From NCBI GenBank assembly GCA_025964675.1, contig JAOPYI010000139.1, positions 1 through 64,000 of the forward strand: DNA of 64,000 nt, read 5' to 3'. The notes under the pieces are model-generated. The model was not told the origin of the DNA. It was given only the letters and a program-made list of their open reading frames with translations, and made no database searches. Positions 1-64,000 of this stretch are shown one piece after another (positions within the stretch are counted from its first letter, which is position 1; each line of letters starts with the position of its first letter). The stretch comes from Sphaerisporangium sp. GTDB lineage: Bacteria > Actinomycetota > Actinomycetes > Streptosporangiales > Streptosporangiaceae. The translations under genes and the position numbers were made by a program.

Positions 1-245
1 AGAGTTTCACCGCGCCGAACGGCGCCCCCGCCTACCTGCTGCACCCGACGACGGACACCTTCATAGCGTTCAACGCCACCTGCACCCACCAGGGCTGCCC
101 GGTCTCCTACGTCAAGCCCGGTTTTCATTGCCCTTGTCACGGCTCCACCTATGACCAGAGCGGCCAGGTGACCCGAGGGCCGGCGAACACGCCGCTGATC
201 AAGATCCCCGTAAAGGTCGTCGACGGACAGGTCACAATCGCCTGA
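1..245 (+). CDS. Rieske [2Fe-2S] domain protein, C-terminal part
   Basis: The gene enters from the left edge, so only its last 80 or so codons are visible; the reading frame begins at base 3 and ends at a TGA at 243-245. The two Rieske ligand motifs are intact: CTHQGC (Cys-x-His) and CPCHGSTYD (Cys-x-x-His), which hold a 2Fe-2S cluster through two Cys and two His. The segment ends in a short beta-rich tail typical of small stand-alone actinobacterial Rieske proteins, often exported through Tat. The N-terminus, where a signal peptide would show, lies outside the window. Its electron partner cannot be told. The neighbouring P450 is convergent and is not obviously in the same unit. Confidence 0.9.
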   Translation, partial: SFTAPNGAPAYLLHPTTDTFIAFNATCTHQGCPVSYVKPGFHCPCHGSTYDQSGQVTRGPANTPLIKIPVKVVDGQVTIA

Positions 246-365
246 TCCCAGCTGGGGCTGGTACCACGGCCAGCCTCGAGCCCACCTGACCAAACGGCCG
301 TGGCCCTGGCGTGGGTGCGGCAGAGGCCGGGCGTCACGTCCGTCATCCTCGGACCCCGTACGACA
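246..365 (+). pseudogene. Aldo/keto reductase C-terminal remnant
   Basis: Directly after the Rieske stop, in the same frame, the + strand stays open and encodes the stretch QTAVALAWVRQRPGVTSVIL followed by GPRTT. This matches the conserved C-terminal motif of aldo/keto reductases (VALAWVL-RPGVTS-IxGART). The match ends where the convergent P450 gene begins, and beyond it the frame is only the complement of the P450. There is no start codon, catalytic tetrad or NADPH-binding domain. I read it as the decayed end of a reductase gene cut by rearrangement. The family match is seen in the sequence; the history is inference. Confidence 0.6.
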
Positions 366-1613
366 CTAGAAGGTGAAGCCCTGGGTCTGGACGCTGTTGT
401 CGAAGTTGGACAGCAGCAGCTCGGGGTCCCCTATGGTGCGGATGCCGGGGAGGCGGGTGAACAGCTCGCGGTACATGATCTTGATTTCCTGGCGGGCCAG
501 GTTGGCACCGAGGCAGAAATGCGGGCCGGGGCCGCCGAAGCCGACATGCGGGTTGGGCTTGCGGGTGATGTCGAACCGGTCGGGGTCTGCGAAGACATCC
601 TCGTCACGGTTGGCCGAACCGTAGAACAGCACCACCTTGTCACCGGGCGCGAGCCGTACCCCTCGGATCTCGTACTCCTCGGTGACGGTCCGCCGGAACT
701 GCATGATCGGCGAGACATACCGCACGGTCTCCTCGATGGCGCCGCCGATGTGGCCCTCGAAGTCGCCGGCGAGCCGCTCGCGCTCGCCGGGGTTGTCGGT
801 GAGCAGCTTGAGCCCGTGGGCCATGGTGTTGCGTGCGGTCTCGTTGCCCGCGACCAGCAGCAGGGTGAAGAACGATCCCAGCTCCTTCGGGCTCAGCCGC
901 TCCCCGTCGACGTTGGCGTTGACCAGCGCGGAGACCAGGTCGTCCGAGGGGTTCTTCTCCCGCTCGCGGCCGAGGTCGATCACCAGGCGTTGCAGGGCGA
1001 ACAGCGCCGCCATGTTGCGGCCCGCCATCGCCACCGTGCGGGGGAGGCTCATGCGCACCCCGGTGTAGGCCGTGGAGACGTCGACGTGCTCGTGCACCTT
1101 GGCGCGGATGTCGTCGGGGACGCCCACCATGTCGCAGATGACGTGGATGGGCAGCCGGGCGGCGACCTGCGCGACGAAGTCACGAGGCCCCTCCTTCACC
1201 ACGTCGTCGACGATGCGCTCGGCGGCCTTCACGATGTCGTCGTCGAGCTTGCCCAGCATCTTGGGCGAGAACGCGCGGGACACGATCCTGCGGAGGCGGG
1301 CGTGGCGGGGGTCGTCGAGGTTGACCATCGAGTCGCCGAACACGTGTTTCACCCAGCCGGGCGGCTCGGGGTTGGTCACGGCCGGCTCGCTGGAGAACAC
1401 CTTGGCGTTGCGGCTGGCCTCCACCACGTCGGCGTGCCGCACCAGGGCGTGGAACCCCTTGCCGGAGCGGAGCAGCGGCACGCGGCGCTCGGCGAAGAAG
1501 ACCGGATGGCCGAGCCTCCTGAGCCGCGCGAAGTCGCGGTCGCGCTCGTGCGGCGGCCTGCGCCAGAACGCCAGGTCCGCCAGATCGATGCCCGTCTCCA
1601 TGGCCGTTGTCAC
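366..1613 (-). CDS. Cytochrome P450
   Basis: A 415-residue soluble bacterial cytochrome P450, a haem-thiolate monooxygenase that would take electrons from a ferredoxin. The I-helix motif AGNETARNT lies near residue 255, the K-helix ExxR appears as EETVRYVSP, and the haem loop FGGPGPHFCLG puts the axial cysteine at about residue 367. Length and motifs are complete. The sequence resembles the mycobacterial CYP124/125/142 group (lipid and sterol side-chain oxidation) in the region around NLDDPRHARLRRIVSRAFSP, but the substrate is not determinable. No ferredoxin or ferredoxin reductase gene is adjacent; the Rieske fragment to the left is convergent and not a standard P450 partner. Confidence 0.93.
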   Translation of the reverse strand: MTTAMETGIDLADLAFWRRPPHERDRDFARLRRLGHPVFFAERRVPLLRSGKGFHALVRHADVVEASRNAKVFSSEPAVTNPEPPGWVKHVFGDSMVNLDDPRHARLRRIVSRAFSPKMLGKLDDDIVKAAERIVDDVVKEGPRDFVAQVAARLPIHVICDMVGVPDDIRAKVHEHVDVSTAYTGVRMSLPRTVAMAGRNMAALFALQRLVIDLGREREKNPSDDLVSALVNANVDGERLSPKELGSFFTLLLVAGNETARNTMAHGLKLLTDNPGERERLAGDFEGHIGGAIEETVRYVSPIMQFRRTVTEEYEIRGVRLAPGDKVVLFYGSANRDEDVFADPDRFDITRKPNPHVGFGGPGPHFCLGANLARQEIKIMYRELFTRLPGIRTIGDPELLLSNFDNSVQTQGFTF

Positions 1614-1653
1614 GGTCTCATCCTGGCACGGCCTTTACCGTCCCCGCCCGGGG

Positions 1654-2565
1654 TCAGCGGTAGGGCTGCCACCTGGTGGTCAGGTCGCGGGCTTTGAAGG
1701 TCGACATGCGGTGTTCCCACTGGGCCCGGATGCCGGGATTGCTGCGCAGGATGGGCAGGACGCTGGTGACCAGCTTCAACTCGCGCAGGCGGCGCAGCAC
1801 GGGGAAGCCGTCCCACTCGGTGATGTCGACGCCGTAGCGCTTCGCCAGGATGGCGTGGTCGTCGGTCGCGTAGTCGAGGCGGAGCCGGCCGACCGCGACG
1901 GGAGCCAGATCCCATTCGCGTGGGCCGACGCTGGTGCTGTCGAAGTCGCACAGCACCGGGCCGCGCGGGCCCGCGATGAGGTTGCCGATGAACGCGTCCC
2001 CGTGGATGACGCCCGGGGGCAGCGGGAAGCGGAGCCGCGCGAACTGCTCCTCGACCTGATCGCACTCCTCCAGCAGGAACGCGTGGTCATCGGCGCCCAG
2101 GTCCTCGGGCTCGGCCAGGCGCTGGCGGACCTCGTCCATCGGATGCCATCGCGGCAGGTCGGCCGGCGGCCCGGGGAGCCTGTGCAGGCGCTTGAGCAGG
2201 ATGGCGAGATCGGCGCCGTCCGGCCGGATCCCCGTCTCGGGAATGTGCTCCCACAGCGTGATCATCTGCCCGTACAGCCGGATGGGCTGCTCCACCCCTG
2301 GAAGGAGCCGCACCGCCGGGAAGCCGTGGCCTGCCAGCCACCGGGCGACGCGCACCACGGTCTCCGCCCGCTCGCGAGCGGCGGTGGAGCCGGCGATGCG
2401 CACGACCACCGGAGCCGTACGCAGCCGGAACACGGCGTTGTTGGTGAACTTGATCAGCTCGGCCCGGGTGGGATCAAGTCCCGTCTCGGCGCAGACCGCG
2501 GCGAGAAGTGAGCGGAGGTTGTCGCGGGTCAGCCCGCCTGATGGATCTACCGTCGCGATGCTCAT
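1654..2565 (-). CDS. Aminoglycoside phosphotransferase-family kinase
   Basis: A protein of about 303 residues with the APH/choline-kinase fold. The catalytic loop reads HGDAFIGNLIAG, with the catalytic Asp after His-Gly. The metal-binding segment is LCDFDSTSVGPREWDL, equivalent to the DFG-like Asp plus the conserved WDL. The ATG at 2563-2565 overlaps the TGA of the upstream regulator as ATGA, so I prefer it over a start ten codons upstream. The overlap implies translational coupling. Members of this family are common next to XRE-TPR regulators in actinomycetes and mostly have unknown small-molecule substrates; a drug-resistance role should not be assumed. It lies 40 bp upstream of the P450 on the same strand. 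Confidence 0.85.
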   Translation of the reverse strand: MSIATVDPSGGLTRDNLRSLLAAVCAETGLDPTRAELIKFTNNAVFRLRTAPVVVRIAGSTAARERAETVVRVARWLAGHGFPAVRLLPGVEQPIRLYGQMITLWEHIPETGIRPDGADLAILLKRLHRLPGPPADLPRWHPMDEVRQRLAEPEDLGADDHAFLLEECDQVEEQFARLRFPLPPGVIHGDAFIGNLIAGPRGPVLCDFDSTSVGPREWDLAPVAVGRLRLDYATDDHAILAKRYGVDITEWDGFPVLRRLRELKLVTSVLPILRSNPGIRAQWEHRMSTFKARDLTTRWQPYR

Positions 2566-3926
2566 ACGATCTGCAAGTCCTTGATCCGCCGGCATAGCTC
2601 CCGCGCGCCTGAGTCATGCGGCCGCTCCGCCGCCGCGTCCTTCAGCGGGTCCAGGCGGTCGATGGTCCTTACCGACCGGATCTGGGCCACCAGCCTGACG
2701 GCCTCATGCCCGTTCTCCAGACCGTCCTGCACCTCGCCCAGCCGGAGCTGCACCGTCGCCAGTCCTATCAACTCGAACACCTTGCTTCGTGCCATGTTCT
2801 GATCTCGGTTCCGTACGCTGTTGGAAAGAAGCCCGGCCGCCTTCGTCAGGTGGCCAGGGTGGGTGCGTGAGAGGCTCGCGTGCGTCATGCCGCTCGCCGC
2901 CTCGAGGTCGGCGTCGCCGAAGAACCGCACCCAGGCGGGCGCCGCCTCGTGGTCCGCCCGGGCGTACTCGTCGCCAGCCCGGCTGATGGACTTCATGGCG
3001 AGCCGCTCGTCCCCCAGCAGGGCGTACGCCCAGGCCTCGTTCGCGCACAACATGGCGACGGTCAGCTCGCAGCTCGCGTCCTGCGCGCAGATCTGGCCGA
3101 GCTGGAAGAACCGCAACGCGTCCTCTACGCGATCGAGGTGCAGGTGGACACGCCCCATCCGGTAGAGGATGTTGGCCGCCAGCGACGGGTCCTTGGCGTG
3201 TTTCGCCTGTTCGAGAGCGCGAGCGAGATGCCGGCGAGCGGCGCCGTAGAGGCCGACGTCGAAGGAGGTCCAGCCCGCCAGGTTGTGCTGGTCGGCGAGC
3301 GCACGGTGGAGGCGGCGCCCGACCTTGTCCGTGCACGTCGCCTGCAGGAGGTGCTGGGACCAGGCCAGCTGGGCCACCACCGCGTCCCGGCAGACGCCGC
3401 CGCCGTAGCGGTAGTCGAGCGCGCGGAGCGACTGGGTGACGGTCTCGACCTGCTCGACCTCCGCGTCACCGATGTTGGCCGGAACGGGCGTGTCGGCACG
3501 CGCGAGCGGCTGGCGCCACTCTTCCACCGTCGCCACCGCGGCGCCGATGGTGACCTGGGCGGCGTGGGCCAGCAGCCGGCGGACCTGCTCGTCCTCGTCG
3601 GCGTCGTCCTGATAGCCGGCCGGCGAGCCGGCCATGCCCTGCGACGCGTCGTCGAAGGCGAGTCCCATGTACCCGCGCGGGACCCCGAGGCCGTCGGCGA
3701 TGCGCACGAGCACGTCGTACGCCATGACCTGGCGCCCGTTGAGGATCTCGGAGATCTCGGACTGGGACTGGCCCGTCAGCGCCGCGATCCTGCGCTGGGA
3801 CACCCCGACGCGCTGGAGGAGCAGGTACACCGTGGCGATGTCGCGCGCGGCCAGAGCCTGGCGCATCTGGGGTCGCTCCCAGATGGCGAAGCTGATCGCC
3901 TGCTCGCTCACATGCGTGACGTTCAT
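2562..3926 (-). CDS. XRE-family HTH regulator with TPR-like C-terminus
   Basis: A 454-residue regulator. Residues of about 38-95 form an XRE-type helix-turn-helix (VSQRRIAALTGQSQSEISEIL followed by DVLVRIADGLGVP). The rest is all-helical with TPR-like repeats, for example the segments beginning AARRHLARALEQ, ANILYRMGRVHLHLDR and AWAYALLGDERLAMKSI. The architecture matches the large actinomycete class of XRE-TPR regulators that may sense a small ligand or peptide through the helical domain. The stop overlaps the start of the kinase gene by 4 bp, making a two-gene unit. It is divergent from the ATPase gene at 4184, and the 257-bp gap between them must carry both promoters. Confidence 0.85.
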   Translation of the reverse strand: MNVTHVSEQAISFAIWERPQMRQALAARDIATVYLLLQRVGVSQRRIAALTGQSQSEISEILNGRQVMAYDVLVRIADGLGVPRGYMGLAFDDASQGMAGSPAGYQDDADEDEQVRRLLAHAAQVTIGAAVATVEEWRQPLARADTPVPANIGDAEVEQVETVTQSLRALDYRYGGGVCRDAVVAQLAWSQHLLQATCTDKVGRRLHRALADQHNLAGWTSFDVGLYGAARRHLARALEQAKHAKDPSLAANILYRMGRVHLHLDRVEDALRFFQLGQICAQDASCELTVAMLCANEAWAYALLGDERLAMKSISRAGDEYARADHEAAPAWVRFFGDADLEAASGMTHASLSRTHPGHLTKAAGLLSNSVRNRDQNMARSKVFELIGLATVQLRLGEVQDGLENGHEAVRLVAQIRSVRTIDRLDPLKDAAAERPHDSGARELCRRIKDLQIV

Positions 3927-4183
3927 GCTGACCTTCCGACCGTCAAATCCGCTGACCTGTCAATTAACCCAGGTCCCAGGGGGCCCCCGAGGGAATAACG
4001 GTCGCACCTATCACCCGGGCAGATCGGTTTGGCCAATCGCCAGTAGACCGGAGATGGGTATCGGTGGCACGTCTTACCACCCGGCGCAAAGTTCCCTCAC
4101 CCTGGAATCCACACCCCGGGGGGATCACCGCGCGCTTCCTCCGAATTGATCATCGGTCGAGAAGCACAAGGAGTGATCAGCTC

Positions 4184-4738
4184 ATGCGCGCCGAGCAGCC
4201 CGTCCCAAAGGAGGCTCTCCACCACACCGGGGTCCTTGCGGAAGATCGTCGGCCAGGGGGCGAGCCGCGCGTCCCCTGCCAGGACACCTTCCGCGTGCTG
4301 GTCACAAGGCTGCGGGCGGGGTCCGCCTCACGCCGCGCCCGTGCGGCGGTACGGGAAGCGCTGTCGAGGGCGGGGGTCACCGCGGATGGGATCGGCGACA
4401 CCGAGATCATCGTGGCGGAGCTGGCCGCCAACGCGGAGAAGCACGCCTGCGGGCCGTACGAGCTTCGCATCCACTGCCTGAGCGGCATCCCGATGTGGTG
4501 CGAGATGGTGGACGGCGGGCACGAGCTGGGCGAGATCCCCGCCATGCTGGCCTACCTGCACACGGCCGAGGAGATCGACCTGAGGCCGTTCGCCGAGAGC
4601 GGGCGCGGGCTGTTCCTTGCCCACAGGCTCTCCGGCGGCCGCTGCTACGCGTACCCCACCACGATGTCCGTGGGCGGCACGGCCGGCAAGGCCGTCGCCT
4701 TCGCCCTTCCCGCCCCCTCGTGCGGTGGGGGAGGCTGA
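4184..4738 (+). CDS. Anti-sigma-type ATP-binding protein (RsbW/HATPase_c_2-like)
   Basis: A protein of 184 residues with a GHKL-type ATPase fold as in RsbW/SpoIIAB-like serine kinases. The N box is visible as IIVAELAANAEKHA, and the G region as ESGRGLFLAHRLSGG. The ATG at 4184 is preceded by AAGGAG at 4168-4173, which decides the start over a longer in-frame option at 4064. Such proteins usually bind a sigma factor or phosphorylate a STAS antagonist, but neither partner is adjacent. The middle segment (VDGGHELGEIPAM) differs from the usual DxGxG motif, so ATP binding may be altered. It is a single-gene unit, divergent from the XRE-TPR regulator. Confidence 0.78.
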   Translation: MRAEQPVPKEALHHTGVLAEDRRPGGEPRVPCQDTFRVLVTRLRAGSASRRARAAVREALSRAGVTADGIGDTEIIVAELAANAEKHACGPYELRIHCLSGIPMWCEMVDGGHELGEIPAMLAYLHTAEEIDLRPFAESGRGLFLAHRLSGGRCYAYPTTMSVGGTAGKAVAFALPAPSCGGGG

Positions 4739-4895
4739 CGCCTCATCGCCGACGACCACCACCGCGTGGGCCACCTCGAGGCCTGACAGCTTCCCCATTG
4801 CGCGCTGACGGCCCCGCCTCCGGGCCACCGAGACCTGGCGCTCCAGCCGGTGGAGCCCTGAGCTGGTGATTAGTCGAACGTGGTAGCTGTAATAG

Positions 4896-5150
4896 GTGAG
4901 CAGTGAGTCAGGTGATGAGGGGATACGGATCAACAGCGAGGGTCAGGTCACCATCCCCGCCGAGCTTCGCGAGAAATTCCGGCTGCACGAGGGCGACGAG
5001 GTCGACGTCATCGAGGCCGGCAACGCCCTGCAGATCGTCCGCCGTGAGGGCTCCGAGAGCCGGGGCAGGCGGCTGACCGGCCGGATGCGCGGGCGGGCCT
5101 CAGTGAGGATGAGCACCGACGAGCTGATGGGGCTGCTGCGTGGGGAGTAG
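4896..5150 (+). CDS. AbrB/MazE-type antitoxin (VapB-like)
   Basis: An 84-residue protein with an N-terminal swapped-hairpin AbrB DNA-binding domain: INSEGQVTIPAELREKF, then LHEGDEVDVIEAGNALQIVRR. It has a basic C-terminal tail (RGRRLTGRMRGR) that would wrap the toxin. Translation probably starts at the GTG at 4896. The last codons overlap the start of the downstream PIN gene by 11 bp, the usual arrangement for an autoregulated vapBC operon. The antitoxin would neutralise the PIN nuclease and repress its own promoter. Family assignment is clear; activity as a toxin-antitoxin pair is inferred from context. Confidence 0.85.
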   Translation: MSSESGDEGIRINSEGQVTIPAELREKFRLHEGDEVDVIEAGNALQIVRREGSESRGRRLTGRMRGRASVRMSTDELMGLLRGE

Positions 5151-5595
5151 CCGCCGCCTGCAGCTCGTTCCCGACGAGCCGACCACGCTGGTGGACACGA
5201 GCGTCCTGCTGGACATCGTCATGGACGACCCGATGTGGGCGATCTGGTCGGAGGACGCGCTCGCCGACGCCTTCGAGGCGGGAAGGGTCGTCATCAACCC
5301 GATCGTGTACACCGAGGTCTCGGTCACCTTCGACGCGGCCGAGGACCTCGACGACGCCCTGCCCTGCACCGAGCTGGCCAGGGAGGAGCTTCCCTATGAG
5401 GCCGCCTTCCTCGCGGGCAAGGCCTTCGGCGCCTACCGCGCGCGGGGCGGCCTGATGGGTTCGCCTCCCCCCGACTTCTACATCGGCGCCCACGCGGCCG
5501 TGCGGTCGTACCGGCTGCTGACCCGCGACGCCCTGCGCTACCGCGCGTACTTCCCCTCCCTGGAGCTGATCACGCCGGATATGACCACGAGCTGA
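5140..5595 (+). CDS. PIN-domain ribonuclease toxin (VapC-like)
   Basis: A 151-residue PIN-domain protein. The acidic residues that bind the metal are present: the first Asp in LVDTSVLLDIV, a Glu in NPIVYTEVS, an Asp in SPPPDFYIGAHA and a fourth Asp in LLTRDALRY. The first two codon clusters are normal for VapC-type single-strand-specific RNases. The GTG at 5140 lies inside the end of the antitoxin gene. The length is slightly above the usual 130-140 residues. The target RNA cannot be predicted from sequence. Confidence 0.85.
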   Translation: MGSSRRLQLVPDEPTTLVDTSVLLDIVMDDPMWAIWSEDALADAFEAGRVVINPIVYTEVSVTFDAAEDLDDALPCTELAREELPYEAAFLAGKAFGAYRARGGLMGSPPPDFYIGAHAAVRSYRLLTRDALRYRAYFPSLELITPDMTTS

Positions 5596-5678
5596 CGGGA
5601 GGAGGACCACCTGACCGTTGGAGGCGGCCTGTTCCGGCATGCCAGGCGAAGTCTCCGGGCGGGGGGACCCGGCGGGAC

Positions 5679-5951
5679 TCAGGACACCTTGCTTCTGCTG
5701 TAGAGGGCGGTCGCGAGCAGGACCCCGATGATTGCGAGGACGATCTGGAGTATCAGCTCGATCCAGTCGATTCCCCTGGTGTTGGCGACCCCGAGACCGC
5801 CGGCGATGGCCGTGCCGATGAGGGCCGCGACGATACCGATCACGATGGTCAGCCAGATCGGGATGTTCTGGCGCCCGGGAATGAGCAGCCGCGCAATCAC
5901 ACCGATCACCAGACCGACGATGATCGCGCTGATTATGCCGGTGACATGCAT
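5679..5951 (-). CDS. GlsB/YeaQ/YmgE-family small membrane protein
   Basis: About 90 residues with three hydrophobic segments: residues 3-25 (IISAIIVGLVIGVIARLLIP), 30-55 (WLTIVIGIVAALIGTAIAGG) and 66-85 (IELILQIVLAIIGVLLATAL). The first carries the family signature GxxxGxxARLLxPGRQ. The family was formerly called transglycosylase-associated protein and is linked to general stress, but its molecular role is unknown. The ATG at 5951 sits 6 bp behind GGAGG, whereas the GTG two codons earlier is too close to that ribosome binding site. It is monocistronic and convergent with the vapC-like gene. Confidence 0.85.
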   Translation of the reverse strand: MHVTGIISAIIVGLVIGVIARLLIPGRQNIPIWLTIVIGIVAALIGTAIAGGLGVANTRGIDWIELILQIVLAIIGVLLATALYSRSKVS

Positions 5952-6036
5952 CTTCACGCCTCCGTTATCCGGTTGTTATCCGTATTCCCACGGGCGGGGC
6001 GATCGATGCGTCGGCGCGGGTCAGAGGAATCGCACG

Positions 6037-6645
6037 TCAGGACGGCCCGTCCGGCGCGCTCAGCGCCGTCTTCAGGTCGGACCGCAGCGTCTCGGCGTCA
6101 CGGAAGTGGATCGCGCTCATGCCGGCCGACTCGGCGCCGTTGACGTTCACCAGGCGGTCGTCGACGAAAACGAAGTCTCCCGGCCGCGCGCGAAGGCCCG
6201 CCGCGACCTGGAGATAGATCTCGGCGTCGGGCTTCACCAGCCCGAGGTGACCGCTGTAGAAGCGGGCGTTCATGGTCTGGATCCAGGGAAGCCGCTCGAC
6301 GCCGTCGGCCACGCACACGGGGGCGTTGGACAGCAGCGCCACCCGCTGCCCGGAGGACCTGAGCTCCTCCAGGAGCGCCACGGCGTCGTGGTTCGGATGG
6401 GTCCAGCTCTCGACGTCGAGCGCGACCAGACGCTCCACCTCGTGGTCGCGCGCCCGGCGGTCCAGCACCTCCGACCAGTAGGCGCCGGGCGTCAGGGTGC
6501 CCCGGTCGAACTCCAGCCGGTGTTCCCAGTAGCCCTGCCAGAAGCGGTCCGGGCCGATGCCGGAAGCCTCCACCAGCCGTCCGCGATCGGATTCCGGCTG
6601 GGCGTGGCACAGCACTTCCCCGTAGTCGAAGAGCACCCATTTCAT
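6037..6645 (-). CDS. HAD-superfamily hydrolase, subfamily IA
   Basis: A 202-residue HAD phosphatase-like protein. Motif I is WVLFDYGEVL, with the nucleophile Asp; the usual second Asp is replaced by Gly-Glu, as in the YihX-like branch. Motif II is ALLSNAP, motif III is the Lys in LGLVKPD, and motif IV is FVFVDD. A helical cap lies between residues 20 and 90. The ATG at 6645 opens directly on motif I and is preferred over longer in-frame starts reaching into the upstream gene. Substrate unknown, most likely a sugar phosphate or nucleotide. Confidence 0.85.
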   Translation of the reverse strand: MKWVLFDYGEVLCHAQPESDRGRLVEASGIGPDRFWQGYWEHRLEFDRGTLTPGAYWSEVLDRRARDHEVERLVALDVESWTHPNHDAVALLEELRSSGQRVALLSNAPVCVADGVERLPWIQTMNARFYSGHLGLVKPDAEIYLQVAAGLRARPGDFVFVDDRLVNVNGAESAGMSAIHFRDAETLRSDLKTALSAPDGPS

Positions 6646-6665
6646 GATCGTGATACTACCGAAGA

Positions 6666-7517
6666 TCAGACCTTGAGGAACGGCTCGACGTACTCGTTCA
6701 CGGCTCCGCATCCCAGGTAGTTGCGCACGGTGTGGAAGTCCGCCCAGTCGATGTTGACCTTCTCGTCGCAGGTGACCCCGTCGAAGTGGCTCTTCAGCGC
6801 CCCCGGGATGGCCGCGATGTCGTCCTTATCGGCGATGTTCACCCAGCGGCGCACGCCATGGGGGCACCTGCCGCGCCCCGCCTGCGGCAGCGGCTGGAGC
6901 CGCTCGAAGACGACCCCCGGCATCGCCAGCGGGCTGCCGAGCGTGATGAGCAGGTCGACCGACAGGTCGGGATGCGCCCACAACGCCTCGTACGTCACCA
7001 CGCTGCCCAGCGAGTGCGCGATGACCACCTGCGGCCGGTTGCGGCGGATGGCGTCCGCGACGGCGTCCCGCGACCGCACCCTGGCGGCGGCGTCACCGCT
7101 CGCGAAGTAGGCCGCGACCTCGGGGCAGAAGTCCTCGGCGAAGTCCTTGGCGTGCGGTCCGAGCCTCACAAGGAGCCACTCCGCGAACCGGTGGATCAGC
7201 CCGGTCAGCGTCTCGCCCGCGACCGTTCCGGCCCCGCCCATCTGCTTCATCCAGTCGGCCAGCACGAGCTGTGACGCCGGGTCCATCTTGCGCAGGTCGC
7301 GCCTGGTGGCCGGGGGCGTCTCCTTGCGGAGCAGGTGGGCGTAGTACGCCACCTCGCTGACGTACGACTGCCCGGTGTAGGGGGTGCCGCCTCCGAGACC
7401 GGCGTGCAGATAGCGGTCCCACTTGGCCCGCATGGCCTCCGCCGCGCCCTGGGCCGAACCCGCTGCCAGGAAATAGCGGTACTTGCCGATGCCGTGAACC
7501 CCCACGATCCTCGCCAC
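6666..7517 (-). CDS. Alpha/beta hydrolase, serine-esterase type
   Basis: A 283-residue protein with an alpha/beta-hydrolase core. The N-terminal strand IVGVHGIGKYRYF carries the HG oxyanion motif. The nucleophile elbow is VVIAHSLGSVVTYEAL, with Ser near residue 170. ITLGSPLAMPGV is the following strand, and a late His (DWADFHTVRNYLG) could complete the triad. There is no signal peptide, so it is probably cytoplasmic. The GTG start at 7517 is supported by GGGAGG seven bases upstream. Stand-alone proteins of this type are often annotated as serine peptidases or lipase-like, but the substrate is unknown. It lies 20 bp upstream of the HAD gene and may be co-transcribed with it. Confidence 0.7.
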   Translation of the reverse strand: MARIVGVHGIGKYRYFLAAGSAQGAAEAMRAKWDRYLHAGLGGGTPYTGQSYVSEVAYYAHLLRKETPPATRRDLRKMDPASQLVLADWMKQMGGAGTVAGETLTGLIHRFAEWLLVRLGPHAKDFAEDFCPEVAAYFASGDAAARVRSRDAVADAIRRNRPQVVIAHSLGSVVTYEALWAHPDLSVDLLITLGSPLAMPGVVFERLQPLPQAGRGRCPHGVRRWVNIADKDDIAAIPGALKSHFDGVTCDEKVNIDWADFHTVRNYLGCGAVNEYVEPFLKV

Positions 7518-7716
7518 CGCATGGCCTCCCAGAGTTGCTGACGTACCCGGCTCCGCTGACTTTGCCCGAGCCTGACGATCACCACAAGGCAGCGCGCGAA
7601 AGTCTCCCGCTGGGAAGACGCGACGGGCGGCCCCGTCGTTTACCGCGCGGCCAGGACAACCGATAAGCGAACAAACCGGTTGATCGATGGCGGGGCCTTG
7701 CGGTTACCCTGGTGGC

Positions 7717-8142
7717 ATGCCTGGTCCGCTCCACGTCCGCGGCTCGGTCGCCATCCCGGAGGCCGAGCTCACCTGGCGTTTCTCGCGTTCCTCGGGGCCG
7801 GGCGGCCAGGGCGTCAACACCACCGACAGCCGTGTCGAGCTGAGCTTCGACCTCCAGGCCACCAGCGCGCTGCCTGAGCCGCTCAAGGCCCGTGCGCTTG
7901 AGCGGCTGGGCCCGCGCCTCGTCGACGGGGTCATCACGATCACCGCCTCGGAGTACCGCTCCCAGCTGCGCAACCGCGACGCCGCGAGGCTCCGCCTGAC
8001 CCACCTGATCGACCAGGCCATCGCTCCCCCGCCCAAGAAACGCCGGGCGACCAAGCCGTCACGCGGGGCCGTCGAGCGGCGCCTCACGGCCAAGAAGCAC
8101 CGCTCCGGCATCAAGCGCCTGCGCCGCCCCGACGAGAGCTGA
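7717..8142 (+). CDS. arfB: Peptidyl-tRNA hydrolase ArfB (ribosome rescue)
   Basis: A 141-residue ArfB/YaeJ protein. The catalytic GGQ lies in RSSGPGGQGVNTTDSRVEL. The RF-1-type domain is followed by a lysine- and arginine-rich tail (PPPKKRRATKPSRGAVERR, then KKHRSGIKRLRR) that enters the empty mRNA channel of stalled ribosomes. It hydrolyses peptidyl-tRNA on non-stop complexes. The ATG at 7717 matches the usual N-terminus of the family (a short lead into SVAIPEAELTWRFSRSSGPGGQ). Length and motifs are complete. The gene is convergent with the DinB-like gene, with a 12-bp gap. Confidence 0.93.
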   Translation: MPGPLHVRGSVAIPEAELTWRFSRSSGPGGQGVNTTDSRVELSFDLQATSALPEPLKARALERLGPRLVDGVITITASEYRSQLRNRDAARLRLTHLIDQAIAPPPKKRRATKPSRGAVERRLTAKKHRSGIKRLRRPDES

Positions 8143-8154
8143 CCACCCGAAGGG

Positions 8155-8793
8155 TCAGACGCGGCGATCCTCCATCTCCCAGATGTGGTCGATGACGTGC
8201 CAGGCGATGCGCCGGGCGGCGTACCGGGCGGGCCATCCGCCGGGCGCGAGCGGCGAACCGTCCGACGGCTTGCTCAGCACCTCGGCGATCTCGTCGCGCA
8301 TCGCGGCCCGCGCCGCGTGGTCGGCGAGGGAGAACGGCCGGTGCCGCACCCCGATCTTGCGGGCGTACGACCGCTCGGCCTCCACCACGTGCGAGACCAT
8401 CTTGTCGCGGTCCCTGCCGCCGCCGCGCGGGCCCTTGCGGAGCTCCTCGGGCGAACCGGCGGCGACTTCGTCGAAGACCTCCCATGAGGCCCGGACCAGC
8501 GCGGTGTCGCGTTCCGCGACCGCCGCGTCGACCGGGTGCGCGTCGATGGCCGGGATCGCTGAGGGGGCGCCGAAGTCGGTGGTCGTGTCGCCGGGCGCCC
8601 GCTCCACCACGGTGAACGCGTCGGGCACGAACGGCAGCCCCGCCCGCTGGGCGATCACCCCGTAACGGGGCACGTACCGGGCCAAGGCCTCGAGGGCGCC
8701 CTCGTCCCCCTTGCCGACGCGGCACCACCCCGGCCAGTCGTACGCGCAGGCGAAGACCTTCTTCGGGCCGATTTCAAGGTAGACGTCCGTCAT
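8155..8793 (-). CDS. DinB-like domain protein of unknown function
   Basis: A 212-residue protein. The C-terminal half looks like a DinB/DUF664-type four-helix bundle: MVSHVVEAERSYARKIG and AWHVIDHIWEMEDR supply the His residues that normally form the metal triad. The N-terminal 80 residues (YLEIGPKKVFACAYDWPGWCRVGKGDEGALEAL) resemble the extension seen in many actinobacterial proteins annotated only as hypothetical. DinB-type enzymes include mycothiol- and bacillithiol-dependent transferases, but the N-terminal extension differs from those. Role unknown. Confidence 0.65.
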   Translation of the reverse strand: MTDVYLEIGPKKVFACAYDWPGWCRVGKGDEGALEALARYVPRYGVIAQRAGLPFVPDAFTVVERAPGDTTTDFGAPSAIPAIDAHPVDAAVAERDTALVRASWEVFDEVAAGSPEELRKGPRGGGRDRDKMVSHVVEAERSYARKIGVRHRPFSLADHAARAAMRDEIAEVLSKPSDGSPLAPGGWPARYAARRIAWHVIDHIWEMEDRRV

Positions 8794-8832
8794 AGCGCCA
8801 TCCTCCCCCCGAAACCTGACAGGACTCGGCAG

Positions 8833-9615
8833 CTACTCGATCAGGTCGATGAGGTCTGCCACCGACTGCACCACGCTGGAGGGGCGGAACGGGTAGCGGT
8901 CGATCTGCTCCTTGGAGGTCACCCCGGTGAGCACCAGGATCGTGTGCAGGCCGGCCTCCATGCCGGAGACGATGTCGGTGTCCATGCGGTCGCCGATCAT
9001 CGCGGTGCTCTCGCTGTGGCCGTCGATGGCGTTCAGCGCGCTGCGCATCATCATGGGGTTCGGCTTGCCGACGAAGTACGGCTCGACGCCCGTGGCCTTG
9101 GTGATCATCGCGGCGACCGCGCCGCAAGCCGGCAGGGAGCCCTCGTTGGAGGGGCCGACGGCGTCGGGGTTGGTCGCGATGAACCGGCTGCCGGCGTCGA
9201 TGAGCCGGATCGCCCGGGTTATCGCCGTGAAGCTGTAGGTGCGGGTCTCACCCAGCACGACGTAGTCGGGATTGGTATCGGTCAGGATGTATCCCGACTC
9301 GTGCAGGGCCGTGGTCAGGCCCGCCTCGCCGATGACGTACGCCGAGCCGCCCGGCCGCTGGTCGTCCAGGAACCTCGCCGTGGCCAGCGCCGAGGTCCAG
9401 ATCGCCTCAGGGGGCACCTCCAGACCGGCCCCGCGCAGCCGCACGGAAAGATCGCGCGGGGTGTAGATGGAGTTGTTGGTCAGCACCAGGAACCGCTTGC
9501 CCGAGTCACGCAGCCTGCGGATGAACTCGTCGGCCCCGGGCACGGGGCTTCCCTCGTGGACGAGGACCCCGTCCATGTCCGACAGCCAGCACTCGATCGG
9601 CTTACGTTCGTTCAC
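8833..9615 (-). CDS. HAD-superfamily IIA hydrolase (NagD-like phosphatase)
   Basis: 260 residues. Motif I is [13 protein letters not shown], motif II is [15 protein letters not shown], the IIA cap follows, then [10 protein letters not shown] (motif III Lys) and [19 protein letters not shown] (motif IV). This is a complete NagD/PNPase-like sugar- or nucleotide-phosphatase of the cytoplasm, of the expected size. It lies on the minus strand between two unrelated genes, with 40-60 bp gaps. The physiological substrate cannot be assigned. Confidence 0.9.
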
Positions 9616-9677
9616 CGTTACCCCGCGTTCGACGCCCTTGGCTTACGCCCCCAAGGATGACAGGTGCCCGCGACGTC

Positions 9678-10583
9678 CTACCCCTGAGGGGCCAGTGCCT
9701 CCAGGGCCTCCTCCGCGCGGCGCATGGAAACGGCCGGGTCGGCGTCCGGGGAGCCGATCTCGGGGTCGAAGTTGAGGTCGTGGAACAGCTCGGTCACGCC
9801 TGTGGCCGACAACGCCTCGACGTCGGCCCGGATCTCCTCGAGGGATCCGGTCAGCGGCCCACGGTCGGGCAGGCCCGCCTCCCGCACCTTGGTGACCCCA
9901 CGGCAGATGAACCGGAGCGCGCCGGGGTCCCTCCCGGCTTTGCGAGCGGCCTCCTTTACAATGTAGATCTGGTCGTCGATGCCGGCCAGGTCGGCGCGGC
10001 TGGAGCTGATCCACCCGTCGGCGAGCTCACCGGCGCGCCGCAGCGCCACCTCGGCGGTGCCGCCGAGCAGCACCGGCGGCGCGGGGCTCGGCTTGGGGTC
10101 CTGGTAGGACGGCGGGATCTCGTAGAACTCGCCCTTGTGGGAGATGATCTCCTCGCTCCAGAGCCGCCGCAGGACCTGGAGGTACTCCACCGCGCGGCGC
10201 CCCCTGCTCTCCATGGGCACGCCCGAGGCGACGAACTCCTCCGGGAGCCAGCCGAGGCCCAGCCCGGCGTCCAGGCGCCCGCCGGAGACGTCCTGCAGGG
10301 TGGCGAGCTGCTTGGCGAGCAGTGCCGGGGAGATGAACGGCATGTTGACCACGGCGACGCCGAGCCGGACCCGGCTGGTCACCCCCGCGAGGTACGCCAG
10401 CGTCACGATGGGGTCCCGCACGCTGCGGTAGACCGGCCCCATCGGATGGCCGACCGGGTAGAGCAGCCGCTGGAAGGTCCACAGCGAGTCGTAGCCGAGC
10501 TCCTCCGCGCGCCGCGCGATCCTCAGCATGTTGGCGGGCGTCGCCCACGATCCCGAGACGGGTACCCCGAAGCCAATCTTCAT
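9678..10583 (-). CDS. LLM-class (F420-dependent) oxidoreductase
   Basis: A 301-residue luciferase-like TIM barrel. The opening MKIGFGVPVSGSWATP and the segments ARRAEELGYDSLWTFQRL, RVRLGVAVVNMPF and GGRLDAGLGLGWLPEEF are diagnostic. The second half contains PPVLLGGTAEVALRRAGELADGWI. In actinomycetes this branch mostly uses reduced coenzyme F420, often in hydride transfer to small secondary metabolites or xenobiotics; the cofactor is inferred from the family. A divergent APH-type kinase gene begins 36 bp away. Confidence 0.88.
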   Translation of the reverse strand: MKIGFGVPVSGSWATPANMLRIARRAEELGYDSLWTFQRLLYPVGHPMGPVYRSVRDPIVTLAYLAGVTSRVRLGVAVVNMPFISPALLAKQLATLQDVSGGRLDAGLGLGWLPEEFVASGVPMESRGRRAVEYLQVLRRLWSEEIISHKGEFYEIPPSYQDPKPSPAPPVLLGGTAEVALRRAGELADGWISSSRADLAGIDDQIYIVKEAARKAGRDPGALRFICRGVTKVREAGLPDRGPLTGSLEEIRADVEALSATGVTELFHDLNFDPEIGSPDADPAVSMRRAEEALEALAPQG

Positions 10584-10619
10584 GCGTCCACCCTATGACC
10601 ACGCCCGTAGATTGGACCG

Positions 10620-11534
10620 GTGACCGTCCGGGGTGGAGAAGCGTCGACGACGGGCCTGGCCGAGCGGCTGGCCCATGTGGCCGGAGCCGGGCCGGTGACC
10701 GTGCTGAAGGACACCCGCGTGACGGTGGTGCGTGCCGGCGACGTCGTGGTGAAGGCACATCCCGAGGACACGGACGAGGCGGCCCTGACCGCCCGTCTCC
10801 GCGCGGCGGCCGAGCTTCCCGGGGTGCTGCTGCCGCCGCTGGCCGTCCGGGCGCAGCGGGTCGCCGGCCGCCTGGTCACGCTGTGGCCGGCGGGCGAGCC
10901 GGTGGACCCCTCCGATCCGTACGCCGCCCCCTGGGAGGCCGCGGCCGTGCTGCTCGCCCGGCTGCACGACGTGCCCACCGGCGGTCTGGCCCTCCCCCCT
11001 GCCGGAGGACCGGCGAGACCGGCGCGCGCGGTCGCCCTGCTGGACGGCCTGGACGGCGCGTACGCCGCCCCGGCGGGCGTCATCCGCGAGGCGTTCCACA
11101 GCCTGCCCCCTGGCGCGACCGTCACAGGACCCGGCGCCGGGCGGCTGACGCATGGCGACTGGCACCTCGGCCAGATCGTCAGGTACGACGGCGAGTGGCT
11201 CCTGATCGACGTCGACGACCTGGGCGCCGGTACTCCCGCGTGGGACCTGGCCCGCCCCGCCGCGTGGTTCGCCACCGGGTTCCTGTCCCCCGATCTGTGG
11301 GAGCGGTTTCTGGCGGCCTACCTGGGCGCGGGCGGATCTGCCGTGCCACACGGCGATCCGTGGCGGGAACTCGACGTGCCGGCCCGCGCGTTGACGGTCC
11401 AGTTGGCGGCCACGGCGGTGGCGGCGGCGGGTGCGGAGGGCCGTCCCCTGGACGATGTGGAGCAGGCTCTCGTCTCCTCCTGCGGGAGGATCATCCGCAC
11501 CGCCCCGCAGCGGGGTCGCGTCAGGCCAGTCTGA
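10620..11534 (+). CDS. APH-family phosphotransferase
   Basis: A 304-residue kinase-like protein. Its catalytic loop is LTHGDWHLGQIV and its metal-binding strand is LLIDVDDLGAGTPAWDLARPAAW. The N-lobe is degenerate but contains GDVVVKAHP, the ATP-contacting Lys strand. The start is the GTG at 10620. This is the second APH-type gene in the window; it does not resemble the first outside the shared motifs. The zinc-ribbon gene begins only 14 bp downstream and is probably co-transcribed. Substrate unknown. Confidence 0.83.
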   Translation: MTVRGGEASTTGLAERLAHVAGAGPVTVLKDTRVTVVRAGDVVVKAHPEDTDEAALTARLRAAAELPGVLLPPLAVRAQRVAGRLVTLWPAGEPVDPSDPYAAPWEAAAVLLARLHDVPTGGLALPPAGGPARPARAVALLDGLDGAYAAPAGVIREAFHSLPPGATVTGPGAGRLTHGDWHLGQIVRYDGEWLLIDVDDLGAGTPAWDLARPAAWFATGFLSPDLWERFLAAYLGAGGSAVPHGDPWRELDVPARALTVQLAATAVAAAGAEGRPLDDVEQALVSSCGRIIRTAPQRGRVRPV

Positions 11535-11548
11535 AGGAGATCGACTCG

Positions 11549-11809
11549 ATGCGTTGCCCAAAGTGCAGCGGTTCCATGCGGACCTACGACCGCAACGGCG
11601 TCCACATTGAGCAGTGCGAGAACTGCCGCGGCATCTTCCTGGACTACGGAGAGCTCGAGACCCTGTCCAGGGTCGAGAGCCAGTGGGCCCAGCAGCAGTA
11701 CACCTCGCCGCCCTCACAGCACGGCGGACCGGCCTGGGGCGCGCCTCACCACGGCCAACGCGGTCACCACCAGCAGCGGAGCTGGGTGGGCATGCTGTTC
11801 TCCAGTTAG
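11549..11809 (+). CDS. Small zinc-ribbon (TFIIB-type) protein
   Basis: 86 residues. An N-terminal zinc ribbon has two Cys pairs: CPKC at 3-6 and CENC at 23-26. The segment MRCPKCSGSMRTYDRNGVHI and then GIFLDYGELETL is the typical zf-TFIIB signature. The tail is low complexity, rich in Gln, His and Gly, and ends in a short hydrophobic stretch. The ATG at 11549 has a good AAGGAG upstream. Function unknown. The gene follows the APH gene closely and is followed by a strong hairpin. Confidence 0.85.
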   Translation: MRCPKCSGSMRTYDRNGVHIEQCENCRGIFLDYGELETLSRVESQWAQQQYTSPPSQHGGPAWGAPHHGQRGHHQQRSWVGMLFSS

Positions 11810-11820
11810 GAGCCCCATGC

Positions 11821-11856
11821 CCCCGGGGTGCCGGCCGGCCGGTCGGCACCCCGGGG
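11821..11856 (+). terminator. Strong hairpin, likely terminator
   Basis: A perfect 13-bp inverted repeat, CCCCGGGGTGCCG and its complement, encloses a 10-base loop. It starts 12 bp after the zinc-ribbon stop. There is no U tract, which is common for actinomycete terminators. Beyond it, up to 12104, lies AT-richer sequence that should hold the promoter of the TelA operon. Confidence 0.7.
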
Positions 11857-12104
11857 CGGTCAGGTGGGCAATCTCTCCGCGAGCCTGTCAACGCGCTTTT
11901 TATCTCGCACGAAATTTCCCCTTTTATCCGTATTTGAGGGCTTAAAGGGGGGATTCGTACCTTTCCGTTTATGTCCTTACGGTGAACGCCGGCTTAATTG
12001 TTGATCTGTTACGTCCGGCGCGCTCAGAAGCTTCGCGGTATCTCAGATAATGCGGTTATAAACGCCGGTATGCGGCGATACGGGGCGAGTTTCCGAGGAA
12101 TCGA

Positions 12105-13220
12105 ATGAAGCGTTGGATCGGCGTCGGGCTGGCGCTGCTCCTGGGGGGCGCCGTGGTGGTGGCGCTCGTGGTGGGCAACCGTGGCGGCGGCACGAAGCCG
12201 CGGGAGCTCACCCTGGTCCGCGGGGTGATCGGATCGGAGAAGAAGCCCTTCTTCGACGACCAGAGAGTGCGGGCCGTCTTCGCCGGCCACGGTCTGCGGG
12301 TGGAGGTCGACACCGCCGGATCGCGCCAGATCGCGTCCTCGGTCGACCTGAAGAAGTACGGCTTCGCGTTCCCCTCCAGCGCCCCCGCCGCCGAGAAGAT
12401 CAAACGCGACCAGGGCGCCGGGCGCACGTTCGCGCCCTTCTCCTCCCCCATGGCCATCGCCACGTTCAAGCCGATCGTCGACGTGCTCGCCAAGGCGGGC
12501 GTCGTGCGGGACTCCGGCCAGGGATACCAGGTGCTCGACATGCGCAAGTATCTCGACTTGGTGGCCAAGGGGACCCGGTGGGACAAGCTCCCGGGCAACA
12601 CCGCCTACCCGGCGCGCAAGCGCGTGCTGCTCACCACCACCGACGTCCGCACGTCGAACTCCGCGGCGATGTACCTCTCGATCGCCGGCTACGTGGCCAA
12701 CGGCGACGACGTGGTGACCTCCACCGCGCAGGGCGCCAAGGTGGCCCAGGCCGTGGCCCCCCTGTTCCTCGACCAGGGGTACTCCGAGACCTCCACCGAG
12801 GCGCCGTTCGAGGACTACCTGTCCCTCGGAATGGGCAAGACGCCGATGCTGATGGTGTACGAGGCGCAGTACGCCTCGCGGCTGTTCGCCGGGGACGGCT
12901 CCATCCGCCCCGACATGCGGCTGCTCTACCCCTCGCCCACGGTGCTGAGCAAGCACACGCTCGTGCCGTTGAGCCCGCAGGGCGCCGAGGTCGGCCGCCT
13001 CCTGCAGGAGGACCCGGAGCTCGGGCGCCTGGCCGCGCTGTACGGCTTCCGCACCGCGAGCGCCAAGGCGTTCGACGACCTGGTGGCGAAGGTCAAGGCT
13101 CCCCTGCCGGCCAGCGTGATCGACGTGGTGGAGCCCCCCGACTACGACCGGCTGGAAGGCATGATCACCGCGATCGACCGGCTCTACCGGTCCGGCGCGG
13201 CCCCCTCCTCCACCCCCTGA
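12105..13220 (+). CDS. Membrane-anchored periplasmic-binding-like protein of the TelA operon
   Basis: 371 residues with an N-terminal membrane anchor (residues 5-25, IGVGLALLLGGAVVVALVV), so it is exported but has no lipobox. The rest resembles a type 2 solute-binding fold: LTLVRGVIGSEKKPFFDD, then LRVEVDTAGSRQIAS and YGFAFPSSAPAAEKI are typical of the binding-protein-like partner encoded next to TelA in actinomycetes. The gene is first of four; TelA starts 29 bp downstream. It shares the binding-protein theme with the third gene. The ligand is unknown. Transport is unlikely because no permease is present. Confidence 0.7.
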   Translation: MKRWIGVGLALLLGGAVVVALVVGNRGGGTKPRELTLVRGVIGSEKKPFFDDQRVRAVFAGHGLRVEVDTAGSRQIASSVDLKKYGFAFPSSAPAAEKIKRDQGAGRTFAPFSSPMAIATFKPIVDVLAKAGVVRDSGQGYQVLDMRKYLDLVAKGTRWDKLPGNTAYPARKRVLLTTTDVRTSNSAAMYLSIAGYVANGDDVVTSTAQGAKVAQAVAPLFLDQGYSETSTEAPFEDYLSLGMGKTPMLMVYEAQYASRLFAGDGSIRPDMRLLYPSPTVLSKHTLVPLSPQGAEVGRLLQEDPELGRLAALYGFRTASAKAFDDLVAKVKAPLPASVIDVVEPPDYDRLEGMITAIDRLYRSGAAPSSTP

Positions 13221-13249
13221 CCTTTCGACCGTTTCGAGGAGAGACAACC

Positions 13250-14416
13250 GTGAGCGATCTCGTGCTGAGCCCGCCCGAACCCGTGGCCAAGGTGCCCGCG
13301 GAGAAGGCGGCGACCATGCTGCCGGTCCCGGACGGGAGGAGCGCCGAGCTGGCCGAGAAGGCCAGGGGCTTCGCCGAGGAGCTGAGCGGCCTCGACCCGC
13401 GGTCGCCCGAGTTCACCCGCAAGGTGCACGACATCACCTCCATGGGCGACTCGGAGATCCGGGCGTCGTCCCAGGTGGCCAACCGCATGCTGAAGCGCCC
13501 GGTGGCCGCGCTCGCGTCCGCCAAGGGCGAGGGCAAGGACGCGCAGGCCGCGGTCGCGGGGCAACTGGTCGCGCTGCGCCGCACCATCGTGGACCTCGAC
13601 CCAAAGCAGGCGTCGAGCCCGGCCAGGAAGCTACTGGGACTGATCCCGTTCGGCGACAAGCTCCGCGACTACTTCGCGAAATACCAGTCGGCGCAGCGGC
13701 ACATCGACGACATCATCCACGCGCTGAAGTCCGGACAGGACGAGCTGCTCAAGGACAACGCCGCCATCGAGGGCGAGAAGACCAACCTCTGGGAGTCGAT
13801 GAAGCGGCTGCAGGAGTACGCCCTGCTCGCCGCCGCCCTCGACTCCGCCGTCGAAGAGACGATCATGAAGGTCGAGCCGGCCGACCCGGAGAAGGCCACC
13901 GCCCTGCGCTCCGACGCGCTGTTCGGCATCCGGCAGAAGCACCAGGACCTGCTGACCCAGCTCGCGGTGTCGGCCCAGGGATACCTCGCGCTGGACCTCA
14001 TCCGCAAGAACAACCTCGAGCTGATCAAGGGCGTGGACCGGGCGACCACGACGACGATCGCGGCGCTGCGCACGGCCGTGATCGTGGCGCAGGCACTGGC
14101 CAACCAGAAGCTTGTGCTCGACCAGATCACCGCCCTGAACGCCACGACCTCGGACCTGATCGTGGCGACCAGCGAGATGCTGCGAACCCAGGCGGCCGAC
14201 ATCCAGACCCAGGCGGCCTCCACCACGGTCGACATGGACGCTCTGCGCAAGGCGTTCGACAACATCTACACCACCATGGACATGATCGACACGTTCAAGG
14301 CCAAGGCCGTGGAGAACATGGCGATCACCGTGGACAGCCTCACCGTAGAACTCGACCACGCGCGCACGTACCTGGAGCGCTCGCAGCGCGGCGACGAGCA
14401 GGCCCTCCCCCGATGA
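13250..14416 (+). CDS. telA: TelA-family toxic anion resistance protein
   Basis: 388 residues, almost entirely helical, with the hallmark TelA core: LLGLIPFGDKLRDYFAKY, then LKSGQDELLKDNAAI, WESMKRLQEYA and the C-terminal half LALDLIRKNNLELIKGVDR. Length matches the family (about 380-400). TelA proteins are linked to tellurite and other toxic anions and to cell-envelope stress, but the biochemical role is not established. The GTG at 13250 has AGGAGA upstream. The stop overlaps the next gene as ATGA, so translation is coupled to the VWA lipoprotein gene. Confidence 0.9.
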   Translation: MSDLVLSPPEPVAKVPAEKAATMLPVPDGRSAELAEKARGFAEELSGLDPRSPEFTRKVHDITSMGDSEIRASSQVANRMLKRPVAALASAKGEGKDAQAAVAGQLVALRRTIVDLDPKQASSPARKLLGLIPFGDKLRDYFAKYQSAQRHIDDIIHALKSGQDELLKDNAAIEGEKTNLWESMKRLQEYALLAAALDSAVEETIMKVEPADPEKATALRSDALFGIRQKHQDLLTQLAVSAQGYLALDLIRKNNLELIKGVDRATTTTIAALRTAVIVAQALANQKLVLDQITALNATTSDLIVATSEMLRTQAADIQTQAASTTVDMDALRKAFDNIYTTMDMIDTFKAKAVENMAITVDSLTVELDHARTYLERSQRGDEQALPR

Positions 14417-16062
14417 GCGGCGACGTGCAGGCGGCACGAGCGGGCCGGACACGATCACACGCTCTCCGTGTCAGGCGGATGCTCTCCGTGCTGGCGCTGC
14501 TGGCGGCGACGGCCGCGTGCGGGGCGGGCGCCTCCACGGACACCGGCTCGCCGACCGCAGCCCCCGCGGACGGCCCGAAGGTGCTCCGCATCCTCGCGGG
14601 AAGCGAGATCAAGGACCTGGAGCCACTGCTCAAGCGGGCGGAGGACGCCGCCGGCGTGCGGGTCGTGCTCTCGTACGCCGGAACGCTGGACGGGGCGGAC
14701 CGGGTGGCGAGCGGCGGGGCCGACGGGAAGTACGACGCGACCTGGTTCTCCTCCAACCGCTACCTGTCGCTGATCGACGGGGCCACCGCGCGGCTCTCGA
14801 CCCAGACCAAGATCATGGTGTCACCGGTGCTGCTCGGGCTGAAGGCGTCCAAGGCGCGCGAGCTCGGCTGGGACGGCAAGCCCGTGACCTGGAACGACAT
14901 CGCCGCGGCCGCCAGCGCCCGCAAGTTCACGTTCGGCATGACCAGCCCCGCGGCGTCCAACTCCGGCTTCTCGGCGCTGGTCGGCGTGACCGCGGCGCTG
15001 TCCGACGCCGGGGAGGCCGTGGACAAGCCCCAGATCGAGGCGGCGACGCCCAAGCTGAAGCAGTTCTTCTCGGCGCAGACGCTCACGGCCGGGTCCTCCG
15101 GGTGGCTCGCGGACGCCTACGCCAAGCAGGGAACGGTGGACGGGCTCGTCAACTACGAGTCCGTGCTGCTGGGCCTGAACGCCTCCGGCAGGCTCGCCGA
15201 ACCGCTCACGCTGATCTACCCCGGCGATGGGGTGGTGACGGCCGACTACCCGCTCACGCTCCTGAGCTCGGCCACACCGGACAAGAAGGAGCTGTACGGG
15301 AAGCTCGCGGCCTGGCTGCGCGGGCCAGAGGTCCAGCGCGAGATCATGACCACGACCTACCGGCGGCCGATCGTCCCGGAGGTCAGACCGGACCGGCGTT
15401 TCGGATCGGCCTCGCTGGTGGAGCTGCCGTTCCCGAACCGGCGCAGCGCCGCCGACGAGCTGATCGGCGTGTACCTCAACCAGGTGCGCAGGCCGTCGCG
15501 CACGCTGTTCGTGCTGGACACCTCCGGATCGATGGAGGGCGACCGGATCGACGCGCTCAAGCAGGCGCTGACCGCCCTGTCCGGCGCCGACACCTCCGTG
15601 AGCGGGTCCTTCTCGCGCTTCCGCGACCGCGAGACGGTCACGATGATCCCGTTCAACTCGGCCCCCGGCACGCCGCAGACCTTCACCCTGCCGGAGCGGG
15701 ACCCCGGGCCGACGCTCCAGCGGATCCGCTCGTACGGCGAGGCGCTGGAGGCGCGCGGCGGTACGGCCATCTTCGACAGCCTGCGTGCCGGCTACGAGCA
15801 GGCGAGGTCGTCGGCGGGATCGGGGGACTTCACCTCGATCGTGCTGATGACGGACGGTGACAACACAGACGGCAGCTCGTACGAGGACTTCGCCTCCTAC
15901 TACAGGTCGCTGCCGGTGAAGTTCCGCACCTTCGTCGTGATCTTCGGCGACAGTAACGTCAACGAGATGGGAAAGATCGCCCAGCTCACCGGCGGGGCCA
16001 CCTTCGACGCCCGGTCAGGAGCACTGGCGGCGGCGTTCAAGGAGATCCGTGGATACCAGTAG
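14413..16062 (+). CDS. Lipoprotein with substrate-binding and VWA domains
   Basis: 549 residues. The N-terminus has a basic region, a hydrophobic segment and the lipobox LAATAAC, so it is an exported lipoprotein. Residues of about 55-330 form a type 2 solute-binding domain (VLRILAGSEIKDLEPLLK, WFSSNRYLSLIDG, VNYESVLLGLN). Residues of about 360-545 are a von Willebrand A domain with an intact MIDAS motif, FVLDTSGSMEGDRID, plus the later conserved segment SIVLMTDGDNTDGSSYEDF. The fusion of a binding domain to VWA beside TelA is recurrent in actinobacteria. I infer that it senses or tethers an envelope ligand in a metal-dependent way. Confidence 0.85.
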   Translation: MSGDVQAARAGRTRSHALRVRRMLSVLALLAATAACGAGASTDTGSPTAAPADGPKVLRILAGSEIKDLEPLLKRAEDAAGVRVVLSYAGTLDGADRVASGGADGKYDATWFSSNRYLSLIDGATARLSTQTKIMVSPVLLGLKASKARELGWDGKPVTWNDIAAAASARKFTFGMTSPAASNSGFSALVGVTAALSDAGEAVDKPQIEAATPKLKQFFSAQTLTAGSSGWLADAYAKQGTVDGLVNYESVLLGLNASGRLAEPLTLIYPGDGVVTADYPLTLLSSATPDKKELYGKLAAWLRGPEVQREIMTTTYRRPIVPEVRPDRRFGSASLVELPFPNRRSAADELIGVYLNQVRRPSRTLFVLDTSGSMEGDRIDALKQALTALSGADTSVSGSFSRFRDRETVTMIPFNSAPGTPQTFTLPERDPGPTLQRIRSYGEALEARGGTAIFDSLRAGYEQARSSAGSGDFTSIVLMTDGDNTDGSSYEDFASYYRSLPVKFRTFVVIFGDSNVNEMGKIAQLTGGATFDARSGALAAAFKEIRGYQ

Positions 16063-16678
16063 CACGAGCGGCCGCGTCCTCGCCTACGCCGCGTCGACCA
16101 GGAACATCGTCGGGTGCGCCCTGGCGCTGGCCGGGGTGGTCCTGGTCTTCTTCGGCGTCGCCGGGGCGTTCTGGCCCATCGTGGTCGCCGGGTTGTACGG
16201 CGTCGGGGCGCTGCTGGCCCCGGCGGACCGGGTGAGCCTCACGATCTCGCACGCCGAGGTGGAGAGCCGCCGGTTGCGAGCCGACCTGGAGACCCTGCTC
16301 GCCAAGGTGGACCGGAACCGGTTCCCCGAAGACGTCGTGGCCAAGGTCGACGCGCTCGCCGAGGTGGTGCGCGACATCCTGCGCCGCGCGGACGCGCTGA
16401 CCTCCTCGCCCGACCACCTGCACATCGTGTCGCAGACGATCAGGGACTATCTGCCGTCCAGCCTGGAGACCTACGCCAACCTGCCACGCTCGTACGCGCT
16501 CACGCGGCGCGGCGAGCGGCAGCGCAGCGCCCACGAGGAGCTGCTCGCCCAGCTCGACCTGCTGGACACCCAGCTGCGCAAGGTCGCCGAGTCGGTCTAC
16601 CGGGGCGACGAGCAGGCGCTGCGCGACCAGGGCAGGTTCCTCCAGGACCGCTTCGGCGGCTCGGGCCTGGACCTGTGA
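16049..16678 (+). CDS. Membrane/coiled-coil protein of the TelA operon (possibly XpaC-like)
   Basis: 209 residues. Two adjacent hydrophobic segments lie at about 20-60 (GCALALAGVVLVFFGVAGAF and then WPIVVAGLYGVGALL). A long soluble helical region follows, with heptad-like spacing (LRADLETLLAKVDRN, LAEVVRDILRRADAL, ELLAQLDLLDTQLRKVAES). The GTG at 16049 overlaps the end of the VWA gene by 14 bp and has AAGGAG just upstream. In Bacillus, TelA-like YaaN is paired with XpaC, also a membrane protein with a helical tail. The similarity here is in layout and position and not in any motif I can name, so XpaC homology is a guess. Confidence 0.65.
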   Translation: MDTSSTSGRVLAYAASTRNIVGCALALAGVVLVFFGVAGAFWPIVVAGLYGVGALLAPADRVSLTISHAEVESRRLRADLETLLAKVDRNRFPEDVVAKVDALAEVVRDILRRADALTSSPDHLHIVSQTIRDYLPSSLETYANLPRSYALTRRGERQRSAHEELLAQLDLLDTQLRKVAESVYRGDEQALRDQGRFLQDRFGGSGLDL

Positions 16679-16691
16679 CCACTGGTGTGCC

Positions 16692-18191
16692 TCACCCCAT
16701 GGGACGGAAGACGAGCAGCGTGCGCGGGCGCTTGCCGAACACGACCGGTCCCGGGGCGGTGAACGTCTCCCCGTCCCGCGCCAGCCGTACCTCCGTCTCG
16801 CGACCCGCCGGGGCGGCGACCCGCACGGTGTCCGCGCGCCACTGGAGGTAGTGGCGCGACAGCCCCACACCACCGAGGATCGTGCTGGCCATGGCCCGCA
16901 GGCGAGGCAGCCGGGAGGCCGCGGTCAGCATGCGGATGTCGAGCACGCCGTCCTCCAGCCTGTTCCTGCGCGTCGGGGCGACTCCGCGGGACTCGTACGC
17001 GCAGTTGCCCGCGAACAGCAGCCAGACCCTGCGCCGCACACCGTCGACGACCATCTCCTCGGGGCGCCGGTTGTGCATGAGCACGTCGGCCATGGCCAGC
17101 ACCAGCGCCGGCCACTTCCCGATCTTCCCTTCCCAGTCCTCGCGGCGGTCGACGACGAGGGGGTAGATGCCGAGGCTCGCGGTGTTGAGGAAGACCCGCC
17201 CGGCGACCTCGCCGACGTCCACGGCCACAACGTGCCCGGAACGGTAGGCGGAGGCCGCCTCGTCGATGGTCTCCAGGCCGAGCGTGCGGGCGAAGTGGTC
17301 AAGCGTGCCCGCCGGGATGGGCAGCAGCGGGACGCCGTGCTCGATCGCGGCCTGCGCCGCGCAGTTCATCGTGCCGTCGCCGCCCGCGACGGCCAGCACC
17401 CGGGCGCGCCCCGCGGCGTCCTGCAGGCGCTTCATCAGGTCGTCGCCGGGGTCGGCCTCGACGATCTCCGCCTTGGGCAGCGCCTTGCGCACGGCGGCGG
17501 CGGTGCTCGGGTCGCGTCCGGCCGCGTTGTTGACCACGGCGACCACCCCCTCGCCCTCCGGGTCGAGGTCGTGGAGCGGCGCGGTGGCGGCGACACGCGC
17601 CTCGCCGATGACGGTCTGGTCCGGCCACAGGCGCTTGGTGACCAGGGCCGCCGTCACCCCGAGCGCCATGCCGGCGAGCACGTCACCGGGATAGTGGACG
17701 CCCGTGTAGACGCGGGAGAAGCAGACCGCCCCGGCCGTCACGGCGATCGGCACGGCGAGCCGCGCCGGGGCCTCCATCGCCACGGCCGTGGCGAACGCCG
17801 CCGCGGAGGCGGAGTGACCCGACGGGAACGAGTGCGAGGAGGGGATCTTGCCGAGACGCGCCAGCGGAAAGTCGACGATGGACGGCCGGGCCCGCGCGAA
17901 CGCCTGCTTGCCGAGCAGGTTGACCACCGGGCTCGCCAGGCTGATCGCGAGGAGGCCTCGCGTGGCGGCGCGGCGCATCCGCCTGCGCCCGGTCAGGGCC
18001 AGGGTGCCCGCGACGGCGGCCCAGAGCAGGGAATTGTCCGCGGCCCGCGACAGGCGGGGCAACACGTGGTCGAACCCGGGCAGATGCGCGTCGGCCACCG
18101 TCTTGAACAGACGCCGGTCAAGCGCGCCGAGCTGTTTCCTCATCCGCGTACCGCTGCTCGTGGCCTTTCGCATGCCTTCGTTAGTGCCCAC
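16692..18191 (-). CDS. PAP2 phosphatase fused to diacylglycerol kinase-type domain
   Basis: Up to 499 residues. The N-terminal half is a membrane PAP2 phosphatase with all three motifs: KQAFARARP, the SFPSGHSAS signature and SRVYTGVHYPGD. The C-terminal half is a lipid-kinase (DAGK_cat/YegS-like) domain with VLAVAGGDGTMNCAAQAAI, then LPIPAGTLDHFARTL and RNRLEDGVLDIRML. Such fusions could dephosphorylate and rephosphorylate membrane lipids or act in undecaprenyl- or phosphatidate-type recycling. GTG at 18191 is the longest start; an ATG six codons later would avoid the 11-bp overlap with the upstream gene. Complete and of normal length. Confidence 0.9.
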   Translation of the reverse strand: MGTNEGMRKATSSGTRMRKQLGALDRRLFKTVADAHLPGFDHVLPRLSRAADNSLLWAAVAGTLALTGRRRMRRAATRGLLAISLASPVVNLLGKQAFARARPSIVDFPLARLGKIPSSHSFPSGHSASAAAFATAVAMEAPARLAVPIAVTAGAVCFSRVYTGVHYPGDVLAGMALGVTAALVTKRLWPDQTVIGEARVAATAPLHDLDPEGEGVVAVVNNAAGRDPSTAAAVRKALPKAEIVEADPGDDLMKRLQDAAGRARVLAVAGGDGTMNCAAQAAIEHGVPLLPIPAGTLDHFARTLGLETIDEAASAYRSGHVVAVDVGEVAGRVFLNTASLGIYPLVVDRREDWEGKIGKWPALVLAMADVLMHNRRPEEMVVDGVRRRVWLLFAGNCAYESRGVAPTRRNRLEDGVLDIRMLTAASRLPRLRAMASTILGGVGLSRHYLQWRADTVRVAAPAGRETEVRLARDGETFTAPGPVVFGKRPRTLLVFRPMG

Positions 18192-18549
18192 TGACGGCCG
18201 GGCCAGTCACCGCTTCATGGGCTTCCCCGGCGAGCGGGCCAGGCACGTCGCCTCCGAGCGCGTCGTGGAGCACCTCGTCGACATCGAGCTCCAGCACCCA
18301 GGTCTCGTATGGGGCGTCCGTGCGGCTCAACCGGACTCCTTCCGGGCCCGTGCCGCCCGCCTGGTCGGCCCGTGCCCGGCTGAAGACCGCCCGGAAGAAC
18401 CTCTCCTCCCCCACCAGCCGGCATATTTCGATCACCCTGGAGTACAGAAGGGGTGGCTCGCACAGGCCCCGATGGCGCTCGGCGGGTGGCGTGCGGTGCT
18501 CCCTGAGCGCTCCGGCCGCGACCTCCGAAAGCATGGGATCACTGCTCAC
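18181..18549 (-). CDS. Short paralogue of the CehA/McbA-type N-terminus
   Basis: 122 residues from a GTG at 18549, preceded by GGGAGGT five bases upstream. The sequence aligns with the first 100 or so residues of the large protein encoded next door (18695-20719): both begin with S-x-DPML, continue with AGALRE/AGALEE, share a helix with FFRAVFSRARA versus FFGAAFGRIRA, then LELDVDEVLHD versus LDFDEVLRD. The metallohydrolase part is missing. It is either a tandem duplicate that kept only the N-terminal helical domain or a functional small partner. The reading frame is intact. Confidence 0.6.
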   Translation of the reverse strand: MSSDPMLSEVAAGALREHRTPPAERHRGLCEPPLLYSRVIEICRLVGEERFFRAVFSRARADQAGGTGPEGVRLSRTDAPYETWVLELDVDEVLHDALGGDVPGPLAGEAHEAVTGPAVSGH

Positions 18550-18690
18550 ACCGCACCTCCCGTAACCGAGTGTGTCGCTATGGTGACATCGATGAGTCGC
18601 CTTGGAAGCCGGATGCCCCCGCGAGGAAGAGATTTCTTCCACCGCGTGGGGCCCCAGGCATACAGGCGACAAGTCGTGATGCCGCGGCGG
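18550..18690 (-). repeat. Duplicated upstream region (copy 1)
   Basis: The leader of the short gene matches the leader of the large CehA/McbA-type gene at 20720-20850 base by base in blocks. Examples are GGTTACGGGAGG versus GATTACCGGAGG before the starts, a shared CTATGGTGAC/CTATGGTCAC, and TTTCTTCCACC/TTTGTTCCACC further up. The duplication therefore included promoter, ribosome binding site and coding start. Confidence 0.65.
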
Positions 18691-18694
18691 GCGG

Positions 18695-20719
18695 TCAGCC
18701 GAGCAGGCGCGAGAGGTAGACCCGCCTGGCCTCGTCGATCAGGTCGAGGTGGTCGCCGAGCTGCTCCTTGGTGTCCAGCCGCGCCCTCTCGCGTACGAGC
18801 CGTTCCAACCTGTCCAGCCATTCGAGGCACCAGTGGAGGTCCTCGGCCCTGACGGCCCGCCGGCCGCGCACGTCCACGTAGACCGGGCTGGTGTGCGCGA
18901 ACACGCCGGTGAACAGTGAGCGCGGGTGCGGGCCGCCCTCGGCGAGGGCGACGACGTAGGTGGGCGCGCCGACCACGAGCTCGGCCGTGATCTCGCCGGG
19001 CGGGCCCTCGGCCAGCACGCCGTCGGCGGTGAGGATCGACAGCCGCTCCACCTCCGGGCCGGCCACCCGCGCGGTGACCGTCACCCGGCCGCCCGGCTCG
19101 AGGTCGACGGTGTCACCCGGTCCGTGACCCTCCACGGCGAGCTCCAGGAACGGCCCGGTCGTGGCGAACGTCCGCCCGAGGCGTACGGCCTCGGCGTAGG
19201 AGGCGGCGGTCAGCGGCCCGTCCACCCTGGCGTAGGTGCGCTCCCAGCCGGGGGGGCTCGCCACCATCTCCATCCGCTGGCGGGTGAACGACAGCATCGA
19301 GTCGGTGCCCGCGACGGCCGCCAGCCGGTTTCCCGCGCCGAGCAGCCTGCGGTACACCGCCGAGGACCCGGCTGCCGAAGAGAAGTGCAGGATCTCCATG
19401 CTGTCGACCAGGCCGAGCGCGGCGTCGACGACCGCCATCCGCGCGGTGCACTGTGGGCGTCCGGTGCCGATGACGTCCCCCGGCGTCTCGACGGGCGAGT
19501 GGAAGGCGTGGGCGTAGCCGACGACGGCGCCCAGGTCGCGCAGCTCCTGGCACACCGCGGCGTTGGGCGGCCAGTCGGGACCGCCGGCGAACCCGCTGTG
19601 GTAGCGGCTCGGCGCGGCGGTCAGGCCGAAGGCGTGGAGGTGCCCGAGCAGGTCGTTGCGGTACTCGGCGCCCATGCGGGCGAGGTGGGTCTCGTCCGAC
19701 CACGGCAGGTCCCGGCCCGCCCAGTGCTCCAGCGCCTCCCGGTCGAAGACGCGCGGGCCCGCGACGTTCGCGGCGAGCAGGTTGAGCACGTGCAGGTCCT
19801 CACCGTGCTGCGTGGCCGCCGCCATGGCGGGGGTGGCCACGACGTCCCCGGTGAAGTTGAGGTGCACGTGCAGGTCTCCCCCGTACCACCCCCTGGCCGC
19901 CGCGTCGTACAGCCGTGCCGGGGTCAGCTCGACCAGGATCTCGCCCGAGGGGGTGACGGACCTCTCGGCGAAGCCATACTCCATCCCCCGCGTCACCCGG
20001 ACCGTCAACGGCTCGGCCGGCACGTCCAGCACGATGTCGTCGCCATGGAAGTACGGGGTGCCGTGGTAGTCCCGCCTGGCGGGGATCCCCTCCGGGTACC
20101 AGCCCTGGCCGCCGCCGCTCCACACGCTCCACCGGCAGGGGAACCCGGCCCGCACCCGCAGCCGCGCCGTGGCCGCGAGGCGGGTCATGGCAGACATGTC
20201 CACCCGCTCCGCACCGGTGGCCTCGGCGATGGTCACCTCGGTCGCGGTGTCCAGGTCGACCAGGCGGGCCCCGCCCGGGGCGAGGCGGTACGGCCGGGCG
20301 CCGACGCAGACCTCCACTGGCGACGCGCGGCCGTTGTCGAGCAGCAGGGTCAGCGGCACGGGTCTCGTGTCGAGAACGGCGCGCGGGCGGCCGTCCAGCC
20401 GGTGGCCCTCGGGCGTGAGCCGCAGCACGGCCAGCCCGTCGGGCGGGTCGCCGTCGAGCACGTCCCTGAGCACCTCGTCGAAGTCCAGCCCGGACACGAG
20501 GGTCTCGTGCTCGGCGTGGATGGCCTCCGGGTGCGCGGCCCGTATCCGGCCGAAGGCGGCGCCGAAGAACGTGTCCTCATCGGCGAACCGCGACAGGCTC
20601 ATCAGCCTGACGTACCGGCTCAGGGGCTCCCCCCAGTTCACGCCGTGCTCGGCCAGCGCCCTTCGGTACTCTTCGAGCGCTCCGGCCACGGCATCGGGAA
20701 GCATCGGATCGTCGCTCAT
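18695..20719 (-). CDS. CehA/McbA-family (PHP-like) metallohydrolase
   Basis: 674 residues from the ATG at 20719, which has GGAGGT five bases upstream. The N-terminal 110 residues are a helical domain shared with the neighbouring short gene. A beta-rich middle follows. The PHP-type catalytic region begins near residue 290 with GWYGGDLHVHLNFTGD (metal-binding HxH) and continues with VVGYAHAFHSPVE, SMEILHFSS and AVAGTDSM, which hold further His and Asp ligands. A C-terminal beta domain ends the protein. The family includes carbaryl hydrolase CehA and esterase McbA, but most members have unknown substrates. No signal peptide is visible. Confidence 0.78.
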   Translation of the reverse strand: MSDDPMLPDAVAGALEEYRRALAEHGVNWGEPLSRYVRLMSLSRFADEDTFFGAAFGRIRAAHPEAIHAEHETLVSGLDFDEVLRDVLDGDPPDGLAVLRLTPEGHRLDGRPRAVLDTRPVPLTLLLDNGRASPVEVCVGARPYRLAPGGARLVDLDTATEVTIAEATGAERVDMSAMTRLAATARLRVRAGFPCRWSVWSGGGQGWYPEGIPARRDYHGTPYFHGDDIVLDVPAEPLTVRVTRGMEYGFAERSVTPSGEILVELTPARLYDAAARGWYGGDLHVHLNFTGDVVATPAMAAATQHGEDLHVLNLLAANVAGPRVFDREALEHWAGRDLPWSDETHLARMGAEYRNDLLGHLHAFGLTAAPSRYHSGFAGGPDWPPNAAVCQELRDLGAVVGYAHAFHSPVETPGDVIGTGRPQCTARMAVVDAALGLVDSMEILHFSSAAGSSAVYRRLLGAGNRLAAVAGTDSMLSFTRQRMEMVASPPGWERTYARVDGPLTAASYAEAVRLGRTFATTGPFLELAVEGHGPGDTVDLEPGGRVTVTARVAGPEVERLSILTADGVLAEGPPGEITAELVVGAPTYVVALAEGGPHPRSLFTGVFAHTSPVYVDVRGRRAVRAEDLHWCLEWLDRLERLVRERARLDTKEQLGDHLDLIDEARRVYLSRLLG

Positions 20720-20850
20720 GCGGACCTCCGGTAATCGGATATATGGCCTATGGTCACGCCGACGGGACGGCTTCCCGATGAAAGCTCTCGGAGCGGGGCG
20801 AGGTTTGTTCCACCCCGGCTCACCCCTGTACGCAGAGGGAGTAAGTCGCC
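20720..20850 (-). repeat. Duplicated upstream region (copy 2)
   Basis: This is the leader of the large metallohydrolase gene. It aligns with 18550-18690 upstream of the short paralogue, including the GATTACCGGAGGT ribosome-binding block and a CTATGGTCAC block 35-45 bp before the start. It marks the second boundary of the tandem duplication. Confidence 0.65.
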
Positions 20851-20925
20851 AGGATGCACAGCCACGACGGCCGCCCGGGACCGCTACACGTTCGAGGGCG
20901 CGGCCCCCATCAGTGGTCCGGGCGC

Positions 20926-21909
20926 CTATCCGAGGGTGCGGTCGAAGGCGGTGAGGAGGCGGTCGGCGGCGAGGGCTGGGGTCAGGGTGCCGTCCAGCAC
21001 CTCGCGCTCCACCTCGGCGGTGATCGCCGCCACCTCGGGGTCGTCCTTGAGCCTCGCGAGCAGCCGGTCGCGCACCAGGGTCCAGGTCCAGCCGACCTGC
21101 TGGCGGCGGCGCTTGGCCGCCAGCTCGCCCGAGGCCTCCAGCAGGTCCTGGTGGCGGACGATCTGCCGCCACAGCTCGGAAAGGCCCGTGCCCTCCTGCC
21201 CGCTGCAGGTCAGCACAGGGGTGCTCCACGACCCGCCGCCCGCCCGCAGCAGCCTCAGCGCGCCCGCCAGCTCCCGGGCGGCCTTGTGCGCCTCCATCTC
21301 GTGGGAACCGTCGGCCTTGTTGACCGCGATGACGTCGGCCAGCTCCAGCACGCCCTTCTTGATGCCCTGGAGCTGGTCGCCCGTCCTCGCCAGCGTGAGC
21401 AGCAGGAATGTGTCGACCATCTCGGCGACGGCGGTCTCGGACTGCCCGACACCGACGGTCTCGACCAGGACGGTGTCGAACCCCGCCGCCTCGACGACCA
21501 CCATGGCCTCACGGGTGGCCTTGGTGACCCCGCCCAGCGTGCCGGAGGTGGGGGACGGGCGGATGTAGGCGTCCGGGTCGGCCGACAGCCGGGCCATGCG
21601 GGTCTTGTCCCCGAGGATGCTGCCGCCGGTCCGCGTAGAGGAGGGGTCCACCGCGAGCACGGCCACCCGGTGGCCCTCCCCCGTCAGGTGGACGCCGAGC
21701 GCGTCGATGAAGGTGGACTTCCCGACCCCGGGCACGCCGGTCACGCCGACCCTCCTGGCCTTGCCCGAAAGCGGTGTCAGCTCGACGAGGAGCCGCTGGG
21801 CCAGCTCACGGTGGTCGGCCCGCGTCGACTCGACCAGCGTGATCGCCCGCGCGATCCACCCGACGGAGCCCTCCCGGACGCCTTGGACGTAGTCCTCAAG
21901 CCGTGGCAT
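20926..21909 (-). CDS. meaB: Methylmalonyl-CoA mutase-associated GTPase MeaB
   Basis: 327 residues of a SIMIBI-class G protein that chaperones adenosylcobalamin loading and protects methylmalonyl-CoA mutase. Walker A is [17 protein letters not shown], switch elements [18 protein letters not shown] and [12 protein letters not shown] follow, and the G4 motif is AVNKADGSH. Its start overlaps the end of mutB by 14 bp, so it is the last gene of a coupled mutA-mutB-meaB operon. Complete. Confidence 0.95.
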
Positions 21910-24085
21910 GACCCAGCCGGCCGGACAGGTCGCGCAGCAGGTCGAGGGCCGCGTCGGCGATGACCGTGCCGGGCGGGAAGATCGCGGTGGCTCCGGCGTC
22001 GCGCAGCGCCTGGAAGTCGTCCTGGGGGATCACCCCGCCCACGACGATCATGATGTCGTCCCGGCCCAGCGCGGCGAGCCGCTCCCGAAGTTCCGGGACG
22101 AGCGAGAGGTGCCCGGCCGCCAGCGAGGAGACGCCGACCACGTGCACATCGGCCTCGACGGCCTGGCGGGCCACCTCGGCCGGCGTCTGGAACAGCGGGC
22201 CCACGTCCACGTCGAACCCCAGGTCGGCGAAGGCCGTGGCGATCACCTTCTGGCCCCGGTCGTGCCCGTCCTGGCCGATCTTGGCGACCAGGATGCGGGG
22301 CCTGCGGCCCTCCTCGCGCTCGAACCCGGCGCAGGCCGACCGGACCTTCTCGATGTTGGCGGCGTCGCCGGCCTCGTCGCGATACACCCCGGAGATGGTA
22401 CGGATCTGCCCGGTGTGCCGCCCGAAGACCTCCTCCAGGGCGTCGGAGATCTCGCCCACCGTGGCCTTGGCCCTGGCGGCGTCGACGGCGAGTGCGAGGA
22501 GGTTGCCGTCTCCGGCGGCGCCCCGGGTGAGGGCCGCGAGCGCGTACCCGCAGGCCTGCTCGTCGCGCTCCTCCCGCAGCCGGCGCAGCTTCTCGATCTG
22601 CTGGGCGCGCACGGAGGTGTTGTCGACCCTGAGCACCTCGATGTCCTCGTCGGACCCGGCGCGGTACTTGTTAACGCCGATCACCGGCTGCCTGCCCGAG
22701 TCGATGCGCGCCTGCGTGCGCGCGGCGGCCTCCTCGATGCGCAGCTTGGGCAGGCCGTCCTCGATGGCCTTGGCCATGCCGCCCGCCCGCTCGACCTCCT
22801 CGATGTGCCCCCAGGCGCGGCGCGCCAGCTCGTAGGTCAGCCGCTCGACGTACGAGCTGCCGCCCCAGGGGTCGATCACCCGGCAGGTGCCCGACTCCTG
22901 CTGGAGCAGAAGCTGGGTGTTGCGTGCGATGCGCGCGGAGAAGTCGGTGGGCAGGGCCAGCGCCTCATCCAGGGCGTTGGTGTGCAGTGACTGGGTGTGA
23001 CCCTGCGTGGCCGCCATCGCCTCCACGCAGGTGCGGACGACGTTGTTGAATACGTCCTGCGCGGTCAGCGACCAGCCCGAGGTCTGGGAGTGCGTGCGCA
23101 GCGACAGCGACTTGGGGTTCTCGGCGCCGAAGCCCTTGACCAGCTTGGCCCACAGCAGGCGGGCGGCCCGCAGCTTGGCGACCTCCATGAAGAAGTTCAT
23201 GCCGATGCACCAGAAGAACGACAGGCGCGGCGCGAACGCGTCGACGCCGAGCCCCGCGCCGACGCCCGCCCGGAGGTACTCCACGCCGTCGGCCAGGGTG
23301 TAGGCCAGCTCGAGGTCACACGTGGCCCCGGCCTCCTGGATGTGGTACCCGGAGATCGAGATGGAGTTGAACTTCGGCATCCGCTGCGAGGTGAAGGCGA
23401 AGATGTCCGAGATGATCCGCATCGACGGCCCGGGCGGGTAGATGTAGGTGTTGCGGACCATGAACTCCTTGAGGATGTCGTTCTGGATGGTCCCCGCCAG
23501 CTGCTCCGGGGCCACCCCCTGCTCCTCGGCCGCCACGATGTAGAGCGCGAGCACCGGGAGCACCGCGCCGTTCATGGTCCTCGACACGCTCATGCGGTCG
23601 AGCGGGATGCCGTCGAAGAGCTGCCGCATGTCGTAGATCGAGTCGATCGCCACGCCGGCCATGCCGACGTCGCCGGCCACGCGCGGGTGGTCTGAGTCGT
23701 AGCCCCGGTGGGTGGCCAGGTCGAACGCCACCGACAGGCCCTTCTGCCCGGCGGCCAGGTTGCGCCGGTAGAAGGCGTTCGACTGCTCGGCCGTCGAGAA
23801 CCCGGCGTACTGCCGGATGGTCCACGGCTGGTTGACGTACATCGTCGGGTAGGGGCCGCGCAGGAAGGGCGCGAGGCCCGGGTAGGTCGACAGGAAGTCG
23901 AGGCCCTCGAGGTCCGCCGAGGTGTAGAGCGGCTTGACGGCGATGCCCTCGGGTGTGTCCCACACCAGGTCGGAGGGGCCCTTGCCGACCTGGTCCCGGA
24001 CGGCGCGCGCCCAGCGGCCGAGGCCGTCCGGCTCGACGTCCCCCGTCCCGGGGTTCAGGGGGATTCCTGAGAAGTCGGGAATCAT
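21896..24085 (-). CDS. mutB: Methylmalonyl-CoA mutase, large (catalytic) subunit
   Basis: 729 residues. The N-terminal TIM barrel shows the family sequence [20 protein letters not shown] and [18 protein letters not shown]. The C-terminal B12-binding domain has the lower-ligand motif GQDGHDRG (DxHxxG). It converts methylmalonyl-CoA and succinyl-CoA using adenosylcobalamin and links propionate, odd-chain fatty acid and branched amino acid catabolism, and polyketide precursor supply, to the TCA cycle. The ATG at 24085 overlaps the mutA stop as ATGA. Length is as expected. Confidence 0.96.
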
Positions 24086-25899
24086 GGGGTCACTCCAAGA
24101 TCGTCGAACGTGGTGCGCAGCACGTCGAGCACGTCGCACCCCGCGTGGAGGCCGGCGTCCACGCCGTCATGGTCACCCTTCCCCGCCAGCCAGACCTTTC
24201 TCGCGCCCGCCCGCCTCAGCTCGGCCGCGACCGGGGCCGCGTGCTCGGCGTACAGCTTGTCGCTGGAGCACAGACAGGCCACGGTGGCGCCGCTGCGCCG
24301 GAACGCCTCGGCGATCTCGGCCGGATCGGTCCCGGGACCGCTCACGACGGTGGCGATGCCGCCCGACTGGAAGAGGTTCGCCGCGAAGGACGCCCGCGCG
24401 GTGTACGCCGCCACCGGGCCGATCGTCGCGAGGAACACCTCGGGCCTTGCGGCCTCGCGGTCCGCGCGGTCCCGCAGGTCCTCGAAGCCCTGGGCGTAGT
24501 GCACCCGCGGCAGCCCGCCCACGGCGGGCTCGGGCGCCGGCTCCCGGGCGGGCCGCCGCTCGGTGAGGTTCGGGAACTCGCTCACGCCGGTGATCGGGTC
24601 CCTCCGGCGGGCGATGTTACTCGAGCGGCGTGCCCAGGTGGCGGCGAGCCGCTCCGGAATCAGCCGTTCGAGGGCCGCCTCGGCGCCGCCCGCGCGCTCG
24701 ATCTCCTGGAACCACTCCCAGGCCCTGCCCGCGAGGTCGGCGGTGAGCCGCTCGGCGTACCAGGAGCCGCCCGCCGGGTCGACCACCCTGGCCACGCCGG
24801 CCTCCTCGACCAGCAGCGACTGGGTGTTGCGCGCGATCCGCCGGGCGAAGGCGTCGGGCAGGCCGAGGCGCGCGTCGAAGGGCTGCACGGTGACGGCGTC
24901 CGCGCCGCCGACGCCCGCGCCGAAGCAGGCCAGCGTCGTGCGGATCATGTTGACCCACGGATCGCGGCCGGTCATCATCGCCGACGAGGTGACCGCGTGC
25001 TGCACCTGGCCCCCGTGGCCTGGGACGCCGCAGACCTCGGCCACACGCGCCCAGAGCAGCCGCGCGGCGCGGAACTTCGCGATCGTGAGGAACTGGTCGG
25101 CCGTGGCGGCGTACCGGAACTCGATCTGCCCGAACGCCTCCTCGACCGGCAGGCCGCCGTCGATCAGGGCGCGCAGGTAGGCGACCCCGGTCGCGATCGA
25201 ACAGCCGAGCTCCTCGGCGTCGCTCCCGCCCGCGTCGTGGTAGGGCGTGGCGTCGACGGTGATCGCCCGCAGCGAGGGGATCTCCCGTGCCCGCCTGGCG
25301 AGCTCGACGGCTCCTGACGCCGGGACCGGCGTGCCCGTCCTCGCCCGCAGGCCGATGGGGTCGGCGCCGAGGTTACCGCCCGCCGGGGCGATGCCGCGCC
25401 CGGCCGCGAGCCGCAGGAACGCGTCCGCTGCCTCGGCCGTGCGGGCTCCGGCGTCGAGCACGACGGGGGCGAGGTCGAGGTAGACCCCGTCCAGCACGCG
25501 GGGCAGCGCGGCGGGGTCGAGCCCGCCGTCGCCGAGGACGAGCCAGAGGGAGGTGACGCCGTTCTCCAGGTCGGCCAGCACGGCCTCGCGGGTCACGGCC
25601 GGGTCGGGATGGGCGTGACGCTGGCGCACGTCCCACCCGGACAGCGCGCCGCCCGCCGCGCGGGACCCACGGGTGTACGGCGCGAAGCCGGGCACGCCGG
25701 GGTCTCCCGGCAGGTCGGCGGCGTCGTACAGCGGCGCGATGGTGACACCGTCGTAGGTCGTGAAGGCGAGCGCCTCCTCGGGAGAGCCCACCTCGGCGCC
25801 GGATCCGCGCAGCACGCCCACGGCAAGTCGCCGCCACTCGTCCCGCGTGCCCGGCGGGAACCCGGCGGCCGGATGGAGTTCCTCTGGCTGCACCGTCAT
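24082..25899 (-). CDS. mutA: Methylmalonyl-CoA mutase, small subunit
   Basis: 605 residues, paralogous to mutB. The mutase-like barrel is retained ([41 protein letters not shown]), while the C-terminal cobalamin domain lacks DxHxxG: the equivalent place reads [12 protein letters not shown]. This is the normal non-catalytic subunit of the heterodimer. The ATG at 25899 is preferred over an in-frame start 20 codons upstream because family proteins start with a short acidic N-terminus. It is the first gene of the mutA-mutB-meaB operon; no epimerase gene is in the window. Confidence 0.94.
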
Positions 25900-25953
25900 G
25901 TCCCGGATCGTAGGCGCTACCGTTCCAGAAGAACACTTCGGGGACCCCCTGCC

Positions 25954-25969
25954 GGGCACCGGGGTGCCC
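25954..25969. terminator. Perfect palindrome between the amidase and mutA genes
   Basis: GGGCACC-GG-GGTGCCC is a perfect 7-2-7 inverted repeat. It lies 69 bp after the amidase stop and 55 bp before the mutA start on the same strand. It may terminate the amidase transcript or act as an operator for the mut operon; sequence alone does not separate these. Confidence 0.4.
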
Positions 25970-26037
25970 TGGCGCGGCCTGGCAGGCGTTCCCGATCGCG
26001 GCGCCCCTGGGGCGGCGTGTCGCCTGGCCGAGGGGGC

Positions 26038-26817
26038 TCAGGCGAGCGGGGCCTCCCAGGCGGCGTCCCAGGTGATCTTCCCGACCACGCCGTCGGCGTC
26101 GAGACGCTGCTCCCTCTGGAACTCCTTGCAGACGTCCCGCGACCCGGCCCCGTACGCGCCGTCCACGTCGAGGGTGAAGCCGCGCTTCGCCATCTGGGCC
26201 TGCCAGGTGCGCACGTCGTCCCCCCGCAGGACCGGCGGGTACTTCAGCGGCCTGCCGGGGAACTTCGGGTGCTCGATGGGGCCTGGGTCGGGGGGGCCGG
26301 TCTGGCCGCCGGGTCGCGGGGCGCCCTTCTTCACCCACGCGTACAGCGCGTCGCCGGGGCAGTCGGTGGAGTAGCCGTCACGATGGCCCTTGATCTCCGT
26401 GCCCGCGCCGCCCTTGTCGCGCAGGTACTCGATGGCGTCGAGGATGCCGTGGAGCATCTCGTCCGATGGCTCGATGAGGCCGGAGTTGCCGACGAGGCCG
26501 AGCACGGCGTAGTGGGCGGAGTTCAGGCCGGGGCCGTTGGCGGCGGGCAGATGGCCGGGGCCGCGGCCGACGAAGACCTTGCGGTGCGGGCAGGCCACCA
26601 TGCTGTAGGCGATGTCGAGCCAGCCGTTCCCGTCCATGTGGAAGTTCTGGATGGATTTCACCATGGCGACGCACTTGGCGTGGTCGTTCACGATCGCCGG
26701 GTCGACCCGGCCTCCGGTGTAGTGCACCTTGACGCCCCTTGTGGAGGTCAGCGTCGTATAGGAGCCGCGCGGCGCGCGGGCGCCCCAGTCTTTGCGCGAC
26801 ACGAGGTCGATGGCCAC
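26038..26817 (-). CDS. N-acetylmuramoyl-L-alanine amidase (PGRP/Amidase_2) with peptidoglycan-binding domain
   Basis: 259 residues. The amidase domain (1-160) shows SRKDWGARAPRG, the first zinc His in VKVHYTGG, AYSMVACPHRKVFVGRG, and the closing ligands in EIKGHRDGYSTDCPGDALY. A Pro-rich linker follows, then a PG_binding_1 domain (LRGDDVRTWQAQMAKRGF; DGAYGAGSRDVCKEFQREQ; DGVVGKITWDAAW). It would cleave the lactyl-peptide bond of peptidoglycan. No signal peptide is present, which is usual for phage endolysins and for a subset of actinomycete amidases, so export is unclear. No phage genes surround it. The GTG at 26817 has GGAG upstream. Confidence 0.9.
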   Translation of the reverse strand: MAIDLVSRKDWGARAPRGSYTTLTSTRGVKVHYTGGRVDPAIVNDHAKCVAMVKSIQNFHMDGNGWLDIAYSMVACPHRKVFVGRGPGHLPAANGPGLNSAHYAVLGLVGNSGLIEPSDEMLHGILDAIEYLRDKGGAGTEIKGHRDGYSTDCPGDALYAWVKKGAPRPGGQTGPPDPGPIEHPKFPGRPLKYPPVLRGDDVRTWQAQMAKRGFTLDVDGAYGAGSRDVCKEFQREQRLDADGVVGKITWDAAWEAPLA

Positions 26818-26977
26818 GAACTTCTCCAGGGGGGAACGAGCATTCCGGACACTGATGGACCACTGTCCTCCCGAGGGGCCCGCAAACCGACCCCTTTGCG
26901 GTTCCCAGTGGGCCGATCCGCATAACCAACCCTAACCATGGATTACATCAACAGATGGGCGATTTGGAGGATTTCCA

Positions 26978-27139
26978 GTGGTTCTGCCGTTTGATTTGGT
27001 GACGCTTAGCGGAAAATCCTTGGACTGGCACACTATCGACCTGAATCATGAATGTATGTCCGAGCTGTTCGCCATGCGCTCCGGGCGGGTGCCCGCCTTC
27101 CCGGCCGCGTCCGACGAGGCCGCGGGCCTCTACCTGTGA
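26978..27139 (+). CDS. Candidate 53-residue small protein with strong RBS
   Basis: A 53-codon frame opens at GTG 26978, seven bases after TTGGAGG, and ends at TGA 27137-27139, overlapping the end of the convergent MerB-like gene by 10 bp. The peptide begins VLPFDLVTLSGKSLDWHTID, has one Cys (NHECMSELF) and ends in an Ala-rich acidic tail (AASDEAAGLYL). The first 30 codons use AT-rich third positions, unlike the neighbours; the last 20 look like normal actinomycete coding sequence. I recognise no family. It could be a real small gene, a RiPP-like precursor, or a remnant. Confidence 0.35.
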   Translation: MVLPFDLVTLSGKSLDWHTIDLNHECMSELFAMRSGRVPAFPAASDEAAGLYL

Positions 27140-27909
27140 CCCTGCCCCCGGGCCATGATCGCGGGGTCGGAACGTGCCAGCAGGGCGGGCTCGGTGCGTG
27201 AGAGTCCCCGCTGCGCCGGCGGCGCCACGTCGTCGCCGGCCGGCGGGCGCTCGTTCCCCCAGAACGGGCCGGCCAGGCCGAGGTCCTGGAACAGCGCCCG
27301 GGCCTCGTCGGGGGTGCGCCGGCGGTACTCCCTGGTGAGCCGCCCGGCGTACCACCGGGTGGCGAGCAGCCACAGCGTGCGCATGTCGAGCAGGACGCCC
27401 CGGGGGCTGTGCGTCTCCCGCAGCCACCGGCCGACGTGCTCCTCGGAGCAGAACAGCGACTGGTGCCCGCAGGCGAACATCACGTCGTCCCACATGCGCG
27501 GTATGGGCACCAGGAAGTGGGCTACCAGGTCGGCCGTCGGGGGCTCGTCAGGGCACACGTCCAGCGCCAGCGCCCTGCCGCAGCCGGGACAGTGGGTCGC
27601 GACCATGCATGTCTCGCCGACCAGCGCGGGGATCGCGAACGAGTCCCAGGCGCAGCCGCCCCACCACTTCACCTTCTCGCCGGCGACGACGAAGCCGAGC
27701 GGGACCGCCGACCACGGGTGGGCCATGACGATCCGCTGCCTGCCGTCGTCGAGGACGAGGAAGTGCGCGTCGTGCAGCGCCCCCAGCGCGTCGAGCGCCT
27801 CGCCGGGTTCGATCCCGAACCGGGCGGCCACCTCCTCGGGGCGCGGCGGGTCTCCCCGCTCGGCGAACCGCCGGTAGACGAACACCCGCACGTCTGCGAG
27901 ATCGTGCAT
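27130..27909 (-). CDS. Alkylmercury lyase (MerB)-like protein
   Basis: About 259 residues. A winged-helix-like N-terminal domain (PRPEEVAARFGIEPGEALDAL) precedes a MerB-type core: FVVAGEKVKWWGGCAWDSF places a Cys and an Asp three residues apart like the catalytic Cys/Asp pair of MerB, and HQSLFCSEEHVGRWL holds the second Cys region. An additional CPGC pair (THCPGCGRALALD) lies between. No merA, merR or transport gene is nearby, so organomercurial detoxification is not supported by context. The start may be ATG 27909 or ATG 27926; neither has a strong ribosome binding site. It is divergent from the C39 peptidase gene. Confidence 0.7.
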   Translation of the reverse strand: MHDLADVRVFVYRRFAERGDPPRPEEVAARFGIEPGEALDALGALHDAHFLVLDDGRQRIVMAHPWSAVPLGFVVAGEKVKWWGGCAWDSFAIPALVGETCMVATHCPGCGRALALDVCPDEPPTADLVAHFLVPIPRMWDDVMFACGHQSLFCSEEHVGRWLRETHSPRGVLLDMRTLWLLATRWYAGRLTREYRRRTPDEARALFQDLGLAGPFWGNERPPAGDDVAPPAQRGLSRTEPALLARSDPAIMARGQGHR

Positions 27910-28044
27910 GAGTCTGACAATACCCATCGTGACCTGGGTCGATGCCAGAACCCCGCCCTGGCCGATATCACGGCACGCGGGCCGGTCACGGATACGTAAA
28001 CCATCCGATGTGCCGCGCAAAGCCCAAAAACCAGAATCGGCAAG

Positions 28045-29163
28045 GTGGTCATCCCATCGCCCGCCGATCAGAGCCGTGTCGTCCTCCACCGATGGACCAC
28101 CGTGGTCCCCTCGGAGAGCGGCGTGACCTGCTACCTCGACCCGTTCGGCAGCGAGGCCACGCCCTGGCCCTACACCCGCTGGACCTCCGAAGAGCGCGAC
28201 ATCGGCTTCCCCGCCACCGAGCTGGTCCCGTCCTGGACCGCCCGCGCCCCCAAGGGCGCCTGGCTGCGGTTCGAGCTGCAGGCGCGCACGGTCACGGGCG
28301 GCCTGACCAAGTGGTACGACATGGGCCGCTGGGCGGAGGGCGGCGGCGACATCCACCGCACCTCGCTGCCCGGCCAGGGCGACGAGGACGGCGACGTCGC
28401 GGTCGACACCTTCGTCGCCACCCGGCCCGTCTCGGCGTACCGGCTGCGCGTCACGCTGCACGGCGCGGGAGCCGCCGTGGGCGCGGTCGCGGTGATGGCC
28501 TCGGCTGTGCCCCCGCGCGCCAGCGTGCCGGCCGGCGCCCCCGGCGAGGGGCCCGGCGCCGAGCTGGACGTGCCGCCGCGCTCGCAGAAGACCCACGCCG
28601 GCCACCATCCCGAGTGGGGCGGCGGCGGCGACTCCTGGTGCAGCCCGGCCTCGGTCACGATGGTCCTCCAGTACTGGGGCCACGGGCCCGGTCCGGCCGA
28701 GCTGGCCTTCGTCGACCCCGCCGACCCGTGCCCCGCCGTCGACCACGCGGCACGCGACATGTACGACCACAGCTACCAGGGCACCGGCAACTGGCCGTTC
28801 GGGGTCGCCTACGCGGGCAGGTACGGGCTGGACGGCTTCGTCACCCGGCTACGCTCACTCACCGAGATGGAACGCTTCATTCGCGCCGGGATCCCGGTGA
28901 TCACCTCGCAGTCGTTCAAGGAACACGAGCTGCCGGGCTCGGGATACTCCACGCGCGGCCACATCATGGTCGTCTCCGGGTTCACCCGCGACGGCGACGT
29001 GATCGCCAACGATCCGGCCGCCCCGTCCGACGAGACGGTCAAAAGAATCTATCCACGGGCCGCATTCGAGAACGTCTGGTTACGCACCACCAGCAGCGGG
29101 GGAATCGTTCATGTCATCCACCCGCACGACATCCAACTCCCACCTTCCGAGGGCAACTGGTGA
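28045..29163 (+). CDS. C39-like cysteine peptidase
   Basis: 372 residues. The first 175 residues are beta-rich with no recognised domain (LDPFGSEATPWPYTRWTS, WYDMGRWAEGG). The second half is a Peptidase_C39_2-type domain: the nucleophile region is GGGDSWCSPASVTMVLQYWG, the His is in STRGHIMVVSGFTRDGD, and the Asp/Asn region is VIANDPAAPSDETVKRIY. No signal peptide is visible. The stop overlaps the downstream S9 peptidase gene as GTGA, so it leads a coupled three-gene peptidase operon. Start GTG at 28045; the ribosome binding site is weak. Confidence 0.8.
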   Translation: MVIPSPADQSRVVLHRWTTVVPSESGVTCYLDPFGSEATPWPYTRWTSEERDIGFPATELVPSWTARAPKGAWLRFELQARTVTGGLTKWYDMGRWAEGGGDIHRTSLPGQGDEDGDVAVDTFVATRPVSAYRLRVTLHGAGAAVGAVAVMASAVPPRASVPAGAPGEGPGAELDVPPRSQKTHAGHHPEWGGGGDSWCSPASVTMVLQYWGHGPGPAELAFVDPADPCPAVDHAARDMYDHSYQGTGNWPFGVAYAGRYGLDGFVTRLRSLTEMERFIRAGIPVITSQSFKEHELPGSGYSTRGHIMVVSGFTRDGDVIANDPAAPSDETVKRIYPRAAFENVWLRTTSSGGIVHVIHPHDIQLPPSEGNW

Positions 29164-31028
29164 TCGAGTCTCCTATCACTGCCGCCGACGTCGCACGCGC
29201 GGACGACCGCCCGTTCTGGGTGGAGATCGTGCCCACTCCCGCGGGTGAGGAGGTGTGGTGGGACGTGCCGCGCCCAAGCGAGGGCGGGCGGCGCTGCGTC
29301 GTGCGGCGCGCGCCGGGCGGAGACGTCGAGGACGTGCTGCCGCCGGGCTGGAACGCCCGCAACCGGGTGATCGAGTATGGGGGGCGCTCCTGGCGGCCGC
29401 TTCCCGGCGGCGGGCTGGTGTTCACCAACTGGGAGGACCAGCGGCTCTACCGCTGCCCGCCGGGAGGCGACCCCGTGCCGCTCACCCCGCCGGGGCCGTC
29501 CCGCTACGCCGACCTGGTCGTGCACGGCGAGGAGGTGTGGTGCGTGCGCGAGACCGGCGATGATCGCGATCTCGTCGCGGTGCCGCTCCACGGCGGACCG
29601 GCCCGCGTGGTGGCAAGGGCCCAGCACTTCATCATGAACCCGCGCGTCTCCCCCGACGGCGGCCAGGTGGCCTGGATCGGATGGGACCACCCCGACATGC
29701 CCTGGGACGGCACCTCCCTCTGCGTGGCGCCGCTGCGGGACGACGGCACCGCCGGGCCGTACCGCGTGGTGGCGGGCGGGCCGGCGGAGGCGGTGACCCA
29801 GGCCGAGTGGCGCGACGACGGCGCGCTGTACGCCGTGACCGACCCGACCGGCTGGTGGAACATCCACCTGGTGCCGCTCGACGGCACTGCCCCGCGAGAC
29901 CTCACCCCGGTGCCGGAGGAGTTCGGCGACGCGGCCTGGAAGCTCGGCTACCAGTACTTCGCGCTCGCGGGCGACCGGATCGTCACGATGCACGGCACGG
30001 CCGACGGCAGGCGGCTGGGCGTGCTCGACCCCGCCACCGGGGAGATCACCGACATCGGCGGGCCGTACACCTACTGGGCGCCGACGATCTCCGCCTCCTC
30101 CGACGGCTCGAGCGTCGTCGCGGTGGGGGGCTCCCCGCACAAGCCGTTCGAGGTCGTGCGGATCGACCTCGCCACCGGCGCCCACGAGGTGCTCTCCGTC
30201 GCCGGGCAGCTCCCCGACCCCTCGGTGCTGCCGACCCCCGAGGCGATGGTCTTCGACGGCGTGCACGCCCACGTGTACCGGCCGGCCGGCGCCGAGGACG
30301 GCCCGGCCCCGTACGTGATATTCGTACACGGAGGCCCGACCGGCTCCAGCCCGATGGTGTTCAACCTCGACATCGCCTACTTCACCAGCAGGGGCATCGG
30401 CGTCGCCGACGTGAACTACGGAGGCTCCACCGGGTACGGCAGGGAGTACCGCGAGCGGCTCCGCCACAACTGGGGCATCGTGGACGTGCGTGACAGCGAG
30501 ACCGTCGCCCGCGGCCTGGCCCGCGCCGGGCTCGCCGACCTCGGGCGGATCGCCATCCGGGGCGGCAGCGCGGGCGGCTGGACCTCCGTGGCCGCGCTCG
30601 TGCACAGCGACGTCTTCCGCGGGGCTGTCGCGCACTACGCGATCACCGATCCGGAGGGCTGGGCGAGCGAGACCCACGACTTCGAGTCCCGGTACCTGGA
30701 CGGTCTCATCGGCCCGCTGCCCGAGACGCGCCAGCGCTACCTCGACCGCTCCCCCACCCTGCACGCCGCGCGGGCGTCCGGCCCGGCCCTGCTCATGCAC
30801 GGCCTGGAGGACGCCATCGTCGACCCCGGCCAGGCCGAGCGGTTCGTCGCCGCGCTTGACGAGAGCGGCGGCCGGTGGGCCTACCTCACCTTTCCCGGGG
30901 AACAGCATGGCTGGAGAAGAGAGGAAACGATCGTCGCGGCACTCGAGGCCGAGCTCGCGTTCTACGGGCTCATCTTCGGCTTCCCCACTCCCGAAGTGCC
31001 GCCGCTGACGCTGAAAGGAAGAACGTGA
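29160..31028 (+). CDS. S9-family prolyl oligopeptidase-like serine peptidase
   Basis: 622 residues. An N-terminal beta-propeller (repeats such as ARAQHFIMNPRVSPDGGQVAW and GGPYTYWAPTISASSDGSS) precedes an alpha/beta-hydrolase domain. The oxyanion strand is YVIFVHGGPTGSS, the nucleophile elbow IAIRGGSAGGWTSV, the Asp lies in LLMHGLEDAIVD, and the His in FPGEQHGWR. The layout is that of dipeptidyl/acylaminoacyl peptidases acting on short peptides in the cytoplasm. The GTG start lies inside the previous stop, and the stop overlaps the next start, again as GTGA. Confidence 0.9.
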   Translation: MIESPITAADVARADDRPFWVEIVPTPAGEEVWWDVPRPSEGGRRCVVRRAPGGDVEDVLPPGWNARNRVIEYGGRSWRPLPGGGLVFTNWEDQRLYRCPPGGDPVPLTPPGPSRYADLVVHGEEVWCVRETGDDRDLVAVPLHGGPARVVARAQHFIMNPRVSPDGGQVAWIGWDHPDMPWDGTSLCVAPLRDDGTAGPYRVVAGGPAEAVTQAEWRDDGALYAVTDPTGWWNIHLVPLDGTAPRDLTPVPEEFGDAAWKLGYQYFALAGDRIVTMHGTADGRRLGVLDPATGEITDIGGPYTYWAPTISASSDGSSVVAVGGSPHKPFEVVRIDLATGAHEVLSVAGQLPDPSVLPTPEAMVFDGVHAHVYRPAGAEDGPAPYVIFVHGGPTGSSPMVFNLDIAYFTSRGIGVADVNYGGSTGYGREYRERLRHNWGIVDVRDSETVARGLARAGLADLGRIAIRGGSAGGWTSVAALVHSDVFRGAVAHYAITDPEGWASETHDFESRYLDGLIGPLPETRQRYLDRSPTLHAARASGPALLMHGLEDAIVDPGQAERFVAALDESGGRWAYLTFPGEQHGWRREETIVAALEAELAFYGLIFGFPTPEVPPLTLKGRT

Positions 31029-32368
31029 CCGAGGTCGCAAGCATCTGCTCGGACCTGCTGAAGATCGACACGACCAACGACGGCACGTCGGACGGCTCGG
31101 GAGAGCGGCTGGCCGCCGAACACGTCGCGGGGCTGCTCGCCGACGCGGGCATCGAGCCCGTGCTCTTCGAGCCGGCTCCCCGCCGTACGAGCGTGGTGGC
31201 GCGCATCCCCGGAGACAGCCCCGAGGCGCTGCTCATCCACGGCCACCTGGACGTCGTCCCGGCCGACCCGGCGGAGTGGAAGCTCCACCCTTTCTCCGGC
31301 GAGATCGCGGACGGGTGCGTGAACGGGCGCGGCGCGGTGGACATGAAGGGCACGCTCTCCATGACGCTGACGCTGGCCCGCGAGTGGGCCCGGCAGGGCC
31401 TGCGTCCGAAGCGCGACATCGTGCTGGCGTTCCTCGCCGACGAGGAGGCCACCGGAGATTACGGCGCGGGCTACGCCGTCACCCGGCACCGCGAGCTGTT
31501 CGAGGGCTGCACCGAGGCCATCAGCGAGTCGGGCGGCTTCAGCGTGACCGTCCCCCGCCGAGCCCCCGCGGAACCCTCGCGGCCGGACCATCTGCGCGTG
31601 TATCCGGTGGCGGTGGGCGAGCGTGGCACGGCCTGGATGAAGGTCACCGCGCAGGGCGTGCCCGGCCACGGCTCCAAGCCGCCGGTGGACAACCCGGTGG
31701 CGGAGCTGTGCCGCGCGCTCGCCCGCCTCGCGGACCACCGCTGGCCCGTACGCCTCACGCCCGCCGTGAGCTCGCTCATCGAGAACCTCGGCAGGGCCCT
31801 CGGGACGACGATCGACCTGGACCGCCTGGACGAGGAGGTCGAGCGCCTCGGCAAGGCGGGCGCGCTGTTCAGGGGGGTCATCCGCAACTCGGCCAACCCG
31901 ACCATGCTCGAGGCCGGCTACAAGGTCAACGTCATCCCGGGCACGGCACAGGCTCAGGTGGACGGCAGGTTCCTGCCCGGGTTCGGCGAGGAGTTCCTGG
32001 AGACCGTCGACCGGCTGCTCGGCCCGAAGATCAGCCGGGAGTTCGTCAGCTTCCAGGACGCCGTCGCCTCACCCACGGCCGGCCTCTACGACGACCTGTG
32101 CGCCGCGCTGCTCGCCGAGGACCCGGCCGGGCGCCCCGTGCCGTACGTCATGACCGGGGGCACCGACGCCAAGTCCTTCGCCAGGCTGGGCATCCGGGGC
32201 TACGGCTTCGCACCGCTGCTGCTGGACCCGGGCCTCGACTACTTCGGCATGTTCCACGGCGTGGACGAACGCGTGCCGGTGGCCGGCCTGGAATTCGGCG
32301 TCCGCGTCCTGGACCAGCTCCTGACCTCCCGCACCGGCAGACGCGGCTCTCATCCTTCCGTCGTCTGA
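31025..32368 (+). CDS. M20-family metallopeptidase
   Basis: 447 residues. Metal ligands appear in order: LLIHGHLDVVP (His, Asp), NGRGAVDMKGTLSMTL (bridging Asp), FLADEEATGDYG (catalytic and ligand Glu pair), and the late His in YFGMFHGVDERV. The dimerisation lid includes VPGHGSKPPVDNPV. This is a DapE/ArgE/carboxypeptidase-like enzyme that would hydrolyse dipeptides or N-acyl amino acids. It is the last gene of the coupled C39-S9-M20 operon. The GTG at 31025 overlaps the S9 stop. Confidence 0.92.
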   Translation: MTEVASICSDLLKIDTTNDGTSDGSGERLAAEHVAGLLADAGIEPVLFEPAPRRTSVVARIPGDSPEALLIHGHLDVVPADPAEWKLHPFSGEIADGCVNGRGAVDMKGTLSMTLTLAREWARQGLRPKRDIVLAFLADEEATGDYGAGYAVTRHRELFEGCTEAISESGGFSVTVPRRAPAEPSRPDHLRVYPVAVGERGTAWMKVTAQGVPGHGSKPPVDNPVAELCRALARLADHRWPVRLTPAVSSLIENLGRALGTTIDLDRLDEEVERLGKAGALFRGVIRNSANPTMLEAGYKVNVIPGTAQAQVDGRFLPGFGEEFLETVDRLLGPKISREFVSFQDAVASPTAGLYDDLCAALLAEDPAGRPVPYVMTGGTDAKSFARLGIRGYGFAPLLLDPGLDYFGMFHGVDERVPVAGLEFGVRVLDQLLTSRTGRRGSHPSVV

Positions 32369-32443
32369 AGTAGGCCGCCTAGCCTCACTGCTCTGCCTCA
32401 TGCTGGGACGGATCGTTGATCGCGTCATCGAAGGGGGAACCAC

Positions 32444-33967
32444 TTGAGACCGTTCCTGCGCAGGTGGACGCCGCTCTCCGCGGCGACCGTGCTCGCGGCG
32501 GGCGTCCAGGCCACGACCTTGCCGGCGCACACGGACGACGTCGTCTTCCCCTATTCGGGAATGACCGAGAGATCGATCGCCAGCGGAGTGGTCGCGCGGG
32601 ATGGCGTGGTCGTGCGGGGAGCCGACGTGCTGGTCATCGCCTATCCCGCGGGGGACGCCCTCGACGTGCCGGCGGGCACCGAACTCAGCACTCTGGTCGT
32701 CGGCGCCGCGAGCACCAACTCGCTCGGGCGCTTCTCCGTCGACGTCGACCCCTCGGCGCTGCCAGCCCGGTACGTCGACGACAGGGGGCGGGTCAACCTG
32801 CAGATCGCGGTCTCGGACGATGATCGCGAGGTCCGCTGGACGACGACCGCCGTCCGGTCGTCCCACGCCACGCCGATCGGCGGCACCGGCGAGCTCTGCG
32901 GCCCGGACGTCACCCACGGCTGCGATCCAGGCGACCCCGTCTACATCGTTCCGGGAGCCTCGGGGTCGGAGCGGCTGGCGGTCGTGGTCGGCACGGCGGG
33001 CGGGCGGCCGGTGACCCCGATCTGGTCCACCGCTTCCACGGAGGCCCTCGGAGCGTCGGTGCCACAGCAGCTCGTCGTGGACCTCGGCGCCCGGCCCACG
33101 ATCACGGACGCCAACGACGACCCCGCCGCCTGGGTCACCGCCCCCTCGGGCGAGGAGGTCACTCCGGTACCGGACGGGGCGGGGTGGTCTCCTCCCACCA
33201 CCTCGCCTCCCGCGCCGTCCGCGCCCATCGGCGCCCTCGCGGCCGCTGGGGCGAAGCAGGTGGAGGCGATGCCCCGTACACCCGCTTTCACCTCGATGGC
33301 CGCGGCGGTTCGGGACGGCTCCCTCACGGCGGCGCAGATCTCAGCCGGGACCACCGCCTCGGCGGGCAAGGCCCCGGGACCATGCGTCACGCGGATCGTC
33401 AAGAGGTACAACGGGCGCGAGGAGACGTACATGGGGGTCTACGCCTGGTCCGGCGCCCTGGCGACGGTGACACAGGCGGACGGCGCCGATCACACGCTCA
33501 GCGCCGGCGCCGAGGGCGGCCGCGGCAGGTGGTTCTCCAACGGCTCGCTGACGCTGTCGGTGAGGACCAGCAACAGCCACACCGTGTCACGGGTCGCCGA
33601 CGCCTGGGCGATCGGCACGGTGAACTACGGGATCCTCGCGAACAGCTGCAACGGCAGGCGCGATCTCGTGCCGTTGAGCCTCGGCGATCCCATCAAGCGT
33701 TTCGCCCGCGCCTATCACCCCTCCTTGAAGGCACAGTGCATAACCCTTTACGCGAACTCCTCCGTCTGGGAGAAGGATCAGGCGCGTAACGTCAAAATAG
33801 GCGCAGGCGTCAGCGTGGCGGGGTTCAGCGCATCGGCCCAGAGCGGCTACGACGCCCGGTCGAAGCTGTCGTTCAGGCCGAAGAAACCCACGCGGCTCTG
33901 CGGTGACAAGAGCGTGGGAGTACGCCTTTCCTCCATCGTCGAGGCACACCGGGACCGGTCATCCTGA
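32444..33967 (+). CDS. Exported protein of unknown function
   Basis: 507 residues from a TTG at 32444, preceded by AAGGGGG. The N-terminus RPFLRRWTPLSAATVLAAGVQATTLPAHT looks like a signal peptide. The first part is beta-rich and Ig-like (GVVVRGADVLVIAYPAG; STNSLGRFSVDVDPSALP). A Pro/Ala linker at about 245-265 follows, then a second domain with spaced Cys residues (CVTRIVKRYNGREETYMGVY, NSCNGRRDL, CITLYANSSVWEKD). No catalytic motif is recognised. The stop overlaps the next lipoprotein frame by 4 bp. Confidence 0.7.
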   Translation: MRPFLRRWTPLSAATVLAAGVQATTLPAHTDDVVFPYSGMTERSIASGVVARDGVVVRGADVLVIAYPAGDALDVPAGTELSTLVVGAASTNSLGRFSVDVDPSALPARYVDDRGRVNLQIAVSDDDREVRWTTTAVRSSHATPIGGTGELCGPDVTHGCDPGDPVYIVPGASGSERLAVVVGTAGGRPVTPIWSTASTEALGASVPQQLVVDLGARPTITDANDDPAAWVTAPSGEEVTPVPDGAGWSPPTTSPPAPSAPIGALAAAGAKQVEAMPRTPAFTSMAAAVRDGSLTAAQISAGTTASAGKAPGPCVTRIVKRYNGREETYMGVYAWSGALATVTQADGADHTLSAGAEGGRGRWFSNGSLTLSVRTSNSHTVSRVADAWAIGTVNYGILANSCNGRRDLVPLSLGDPIKRFARAYHPSLKAQCITLYANSSVWEKDQARNVKIGAGVSVAGFSASAQSGYDARSKLSFRPKKPTRLCGDKSVGVRLSSIVEAHRDRSS

Positions 33968-34545
33968 GAATCGGAAAAGCCCCCACCACGCTGGTTCTCC
34001 TGTCCGTGCTCGCGGCGGCCGGTTGCGCGGGTGAAAGCCCCCTGCGACCGGCGCCCAAGCTCGTGGAGCCCGGCGACACGGGGCGGCAGTCGTTCGGGCT
34101 CCGGTTGACGACGCGGGGCATGCCCTACCTGTTCGGCGGCTTCTCCGTCTGCCTGAACCGATCGGGCGTCGTGAGCGTTACCGGCGTCGAGTTCGAGGAC
34201 GCGACAGGCGACCTCAGGGTGCAGGCCTTCGCCCTGAGGCCCTTCTACAGGGCTTTCGGCGACGACGGGGTGGGCTGGGGCGAGCCGAAGAGCCTGAAGC
34301 AGCGTGGCGTCCCGACCGCGCTTCGCACCGTCACGCAGGTGTGCCAGCCGGACGACTCGTCACGCGTGGAGTTCACCGAGCTGGTCCTGCAGACCTCGCG
34401 CCCGGGTGCCGTCAGCGCGTCGAGCTCGGGGTTCGTCATCTCCTACACCAGCGGGGCGTCCGAGGGGAGGCTTCGCGTACCGTTCGGGATCACTCTGTGC
34501 GCACCGGCCGACAAGACCCTGCCTTTGTGCCAGTCACAGACCTGA
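33964..34545 (+). CDS. Putative lipoprotein with probable CTG start
   Basis: About 193 residues. The N-terminal stretch LRIGKAPTTLVLLSVLAAAG leads to C, a complete lipoprotein signal peptide with lipobox LAAAGC. Between the in-frame stop at 33904-33906 and the signal peptide there is no ATG, GTG or TTG. The only canonical start, GTG 34006, would cut the signal peptide to six residues. The CTG at 33964 overlaps the previous stop as CTGA and fits coupled initiation. The mature part is beta-rich with Cys residues and no known domain (FGLRLTTRGMPYLFGGFSVC). It pairs with the upstream exported protein. Confidence 0.6.
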   Translation: MRIGKAPTTLVLLSVLAAAGCAGESPLRPAPKLVEPGDTGRQSFGLRLTTRGMPYLFGGFSVCLNRSGVVSVTGVEFEDATGDLRVQAFALRPFYRAFGDDGVGWGEPKSLKQRGVPTALRTVTQVCQPDDSSRVEFTELVLQTSRPGAVSASSSGFVISYTSGASEGRLRVPFGITLCAPADKTLPLCQSQT

Positions 34546-34627
34546 GCGGTTCCGGCCAAGGGGAGGCGGGCCGCATCCCCCGTACCGGCGGGGTCACGCC
34601 GCCGGCACGATCGTGGGTCTCCTACCG

Positions 34628-35221
34628 TCAGGGCTTGAGGACGGAGTCGATGATGTAGACCGTGGCGTTGCGGGTCTGGAGATCGCCGCACACCACCTGG
34701 GCGTTGCCGACCTTGATGGTGTCACCGGAGCGGTGGACGCTGAGCCTGCCGCCCGCCAGGGTGGTGACGTTGCCCTTCTCCAGGTCGGAGAGGGTCTTGC
34801 GCCCCTGGACGACGTGGTAGGCGAGCAGCTTGGTGAGCTCGTTCTTGTTACCCATGAGCCTGTTGAGCTGGGCCTTGGGAACCTTGTTGAACGCGTCGTT
34901 GGTGGGCGCGAAGACGGTGATGTCCCTGGCGGAGTTCAGCGTGTCCAACAGGCCCGCCTTCTTGGCGGCGTCGACGAAGGTGGACAGGTCCGGGATGTGC
35001 GAGGCGGCGGTGGCCAGCGGCTCGTTGGCGATCTCCGATGGGCTGCCCGGCCCCGACTGCGGCAGGGACTTGCAGCCCGGCCCGATCGGAGACGAGGAGG
35101 GCGTGGGTGTGGGCGTGCGGAGGGTCCCCGGCGTCACCGTGGCGGCGCCGGCTGCGGTGCTGTAGACGGCCGTGAACGACAGGGCCGCTACAACGGGAAG
35201 GGTGAGTAGACGAGTGTTCAT
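34628..35221 (-). CDS. Secreted fasciclin (FAS1) domain protein
   Basis: 197 residues. The signal peptide MNTRLLTLPVVAALSFTAVY ends near AAGA. A Thr/Pro/Ser linker (TPTPTPSSSPI) leads to one FAS1 domain: AKKAGLLDTLNSARDITVFA, PTNDAFNKVP (the H1 motif), then LLAYHVVQGRKTL (YH motif) and the C-terminal ATVYIIDSVLKP (H2). Such proteins act in cell-surface adhesion. The ATG at 35221 has AAAGGGGA upstream. It is convergent with the lipoprotein gene. Confidence 0.92.
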   Translation of the reverse strand: MNTRLLTLPVVAALSFTAVYSTAAGAATVTPGTLRTPTPTPSSSPIGPGCKSLPQSGPGSPSEIANEPLATAASHIPDLSTFVDAAKKAGLLDTLNSARDITVFAPTNDAFNKVPKAQLNRLMGNKNELTKLLAYHVVQGRKTLSDLEKGNVTTLAGGRLSVHRSGDTIKVGNAQVVCGDLQTRNATVYIIDSVLKP

Positions 35222-35502
35222 ATGTCTGTCCCCTTTTGCGCTCTTTTGAAGAGACGGTCACTGGGCCAGCGACCACGACTGAGTACCTGGCGACGGCCCG
35301 GGAAACACCCACCGGCAGACCGCTCACCGCCGAACCCCCGGAACAGCCATCCTCCGAGCCTCGGCCCCCACCCGATCAAGGCGACCGTGCGCCGGGTGGT
35401 CTCGTCACGGCCCCGCACACGGCGACCCTCTCATTATCGCCGAGCACCCGCCGTCGCCACCCATGAGCAGGACCACAAGCGACAAAACGTCCACCATGTC
35501 GA

Positions 35503-36312
35503 TCAGAATCGGTAGCGCAGGATGCGGCCGACTCGGCGCAGGAAGTAGATGCGGTTCATGACCGCCAGGGCCGCGCGGTAGCCGGCGGGGAAGCGTTCGA
35601 CCTCGGGGACGTCGGAGAAGAACAGCTCGGAGGCGAGCCGGAGACGGGGGACGGCGGCGGTCAGTTCGGCGGGATCGTCCAGGCCCCAGCGCAGGGTGGC
35701 GCCGGTGGCGCGGATCGCCGGCTGGAAGCGGCTCAGCTTGACGGCGAGGCGGCTGAGCGCGTCGAATATGATCTCGCCGGAGGGGAACCGGCCGGTGACG
35801 CGGCGCAGGAGGTCGTGGACCTCCTCGGTGGTGAGGTACATCAGCAGGCCCTCGGCGACCACGAGCACCGGGCGGTCGGCGGGGACCAGTTCCAGCCATC
35901 CGGGGTCCGTGGCGGGCAGCCCGATCATCGTGTAGCCGGGGCGGGGCGGGAAGAGACGCTCGCGCAGCGAGATGACATCGGGGAAGTCGACGTCGAACCA
36001 TCGCACGGTCTCGGGCGGGTCGACGCGGTAGACCCGCGTGTCGAGGCCGCAGCCGAGGTGGACGACCGTGGCGTCCGGCACGCGGGCGAGATGCCCCGCG
36101 GTGAGGTTGTCCAAGGTCTTGACGCGGATGGCGACGCTCAGCGCGTCGGTGGCGCGCATCCTGAGCTTGCCGAAGTCGTAGTCGATGCGATCGACGGCCT
36201 GCTCGGCGAGCGGGTCCCGCAGTACGGGGTTCTCCGTCCGGCTGTGCGCCGCCCTGCCGTACAGGGTGGCGAGGAGGGTCTCCTTCTCCTTGGTGAGGTG
36301 GACCTTCTCCAT
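35503..36312 (-). CDS. Class I SAM-dependent methyltransferase (LCM/TcmP-like)
   Basis: 269 residues. The SAM-binding motif is ATVVHLGCGLDTRVYRVDPP with WFDVDFPDVISLRERL after it, the signature of the leucine carboxyl methyltransferase family (GLDTR...DxP). LVVAEGLLMYLTTEEVHDLL is motif III. In actinomycetes these enzymes often methylate carboxylates or hydroxyls of secondary metabolites (TcmP-like); the substrate here is unknown. The gene is 55 bp beyond the stop of the ABC permease operon on the opposite-facing side of the same strand order, so co-transcription with the permeases is unlikely. Confidence 0.85.
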   Translation of the reverse strand: MEKVHLTKEKETLLATLYGRAAHSRTENPVLRDPLAEQAVDRIDYDFGKLRMRATDALSVAIRVKTLDNLTAGHLARVPDATVVHLGCGLDTRVYRVDPPETVRWFDVDFPDVISLRERLFPPRPGYTMIGLPATDPGWLELVPADRPVLVVAEGLLMYLTTEEVHDLLRRVTGRFPSGEIIFDALSRLAVKLSRFQPAIRATGATLRWGLDDPAELTAAVPRLRLASELFFSDVPEVERFPAGYRAALAVMNRIYFLRRVGRILRYRF

Positions 36313-36366
36313 CTTTCCAATGTAGACCTGGGGTCCCCCGGCGCCCCGGCGACCGGGGCGGTGGTG

Positions 36367-37263
36367 TCAGCGGAGTTTGGGGTCCAGGGCGTCGCGGACG
36401 ACGTCGCCGAGCATCAGGAAGCTCAGCACGGTCGCGGTGAGGAACAGCGCGGGGAAGACGAGCAGGTGCGGGTACTCCGCGAAGAACGTCTGCGCCACGT
36501 TGAGCTGGAGCCCCCAGGACACGTCGGGGTACTGCAGGCCGACGCCCAGGTAGTCGAGGGTGGCCTCCCCGGAGATGACGTTGCCGACGTTCAGCATCGC
36601 GACCACGAACACCGGGGAGATCGCGTTCGGCAGGATGTGCTTCAGCATGATGCGCCGGTCACCGGCCCCGAGGGCTCTGGCGGCCTGCACGTAGTCGGTG
36701 TCGCGGATCGCGAGCACCTGGCCGCGCATCAGCCGGGTCATGGTCGTCCAGCCGAGGATGACCAGCACGAGGGTCATGGCCCAGATGCCGTGCCGGGGGA
36801 AGGCGATCAGGACGACGGTGGACCCGAGGACGAACGGGATGCCGAAGAACACGTCGGTCATCCGGGAGACGATCGCGTCCACCACGCCGCCGTAGTAGCC
36901 GGCGACCAGGCCGAGCACGATCGCGATCAGCAGGGCGAAGACCGTCACCGCGATGCCGATGAGCACCGAGGCGCGGGTGCCGTGCACGATCTGCGACCAG
37001 TAGTCGCAGCCCTGGAGGTCGTACCCGAAGATCGCTCCGCCGCCGGGCCCCTTCTTGGACATCCGCAGGTCGCACCGCTCGTTCGGTCCGAGCCTGGCGA
37101 ACACCGAGGGAAAGGCCGCCATGCCGCAGGCCACGACCATGATGGCCATCGACAACCAGAAGATCACCCTGCCGCGCAGCTCCAGCCAGGCGTCATTCCA
37201 GAGGGAGCCCCGGACGTTGCTCGCGGGACGCGGGCCCGCGGCCTCGGCGGACAGGTCAACCAC
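36367..37263 (-). CDS. Peptide ABC transporter permease (DppC-type)
   Basis: 298 residues. An N-terminal membrane segment (RVIFWLSMAIMVVACGMAAF) and five later hydrophobic segments surround the permease loop AARALGAGDRRIMLKHILPN, the EAA-like motif that contacts the ATPase. The sequence fits the OppC/DppC family, which imports oligopeptides, dipeptides or nickel. Its start overlaps the upstream dppB-like gene by 8 bp. No ATPase gene follows; the next gene on this strand is the methyltransferase. Confidence 0.92.
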   Translation of the reverse strand: MVDLSAEAAGPRPASNVRGSLWNDAWLELRGRVIFWLSMAIMVVACGMAAFPSVFARLGPNERCDLRMSKKGPGGGAIFGYDLQGCDYWSQIVHGTRASVLIGIAVTVFALLIAIVLGLVAGYYGGVVDAIVSRMTDVFFGIPFVLGSTVVLIAFPRHGIWAMTLVLVILGWTTMTRLMRGQVLAIRDTDYVQAARALGAGDRRIMLKHILPNAISPVFVVAMLNVGNVISGEATLDYLGVGLQYPDVSWGLQLNVAQTFFAEYPHLLVFPALFLTATVLSFLMLGDVVRDALDPKLR

Positions 37264-38182
37264 GGCGGATCCTCGGGTCGAGCACGCCGTAAAGCAGGTC
37301 GACGAGCAGGTTGGCCACGATGAAGATCATCACCAGGAGGGTCGTGACGCCGACGACGACGGGGCCCTCCTGGAGCTGGATGGACTGGAAGACCTGCTGG
37401 CCGATGCCCGGCAGGTTGAAGATGCCCTCGGTCACCACGGCACCCGCCATGAGGTTGCCGAAGTCGACGCCGAGGTAGGTCACGACCGGGATCAGCGAGT
37501 TGCGGAGCGTGTGCCTGCCGATGATCCGTGAGCGCGGCATCCCCTTCGCGGTGGCCGTGCGCACGTAGTCGGCCCGGAGGTTCTCCACCACGCTGGTGCG
37601 GGTGAGCCGGGCGACGTACGCGAGGCCGAACGAGCCCAGCACCATGCCGGGCAGGAGGTAGCTCACCGGCCAGCCGTCGTCGGTGCCCGCGGTGGGGAAC
37701 AGGCCGAGGTCCAGCCCGAGGAGGATCTGCGCGGTGTACCCGACGACGAAGACGGGGACCGCGATCACGAACGTCGTCCCGGCCAGGACCGCCGTGTCCG
37801 CGAGCCTGCCCCGGCGCAGCCCCGCGATCACGCCGAGGCCGATGCCGACGACCAGCTCGAAGACCCACGCGGTGACGGCGAGCTGCGCCGTCACCGCCCA
37901 GCGGTCCTGGAGCAGCTCGCTGACCGGCTGGCCCGTGAAGGTCTCCCCGAGGTCGCCGTGGAGGAACACCCCCGCCATGTACAGGCCGTACTGCACGATG
38001 AGCGGGTCGTTCAGGTGGTAGTGGTCGCGCAGTGCCTGCAGGACGTTGTCGGGGAGCGGCTTGTCCCCGGCGAGCGCCAGGATCGGGTCGCCCGGCAGGG
38101 ACCACACCATCGCGTAGATCAGAAAGGTGGTGGCCACGAAGACGGGGACGGCCTGGAGCAGGCGGTGGACGGCGTACCTCAC
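37256..38182 (-). CDS. Peptide ABC transporter permease (DppB-type)
   Basis: 308 residues. It starts with the conserved MRYAVHRLLQAVPVFVATTF and has six membrane segments. The EAA loop is RTATAKGMPRSRIIGRHTLR. This is the OppB/DppB partner of the downstream permease. It lies 55 bp after the binding-protein gene. Complete and of normal length. Confidence 0.93.
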   Translation of the reverse strand: MRYAVHRLLQAVPVFVATTFLIYAMVWSLPGDPILALAGDKPLPDNVLQALRDHYHLNDPLIVQYGLYMAGVFLHGDLGETFTGQPVSELLQDRWAVTAQLAVTAWVFELVVGIGLGVIAGLRRGRLADTAVLAGTTFVIAVPVFVVGYTAQILLGLDLGLFPTAGTDDGWPVSYLLPGMVLGSFGLAYVARLTRTSVVENLRADYVRTATAKGMPRSRIIGRHTLRNSLIPVVTYLGVDFGNLMAGAVVTEGIFNLPGIGQQVFQSIQLQEGPVVVGVTTLLVMIFIVANLLVDLLYGVLDPRIRRG

Positions 38183-38237
38183 GGCAGGGACCCCGGCCGG
38201 CCGGGGGCCCTGCGCGGAGTCCCTGTCGCGAGCATCC

Positions 38238-39833
38238 CTACTTGACCGTGATGGTGTCGAGATTGGGGCTGTACGGGTCGATCTGGACGCCCGTGATCTT
38301 GTTGGAGTAGCCCGCCTGGTCCTGCCAGTTCCACAGCGGGATCATCGGCATCTCGGCGAGCGCGACGTCCTCGGCCTGCTGGTAGAGCGGGACGCTGGCG
38401 TCCATGCTGGGCGCCGCGTTCGCCTTGGTGATGAGGTCGTTGAACTGCTTGTTGTCCCAGCCCATACGGTTACCCGCGCCCCACATCGACTCCAGGTAGT
38501 TCTGGGGGCTCGGGTAGTCCATGACCCAGTTGTTGCGGTAGGGGCCGTCTTCCTTCTTCGCGCGGAGCGTGGACAGGTAGTCGGCCGCCGGGATCTTGCG
38601 GAACTGGATGTCGGTGATGCCGAGGTTCTCCTTGAGCTGGTTGGCGACCGCCTGCATCCACTGCTCGTAGCTCGGGTCGGCGTTGGAGAAGTACAGGTTG
38701 AGCGTGCCCGTCAGGCCGCCCGCCTTGTCGAACAGCGCCTTGGCCTTCACCTTGTCGTACACGCAGGCCTCACCGCAGGCGTTCTCGCGATATCCCGGCA
38801 CCAGTGGCGCCAGCAGCGAGGCCATCGGCTTGAAGGTGCCGTTGTAGACCGCGTCGACGATGCCCTGCCGGTCGATCGCCATCGAGATCGCCTTGCGAAG
38901 GTCGGCGTTCTGGAAGCGCTTGTCGAACACCGGGAAGCCGAGGTAGTCCATGGTGCCGCTGGCCGTGGGCACGAACCGGTCACCGAGCAGCTTCCTGGCC
39001 TCGCCGGCGCTCGCCGGCGGGATGGTCTGGAGCAGGTCTACCTTGTTCGCCCGCAGGTCGGTGTACGCGGTGTCGCGGCTGGCGTAGAGCTTGAACAGGA
39101 CCGCGTCGGACCTGGCGGGGCGCACTCCGGCGTAGCCCGCGAACTTCTTCAGCTTGATCTGCTTGTTGTGCGCCCAGTCGCCGTCGAGGCCGAACGGGCC
39201 GTTGCCGATCGGCTTCTGGTCGTAGGCCTTGAGGTCGGCGAAGGCCGCCTTGGGCATCGGGGCGAAGCCGGTGTAGGCCAGGGTGATCGGGAACTGGCTG
39301 AACGGCGCGGTCAGGCGCACCTCGAGGGTGGTGGTGTCGACGACCTTGAGGCCGCCCAGCTTGTCGGTGGCGGGCTTGGCGCCCTCGGCCTCGGGGTTGA
39401 GCTTGTCGTAGCCCTCGATGTTGGCGAAGTAGTAGTTGTTGGTCCACGCGTTCGGGCCGTACGCGGCGGCGTTCCACGCGTCGGCGAAGCTCTCGGCGGT
39501 GACCGGCTCCCCGTTGTGGAACTTCTGCCCCGGTTTAATCTTGATGGTCCAGGTCTTCTGGTCCTGGCTCGTCACCGACTCGGCGGCCCGCATCTGCGTC
39601 TGGCCCTTGGAGTCGATCACCACGAGCGTGTCGAAGAGGGCCTGCAGCACCGTGATGGAGTAACTGCTGGAGGTGTTGCCGGGCGTCAGGTGATCTGGCT
39701 CGTTGAGCGCGACGGAGAACTGCCCCGCGCCCTGTTTCGCCTGGTCGCCGCCGGTGTTCCCGCTGGAGCCGCCGCAGGCGCCCAGCGTGAGCGCCGCCGC
39801 GAGGAGGACGGCGGCACCTCGCGCCTTTTTCAT
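38238..39833 (-). CDS. ABC transporter solute-binding lipoprotein (DppA/OppA-type)
   Basis: 531 residues. The signal peptide is KKARGAAVLLAAALTLGAC, with a lipobox before CGGSSGN. The mature part is a family 5 (SBP_bac_5) binding protein: VTSQDQKTWTIKIKPGQKFH, NGEPVTAESFADAWN, RKAISMAIDRQGIVDAVYNG and the C-terminal IPLWNWQDQAGY. It would deliver peptides or similar solutes to the two permeases downstream. ATG 39833 is preferred; an in-frame GTG three codons earlier is possible. It is divergent from the LuxR-type regulator at 39972. Confidence 0.93.
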   Translation of the reverse strand: MKKARGAAVLLAAALTLGACGGSSGNTGGDQAKQGAGQFSVALNEPDHLTPGNTSSSYSITVLQALFDTLVVIDSKGQTQMRAAESVTSQDQKTWTIKIKPGQKFHNGEPVTAESFADAWNAAAYGPNAWTNNYYFANIEGYDKLNPEAEGAKPATDKLGGLKVVDTTTLEVRLTAPFSQFPITLAYTGFAPMPKAAFADLKAYDQKPIGNGPFGLDGDWAHNKQIKLKKFAGYAGVRPARSDAVLFKLYASRDTAYTDLRANKVDLLQTIPPASAGEARKLLGDRFVPTASGTMDYLGFPVFDKRFQNADLRKAISMAIDRQGIVDAVYNGTFKPMASLLAPLVPGYRENACGEACVYDKVKAKALFDKAGGLTGTLNLYFSNADPSYEQWMQAVANQLKENLGITDIQFRKIPAADYLSTLRAKKEDGPYRNNWVMDYPSPQNYLESMWGAGNRMGWDNKQFNDLITKANAAPSMDASVPLYQQAEDVALAEMPMIPLWNWQDQAGYSNKITGVQIDPYSPNLDTITVK

Positions 39834-39971
39834 GACCGTCACTGTTCCTCTGCCTCTCCGTCGCTCCGGCGTGATGCCGGAGAGGCTAAATAGCGGGGCA
39901 GGGGTCTGCATCGGAAGGTTTACGTATTCCCTGCGATGATCGGTGTCGGGCAAGCTGAGCGTGGAGGACTG

Positions 39972-40946
39972 ATGGATCAGATCACCCTGAGCGCACGCCA
40001 CCTCCATGCCTTCACCGAAGTCGGGTTCCAGGTGGCCGGCGGGTCGGGGGCACACGGCGCCATGACGGCGCTGCGAAAGATCATCCCGGTCGAGGCGTAC
40101 GAGTTCGTCGCCTTCGACCCGGCGACGGGCCGCCACCGCAGCCTGGTGTCCTCCGGATACGCGCGGGTGGACGAGGACGCCGCCGAGGAGTACGCCGGGC
40201 TGGACCCCTACCGGCGCGCCATGGCCGCGAGGGTGCCACTGCCCATGGGCTCCCCGGGCACCGAGCTGTACTACCGCAGGCACCTGGAGCCGTACGGCTG
40301 GCGCTCGGGGCTGACCGCGCCGCTGTTCGTGACCGAGGGCCGGTACACCGGCCTGCTGCATGTGAACTCACGGGAGGCGCTGCCCCCCGAGGCCACCACG
40401 GTGATCAGCGCCGTCTCCAGCACCCTGGCCCACGTCACCGACGTGACGCGATGCGTGATCGACCCGATGGGGCTTCCTCCAGGTTTCCACGCCGTCGCGT
40501 TCGAGCGCGGCGGGCGGCGCCGGGCGGTGGCCGGGTGGCCCGCGTCCGAGGCCGTCGACCGTGAGCCCATGATGGCCGACCTGGCCAGGGACTTCATCGA
40601 CTCCCGCGAGCTGTCGCGGCGGGGGCTGTGGCTCGACTCCAGGGGCCAGTGGCGGGAGGTCCGCGTCCACAGGGCGGGCGTCGGCTTCCACGGCGCCATC
40701 CAGGGCGCCGTGATCGCCGAGCGGCCGTGCGCCCTGCCCTACGAGCTGACCGCGAGGGAGATCGAGGTGCTCACCAGGGTGGCCATGGGCGACTCCAACC
40801 CGCAGATCGCGGCGGTGCTGGTGCTCAGCGTCCGCACGGTCACCACCCACCTGGAGCACATCTTCGCCAAGCTCGGCTGCGACAGCCGCACCCGCCTGAC
40901 CACCAAGGTGATGGCCGAGGGCCTGTGCCGCCTCGACCTTCCCTGA
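39972..40946 (+). CDS. LuxR-family transcriptional regulator
   Basis: 324 residues. The C-terminal LuxR-type HTH is intact: YELTAREIEVLTRVAMGDSN, then AAVLVLSVRTVTTHLEHIFA and KLGCDSRTRL. The N-terminal 220 residues look like a GAF/PAS-like sensor (AYEFVAFDPATGRHRSLVSS; WRSGLTAPLFVTEGRYTGLL). There is no receiver domain, so it is not a classical response regulator. The ATG at 39972 has GGAGG four bases upstream. It is divergent from the peptide transporter operon, which is its most likely target. Confidence 0.88.
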   Translation: MDQITLSARHLHAFTEVGFQVAGGSGAHGAMTALRKIIPVEAYEFVAFDPATGRHRSLVSSGYARVDEDAAEEYAGLDPYRRAMAARVPLPMGSPGTELYYRRHLEPYGWRSGLTAPLFVTEGRYTGLLHVNSREALPPEATTVISAVSSTLAHVTDVTRCVIDPMGLPPGFHAVAFERGGRRRAVAGWPASEAVDREPMMADLARDFIDSRELSRRGLWLDSRGQWREVRVHRAGVGFHGAIQGAVIAERPCALPYELTAREIEVLTRVAMGDSNPQIAAVLVLSVRTVTTHLEHIFAKLGCDSRTRLTTKVMAEGLCRLDLP

Positions 40947-40958
40947 CTCGCCGGGGAC

Positions 40959-41411
40959 TCAGCGGGCGACCCTGAGCCCTCCCGGGGAGGCGAGCGGCTC
41001 GATGCGCATCTCGAACCAGACGTTGTTCGTCCCCGCCTCCCGGATGAAGCCCCAGCGGTGGGCGAGCGCCTCCAGCAGGAGCAGGCCCCTGCCTCCCGTA
41101 TCGAGCGGGGAGGAGGGGCGCCACCCGAAAGGGGGGTCGACGGACCCCGCGTCCTGTACGGCTATCCGCACCCATTCGGCGGAGTGGGACACGCTGAGCA
41201 TGAACGCGCCGCCGTCGCCGGAGTCGGAGTGCACCACCGCGTTGGTGGCGATCTCGCTGGTCAGAAGGACGCAGTCGTCATGGAGCGGATGCCTGGTCCC
41301 GAGCGCGGACGACACCAGCCTCCGGGCCCGGGCTACCGCGTCAGGATCGCCGGCGAGGCGCAGAACCCGATCACTGTCCGATTCCGCCCGGCCGTACCCT
41401 GATGAAGTCAT
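40959..41411 (-). CDS. Anti-sigma-type ATP-binding protein (RsbW-like)
   Basis: 150 residues with a GHKL ATPase fold. The N box is CVLLTSEIATNAVVHSDSGD, the D box VRIAVQDAGSVDPPF, and the G box DTGGRGLLLLEALAHRWG. This is the common actinomycete stand-alone serine-kinase-like regulator of sigma or STAS partners. ATG 41411 is chosen because a G-rich ribosome binding block sits upstream. It is convergent with the LuxR gene, with a 12-bp gap. A STAS gene lies 1.4 kb away, separated by ppk2. Confidence 0.88.
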   Translation of the reverse strand: MTSSGYGRAESDSDRVLRLAGDPDAVARARRLVSSALGTRHPLHDDCVLLTSEIATNAVVHSDSGDGGAFMLSVSHSAEWVRIAVQDAGSVDPPFGWRPSSPLDTGGRGLLLLEALAHRWGFIREAGTNNVWFEMRIEPLASPGGLRVAR

Positions 41412-41557
41412 GCGACCCCCCGGTTCGTCATCTGCTCGCACCCTGTTAAGGACGCCGGGGTCCTCCGTAGAGATGTCGCCAAAAGGTAGGAACCTGGTGG
41501 CCCTATCTGACCTGGTAGAGGCTCAATTCGCCTTCTGCGTCACTCCGGAAACAAGCG

Positions 41558-42520
41558 TCACGGCGCGTCGGAGACGGCCCGGACGGGCGGGCCCGGGTTG
41601 TCCTCGTCGACGATGTCGGAGGCCGAGCGGACGATCAGCGGGTCGGGGGTGCCCACCACTTCGTGGTCCTTGTTCGTGTACTCGAACTGGCTGAGGACGT
41701 GGCGCATGGCCTCGATCCGGCCGCGCTTCTTGTCGTTGCTCTTGATGACGGTCCAGGGCGCGTCGTCGGTGTCGGTGTTGAGGAACATGTCCTCCTTGGC
41801 CCTGGTGTACTGGCTCCACTTGTCCAGGGAGGCGAGGTCCATCGGCGACAGCTTCCACTGCCGGACCGGGTCGACCTGGCGGATGATGAACCGGGTGCGC
41901 TGCTCGCGGTGGGAGACCGAGAACCACAGCTTGATCAGGTGGATGCCGTCGCGGACGAGCATCTTCTCGAACAGAGGCGTCTGCAGCATGAACTCGCGGT
42001 ACTCCTCCGGGGTGCAGAAGCCCATGACCCACTCCACTCCGGCGCGGTTGTACCACGACCGGTCGAACATGGCGATCTCCCCGGCGGACGGGAGATGGGC
42101 GACGTACCGCTGGAAGTACCACTGCGTGCGCTCGCGCTCGCTCGGCTTCTCCAGCGCCACGACGCTCGCCCCGCGAGGGTTGAGGTGCTCCATGAACCGC
42201 TTGATCGTTCCGCCCTTGCCCGCGGCGTCGCGCCCCTCGAAAAGGATCACCATCCGGCCGCCGGCGTCCTTGATCCAGTACTGGAGCTTCAGCAGCTCGA
42301 TCTGGAGCAGCCGCTTGGTCTGCTCGTACTCGGAGCGCGACATCCGCTCGGTGTAGGGATAGTGCTCTCGCCAGGTGTCCACCACGCGCCCGTCGGGGTA
42401 CAGCAGGATGGGGTCGTCGTCGTCGCTGGCATCGACCCACAGGCCGGGCGTGCGGTCGAGCAGCTCACTCGAATCGGCCGCCGCCTGTGGATAGAGAACT
42501 TCCGAGGGCTCCGAGTGCAT
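41558..42520 (-). CDS. ppk2: Polyphosphate kinase 2
   Basis: 320 residues. Walker A is MVILFEGRDAAGKGGTIKRF. The Walker B and lid segment is AMFDRSWYNRAGVEWVMGF. Further family motifs are LNPRGASVVALEKPSERE and QVDPVRQWKLSPMDLASLDKW. PPK2 transfers phosphate between polyphosphate and nucleotides, usually making GTP or ATP from the diphosphate. Length matches single-domain class I enzymes. The ATG at 42520 begins a polar N-terminus; a much longer in-frame extension upstream is low complexity and was not used. Confidence 0.94.
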   Translation of the reverse strand: MHSEPSEVLYPQAAADSSELLDRTPGLWVDASDDDDPILLYPDGRVVDTWREHYPYTERMSRSEYEQTKRLLQIELLKLQYWIKDAGGRMVILFEGRDAAGKGGTIKRFMEHLNPRGASVVALEKPSERERTQWYFQRYVAHLPSAGEIAMFDRSWYNRAGVEWVMGFCTPEEYREFMLQTPLFEKMLVRDGIHLIKLWFSVSHREQRTRFIIRQVDPVRQWKLSPMDLASLDKWSQYTRAKEDMFLNTDTDDAPWTVIKSNDKKRGRIEAMRHVLSQFEYTNKDHEVVGTPDPLIVRSASDIVDEDNPGPPVRAVSDAP

Positions 42521-42810
42521 ATCGCCAGCATTACACACATATGCACCATTCAGGAGGTCAGTGGCAGCGCGCGGCGCCCGAGACGCCGCCGGCCGCGACG
42601 ACCGGATCGGCCTTCGCGGGCGGCGGGACGGGCAGGCGGCTCGTCTCGGGCGCGGCGGAGGCGCGAGGCGGTGAACCGGCAGCAGATCTCGATCGAAGTA
42701 CATACGGAGTGAAAGTAGGATCAGTGCTCTAACGCGGTGCGACCATTGACGAGCAATGATCAACTGCGTTGACGCCTCCGTCTTTGACGTTCGGCAGAGG
42801 GAGCGGCCGG

Positions 42811-43185
42811 ATGGCCCTGAAACTGGCGGTCACCAGTCACCATGACCCCGACTGCACGCTGGTGGCGATCACCGGCGAGCTGGACGCGACCACCAGCCCG
42901 GCGGTCCGCGAGCGGCTGCGCGGCCTCCTGGCCGAGGGCCGCCACCGGATCGTCCTGGACGTGACCGATCTCGGGTTCTGCGACTCCGGCGGCCTCTGGG
43001 TCCTGCTCGAGGTGCACCGCCAGGCGGAGCGGTCCGGCGGATGGCTCAGGCTCGCCGGGGTGAACGGCTTCCTGCAGCGCTTGTTCACGGTGACCCGCCT
43101 GGACGCCGCCTTCACCGTCGACCCGGATGTGGCGGCGTCGCTGGCGGCCGCGGCGCGGCAGGAGGAGGACCCCGGCGTCGCCTGA
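42811..43185 (+). CDS. STAS-domain anti-sigma factor antagonist
   Basis: 124 residues with one STAS domain: CTLVAITGELDATTSPAVRE, then IVLDVTDLGFCDSGGLWVLL, which holds the conserved phosphorylatable Ser in the DSGG loop. It would bind and release an RsbW-type kinase in partner switching. ATG 42811 has AGAGGGAG upstream. Its stop abuts the stop of the convergent SRPBCC gene. The likely cognate kinase is either of the RsbW-like proteins in the window (4184-4738, 40959-41411) or one elsewhere. Confidence 0.9.
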   Translation: MALKLAVTSHHDPDCTLVAITGELDATTSPAVRERLRGLLAEGRHRIVLDVTDLGFCDSGGLWVLLEVHRQAERSGGWLRLAGVNGFLQRLFTVTRLDAAFTVDPDVAASLAAAARQEEDPGVA

Positions 43186-43632
43186 TCAGGGCCGTTCGGC
43201 CGCCGCCTTGATCCTCCGCAGGGTGCTGCGCATGCCCTCGACCATGCGGGCCTCACGGTCCCTGCCGAGGAGGCCGAGGGAGACCAGCGCGCGCACCGGC
43301 GCGGAGGGCGACCCGATGTGCTCGCGCCACTCGCAAAGGAGTGTCCCGTCGCCGTCGGGCACCAGGCGGTAGCCCCAGCGCATCCGCGACACCTCCACCT
43401 CGAAGGTGAACCGGCGGGGCCGCTCCCACTCGACCACCGTGCAGGTGGTCGACCAGCGGAACGGGCCGCGCCTGTTGCGTCCCCGGAACGAGGCTCCGAC
43501 CCGGCCGCCCACGCCCGCGAGCCAGCGTCCCCCGGTGCTCTCGGGGCTCCACTCGCCGTAGCGGGTGACGTCGGTCACCAGATCCCACACCTTTCTGGGG
43601 GACGCGTCGATCTTCAAGCAGATCTCGTCCAC
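43186..43632 (-). CDS. SRPBCC-family lipid-binding-like protein
   Basis: 148 residues from GTG 43632, with AGGAGG seven bases upstream. The START/polyketide-cyclase-like fold opens with EICLKIDASPRKVWDLVTDV and continues with YGEWSPESTGG, FEVEVSRMRWGYRLVPDGDG and a long C-terminal helix. Members bind hydrophobic ligands. No biosynthetic cluster is around it, so ligand and function are open. No signal peptide. Confidence 0.83.
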   Translation of the reverse strand: MDEICLKIDASPRKVWDLVTDVTRYGEWSPESTGGRWLAGVGGRVGASFRGRNRRGPFRWSTTCTVVEWERPRRFTFEVEVSRMRWGYRLVPDGDGTLLCEWREHIGSPSAPVRALVSLGLLGRDREARMVEGMRSTLRRIKAAAERP

Positions 43633-43728
43633 TGCGGCTCCTCCTGGCTCGATCGGTGGGTGGCGCCTCCCCCGCGGAAACCTACGTCCCATTCCATACG
43701 GGAACCGCGTGCCGCGCACGCTTACCGC

Positions 43729-45126
43729 TCAGGCGGGAGGCAGCGAGACGACGAACACGGCACCCTGGGCGGTCGGCCGGAGGCTCAGGTCACCGCCGCT
43801 GGCCCGCGCGAGACGCCTGGCCAGCGCCAGGCCCAGCCCCGCGCCGGGGTGGCCGTCGCCGGGGTCGGCCCGGCGGCCCGGCGTGAAGATCGCGTCCGCG
43901 AGCCCGGCGGGCACCCCCGGCCCGTCGTCGGTGACAGCGATCTCCGGGCCCAGCGGGCCCTCGAACGCCGCAAGGACGACGGCACTCCCGGCGTGGCGGC
44001 GGGCGTTGTCGAGCAGCGGCGCCAGGATGCGGTCCAGGATGTCCCCCTCGACGCCGGCCGCGAGCGCGGTGTCCGCGCAGCGCACCTCCATGGTCAGCCC
44101 CGGCGAGGGCGCCACCGCCGCCACGGTCGCGACCGCCCGGCGCAGGGCGGGCAGCACCTCGCAGCGGCCGGGCAGGCTGCCGGACTCCGACCGCGCCGCG
44201 GCGAGCAGCGTCTCGAGGATGTGGCTCATCTGCTCGGCCGCCGCCGCGATGGCGTCGTGGGCGGCGTCCAGCTCCTCTGGGCTTCTCGGCCGGCTCCTCA
44301 GCAGGTAGACCTCCCCGACGATGCGCGTCAGCGGTGTGCGGAGCTCGTGGGACAGCTCGGCGGACAGCTGCTTCTCGTGCCGCAGGACCGCCGCGAGCCG
44401 GTCGAGCAGCCCGTCCAGGGTGTCGGCCAGGGCGTGCAGCTCCTCGGGCCGCCTGGTGCTGCCGAAGCGGCGCTCGACGTCGTGGGCGCTCCACTCGGCG
44501 GCCTGCCGCGTCATGGCCGCCACCGGGCGCAGTGCCCGCGCCACCGTCGCGCGCGTGAGCAGGTAGACGCCCGGGAGAAGCAGCGCCGCAAGGCCGGAGG
44601 AGGCCAGCAGGGCGAGGTTCGCGGTCCGCCGGTAGGCGTCCAGCCCGAGCCCGGCGACCACCGTGCCGACCTGCCTGTCCCCCTGGCGTAAGGGCTGCGC
44701 GTACAGGCGGACGGCGTTGGGCTCGGGGGTCTGCGCGAAGTGCGCCCCTATGGCCGCGGTGGCGGAGGCGACGCTGTCGATGTCGCGCCTGAGCGCGGGC
44801 GAGGCCGGGGCACGCTCGACCGCCGTGTCGCCCTGGTAGATCCAGATGCCGGCGTCGATGGCCTCGTCGTCCTGCGGGTCGCGGATGCGCAGCCGCCCAC
44901 CGGGCAGTACCTCCACCGTGCTCGCCGCCGCGGCGGCCCGGGCGCGCAGGACGTCGTCGGCCTGGGCGCGCAGCCGGTCGCCGAGGACGAGGTTGAACCC
45001 CACGGTGAGGAACACCACCCATGTGGCGGTCACCACCAGGCCGACCAGCGCGAGCCGGCCCCGCAGGCTCCCCCGCCGCCTGCCGGGCCTTCCTGGCCCG
45101 GCCAGCCTCATCGGAGGGACTTTCAC
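43729..45126 (-). CDS. Sensor histidine kinase
   Basis: 465 residues. A transmembrane segment lies near residues 25-48 (LALVGLVVTATWVVFLTVGF), an extracytoplasmic sensor at about 50-170, and a second membrane segment near 172-195. HAMP follows. The H box is QLSAELSHELRTPLTRIVGE, the N box LAPLLDNARRHAG, and the G boxes VTDDGPGVPAG and GAGLGLALARR. Complete class I kinase. Its GTG overlaps the stop of the response regulator gene as GTGA. The pair probably controls the two adjacent operons that share phased operator repeats. Confidence 0.93.
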   Translation of the reverse strand: MKVPPMRLAGPGRPGRRRGSLRGRLALVGLVVTATWVVFLTVGFNLVLGDRLRAQADDVLRARAAAAASTVEVLPGGRLRIRDPQDDEAIDAGIWIYQGDTAVERAPASPALRRDIDSVASATAAIGAHFAQTPEPNAVRLYAQPLRQGDRQVGTVVAGLGLDAYRRTANLALLASSGLAALLLPGVYLLTRATVARALRPVAAMTRQAAEWSAHDVERRFGSTRRPEELHALADTLDGLLDRLAAVLRHEKQLSAELSHELRTPLTRIVGEVYLLRSRPRSPEELDAAHDAIAAAAEQMSHILETLLAAARSESGSLPGRCEVLPALRRAVATVAAVAPSPGLTMEVRCADTALAAGVEGDILDRILAPLLDNARRHAGSAVVLAAFEGPLGPEIAVTDDGPGVPAGLADAIFTPGRRADPGDGHPGAGLGLALARRLARASGGDLSLRPTAQGAVFVVSLPPA

Positions 45127-45788
45127 TCGAACCGGTAGCCCAGCCCGCGTGCCGTCCAGATGGTGCCTGACGCCTGGACGTCGCGCAGCTTGCGCCGCAA
45201 GCGGGCGATGTACTGGTCGAGCGTGTTGTCGTGGACCATGCCGCCGCCGCTCCAGCCGGCCCGTACGAGCTCGCGCCGCCGCAGGACCGTGCCTGGAGAG
45301 GCGACCAGGGCCGCGAGCAGCTTGAACTCGGTGGGGGTCAGCGCCACCGAGGCGGTCGGCGTGGTGAGCGCGTGGCTGGCGGGATCGAGCCGCACGTCGG
45401 CGACGGCGCCGGCCCGCGGGGCGCCGGAACGCTTGAGCAGTGCCCGCAGCCGCGCGAGAAGCTCGGCGAAGTGGAAGGGCTTGGTCAGGTAGTCGTCCCC
45501 GCCGGCCGCGAACCCCGCGAGGCGGTCCCCCACCTGGTCACGGGCGGTGAGGAACAGCACGGGGCCGTCCAGCCCGCGCACCCTCAGCGCCTGGCACAGG
45601 TCGCGGCCGTCGGCGTCCGGCAGCCCCACGTCGATGATGACCGCGTCGCATCCGCGCTCGGCGAGCAGGAGGGCGCCCCCGGCGTCTCGGGCGGTGTCCA
45701 CGATGAAACCTTCCTCGCGGAGCCCGCGGGCGAGGAGCTCCCGCAGTCCCGCGTCGTCTTCCACGACGAGGAGCCTTTGGTCTGTCAC
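45123..45788 (-). CDS. OmpR/PhoP-family response regulator
   Basis: 221 residues. The receiver domain has acidic residues in LLVVEDDAG, the phospho-acceptor Asp in AVIIDVGLPDADGRDL, Thr in FLTARDQVG and Lys in DYLTKPFHF. The winged-helix effector contains ALTPTEFKLLAALVASPG, RRRELVRAGW and NTLDQYIARLRRKL. GTG 45788 gives the usual short N-terminus. Upstream, two ACCTGA-type heptamers 11 bp apart could serve autoregulation. The gene is coupled to the kinase gene. Confidence 0.94.
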   Translation of the reverse strand: MTDQRLLVVEDDAGLRELLARGLREEGFIVDTARDAGGALLLAERGCDAVIIDVGLPDADGRDLCQALRVRGLDGPVLFLTARDQVGDRLAGFAAGGDDYLTKPFHFAELLARLRALLKRSGAPRAGAVADVRLDPASHALTTPTASVALTPTEFKLLAALVASPGTVLRRRELVRAGWSGGGMVHDNTLDQYIARLRRKLRDVQASGTIWTARGLGYRFE

Positions 45789-45840
45789 CCGCCAAGTATC
45801 GGCGATGCGCCGACCTGGCCGGACGCGCTCGAGAGCCGCG

Positions 45841-45858
45841 CTCAGGTGGTGTTCAGGT
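45841..45858 (-). promoter_or_regulatory. Two 11-bp-spaced heptamers upstream of the response regulator
   Basis: On the minus strand ACCTGAA and ACCTGAG are separated by four bases, the spacing expected of an OmpR-type dimer site. They share the CTGA core with the stronger repeat arrays at 47547-47586 and 49541-49580. No good -10 box follows at the equivalent place, so this is only a possible autoregulatory site. Confidence 0.3.
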
Positions 45859-45953
45859 TCCGTGGCCCAGCCTGATGCGGTACTACGCGATGCGGAGAAC
45901 TTCAGGTGGCGGGAGAAGATCATGCGGTTCCCGGCCGTGGTGGCCGGCACCGG

Positions 45954-47495
45954 TCAGGCTGCGAGGAGCTCGGTGACCGTGACGGCGCGCAGCCCCCGGT
46001 GGGACAGGCCGTCGAGGATCCTCGGCAGCGCGGCGAGCGTGCCCGGGTGGCCGAGGTGCAGGCTCACGATGGACCCGCCTCGCACGTCACGCAGCACGTT
46101 CCCGGCCACTGCGGCCGGGCCGGGGTCGGTGTAGTCGAGGGAGTCCAGGTCGTAGGACAGGCAGGTGCGGTACCCCGCCCGCGCCGCCAGCCCGCGTACC
46201 AGCGGGGTCGCGTGCCGGCTCGCCGAGGGCCGGAACCACGAGCCGACCGACCCGGTGAGCGACTTCAGCCGGGCGGCGCACTGGGCGATCTCCGCGTGGG
46301 CCGCCGCCTCGTTCATCGAAGAGATGTCCAGGTGGCGCTGGGTGTGGTTGCCGAGGTCGTGCCCTCCGGACAGCACGCGGCGGGCCATCTGGGGATACAG
46401 GTCCAGCCAGGTACCGACGGCCAGGACGGTCACGTGGGCGCCGGCCCGCTCGGCGGTCGCGAGGACGCTCTCGGCCAGCTTGACCGGTCCCGCGCCATGG
46501 AAGGTCAGCGCCACCAGCGGCCTGTCACGGGGCCCGTGCTCCACCTCCGGAGGCAGGTGCCTGCTCCTCGAGGGCGAGGGCGAGGGCGCCCGCCGGGGGG
46601 ACGCCGTCGCCGTCCCGCCGGTCGACGGGCTGGCCTCGCCCGCCGGGGTTCTGTTCTCGCCGGTCGCCCTGACGGCGGGCTCCCCCGCGCAGGCGGACAC
46701 CGTGCCCGCGGCGGCGGCGGCTCCGAGCACCGCACCGAGACGCAGGACGGGACGCCGCGTGATCGCGGCGACCGTGTTCACGTCGCCGGAGTCGGACCCG
46801 GTGTACGAGCCGCCGTCCACGCCGGGCCGGCCGAGACGACGTGGAGTCCAGGTGCCGGAGAGGGCGCTCAGCCTCAGGACGGCGCCGGTTCCCGCTGTGC
46901 TCACCAGGATCGAGCCGACCACGTCCGACGGGTAGTGGACACCGAGGTACAGGCGCGCCATCGCCTGCGCGACCACGAACACGACGCCCACCACGACCAC
47001 CGGCCTGAAGTACCGGGTGCGGTGGGCGAGGAAGGCCACGGCGACCGCCAGCGACATCGTCAGCGCCACATGACCGCTCGGGAAGCTGTCGTTTCCCAGC
47101 TCGGAGATGAGCTGGTGGGACACCGGTGGCCTCGGCCGGGCGATGAGCGCCTTGAACACCGAGCTGAAGGTCCACCCCACGGCGATCACCAGGAACGTGG
47201 TGACCGCCGTGCGGGACCGGCCGGCCAGGAAGAGCGCGGCCGTGAGCGCCACGACGATCGTCAGCCCGGCGGGCGGGCCGAAGCCGACGTTCAGCACCTG
47301 GGCCACCGCCGTCAGCCAGCCCGTGCGCATGGCCTGCACCGCCTGGTCCAGGTGTAGATCGACGCTCGTCAGGCCGCTCGTCCTCGTGGCGAGGCCGAGG
47401 GCCCCCGCCAGGGCGAGCAGCAGGATGGGAAGCCCCAGCACGTCGAGTGTTCTTCTGATCACAGGCGATGTTCCGATCTCGGTTCCGGACGGCAC
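45954..47495 (-). CDS. PAP2 phosphatase fused to polysaccharide deacetylase-like domain
   Basis: About 513 residues. The N-terminal half is a multi-pass PAP2 phosphatase: KALIARPRP, NDSFPSGHVAL and ARLYLGVHYPSD. Near residue 239 a second export-like segment appears (RRPVLRLGAVLGAAAAAGTV before a Cys), as if a lipoprotein gene had been joined in frame. The C-terminal NodB-like domain reads LVALTFHGAGP where TFDDGP is usual, so the metal-binding Asp is replaced. The HxxxH motif survives in LGNHTQRHLD. GTG 47495 follows GAAGGGA; the longer GTG at 47531 lies inside the -10 box and is rejected. A separate internal start at GTG 46781 is possible. Confidence 0.85.
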   Translation of the reverse strand: MPSGTEIGTSPVIRRTLDVLGLPILLLALAGALGLATRTSGLTSVDLHLDQAVQAMRTGWLTAVAQVLNVGFGPPAGLTIVVALTAALFLAGRSRTAVTTFLVIAVGWTFSSVFKALIARPRPPVSHQLISELGNDSFPSGHVALTMSLAVAVAFLAHRTRYFRPVVVVGVVFVVAQAMARLYLGVHYPSDVVGSILVSTAGTGAVLRLSALSGTWTPRRLGRPGVDGGSYTGSDSGDVNTVAAITRRPVLRLGAVLGAAAAAGTVSACAGEPAVRATGENRTPAGEASPSTGGTATASPRRAPSPSPSRSRHLPPEVEHGPRDRPLVALTFHGAGPVKLAESVLATAERAGAHVTVLAVGTWLDLYPQMARRVLSGGHDLGNHTQRHLDISSMNEAAAHAEIAQCAARLKSLTGSVGSWFRPSASRHATPLVRGLAARAGYRTCLSYDLDSLDYTDPGPAAVAGNVLRDVRGGSIVSLHLGHPGTLAALPRILDGLSHRGLRAVTVTELLAA

Positions 47496-47529
47496 CGGCC
47501 CGTCCCTTCGATGCGGCCGGCTAACGGCC

Positions 47530-47586
47530 ACGCTAGGAACAGGACGGTCAGCGGATGCTTAAAGCCAGGTCAGCGCGATGCTTACT
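47530..47586 (-). promoter_or_regulatory. Promoter with four 11-bp-phased heptamers (PAP2-deacetylase unit)
   Basis: On the minus strand AGTAAGC, CGCTGAC, CTTTAAG and CGCTGAC lie at 47580-47586, 47569-47575, 47558-47564 and 47547-47553, each separated by exactly four bases. Eleven bases after the last comes TAGCGT (47530-47535), a good actinomycete -10. There is no -35 box. The layout equals that at 49524-49580 and suggests activation by the neighbouring OmpR-type regulator. Confidence 0.7.
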
Positions 47587-47642
47587 TTCCGTCTCATGCG
47601 GGGCTGAGCAGGCGTACCGTCCCCCGGTGGCCAGGCGCGATC

Positions 47643-48815
47643 TCACCGGAACACCCCTGTGTGACCGAGCGAGTGAAGTCCGGGCTGCGGATACACGGCG
47701 AGGCCGTGCGGCCCCGCGTCGACCGGGATCTTCCGTACGAGGTGGCCGTTGCGGGTGTCGAACACGTAGACCACGCTGTTGTAGCGCCCGGCGAGCCACA
47801 GGAGGCGGCCGTCGGCGGACACGCCGCCCATGTCTGGCGAACCGCCACCGGGGATGTGCCAGGTCTCGACCGGTCTGCGCTTGGCGAACGACACGACCGA
47901 CACCGACCCCGCGCCCCGGTTGGACACGTACAGGTCCTTGGAGTCCCGGCTGACGTAGAGCCCGTGGGCGCCGGCGCCGGTCTTGACGAAGCCCTCCACC
48001 TTGAAGCGCTCGGCGTCGACCAGCCAGATCCCGCCCTTGGCCATGTCGGCGACGTAGAAGGTCCTGCCGTCCGGAGACAGCTTCACGTCCTGCGGCATGC
48101 TGTGGTGCGCCGGCAGGTTGACCACCTCGCTGACCTTCCGCCGGGCCAGGTCGATGACCACCAGGCGACCCGAGAACTCGCAGCTGGCCAGGAAGGTCGA
48201 ACCGTCCACGGTGAAGTCCGCGTGGTTGACGCCAAGACACGGCATGTCCATGGAGGCGCGCAGCTTGAACGTCTGGGGATCACGGAAGTCCAGCCGGTTG
48301 AGGCGTTCCGCCATCACCAGAGCCGTGGTGCCGTCCGGTGTGAAGTACAGGTTGTAGGGGTCCTCGACGGGGATGGCCTTGCCCGGCTTCCCGGTCGCCG
48401 GGTCGATCGGCGTGAGCGTGTTGCCGTCGTTGTTGTTGACCCACAGCGTCTTCAGGTCCCAGGAGGGGACCACGTGCTGCGGTCGCCTTCCGACCTTGAA
48501 GTGCCGGATGACCTTATAGGTCCTGGGATCGATGACGCTGACGGTGCCGCTCTCGCTGTTCGGCACGTAGACCAGCGACGGAAAGCCCGCCACGGCGGGG
48601 CTGAGCAGGCCGGGCCGGTCGTGGGCGTAAACGTCGACGACCGGTGCCTGCTTGACCCCGCCATGCGGCGCCGGCGCGGCGCCGGCCGGAGAGGTCGGAG
48701 GGATGGGCGGGATGGCGGCGTCCCGGGACGCCGCGCCGCCACCGGAGCATGCGGACACGGTGAGGACGATCGCGGCGACGAGCAGCCGGCCGGCCCGCTG
48801 AGTGGTCCTTGTCAT
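47643..48815 (-). CDS. YncE-like beta-propeller lipoprotein
   Basis: 390 residues. A lipoprotein signal peptide (RLLVAAIVLTVSAC) is followed by a disordered Pro/Ala linker. The rest is a seven-bladed propeller of YVTN/YncE type: LVYVPNSESGTVSVIDPRTY, PQHVVPSWDLKTLWVNNNDG, QDVKLSPDGRTFYVADMAKG, AHGLYVSRDSKDLYVSNRGA. Such surface lipoproteins bind or scaffold but have no catalytic residues. It starts 4 bp after the upstream lipoprotein gene and is probably co-transcribed with it. Confidence 0.9.
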   Translation of the reverse strand: MTRTTQRAGRLLVAAIVLTVSACSGGGAASRDAAIPPIPPTSPAGAAPAPHGGVKQAPVVDVYAHDRPGLLSPAVAGFPSLVYVPNSESGTVSVIDPRTYKVIRHFKVGRRPQHVVPSWDLKTLWVNNNDGNTLTPIDPATGKPGKAIPVEDPYNLYFTPDGTTALVMAERLNRLDFRDPQTFKLRASMDMPCLGVNHADFTVDGSTFLASCEFSGRLVVIDLARRKVSEVVNLPAHHSMPQDVKLSPDGRTFYVADMAKGGIWLVDAERFKVEGFVKTGAGAHGLYVSRDSKDLYVSNRGAGSVSVVSFAKRRPVETWHIPGGGSPDMGGVSADGRLLWLAGRYNSVVYVFDTRNGHLVRKIPVDAGPHGLAVYPQPGLHSLGHTGVFR

Positions 48816-48819
48816 CGCC

Positions 48820-49476
48820 TCAAAGCCAGCGGAAGGAGTCGGAAACGATGCGCCAGGGGTCCACGTTGTCCGCGCCGGTCGGCCCGGACAGCGTCAGGAC
48901 GGCCTCCTGGCCCTTGGAGAAGAACTCGTAGCGCTCGGCCAGGTCCCTGATCACCTTGCCGGTGACGGGGTTCGGCGCGCTGTCGACGAGGTAGACGATG
49001 CGGATGGCCTTACCACCCTTGCGCGTGACCGTCTCGACCTTCTTGAGGGCGAAGTTCCCCCCGGCGGCCTGGAGCTTCGCGACGTCGGCCGTCTTGGCGG
49101 AGGCCTCCGTCGGAGCCGAGGCCGCCGCGACGACCTCGACGCGTACGCTGTTCAGCTTGTCGGTGAAGCCGACCCCCGTGGAAAGGCCGGTACGCGCCCA
49201 GCCCTCGGGCACCTTGACCTCGTACTTCGGCGACTTGCCCTGGTAGGGGACGTAGGCCGTGTTGTCGGAGATGTCCCCAGGCGGGCTCGACTCGGTGACG
49301 GCCGGGCTCGGCGAGGCGTCAGGCGTGGCCGGACTCCCCTGGCTCGCCGTCGCGGTAGGGGTTCCCGAGCCTGCCGCCGGCTGTCCGCCTCCGCAGGCCG
49401 TCAGTAAGCACGCCGCCAGCACGACCGGCACCGCAGCCGAGACCCGCGGACGACGCTCCGTAATCAGCCGCTGCAT
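48820..49476 (-). CDS. Lipoprotein of unknown function
   Basis: 218 residues from ATG 49476 (an in-frame ATG lies six codons upstream). The signal peptide is RVSAAVPVVLAACLLTAC, followed by a long Ser/Thr/Pro linker. The folded part (PYQGKSPKYEVKVPEGWART, VRVEVVAAASAP, IRIVYLVDSAPNPVTG, DPWRIVSDSFRWL) resembles PsbP/Mog1-type small lipoproteins that begin with a 'sP.GW' motif, but I cannot name a family with certainty. First gene of the unit with the YncE-like lipoprotein, behind the phased-repeat promoter. Confidence 0.75.
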   Translation of the reverse strand: MQRLITERRPRVSAAVPVVLAACLLTACGGGQPAAGSGTPTATASQGSPATPDASPSPAVTESSPPGDISDNTAYVPYQGKSPKYEVKVPEGWARTGLSTGVGFTDKLNSVRVEVVAAASAPTEASAKTADVAKLQAAGGNFALKKVETVTRKGGKAIRIVYLVDSAPNPVTGKVIRDLAERYEFFSKGQEAVLTLSGPTGADNVDPWRIVSDSFRWL

Positions 49477-49523
49477 GACCTGCCCTTTCGCCATCCGCCT
49501 TCCGGCTCTGGCCGGATACGGCC

Positions 49524-49580
49524 ACGCTAGGAGGAGGACGGTCAGGGGACACTCAACCCAGGGTTAGCACTGTGTTTACC
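49524..49580 (-). promoter_or_regulatory. Promoter with four 11-bp-phased heptamers (lipoprotein-YncE unit)
   Basis: On the minus strand GGTAAAC, TGCTAAC, GGTTGAG and CCCTGAC occupy 49574-49580, 49563-49569, 49552-49558 and 49541-49547, with four-base spacers. TAGCGT at 49524-49529 follows after 11 bases, the same distance as in the other array. Transcription should start about 20-40 bp before the lipoprotein start codon. The stretch from 49581 to about 49860 contains no gene I can support. Confidence 0.7.
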
Positions 49581-49868
49581 TTTGCCGGCCAAGGACTCCG
49601 GTTTAGGGACATAACACATGAGGCTCGCTGAAAACAAATTCCGTCGGCACGACAAGACGCACGCGCGGCGGGACTATGCGGTTTGAATCCCTTATAAACA
49701 ATCGTACTGACTTCTCATCATGGCGATTGTCGGAGCGTTTTCGCTCCGGGAGCCGGGCGCGGCGTGAAAGTCACATCCAGGGGCCGTCGCCGTCCGGAAG
49801 GCCGCTCCCGTGCCGGAGCGGACGATCGGGCCGGCAGTGCCGGGCCGAGGATGACGACTCTGTCCCAC

Positions 49869-49898
49869 TATAATGAACTAATGTTCGCTATGCGAACA
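49869..49898 (+). promoter_or_regulatory. pca promoter: perfect -10 and IclR-like palindrome
   Basis: TATAAT at 49869-49874 is a perfect -10 box; no clear -35 is seen. Immediately downstream TGTTCGC-TAT-GCGAACA (49882-49898) is a perfect 7-3-7 palindrome covering the expected transcription start. IclR-type regulators of aromatic catabolism (PcaR, PcaU, PobR) bind GTTCG-based palindromes like this. No regulator gene is adjacent, so it must be encoded elsewhere. The leader to pcaF would be about 110 bases. Confidence 0.65.
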
Positions 49899-49992
49899 GA
49901 GCGCCAGGGAGACACAGGGCGACGAGAGGGCACCACTGGCCGCTGACGAGCGCCGCCCCCCGCGCTTATGGCCGCCTGAAGGAGAGCGACAC

Positions 49993-51174
49993 ATGACAGA
50001 CGTGTACATCGCCGACGCCGTCCGCACCCCGTTCGGCAAGTACGGCGGCGCGCTGTCCGGCGTACGGCCCGACGACCTGGCCGCCCACGTCGTGCGCGCG
50101 CTGGCCGCCCGAACCCCGCTGCTGGATCCGGCACGGATCGACGACGTCTTCTTCGGCAACGCCAACGGCGCCGGGGAGGAGAACCGCGACGTCGCCCGTA
50201 TGGCCGTGCTGCTGGGGGGGCTCCCGGTCACCGTGCCCGGCACGACGGTGAACCGCCTGTGCGGCTCGGGTATGGAGGCCGTCATCCAGGCGGCCCGTGC
50301 CATCGCCAGCGGCGACGCGTCCATAGCCGTGGCGGGCGGCGTCGAGTCGATGTCCCGCGCGCCCTGGGTTCTGCCCAAACCCGGGCGCGCCTTCCCCGCG
50401 GGCCACCAGGAGCTGTACTCCACCACCCTCGGCTGGCGCATGGTCAACCCGCGCATGCCGGGCGAATGGACGGTCGCCCTCGGCGAGGGCGCCGAGCTGA
50501 TCGCCGACAGGGACGACATCTCGCGCGAGCGGCAGGACGCCTTCGCCCTGGCGAGCCACGAGAAGGCGGCCCGCGCCTGGAAGGACGGGGCCTACGACGG
50601 CGAGATCGTCAACGTCGAGGGAACCGACCTGCCGCGCGACGAGGCGATCCGCGACGACACCTCCATGGAGTCCCTGGGCAGGCTCAAGCCGGCATTCCGT
50701 ACCGACGGCGGCACCGTCACGGCGGGCAACTCCTCTCCGCTCAACGACGGCGCCGCCGCCCTGCTGCTGTGCGACGAGGAGGGCCTGCGTGCCGCCGGCC
50801 GCGAGCCGCTCGCCCGGATAAGGGCCTCGGCCGTCACCGGCATCGACCCGCGGTACTACGGCCTCGGCCCCGTAGAGGCGGTGCGTCGGGCGCTGGACCG
50901 GGCGGGGAAGGGCTTCGGCGATCTGAGCGTTCTCGAGCTGAACGAGGCGTTCGCCGCCCAGGCCCTGGGCTGCCTCGCCGCCTGGCCCGACCTCGACCCC
51001 TCGATCGTGAACCCGCGCGGCGGCGCGATCGCCGTCGGCCACCCGCTCGGCGCCTCCGGAGCGCGCCTCGCCGGCGCGGTGGCCCACCAGCTCGCCGCGG
51101 CGGGTTCCGGCACCGGCCTCGCGGCCCTGTGCATCGGCGTCGGACAGGGCCTCGCCCTCGTTCTGGAAAGGTAG
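49993..51174 (+). CDS. pcaF: Beta-ketoadipyl-CoA thiolase
   Basis: 393 residues of a type II thiolase. The acylated Cys lies in [19 protein letters not shown], the conserved NEAF in [13 protein letters not shown], the His in [17 protein letters not shown], and the second Cys in [16 protein letters not shown]. These are complete thiolase active-site residues. The adjacent pcaH and pcaG point to cleavage of 3-oxoadipyl-CoA to succinyl-CoA and acetyl-CoA, the last step of the protocatechuate branch. By sequence alone it could also be a general acetyl-CoA acyltransferase. First gene of the pcaFHG operon. Confidence 0.9.
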
Positions 51175-51181
51175 CGGCACC

Positions 51182-51958
51182 ATGACCCCTCAGACTCCGC
51201 TCACGCAGGAGATCATCAGCGCGGAGATCGCCCAGGCGCGCCAGGCCTACGCCAAGGCCGTCGAGGGCGGCGAGCCGCGCCGGGACCATCCGGACCGCGG
51301 CTACGCGCCCTACCGCAGCAGCGTGCTGCGCCACCCCGAGCAGCCGCTGGTCGCCCTTGACGACCCGGACGCGGTCGAGCTGAGCGGCCCGGTCTTCGGC
51401 GTCACCGACGTCACCGCGCTCGACGCCGACCTCACCAGGCAGCACCTCGGGGAGCCCCTGGGCGAGCGCATCATGGTCACCGGTCGGGTGCTGGGCCGCG
51501 ACGGGCGGCCGGTACGCGGCCAGCTCGTCGAGGTCTGGCAGGCCAACGCCTCGGGCCGGTACGCCCACCAGCGCGACCAGCACCCGGCGCCGCTCGACCC
51601 GAACTTCACCGGCGTCGGCCGCTGCCTTACCGACGACCAGGGCCGGTACGCCTTCACGACGATCAAGCCGGGGGCCTACCCCTGGCGCAACCACGACAAC
51701 GCCTGGCGGCCCGCGCACATCCACTTCTCGCTCTTCGGCACCGCCTTCGCCCAGCGGCTGGTGACCCAGATGTACTTCCCGGGCGATCCGCTGTTCGACC
51801 ACGACCCGATCATGCAGTCGGTCACCGACGACGCCGCCCGCAGCCGTCTCGTCGCCGCCTACGACCACGATCTGTCCACGCCCGAGTGGTCGCTCGGCTA
51901 CCGCTGGGACATCGTCCTGTCCGGCCCGGCGGCGACCTGGATCGAGGAGGGCCGATGA
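51182..51958 (+). CDS. pcaH: Protocatechuate 3,4-dioxygenase, beta subunit
   Basis: 258 residues. The catalytic iron ligands are visible: Tyr residues in GRYAHQRDQHP and PGAYPWRNHDNAW, and the His pair in WRPAHIHFSLFG. The leading segment VTGRVLGRDGRPVRGQLVEV is the usual intradiol dioxygenase beta sandwich. It opens the ring of protocatechuate to 3-carboxymuconate with Fe(III). It starts 7 bp after pcaF and overlaps pcaG as ATGA. Confidence 0.95.
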   Translation: MTPQTPLTQEIISAEIAQARQAYAKAVEGGEPRRDHPDRGYAPYRSSVLRHPEQPLVALDDPDAVELSGPVFGVTDVTALDADLTRQHLGEPLGERIMVTGRVLGRDGRPVRGQLVEVWQANASGRYAHQRDQHPAPLDPNFTGVGRCLTDDQGRYAFTTIKPGAYPWRNHDNAWRPAHIHFSLFGTAFAQRLVTQMYFPGDPLFDHDPIMQSVTDDAARSRLVAAYDHDLSTPEWSLGYRWDIVLSGPAATWIEEGR

Positions 51959-52527
51959 CACCGCAGCCCACACCGTCCCAGACCGTCGGCCCCTTCTACG
52001 GGTACGCCCTGCCCTTCGCCGGAGGCGGCGACATCGCCCCCGCCGGCCACCCCGATGCCATCACGGTCCGCGGCCGGGTCTACGACGGAGCCGGAGACCC
52101 CATCCCGGACGCCTTGCTGGAGTTCTGGCAACCCGCTCCCGGCGGGTCCCGGGCCGGAGCACCCGGCTCGCTGCGCCGCGACCCCGTCACAGGCGCGGTC
52201 ATCGGCCGTACCGGCCTGGACTTCACCGGCTTCGGCCGCGTCGCCACCGACGCCGACGGCCACTACTCGATACGCACGCTGCCGCCGGGCGGCGCGCCGT
52301 ACATCTCGGTCTGCGTGTTCGCCCGCGGCCTCGTGCACCACCTGTTCACCCGTGTCTACCTGCCGGAGCTGACCGACCCCGCCACCGAGCCGCTGCTGGC
52401 CTCGCTGCCGCCCCGGCGCCGGGCCACGCTGCTGGCCGTCCCGGAGGGCGGGCGGGTCCACCGCTTCGACATCCGCCTCCAGGGCGACGGCGTCGAGGAG
52501 GAAACGGTCTTCCTCGACTTCGGCTGA
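51955..52527 (+). CDS. pcaG: Protocatechuate 3,4-dioxygenase, alpha subunit
   Basis: 190 residues, structurally paired with PcaH. It starts TPQPTPSQTVGPFYGYALPF, contains VYDGAGDPIPDALLEFWQPA and ends near HHLFTRVYLPE and VPEGGRVHRFDIRLQG. The His-x-His and Tyr iron ligands of the beta subunit are absent, as usual for the non-catalytic subunit. Its ATG lies within the pcaH stop (ATGA). It ends the operon; pcaB, pcaC/D and pcaIJ are not in the window. Confidence 0.94.
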   Translation: MTPQPTPSQTVGPFYGYALPFAGGGDIAPAGHPDAITVRGRVYDGAGDPIPDALLEFWQPAPGGSRAGAPGSLRRDPVTGAVIGRTGLDFTGFGRVATDADGHYSIRTLPPGGAPYISVCVFARGLVHHLFTRVYLPELTDPATEPLLASLPPRRRATLLAVPEGGRVHRFDIRLQGDGVEEETVFLDFG

Positions 52528-52530
52528 CGC

Positions 52531-52570
52531 CCCGCCCGGGCCGTTCGCGGGGTCCGCAGGCCGGGCGGCG
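52531..52570. terminator. Imperfect GC hairpin between convergent pcaG and TPR genes
   Basis: CCGCCCGGGCC and GGCCGGGCGG form a near-perfect stem with one bulge around a 16-base loop. It lies in the 51-bp gap between two convergent stops, so it could terminate both transcripts. Confidence 0.5.
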
Positions 52571-52578
52571 GGTTCGGG

Positions 52579-54666
52579 TCAGTGCGTCGTGAGTTCCGCG
52601 AGGCAGGACTCCAGCCTTTCCCTGGCGTCCTGGTCCTCGGCCGCGGCCAGCACCTTCTCGTAGTCCGCTGCGGCTTCGGCGAGGCGGCCGGAGTCCTGGT
52701 AGGCGACGGCCCTGTTGAACCGGATCGCGGGTGCGTCGCTCAGCTCGACCGCACGGTCCAGATCGTGGACGGCGTCGGCGAGGTCGCCGGCCTCGTAGGC
52801 CAGCTCTCCTCGCAGTGCCCACGCCTCGGCGAGCCGCCCGTCGCGTGCCACCGCCGCCGAGAGGGCCTCGCGGGCGGCGGCCGACTCGCCACGCTCGGCG
52901 AGCAGCCTGCCCTTGAGGCACAGCAGGTGGGCGTTCCCGGGAGCGTGCTCCAGCCCCGCCGTCACATCCACCCAGGCCGCGTCCGCGTCGCCCAGCTCAC
53001 ACAGGAGCCCGGCCCTGTTCACGCGCGCGTCGACGTGGGCGGGGTCCAGCTCGATCGTGTAACCGAAGTCCGCCAGCGCTCCTTCCACGTCACCGAGCTC
53101 CAGCCGGGCGTCACCGAGGTTGTAGTACGCCTCGGGGAACGGCGGCGAGAGGCTCAGCGCGCGCTGGTACGCCGCGACGGCCTCCTCGTCGCGTCCCAGC
53201 CGCCGCAGGATGTTGCCCACGTTGAAGTGATGCTCAGGGAAGTCGGGGTCGATCTCCACGACTGCGGTGTAGTCCTGAAGCGATTCCTCCAGCCGGCCCA
53301 TCATGCCGAGGACCTGCGCCCGGTTGTAGCGCAGCACCGCACGGTGCAGGGCGTGCTCACCCGGCTCCAGCTCCCTGTCCAGCCGGGCCATGCCCGCCTC
53401 CAGCAGCCGCAGCGCCTCCTCCGCGCTCTTCTGCCGCACCTCGATCAGCGCCAGCCCGTTGTTGCCGAAGACCGAGTGGAAGGCGCGTTTCTTCGGGTCC
53501 TCCGCGAGCGAGGCGATGGCGATGGACATGTTCATCCAGGCCCTGGCGCGCTGGTAGTCCCGGCGCGCTTCCGGGTAGTGCCGGGCGTACAGCATCGCGG
53601 TGCCGTAGGCCAGGTCCATGTGGACGACGGGGTCGGCGGTGGCGGCCCGCGCCTCGTCGTAGATCGCCTCCGCCTCGTCGGCACGGCTGAGGGACGCCAG
53701 CGTGGTGCTCGTCGCGTTGGTGAAGTCCCACCACAGCTCCTTCTGGGCCGACCGGTCCACGATCGCCCTGCCACGCAGCCCCAGCTCCGCCGCCGCCTGG
53801 TAGAGGCCGACGCCGCGGCATTGGTCCATCGCCGCTTTCAGCGCGGCGAGGCCGGCGCCCGAGGGGTCGCCGCCATGCTGGGCGTGGTAGGGCACCGCCC
53901 CCAGCAGGAGCGAGGCCTCCCCCCTGCCCGCGAGCGCCGCCGCCCGCTCGTCGTGCAGCCGTGCGCGCTCCTCGCGCGAGAGCCGCTCGTAGGCGTCGAG
54001 CACCCGGGGGTCGTCGCTCGTCCCGTCGCTGTCGACGTACGCCCGGCCCTCGGGGGCGGGCCCGTCCGGCGGCTCCGTCGCCGGGCCGTCGACGCGCCGG
54101 GCGTGGCTCTCCAGCAACCGCGCCAGCGAGATCGCCGGCTCGCCTGGCGGATCGGCGACCGGATCAAGGCCCGTGCAGGCCACGACGGTCAGCGGGCCGA
54201 GGTCGCTTCGGCGGAGAAGGACGGCGACGAGCTCCTGGTCGGTCGGATCGGCCTCGTGGAGGTTCTCCACGACGAGCGTCCGAGGCACGCCGCCGAGCGC
54301 CCGCAGGTAGTCGCGCAGGAACTCGGCCAGGCCGTTGGCGATGTTCAGCGTGTGCAGGCGCGAGTAGAAACGGGTGCGCTCCCCCTTGCCTGCGGCCCAC
54401 TCCAGCGAGGTCCACGCGGGCGGCACGGCGGCGGCCAGCTCGGGGGCGCAGGTCACGATCTCGATGTTGTGCCTGGGCCCGAGCTCCGGGCAGCGCTCCA
54501 GGGCGTCGGCGGCGATCGAGCGCAGCAGCGTGCCGGTGGCGGTGTACGGCCCGCGCAGGCGCCGGTGCGCGTCCAGCGCCGCCAGGCTCGGCGGCAGGTC
54601 GAGCCGGCTCCTGACGAGGTCGCGGTCACGGCGCCGGGCGGCCCGGATCCAGTAGTGGTCACCCAT
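52579..54666 (-). CDS. TPR protein with degenerate ATPase-like N-terminus (peptide operon, third gene)
   Basis: 695 residues from ATG 54666. The first 190 or so residues look like a P-loop ATPase that has lost its Walker A: LRGPYTATGTLLRSIAADAL stands where GxxGxGKT would be, while TLVVENLHEADPTDQELVA keeps the Walker B-like strand. The rest is a long TPR array, clearest in DPDFPEHHFNVGNILRRLGR, FPEAYYNLGDARLELGDVEG and DARVNRAGLLCELGDADAAW. The gene starts 11 bp after the PqqD-M50 gene and belongs to its operon. It probably scaffolds protein-protein contacts; the exact job is unknown. Confidence 0.8.
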   Translation of the reverse strand: MGDHYWIRAARRRDRDLVRSRLDLPPSLAALDAHRRLRGPYTATGTLLRSIAADALERCPELGPRHNIEIVTCAPELAAAVPPAWTSLEWAAGKGERTRFYSRLHTLNIANGLAEFLRDYLRALGGVPRTLVVENLHEADPTDQELVAVLLRRSDLGPLTVVACTGLDPVADPPGEPAISLARLLESHARRVDGPATEPPDGPAPEGRAYVDSDGTSDDPRVLDAYERLSREERARLHDERAAALAGRGEASLLLGAVPYHAQHGGDPSGAGLAALKAAMDQCRGVGLYQAAAELGLRGRAIVDRSAQKELWWDFTNATSTTLASLSRADEAEAIYDEARAATADPVVHMDLAYGTAMLYARHYPEARRDYQRARAWMNMSIAIASLAEDPKKRAFHSVFGNNGLALIEVRQKSAEEALRLLEAGMARLDRELEPGEHALHRAVLRYNRAQVLGMMGRLEESLQDYTAVVEIDPDFPEHHFNVGNILRRLGRDEEAVAAYQRALSLSPPFPEAYYNLGDARLELGDVEGALADFGYTIELDPAHVDARVNRAGLLCELGDADAAWVDVTAGLEHAPGNAHLLCLKGRLLAERGESAAAREALSAAVARDGRLAEAWALRGELAYEAGDLADAVHDLDRAVELSDAPAIRFNRAVAYQDSGRLAEAAADYEKVLAAAEDQDARERLESCLAELTTH

Positions 54667-54677
54667 GGTGCGTCCCT

Positions 54678-55922
54678 TCAGGCGATGACGTGGTGAAGCC
54701 GCCTCTCGCGGCGGCGGTACCGGTCCCGGACCGCCAGCCATCCGAGGACGATGAGCTGCAGCAGGATGAAGCCGGTGAAGACGGCCGAGTCCAGCAGCTG
54801 GGCCCAGGTGGCCCCGGTGTCGGTGAAGCGGCCGAGGACTCCGATGACCATCTGGTACACGATCGGGGCCACCGCGAGGACGAACGTCGTGAGGCTCAGC
54901 GTGTAGCCGCCGACGATCAGCCAGGAGTACCACCGCGCGACCCGCCGGTCGACGGGATGCCAGTCCGACTCGTCGATGATCCGGTCGCGGCGGCCGAGCA
55001 GCCGGTTGACCCGGTTGCGGAGCAGGCGCTTGGCGGTGGTGTGGAGGTCGACGCAGCCGAGTGCGGTGGAGACGAGCACGTAGAGATCGGTTCGCAGGTA
55101 GAACGAGAACTGCCAGAGGATACGGAGCAGGATGGCGAAGGCGAACGCCAGGCAGAATTTGCCCCACGGGGAGAACGCGCCCCCCGCCACCCTGCTGAGG
55201 TCCGCCGCGATCGTCAGCACGGCCATGACCACCACGTCCGCCAGCATCCCGGCGACGATCGGCAGGTACCTCTTGCGCCGCGGCACGGCCACCAGGCCGT
55301 CCAGGGACGTCTCCAGCACGATGAAGTAGAGCCGGCGCCCGATGCTCAGCCGGGAGCGCAGGCCGAGGCGCCGCCCGGCGAGGGCGTGGAAGCTTTCGTG
55401 CAGCAGCAGCTGGGGGATGGCCACGACGAACAGCGTCGCCTGGACGACCGTGTAGTACTCGGTGAAGAAGACGTTGCGGTAGCTCGGCACCAGGTCCCGG
55501 TGCAGCGCCATGGCGATCAGCGCCCACCCGATCAGCGCCGCGTAGAGGATCCAGGCGGGGGTGGAGAACACGGCCGCGCCGAGGCGCCTCCAGCGAACGG
55601 GGGCGGCGGTCGCCGTCCCCGGATCGTCCGGCGAGCGGATGAAGCCCAGCTCGTCCAGGGCCGCGATCACGTCGCCGATGTCGACGCTCTCGTGGTATTC
55701 GGCGGCGTACCAGGCGACCGCGTCACGCGGGGAGAGTCCCTCCTCCAGCCTGCGCACCAGTTCGGCGCCGTCAGGGGGGAAGATGCCGTAGGAGTCGGTG
55801 TCCGGCCTGCCCACCGTCACGTCCTCGCCGTCGGCCAGGTAGACCAGCGGGTGGAGCGGGAGCGGCCGGTCGGAGTCGTACCGGATCGCCGGACCGTCGT
55901 CCACGGCTTCCACGTCAGTCAA
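54678..55922 (-). CDS. PqqD-like (RiPP recognition) domain fused to M50-type HExxH membrane peptidase
   Basis: 414 residues from TTG 55922, with GGAGGGG upstream; a GTG three codons later is an alternative. Residues of about 20-97 look like a PqqD-type RiPP recognition element: LHPLVYLADGEDVTV, then YGIFPPDGAELVRRLEEGLS and IGDVIAALDELGFI. Six membrane segments follow. The second carries the zinc motif in QLLLHESFHALAGRRLG (HExxH at about 175-179), and the likely third ligand is Asp in YLRTDLYVL (about 279), as in site-2-protease-like peptide maturases. This would cut or modify a leader-bearing peptide at the membrane. The 26-codon gene just upstream is the obvious substrate. Confidence 0.8.
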   Translation of the reverse strand: MTDVEAVDDGPAIRYDSDRPLPLHPLVYLADGEDVTVGRPDTDSYGIFPPDGAELVRRLEEGLSPRDAVAWYAAEYHESVDIGDVIAALDELGFIRSPDDPGTATAAPVRWRRLGAAVFSTPAWILYAALIGWALIAMALHRDLVPSYRNVFFTEYYTVVQATLFVVAIPQLLLHESFHALAGRRLGLRSRLSIGRRLYFIVLETSLDGLVAVPRRKRYLPIVAGMLADVVVMAVLTIAADLSRVAGGAFSPWGKFCLAFAFAILLRILWQFSFYLRTDLYVLVSTALGCVDLHTTAKRLLRNRVNRLLGRRDRIIDESDWHPVDRRVARWYSWLIVGGYTLSLTTFVLAVAPIVYQMVIGVLGRFTDTGATWAQLLDSAVFTGFILLQLIVLGWLAVRDRYRRRERRLHHVIA

Positions 55923-56013
55923 CGAACACCCCTCCGTACGGCTCGGTCGCGGGGGACGAAGCGCCGAGTACGAGCGTGTGCCCCGCACCCGGCGCGTTCG
56001 CCGGGAACCGGTA

Positions 56014-56094
56014 CTAGTTGACGGCCTTGTAGATGGAGCACGCCGCGGCGGTCAGGCGGACCGGACCGACCTTACGAATCTTGATCTTCTTCAT
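56014..56094 (-). CDS. 26-residue candidate RiPP precursor peptide
   Basis: A short gene from ATG 56094 to TAG 56014-56016. Its ribosome binding site is GGAGGAGG (56101-56108), six bases upstream, one of the strongest in the window. The peptide opens with a basic segment MKKIKIRK, then VGPVRL, and ends TAAACSIYKAVN, with a single Cys, one Thr, one Ser and one Tyr near the C-terminus. It lies 91 bp upstream of the PqqD-M50 gene on the same strand. The gene is too short for standard gene calling. Precursor function is inferred from position, size and the RRE-containing neighbour. The processing site is unknown. Confidence 0.72.
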   Translation of the reverse strand: MKKIKIRKVGPVRLTAAACSIYKAVN

Positions 56095-56131
56095 CTCGTA
56101 CCTCCTCCCCGCTTTTCGAAGGCTTGCGATC

Positions 56132-56176
56132 ACAATGACCGCCGGCGCTGGACCGCTGTCGGCACCGTGCTGGACC
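56132..56176 (-). promoter_or_regulatory. Putative SARP-type operator and promoter of the precursor gene
   Basis: On the minus strand GGTCCAGC occurs at 56169-56176 and again at 56147-56154, exactly 22 bp apart. Nine bases beyond the second copy comes CATTGT (56132-56137), a possible -10 box; an alternative hexamer TCATTG sits at eight bases. SARP regulators bind direct repeats spaced 11 or 22 bp whose last copy lies about 8 bp upstream of the -10. Transcription would start about 30 bases before the precursor start codon. The other strand carries the SARP gene itself. Confidence 0.55.
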
Positions 56177-56340
56177 AGCAATGCCGGGAGGAGGAGGCGC
56201 GTCCAGCCGATCGACGGCGAGCCTCCAGCGAGGCCGGGAATGGCCGCGATAGGACACTTGGCAGCCTCGCATTACAGCTAGTCAAAACATATGATTCTCC
56301 AAATTTGCGGCATAACCCACGCGCTCTCTCCAGGAGACAC

Positions 56341-58725
56341 ATGGCAGAGTTACGGTTTCACCTGCTAGGTCCGTTACGGGTATGGCGAGGAGAAACCGAG
56401 GTCGAGCTCAGCTCGTACAAGCAACGCGCCGTGCTGGCCGTGTTGCTTCTCCGAGCGGGGGCACCCGTCCGCCGGCAGGAGATCATCGACGCGGTCTGGG
56501 GTGACGACGCGCCGGAGTCCGCCGTCAACCTCGTGCAGACCTACGTCGGACGGCTGCGGCGCCGCGTCGACCCCGGACATGTCGCCCGCTCCGGCTCGTC
56601 CTGGCTCGCCGGGCTCGGCTCCGCCTACGCCGTCCGGCTAGAAGACTGCGACGCGGACCTGCTCCGTTTCCGGGCGAAGGCCGCCGAGGCCCGGCAGACG
56701 GCCTCCCCCAAGGAATCCCTGGACCTGCTGCTCCAGGCGCTGCGGCTGTGGCAGGGACCCTGCCTGTCCGACCTCGACCACATCCTGAAGGGCCACCCCT
56801 GGGTACGCGCGATCGACCAAGAGCGCATCAACGTCCTTCTGGAATCCGCCAAGATCGCGCTCCAGCTGGGCCTGGCGGCCGAGGTCATACCGCAGCTGCG
56901 CTCCGTCGCCTCGGCCGAGCCTCTTGACGAGGCGGTGCACTCCTGGCTGGTGCTCGCCCTCGCCACGTCCGGCGCCCAAGCCGAGGCGCTCGCGGAGTAC
57001 GAGTCGACGCGCGCCAGGCTGGCCGACGAACTCGGCATCGACCCAGGCCCCCAGCTGCGAGCGGCCCACCTCCAGGTGCTGAGGCAGGAGACGATGCTCC
57101 CCCCCTCGTACGAGGCGCCGACTCAGGCCGGACCGCTGAGACCGTCGCTCCTGCCCGCCGACATCGCCGACTTCACCGGGCACCAGAAGCTGGTCGATCA
57201 CCTGTCCGGCCTGCTCGCCGCCCACAAGCCCGGGCCCGTCATGGTGACGCTCGTCACGGGACAGGCCGGCGTCGGCAAGACCGCCGTGGCCGTCCACGTG
57301 GCGCACCTGATGAGCGAGGCGTTCCCCGACGGCCAGCTTTACGCCGACCTGCTCGGCACCGACGCCCAGCCGACCGACCCCGCCCGGGTGCTCACCCGGT
57401 TCCTGCGTGCGCTCGGCATCCACGGCTCGGCGATCCCCGAGGACCTCGAGGAACGCGTGGACCTGTACCGCAGCCAGCTCGCGGGGCGCCGGATCCTCGT
57501 CGTGCTGGACAACGCCGGCGGGCAGGCCCAGGTCAGACCGCTGCTGCCGGGCTCACCGACCTGCTCGGTGATCGTGACTAGCCGTTCACGGCTGTCAGGC
57601 TGGCCGGGGGCCCGCGCCGTCGACCTCGGCGTGATGGACCCGGCGGACGCGGAAGGACTGCTGACGGCGATCCTCGGCGACGAGCGCGTCGCGGCCGAAC
57701 CCGAGGCCGCCGCCGAGGTCGTGCGGCTGTGCGGCGGGCTGCCGCTGGCGATCCGGGCCGCGGCGACCCGGCTCAGCGCCCGCCCGCACCTGACGCTCGC
57801 CCGCTTCACGGAGCGGTTCGCCCGGGGAGGGCTGGACGAGCTCACGCTCGGAGACCTGGACGTGCGGGGAAGTCTCGCGGTCGGCTACCACAGGATCGAT
57901 GAGGCGGCCCAGAAGGCCTTCCGCCTCCTCGGCCTGCTGGACGTCCCGTCGTTCGCCGCCTGGATGGCCGCCACGATGCTGGAGACCCCAGTGGAGTCGG
58001 CGGAGGAGCTCCTCGACGTGCTCACCGACGCACGCCTCCTGGAGGTCATGGGGACGGACGCCACGGGCCACACGCGCTACCGGTTCCACCAGCTGGTCCG
58101 CCTCTACGCCCGTGAGCGGGCCGCGGTGGAGGAGAGCCACACCACCGTCCGTGTGGTGATCACGCGCGCTCTCGCCACCCTGCTCGCCCTGGCGCAGGAG
58201 GCCGACGACCACCTGCCGTCCTGCCTGCACGCCCCGATCCGCGGCAGGGCTCCGCGATGGCCCTCCCCGGCGCCGATCCACCAGGACGTGCTCGCGGCCC
58301 CCCTTGCCTGGTTCGAGAGCGAGCGGGCCTGCCTGGTCGCCTCCGTTCCCCAGGCGGCCGCCATAGGACATGAGGAGCTGGCGTGGGAGCTGGCCGGCTC
58401 ACTCCTGAACGCCGCCATCCTGCGGGGGTACTGGAACGAGCTGGAACAGACCCATCGTGCCGCCCTCCTGGCCTGCCGGCATACGGGGAACAGGCTCGGC
58501 GAGGCCGTGATGCTCCGCGGCCTGGCCGAGCTGGACCACAACCTCGGGCGCCACGACGAGTGCCTCGAAGGCCTGACGACGGCTCGGGCTATCTTCGCCG
58601 GGCTCCAGGCCATCAAGGGCGAGGCCGACGCCCGCGACCGGCTGCGAGCCATCCACATGGGCCTCGGCCGCTTGGAGGACGCGCTCGCCTCCGCCTCACC
58701 GGAGCCGGCGACGGCGGCGGGCTGA
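56341..58725 (+). CDS. AfsR/SARP-family regulator with BTAD and NB-ARC domains
   Basis: 794 residues from ATG 56341, with AGGAG upstream. Residues 1-95 are an OmpR-like winged helix (LRFHLLGPLRVWRGETEVEL, VNLVQTYVGRLRRRVDP). Residues of about 100-245 form the bacterial transcriptional activation domain. An NB-ARC ATPase follows with Walker A in VTGQAGVGKTAVAVHVAH near 306-314, Walker B-like RILVVLDNAG, and LCGGLPLAIRAAATRL as the GLPL motif. A helical C-terminal part resembles TPRs. SARPs activate secondary-metabolite operons. It is divergent from the peptide operon, its probable target. Confidence 0.92.
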   Translation: MAELRFHLLGPLRVWRGETEVELSSYKQRAVLAVLLLRAGAPVRRQEIIDAVWGDDAPESAVNLVQTYVGRLRRRVDPGHVARSGSSWLAGLGSAYAVRLEDCDADLLRFRAKAAEARQTASPKESLDLLLQALRLWQGPCLSDLDHILKGHPWVRAIDQERINVLLESAKIALQLGLAAEVIPQLRSVASAEPLDEAVHSWLVLALATSGAQAEALAEYESTRARLADELGIDPGPQLRAAHLQVLRQETMLPPSYEAPTQAGPLRPSLLPADIADFTGHQKLVDHLSGLLAAHKPGPVMVTLVTGQAGVGKTAVAVHVAHLMSEAFPDGQLYADLLGTDAQPTDPARVLTRFLRALGIHGSAIPEDLEERVDLYRSQLAGRRILVVLDNAGGQAQVRPLLPGSPTCSVIVTSRSRLSGWPGARAVDLGVMDPADAEGLLTAILGDERVAAEPEAAAEVVRLCGGLPLAIRAAATRLSARPHLTLARFTERFARGGLDELTLGDLDVRGSLAVGYHRIDEAAQKAFRLLGLLDVPSFAAWMAATMLETPVESAEELLDVLTDARLLEVMGTDATGHTRYRFHQLVRLYARERAAVEESHTTVRVVITRALATLLALAQEADDHLPSCLHAPIRGRAPRWPSPAPIHQDVLAAPLAWFESERACLVASVPQAAAIGHEELAWELAGSLLNAAILRGYWNELEQTHRAALLACRHTGNRLGEAVMLRGLAELDHNLGRHDECLEGLTTARAIFAGLQAIKGEADARDRLRAIHMGLGRLEDALASASPEPATAAG

Positions 58726-58727
58726 GG

Positions 58728-58942
58728 TCACTCCGGAGGACGGGCGAACAGTTCGAGATGGGAGCACTGGTCGCAGCGATAGGCGTCGATGATCCATCGC
58801 GGCCGGCCCATGAGTCTGGCGCCACCGAAGGGCCCCGCTCGAGCGCTCCTTCGACCCAGCGGCCATAGCCTCTGGATGATTCGCCGCCGTCCTCGATGAA
58901 GCCGGGTTGTAACCGTTCTCCCCCGCAGTTCCCGCATCTCAT
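58728..58942 (-). pseudogene. Frameshifted small zinc-ribbon protein gene
   Basis: A frame from ATG 58942 encodes MRCGNCGGERLQPGFIEDGG and continues to WVEGALERGP; the natural continuation, FGGARLMGRPRW then IDAYRCDQCSHLELFARPPE, lies in the next frame and ends at 58728. Joining the two gives a 71-residue zinc-ribbon-like protein with two CxxC pairs. The break is at about 58830-58833, within a GGGGCCC run, and one extra C restores the frame. It is either a single-base deletion or a sequencing error at a homopolymer. Confidence 0.65.
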
Positions 58943-59116
58943 TCCCGACAGTGTGCCAGACGACCTTCGCCGGGCACTGGCGCTACGGCAGTGACTCCCG
59001 CCGCGCTGACGGCGCTGGTCGAGCATGTGCTCGGGGAGTCCATATCGGCGGCCGCGTTTCGCGGCGGTGGACCGGGCGGGGCGCTGTCCGCAGCGTGCGC
59101 CCGCCCGGCCTACGGA

Positions 59117-59761
59117 TCAGAGCTCGCCGATCTCGATCCCTTCCTTGAGCCCAAGCTGCGTCTGCTGGTGGGAGGCGACGCCGTTGGTGACGACGAAATC
59201 GATCAGCGATGTGTCCGCGTCGAAGGTGAGGCGCTCGGTGACCCGAGTGCTCCCGTCGTCCAGTTTCTTGAAGACGATTTTCTGGTGCGTGACAACGTTG
59301 GGCAGCGACCAGGTGTCCGTCTCGTAGTAGAGATCATCCTGGTGAACACGCTGTTGCGCGTGGGTCTTGCTGGTGAAGATCGCGCCCTGGTACGGGATCT
59401 CCTCGATGGCCGTGAAGTTGACGTAGCGCGTGTCCTCCCAGCTCCAGTCCTTGTGGGTGACGAGTCGCTTCAGGAACGAATGCCTGCCGATGTGGTTGTT
59501 GATGTTCGAATACGCTGCGAACACGTGTCCCACGGGGGCGTTGATGTCGATGGAGATCTGAGCCTTGTCCCGGCTCACCCCTGAGTCCGGACGGGGAGGT
59601 GAGGTGTCGTAGAACTTGTAGGTGTCCCACGCGTTCTGCCACTGGAGGGCGAGTTCGGCATCGCTCTCGGGGGTATCTGCGCGTACGGGGCTGGTGAAGG
59701 CGGTGAGAAGGAAGGTCGCGGCGAACAACGGGGCCGCAAGACGTCGAAGGAGCTTCTTCAC
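59117..59761 (-). CDS. Exported SRPBCC-like protein
   Basis: 214 residues from GTG 59761. A signal peptide KKLLRRLAAPLFAATFLLTA is cleaved near VRA-DTP. The mature protein opens with a short helical region, then a START/SRPBCC-like fold: ISIDINAPVGHVFAAYSNIN, WEDTRYVNFTAIEEIPYQGA, HQDDLYYETDTWSLPNVVTH and STRVTERLTFDADTSLIDF. Exported members of this fold are uncommon. It would bind a hydrophobic ligand outside the cell or at the surface. The next gene is divergent and separated by about 500 bp. Confidence 0.7.
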   Translation of the reverse strand: MKKLLRRLAAPLFAATFLLTAFTSPVRADTPESDAELALQWQNAWDTYKFYDTSPPRPDSGVSRDKAQISIDINAPVGHVFAAYSNINNHIGRHSFLKRLVTHKDWSWEDTRYVNFTAIEEIPYQGAIFTSKTHAQQRVHQDDLYYETDTWSLPNVVTHQKIVFKKLDDGSTRVTERLTFDADTSLIDFVVTNGVASHQQTQLGLKEGIEIGEL

Positions 59762-60064
59762 GTATACCTCAAGAGGAGACAGTAGATGCAAATGATCTTC
59801 TATCGCATATAGCTCTGATTGAGAACACCCCCCGCCCCAAGAGGCGAGGAAATTCCGCAAAACGGCACATCTCTCCCCGATCGAGACGGGGATCGTCACC
59901 AAGGCGGGGCTCCCGACGAAGGAGCGGTCACCCGCGAGATGCGTGTCCCAGCTGTCGAACGGCACCCTTTCGAACTCAGTGGCCTCCACGGCCTGCGTTC
60001 ACGGCCGCCCTGACCTCTTGTCACATCTGGCGTCGAGCCAGTCCAGGAAGCTGTTTCCCGACCG

Positions 60065-60127
60065 TTGACGTGACCGTAGCGCGTATGTAACCTTTGGCCA
60101 ACGCTACGCAAAAATCTTGCAAAGCAA
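60065..60127 (+). promoter_or_regulatory. SigA-type promoter and palindromes upstream of the glucanase gene
   Basis: TTGACG (60065-60070), 17 bases, then TAACCT (60088-60093) make a good housekeeping promoter. CGTAGCG at 60075-60081 and its complement CGCTACG at 60102-60108 flank the -10 box. TTGCAAAGCAA at 60117-60127 is a short palindrome just downstream. These could be operators of a sugar-responsive repressor; none is identified. The leader to the start codon is about 160 bases. The rest of the gap 59762-60263 shows no gene I can support. Confidence 0.5.
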
Positions 60128-60263
60128 TGTTCATTTTCTCGCCGTTCGTCGCAACTTCAGGAATGCACTGCGTCCGTGCACCTGCCCCCCATCCGTGTGC
60201 GGTGAAGGCGCATGCCTTCAAGCCACGACCCTGTCGTGCATGACGAGAGATAGAAGAACGCGA

Positions 60264-63200
60264 ATGAGAATGCCGCACGGACCGTTACGGCTGGTGGCGA
60301 CCATGGTCGCCGCCAGCCTGCTCGTCGTGGGGTCGGTCGTCCCGGCCTCCGCCGCGGGCGGACCCAACCTGTCGCCAGGAAAGGCGACCCAAGCCAGCAG
60401 CTCCGCGGCCGGATACGCGGTGTCGGCCGTCAACGACGGCGACCAGGCCACCTACTGGGAGAGCGCCAACAACAGCTTCCCGCAGTGGGCGCGGATCGAC
60501 CTCGGCACCGCCACGAGCGTCGACCAGATCGTCCTGAAGGTTCCCGCGCCGACCGCCTGGCAGACCCGCACCCAGACGCTTTCGGTCCAGGGCGGCGCCG
60601 ACGGCTCCAGCTACAGCACGGTCGTGGCCTCGGCGAACTACACGTTCAACCCGGCGACCGGCAACACGGTCACGATCAACTTCGGCGCCGCGACCCACAG
60701 GTACTGGCGCGTGAACGTCACCGCCAACACCGGCTGGCCCGCCGCGCAGATCTCCGAGTTCGAGCTGTACGGGCCCAGCGCCGGCGGCGACAACCAGGCA
60801 CCGACCGCGCCGGCGAACCTCGCCTACACCCAGCCGTCGGGCACCCAGATCCAGCTGACCTGGACCGCCTCGACCGACAACGTGGGCGTCACCGGCTACG
60901 ACATCTACGCCAACAACCAGCTGCGGTCGAGCGTCGGCAACGTCACCACCTACACCGACACCCAGCCGGCCACGGCGACCGTGACCTACTACGTGAAGGC
61001 CAAGGACGCGGCGGGCAACCAGTCGCCCAACAGCAACTCCGTGACCCGCAACGGCACCGGCGACCCCGGCTCGAACCTGGCGATCGGCAAGGAGATCGCC
61101 GAGTCCGGCCACGTGCACACGTTCGTCGCCGCCAATGCGAACGACAACAACCTGGCCACCTACTGGGAGGCCAACTCCGGCGCGTTCCCGAACACGCTGA
61201 CCGTCAAGCTCGGCGCCAACGCCAGCGTCAGCTCGGTCGTGGTGAAGCTGAACCCCGACTCCTCGTGGGGCACTCGTACGCAGAACATCCAGGTCCTGGG
61301 CCGTGAGCAGAGCGCCACGACCTACCAGAACCTGGTGTCGGCGGCCACCTACACCTTCAACCCGGCCTCCGGCGGCAACTCGGTGAAGATCGACTTCTCC
61401 GCGACCGTCGCCGACGTCCAGCTGAAGTTCGCCAGCAACAGCGGCGCACCCGGCGGACAGGTCGCCGAGTTCCAGGTCATCGGCGTCCCGGCGCCGAATC
61501 CAGACCTCACGGTCACGAACCTCTCCTGGACGCCGGCCTCCCCGACCGAGGCCAACGCGATCACGCTGTCGGCCACGGTCAGGAACTCGGGCACCGCCGC
61601 CTCCGGAGCGGACAGCGTCAACCTGTACCTCGGCGGCACGCTGGTCGGCACCCCCGCGATCCCCGCCCTGCCCGTCAACGGCACCGCCACGGTGACCCAC
61701 AACATCGGCACCCGCGGCGAGGGGAGCTACACGGTCAGCGCCAGGGTGGACGCGGACAACACGGTCTTCGAGCAGAACGAGGACAACAACACCTTGACCG
61801 CGACGTCACCGCTGGTGGTCGCGCAGGCTCCCGGCCCTGACCTGCAGGTCCTCAGCATCAGCTCCAACCCGCCGAATCCGGCCGTCGGAGCGGCGGTCAC
61901 GTTCAACGTGGCGGTGAAGAACCGCGGGACCACCGCGGTGGCCTCTACCACGGTCACTCGTGTGGAGGTGGGCGGCACCACGCTCAACACCAACACCCCG
62001 TCGATCGCCGCCGGTGCGACGGCCAACGTGGCCATCAGCGGCAGCTGGACCGCTACCAGCGGCGGTGCCACCATCACCGCCACCGCCGATGCGACCAACG
62101 TCGTCACCGAGACCAACGAGACCAACAACGCGTTCTCGCAGGCGATCGTGGTCGGGCGCGGGGCGGCGGTTCCGTGGGCCGAGTACGAGGCCGAAGCCGC
62201 CCGCTACCAGGGCACCCTGCTTGAGACCGACGCGCTGCGCACCTTCGGGCACACCAACTTCGCCACCGAGTCCTCTGGCAGGAAGTCGGTGCGGCTGACC
62301 AGCACGGGGCAGTTCGTCGAGTTCACCTCGACGAATCCCTCCAACTCGATCGTGGTGCGCAACTCCATCCCCGATGCGCCGAACGGTGGCGGCATCGATG
62401 CCACCATCAGCTTGTACATCAACGACACCTTCGCCCAGAAGCTGACCCTCTCGTCGCGCCACAGCTGGCTGTATGGGAACACTGATGGCCCCGAAGCACT
62501 GACGAACACCCCCCAAGCCGACGCCCGGCGGCTGTTCGACGAGTCGCATGCGCTGCTGTCGTCGACTTACCCGGCAGGCACCAAGTTCCGGTTGCAGCGC
62601 GATGCGACCGATACGGCCTCCTTCTACATCGTCGACTTGATCGACCTGGAGCAGGTGGCACCACCGGCGAGCCAGCCCGCCGGTTGCACCTCGATCACGA
62701 CCTACGGTGCCGTGCCCAACGACGGGATCGACGACACGGCAGCCATCCAGCGGGCGGTGACGGACGACCAGAACGGTGTCATCAGCTGTGTGTGGATCCC
62801 AGCTGGGCAGTGGCGGCAGGAGCAGAAGATCCTCACCGATGATCCGTTGAATCGGGGTCAGTACAACCAGGTGGGCATCAGCAACGTCACGATCCGTGGA
62901 GCGGGGATGTGGCACTCTCAGCTGTACACCGTGACCGAGCCGCAACTGGTGGTGGGTGGCATCAATCACCCGCACGAGGGCAACTTCGGCTTCGACATCG
63001 ACGGCAACGTCCAGATCTCCGATATCGCCATCTTCGGCTCGGGCCGTATTCGCGGTGGTGACGGCAACGCCGAAGGCGGGGTGGGCTTGAACGGGCGGTT
63101 CGGCCAGAACACCAAGATCACCAATGTGTGGATCGAGCACGCCAACGTGGGCGTCTGGGTCGGTCGTGACTACGACAACATCCCAGCCCTGTGGGGGCCT

Positions 63201-63905
63201 GCCGATGGGCTGCAGTTCAGCGGCATGCGCATCCGCGACACCTACGCCGACGGCATCAACTTCACCAACGGCACGCGTAACTCGCGGGTGTTCAACTCCT
63301 CGTTCCGCACCACCGGCGACGACTCCCTGGCGGTCTGGGCCAGCCGGTACGTGAAGGACACAGCGGTGGACATGGCGCACGACAACCACTTCGTCAACAA
63401 CACCATCCAGCTTCCCTGGCGAGCGAACGGAATCGCGATCTACGGCGGCTACGGCAACACGATCGAGAACAACCTGATCTACGACACCATGAACTACCCG
63501 GCCATCATGCTGGCGACCGACCACGACCCCCTGCCCTTCTCGGGGCAGACCCTGATAGCCAACAACGGGATCTACCGTGGCGGTGGCGTCTTCTGGGGCG
63601 AGGCTCAGAAGTTCGGAGCCATTACGATCTTCCCGGCGAGTCAAGACATCACTGGTGTCACAATCCGGGACACCGATATCTATGACTCGACCTACGACGG
63701 CATCCAGTTCAAGAACGGTGGCGGCAACATGCCCGGCGTCGTGATCACCAATGTGCGGATCGACAAGTCGAACAACGGTGCCGGCATTCTGGCTATGGGC
63801 GGCGCCCGCGGTAGCGCGACGCTGACAAACGTCACCATAACCAACTCGGCCACAGGAAACATCGTGAAAGAACCAGGATCGAGCTTCGTGATCACGGGCG
63901 GTTAG
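60264..63905 (+). CDS. Secreted multidomain GH87-like alpha-1,3-glucanase
   Basis: 1213 residues from ATG 60264. The signal peptide LRLVATMVAASLLVVGSVVP ends at ASA-AGG. In order: an F5/8 (discoidin) domain at about 30-172, a fibronectin type III domain at 176-266, a second discoidin domain at 269-408, CARDB repeats at 412-515 and 524-628, then a beta-sandwich lead-in (632-800) and a parallel beta-helix catalytic domain from about 805. The catalytic part contains GCTSITTYGAVPNDGIDDTA and RIRDTYADGINFTNG with RTTGDDSLAVWAS, the acidic motifs expected of GH87 mycodextranase/alpha-1,3-glucanase. The target would be fungal-wall alpha-glucan. Third-base GC bias drops in the last third, suggesting a mosaic gene. 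Confidence 0.82.
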   Translation: MRMPHGPLRLVATMVAASLLVVGSVVPASAAGGPNLSPGKATQASSSAAGYAVSAVNDGDQATYWESANNSFPQWARIDLGTATSVDQIVLKVPAPTAWQTRTQTLSVQGGADGSSYSTVVASANYTFNPATGNTVTINFGAATHRYWRVNVTANTGWPAAQISEFELYGPSAGGDNQAPTAPANLAYTQPSGTQIQLTWTASTDNVGVTGYDIYANNQLRSSVGNVTTYTDTQPATATVTYYVKAKDAAGNQSPNSNSVTRNGTGDPGSNLAIGKEIAESGHVHTFVAANANDNNLATYWEANSGAFPNTLTVKLGANASVSSVVVKLNPDSSWGTRTQNIQVLGREQSATTYQNLVSAATYTFNPASGGNSVKIDFSATVADVQLKFASNSGAPGGQVAEFQVIGVPAPNPDLTVTNLSWTPASPTEANAITLSATVRNSGTAASGADSVNLYLGGTLVGTPAIPALPVNGTATVTHNIGTRGEGSYTVSARVDADNTVFEQNEDNNTLTATSPLVVAQAPGPDLQVLSISSNPPNPAVGAAVTFNVAVKNRGTTAVASTTVTRVEVGGTTLNTNTPSIAAGATANVAISGSWTATSGGATITATADATNVVTETNETNNAFSQAIVVGRGAAVPWAEYEAEAARYQGTLLETDALRTFGHTNFATESSGRKSVRLTSTGQFVEFTSTNPSNSIVVRNSIPDAPNGGGIDATISLYINDTFAQKLTLSSRHSWLYGNTDGPEALTNTPQADARRLFDESHALLSSTYPAGTKFRLQRDATDTASFYIVDLIDLEQVAPPASQPAGCTSITTYGAVPNDGIDDTAAIQRAVTDDQNGVISCVWIPAGQWRQEQKILTDDPLNRGQYNQVGISNVTIRGAGMWHSQLYTVTEPQLVVGGINHPHEGNFGFDIDGNVQISDIAIFGSGRIRGGDGNAEGGVGLNGRFGQNTKITNVWIEHANVGVWVGRDYDNIPALWGPADGLQFSGMRIRDTYADGINFTNGTRNSRVFNSSFRTTGDDSLAVWASRYVKDTAVDMAHDNHFVNNTIQLPWRANGIAIYGGYGNTIENNLIYDTMNYPAIMLATDHDPLPFSGQTLIANNGIYRGGGVFWGEAQKFGAITIFPASQDITGVTIRDTDIYDSTYDGIQFKNGGGNMPGVVITNVRIDKSNNGAGILAMGGARGSATLTNVTITNSATGNIVKEPGSSFVITGG

Positions 63906-64000
63906 TCCTTTCGATAACCGCTTCGACATGAACCTCACTTGGGGTTAGGCGCTCGAAAAACGACCAGCCATGTGGCGTGCTCCGGTTGAAACCTATTTCA

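What the first reader, a model, noticed from the sequence alone, without database searches (positions are those of the whole stretch)
52579..58725. Compact, unnamed RiPP-like system: 26-residue peptide, PqqD-M50 protease, TPR protein, SARP regulator
A 26-codon gene with a GGAGGAGG ribosome binding site heads an operon. The next gene fuses a PqqD-like RiPP recognition element to an HExxH membrane protease, and the third is a TPR protein with a degenerate ATPase-like domain. A divergent AfsR/SARP regulator sits beside them. No radical SAM enzyme, lanthionine synthetase, YcaO or transporter is present. Either the mature product is a simple trimmed peptide, perhaps a signal, or unlinked enzymes act on it. 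I know of no described class with this set.
Basis: partly seen in the sequence, partly recalled or inferred. Interest (0 to 1): 0.9.

Follow-up and report, generated by a model that had tools for sequence, protein, structure and literature searches.

The report
Tiny peptide with membrane protease partner
A soil actinobacterium carries a gene for a 26-residue peptide next to a membrane protease that looks built to recognise its front half and a repeat protein that partners it; the same set recurs in relatives with varying tail sequences, which suggests an undescribed kind of small processed peptide.

Summary
The 26-aa ORF is a real gene: in 341 same-family genomes a search with the protease and a search with the peptide profile met at the same 26 loci. 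The protease's N-terminus matches lasso-peptide RREs by profile and fold, both modestly. HExxH and a candidate third ligand (Asp279) are invariant in 25 sequences.

(1) The TPR protein is the more widely shared partner: relatives without the protease nearly all sit beside a tiny peptide with the same leader, stop and start codons overlapping in one class. (2) All 24 distinct protease-linked peptides have Cys and Tyr in the tail, and 17 of 29 loci have a flavoenzyme gene next; the window lacks it. (3) More distant RRE-proteases, many behind an E1/ThiF gene, have their own tiny precursors, some with four-residue tails.

Best reading: a RiPP-type system in which the RRE-protease binds the KKIxIRKxGxVRLT leader and releases a short Cys/Tyr peptide; the TPR protein binds precursor or product. 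The RRE-protease fusion is known from daptides; this set was not found in my searches. Product and chemistry are unknown.

The parts
56014..56094 (-). 26-aa precursor peptide gene MKKIKIRKVGPVRLTAAACSIYKAVN with stop
   Evidence: protease search and peptide search meet at the same loci
56050..56091 (-). leader, residues 2-15 (KKIKIRKVGPVRLT), conserved
   Evidence: mean entropy 0.6 bit against 1.51 for the first seven tail positions
56017..56049 (-). tail (putative core), residues 16-26 (AAACSIYKAVN), variable; Cys and Tyr kept
   Evidence: Cys and Tyr in the tails of 24 of 24 distinct peptides (23 distinct tails)
56101..56108 (-). ribosome binding site GGAGGAGG
   Evidence: sequence
55957..56000 (-). 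hairpin between precursor and protease genes (putative attenuator)
   Evidence: stem equalled in at most 2 of 100 shuffles in 19 of 22 intergenic stretches, the window's (1 of 100) among them; but whole-region dinucleotide z of the window only -1.32
54678..55922 (-). RRE-M50 membrane protease, TTG start
55638..55865 (-). PqqD-like RRE domain, about residues 20-95 of the protease
   Evidence: TbiB1 E 0.0097, TfuB1 E 0.05; three strands then three helices; Foldseek ranks 1-6 all lasso RREs, E 0.018-0.22
55386..55400 (-). HESFH (HExxH) zinc motif, residues 175-179; candidate third ligand Asp279 at 55086-55088
   Evidence: H175, E176, H179 and D279 invariant in 25 sequences; the role of D279 is inferred
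52579..54666 (-). TPR protein with N-terminal degenerate STAND/AAA-like domain
54541..54567 (-). HRRLRGPYT motif (residues 34-42) where a P-loop would be expected
   Evidence: R36, G39, P40, Y41 invariant in 27; between a strand and a helix, pLDDT under 50 there
56341..58725 (+). divergent AfsR/SARP-type regulator (Trans_reg_C, BTAD, NB-ARC)
   Evidence: divergent homologue in 15 of 29 loci, the window's included

Best explanation
A RiPP-type peptide maturation system. Shown: a conserved 26-aa precursor gene, an intergenic hairpin in most relatives tested, an RRE-M50 protease gene and a TPR gene, with a flavoenzyme gene following in 17 of 29 loci but not in the window. Inferred: the precursor is made in excess (strong ribosome binding site, hairpin before the protease). 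Its leader KKIxIRKxGxVRLT binds as a strand to the protease's RRE. The membrane protease cuts near the end of the leader (after ...RLT or within the following AA) and releases a short tail that carries Cys and Tyr. The TPR protein binds precursor or product, either as a scaffold or as an intracellular receptor, since it stays paired with leader-bearing peptides where no protease lies beside it. In relatives a flavin enzyme probably acts on the tail, perhaps on Cys or Tyr. The SARP protein regulates the operon in the closest branch. In the window, without the flavoenzyme, the product may be a trimmed or disulfide-only peptide.
For: Protease and peptide searches meet at the same 26 loci in 341 genomes. 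Leader conserved, tail variable. RRE by profile and fold. HExxH plus an invariant Asp279. Cys and Tyr in the tails of 24 of 24 distinct protease-linked peptides; in the protease-less peptides I saw no tail with Tyr and only two with Cys (L163; L185). Flavoenzyme in 17 of 29 loci. TPR gene in 29 of 29. Hairpins of unlike sequence between branches. More distant RRE-M50 genes also have small precursors with a leader of the same shape (21 of 25 loci, 0 of 25 on the opposite strand). Precedent: the daptide RRE-dependent intramembrane peptidase removes a leader (PMC10036551, passages).
Against: No biochemical data. The window's M50 matches neither Pfam M50 nor PqqD on its own, and the RRE E-values are modest (0.0097 and 0.05; none of the Foldseek matches reached 0.001). 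No obvious exporter. TPR genes with the same leader peptide occur in at least seven genomes where this protease family was not found at E 1e-5, so the leader is not only a signal for this RRE. The window lacks the fourth gene, and its genome holds only a 32% partial relative of the old yellow enzyme. The window's intergenic stretch as a whole does not fold unusually well (z -1.32, 22 of 200 shuffles as good). The leader scoring table and the motif were drawn up from some of the same loci they were tested on. At E 0.5 the peptide profile matched 272 of 341 genomes, so its weak matches are no evidence by themselves.
Confidence: 0.6

Rival explanations
1. Peptide-receptor signalling: the peptide, trimmed or whole, is a ligand of the TPR protein, like a Phr/Rap-type pair but with a degenerate STAND domain; the protease is an added or lost processing step.
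For: Near-universal pairing of TPR gene and leader peptide in the loci examined; peptide stop overlaps the TPR start in 15 of 15 IHKG loci (14 GTGA, 1 TTGA); TPR and peptide without this protease family in at least seven genomes; STAND domains act as switches (recalled).
Against: No DNA-binding domain found in the TPR protein and no export signal seen by eye. Tails of the protease-linked peptides vary while the leader is fixed, which is not what one conserved ligand would show, although the IHKG tails are nearly fixed.
Confidence: 0.22
2. Pearlin-like scaffold: the peptide is a reusable carrier and the M50 protease cuts a modified residue from its C-terminus.
For: M50 enzymes TglG and TmoG do this in pearlins (PMC10885120, passages); very short tails in the E1/ThiF group.
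Against: C-terminal residues vary (N in 11 of 24, otherwise S, A, G, E, Q, K, I, V, F; list); no PEARL (LanB-like) gene among the ORFs scanned beside the operon.
Confidence: 0.08
3. Regulatory upstream ORF or arrest peptide: the short ORF only controls translation of the gene behind it.
For: The ORF lies directly upstream of the protease or of the TPR gene, and overlaps the TPR start in the IHKG class.
Against: Constraint is strongest in the N-terminal 14 residues and is on the amino acids; the same leader stands before different genes; arrest peptides are usually fixed near the C-terminus (recalled).
Confidence: 0.07

Closest known systems
Daptide leader peptidase MpaP/DapP (NCBIfam NF041824 daptide_HExxH)
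   Same: RRE N-terminally fused to an intramembrane M50/S2P protease encoded beside a short precursor (PMC10036551, passages); 3 of 25 family members match NF041824, best E 1.4e-8.
   Different: The window's protein does not match it. No oxidative decarboxylase, aminotransferase or methyltransferase among the ORFs scanned beside it; the precursor lacks the ELExMEAP leader and the C-terminal Thr; a TPR gene instead.
YydH/LiaK and EpeP epipeptide metalloprotease (NF058609)
   Same: M50 peptidase that matures a ribosomal peptide; one member hits NF058609 at E 2.4e-4.
   Different: No radical SAM gene among the ORFs scanned beside it.
Lasso peptide RRE (TbiB1, TfuB1)
   Same: Nearest solved structures of the RRE domain by profile and fold; leaders seem to share a hydrophobic-x-x-V-G-x-hydrophobic pattern and a Thr near the cut (lasso leader recalled).
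   Different: No B2 peptidase or cyclase gene among the ORFs scanned; no YxxP in the leader (YxxP as the lasso motif: PMC12710340, passages).
Pearlin M50 proteases TglG/TmoG
   Same: M50 protease working on a small peptide.
   Different: They act on the C-terminus of a scaffold (PMC10885120, passages); no PEARL enzyme gene among the ORFs scanned here.
TPR proteins of FxSxx-COOH and HaaA cyclophane systems (NF040586, NF041717)
   Same: Large TPR proteins of RiPP systems.
   Different: In one search these models match the SARP protein's NB-ARC/TPR part and are not among the 25 families listed for the operon's TPR protein; that they belong to radical SAM systems is recalled.

Membership tests
RRE (PqqD-like) domain | winged-helix fold of three strands then three helices, with profile similarity to known RREs | tested here: met
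   (moderate E-values; model mean pLDDT 64 from one sequence)
RRE (PqqD-like) domain | binds the leader of the precursor | not testable with these tools
   no complex could be modelled
M50 / site-2 protease | HExxH and a third Asp ligand in membrane helices | tested here: met
   invariant H175, E176, H179, D279; profile hits RseP weakly (E 0.026); Pfam M50 matches 12 of 25 members at E up to 1, best E 0.00011, below the cut-off where bits were shown, and not the window's protein; membrane helices were not computed
RiPP precursor | conserved leader with variable core beside the processing gene | tested here: met
RiPP | post-translational modification or leader removal shown | not testable with these tools
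   needs mass spectrometry
Daptide | oxidative decarboxylase, aminotransferase and methyltransferase genes; C-terminal Thr; ELExMEAP leader | tested here: not met
   (operon and ten flanking ORFs); definition from PMC10036551 (passages)
Lasso peptide | B2 peptidase and asparagine-synthetase-like cyclase genes, YxxP leader | tested here: not met
Epipeptide | radical SAM epimerase gene | tested here: not met
   for the operon and ten flanking ORFs
Phr/Rap-type (RRNPP) signalling | TPR receptor with an output domain or target, exported propeptide with signal sequence | tested here: inconclusive
   TPR plus a weak AAA_16 remnant, no HTH; no signal peptide seen by eye, none computed

The most novel reading that the evidence does not exclude
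A new RiPP class or superclass in actinobacteria. One leader type (roughly KIxIRKxxxVRLT) is shared by three system types: precursor, RRE-M50 and TPR protein, often with a flavoenzyme, making Cys/Tyr products; precursor and TPR protein alone, translationally coupled and nearly fixed in tail sequence in one class, perhaps a conserved signal; and precursor with RRE-M50, mostly behind an E1/ThiF enzyme, with tails as short as four residues.
Probability: 0.45. Interest if true: 0.87.

Novelty: new variant of a known kind. Interest (0 to 1): 0.72.

Why it matters
If right, it adds an undescribed peptide family in one actinobacterial family and a few others: the protease family was found in 23 of 100 relatives sampled and the TPR gene in 23 of 60. 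Its precursors are short (18-44 aa) and may be missed by gene callers. It gives a TPR protein a candidate role in RiPP maturation or peptide sensing, and offers a set of natural leader/RRE pairs with a directly testable cut.

Tried and rejected
Pfam and NCBIfam on the window's protease gave no relevant family; the family-wide profile was needed. Daptide, lasso, epipeptide, pearlin and Phr/Rap memberships were considered and not accepted (see membership test). Searches for printed peptide fragments and for the combination of parts gave no description of this set. A Foldseek search with the TPR model listed TPR-repeat proteins and says nothing on the N-terminal domain. Whether the protease was inserted into an older peptide-TPR pair or lost from one could not be decided: the unrooted tree separates M50-linked from M50-less TPR proteins, but the root is unknown, and some rows have long branches. 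The C-terminal Asn idea (microcin C-like) was dropped, since only 11 of 24 tails end in Asn. Searches were misread frames, repeated correctly.

Full report
What is there. On the minus strand, 56094 down to 52579, lie three genes: a 26-codon ORF, an RRE-M50 gene and a TPR gene. A SARP gene runs the other way from 56341. The peptide is MKKIKIRKVGPVRLTAAACSIYKAVN. The protease starts at TTG; a TTG in the same place heads it in six further close relatives, and in one more (L034) a GTG stands there with a TTG two codons before it.

Is it real. A search of 100 relatives found the protease family in 23 genomes at E 1e-5. A search of 341 family genomes found it in 110 at E 1e-20, and 26 loci at 43% identity or more, apart from a fragment in G248. 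A profile of 23 peptides, searched in the same 341 genomes, gave 27 matches below 1e-11, which lie at exactly those 26 loci (G105 has two tandem peptides), then a gap to 1e-6; with the limit at E 0.5, 272 of 341 genomes had some match, so the weak end is noise mixed with the second set told below. The profile was built from peptides found beside the protease, so the second search is independent in placement, not in make-up. With G073 and G434 and G572, outside the family, there are 29 protease-linked loci. In 12 close peptide genes (10 distinct) 14 of 26 third codon positions vary, against 7 first and 5 second.

The protease. In 25 aligned members H175, E176, H179 and D279 are invariant. On its own the window protein matches no Pfam family; across the 25 members Pfam M50 appears weakly in 12 and PqqD in 3. 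The family profile against solved structures gives, for the N-terminus, the lasso RREs TbiB1 (E 0.0097) and TfuB1 (E 0.05), and for the HExxH part RseP (E 0.026). A single-sequence model of residues 1-101 has low to moderate confidence (mean pLDDT 64) and shows three strands followed by three helices. Its first six Foldseek matches are all TbiB1 or TfuB1 (E 0.018-0.22); none of the matches reaches 0.001; further down, at E above 1, come other RiPP enzymes (ThcOx, a sactipeptide enzyme, McbBCD) among unrelated proteins.

The peptide. Over 24 distinct protease-linked peptides the 14-residue leader has a mean entropy of 0.6 bit against 1.51 for the first seven tail positions. There are 19 distinct leaders and 23 distinct tails. 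All 24 hold at least one Cys and one Tyr in the tail, at varying spacing. The relatives are not independent, so this is a pattern and not a probability. Between precursor and protease a hairpin is found in most relatives: in 19 of 22 stretches tested the longest stem was equalled in at most 2 of 100 mononucleotide shuffles, and the stems differ in sequence between branches (near-copies L032, L085, L087, L089, L090, L096 and L043 left out, L229 and L230 not tested, L092 counted twice for its two peptides). The misses are L084, L036 and the longer L092 stretch. With dinucleotide shuffles of the whole stretch, z was -1.32 for the window, -2.17 for L033 and -4.1 to -5.0 for L094, L041 and L039.

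Neighbours. Of 29 protease-linked loci, 29 have the TPR gene behind the protease, 15 the divergent SARP, 10 an old-yellow-enzyme gene and 7 a flavin-reductase-like gene behind the TPR gene (L096 and L097; Pfam was run on L033, L039, L040, L094, L096 and L097; L042 and L043 rest on tblastn). The window has neither; protocatechuate dioxygenase genes lie there, and the own genome holds only a partial 32% relative of the old yellow enzyme.

The TPR partner. The peptide profile also found a second set of tiny ORFs with the same leader but other tails, such as ...GTSSVIHKG and ...GAATPKHAA. Of 20 such places fetched, 18 have a relative of the TPR gene behind them with no protease between; in L150 and L163 I found none on that strand. 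A search of 60 relatives with the TPR protein hit 23 genomes. Of 30 loci fetched from it (four more TPR places were not), 26 had a leader-bearing ORF scoring 22-51 within 1.5 kb upstream, against a best score of -6.8 on the opposite strands. The misses are L219 and L227, cut short but with the peptide known from L041 and L037; L221, where none was found in a longer stretch either (L231); and L228, with a weak one in the longer L232 (score 17.2). Of 16 longer stretches, in part the same loci, 13 had a peptide, one a weak one and two (L231, L235) none. The scoring table was trained on peptides from some of these loci. In 15 of 15 loci with the HKG tail the peptide's stop overlaps the TPR start that I assigned (GTGA in 14, TTGA in L158). 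Seven genomes (G010, G014, G019, G025, G032, G042, G053) have such a pair but no relative of the protease at E 1e-5. The own genome has one such pair too (G000:C122, L161). Tails of the protease-less peptides seen have no Tyr, and Cys only in L163 and L185. A tree of 60 TPR proteins puts the two protease-less classes (28 rows, with two unlabelled rows) on one side of a well supported branch (99/99) and the 29 protease-linked rows, with one unlabelled row, on the other; the root is unknown, and the program warns of long branches.

The TPR protein. Its first 170 residues keep a Walker-B-like stretch (AAA_16, E 0.0051), but the place of a P-loop holds HRRLRGPYT, with R36, G39, P40 and Y41 invariant in 27 sequences. 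A three-sequence model shows alternating strands and helices there, with low confidence at that motif.

The wider family. The more distant proteases (26-35% identity) have tiny ORFs with a leader of the same shape ending in T or S: 21 of 25 loci within 2.7 kb upstream, 0 of 25 on the opposite strand. The motif was written after seeing six of them. Tails run from four residues (QFMT, VKDG) to about twelve. Of the 20 such loci clustered, 14 have a gene of one ThiF-like cluster; Pfam was run on one member only (L045, ThiF, E 9e-47). L047, L052, L053 and L056 show peptide and protease with no gene of that cluster.

How it probably works. The RRE of the protease takes the leader as a strand, the membrane protease cuts it, and a short tail is released. 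This rests on the daptide precedent (PMC10036551, passages) and on the pattern of conservation; no step is shown. What the TPR protein does is open: scaffold or receptor.

Comparison and novelty. The RRE-protease fusion is known. I did not find in print the combination with a TPR protein, the Cys/Tyr tails, the coupled peptide-TPR pairs or the ThiF group; the searches were made, in an open-access library. I saw passages of PMC10036551, PMC12338566, PMC12710340, PMC7470986, PMC13381572 and PMC10885120; other papers were seen only in listings.

Host. One same-genus genome (G004) has a contig of the same length and with the same locus as Sphaerisporangium rufum record NZ_BOOU01000034.1, so a Sphaerisporangium-like host is inferred.

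Noticed in passing
L045, L046, L048-L050, L054, L055, L057-L063 (genes before the M50 gene); L100, L103, L101 look alike: ThiF-like plus RRE-M50 systems, most with a tiny precursor found (not L058, L062), e.g. MKIEVRKVEAVKATQFMT (18 aa; the QFMT tail in L045, L046, L100, L103); no Pfam family for the two genes behind the protease in L055.
   Followed up: partly
L161 (G000:C122), L151-L168, L199-L213: A peptide-TPR pair without protease: one class often lies behind an NsdA-like TPR gene and a GNAT gene and before purU, another behind ftsY (NsdA, purU and ftsY named from the sequences by eye).
   Followed up: partly
window 47646-48815 (-): YncE-like beta-propeller gene; homologues lie a few kb behind the operon in L033, L035 and L036.
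   Followed up: no
L092:9013-9215: Two tandem precursor genes with nearly the same tails (SAAQPLYFCYE, SAAQPLYVCYQ) before one protease.
   Followed up: no
L044:4162-4260: Precursor with an unusually Cys-rich tail AMACYCYGCCCCGGRAAI in a small genome outside the family.
   Followed up: no
window 60117-63902 (+): Large alpha-1,3-glucanase-like gene with CARDB and F5/8 domains beside the SARP gene.
   Followed up: no
L150, L163: Leader-bearing peptides in G228 and G208 with no TPR gene of this family found right behind them.
   Followed up: no
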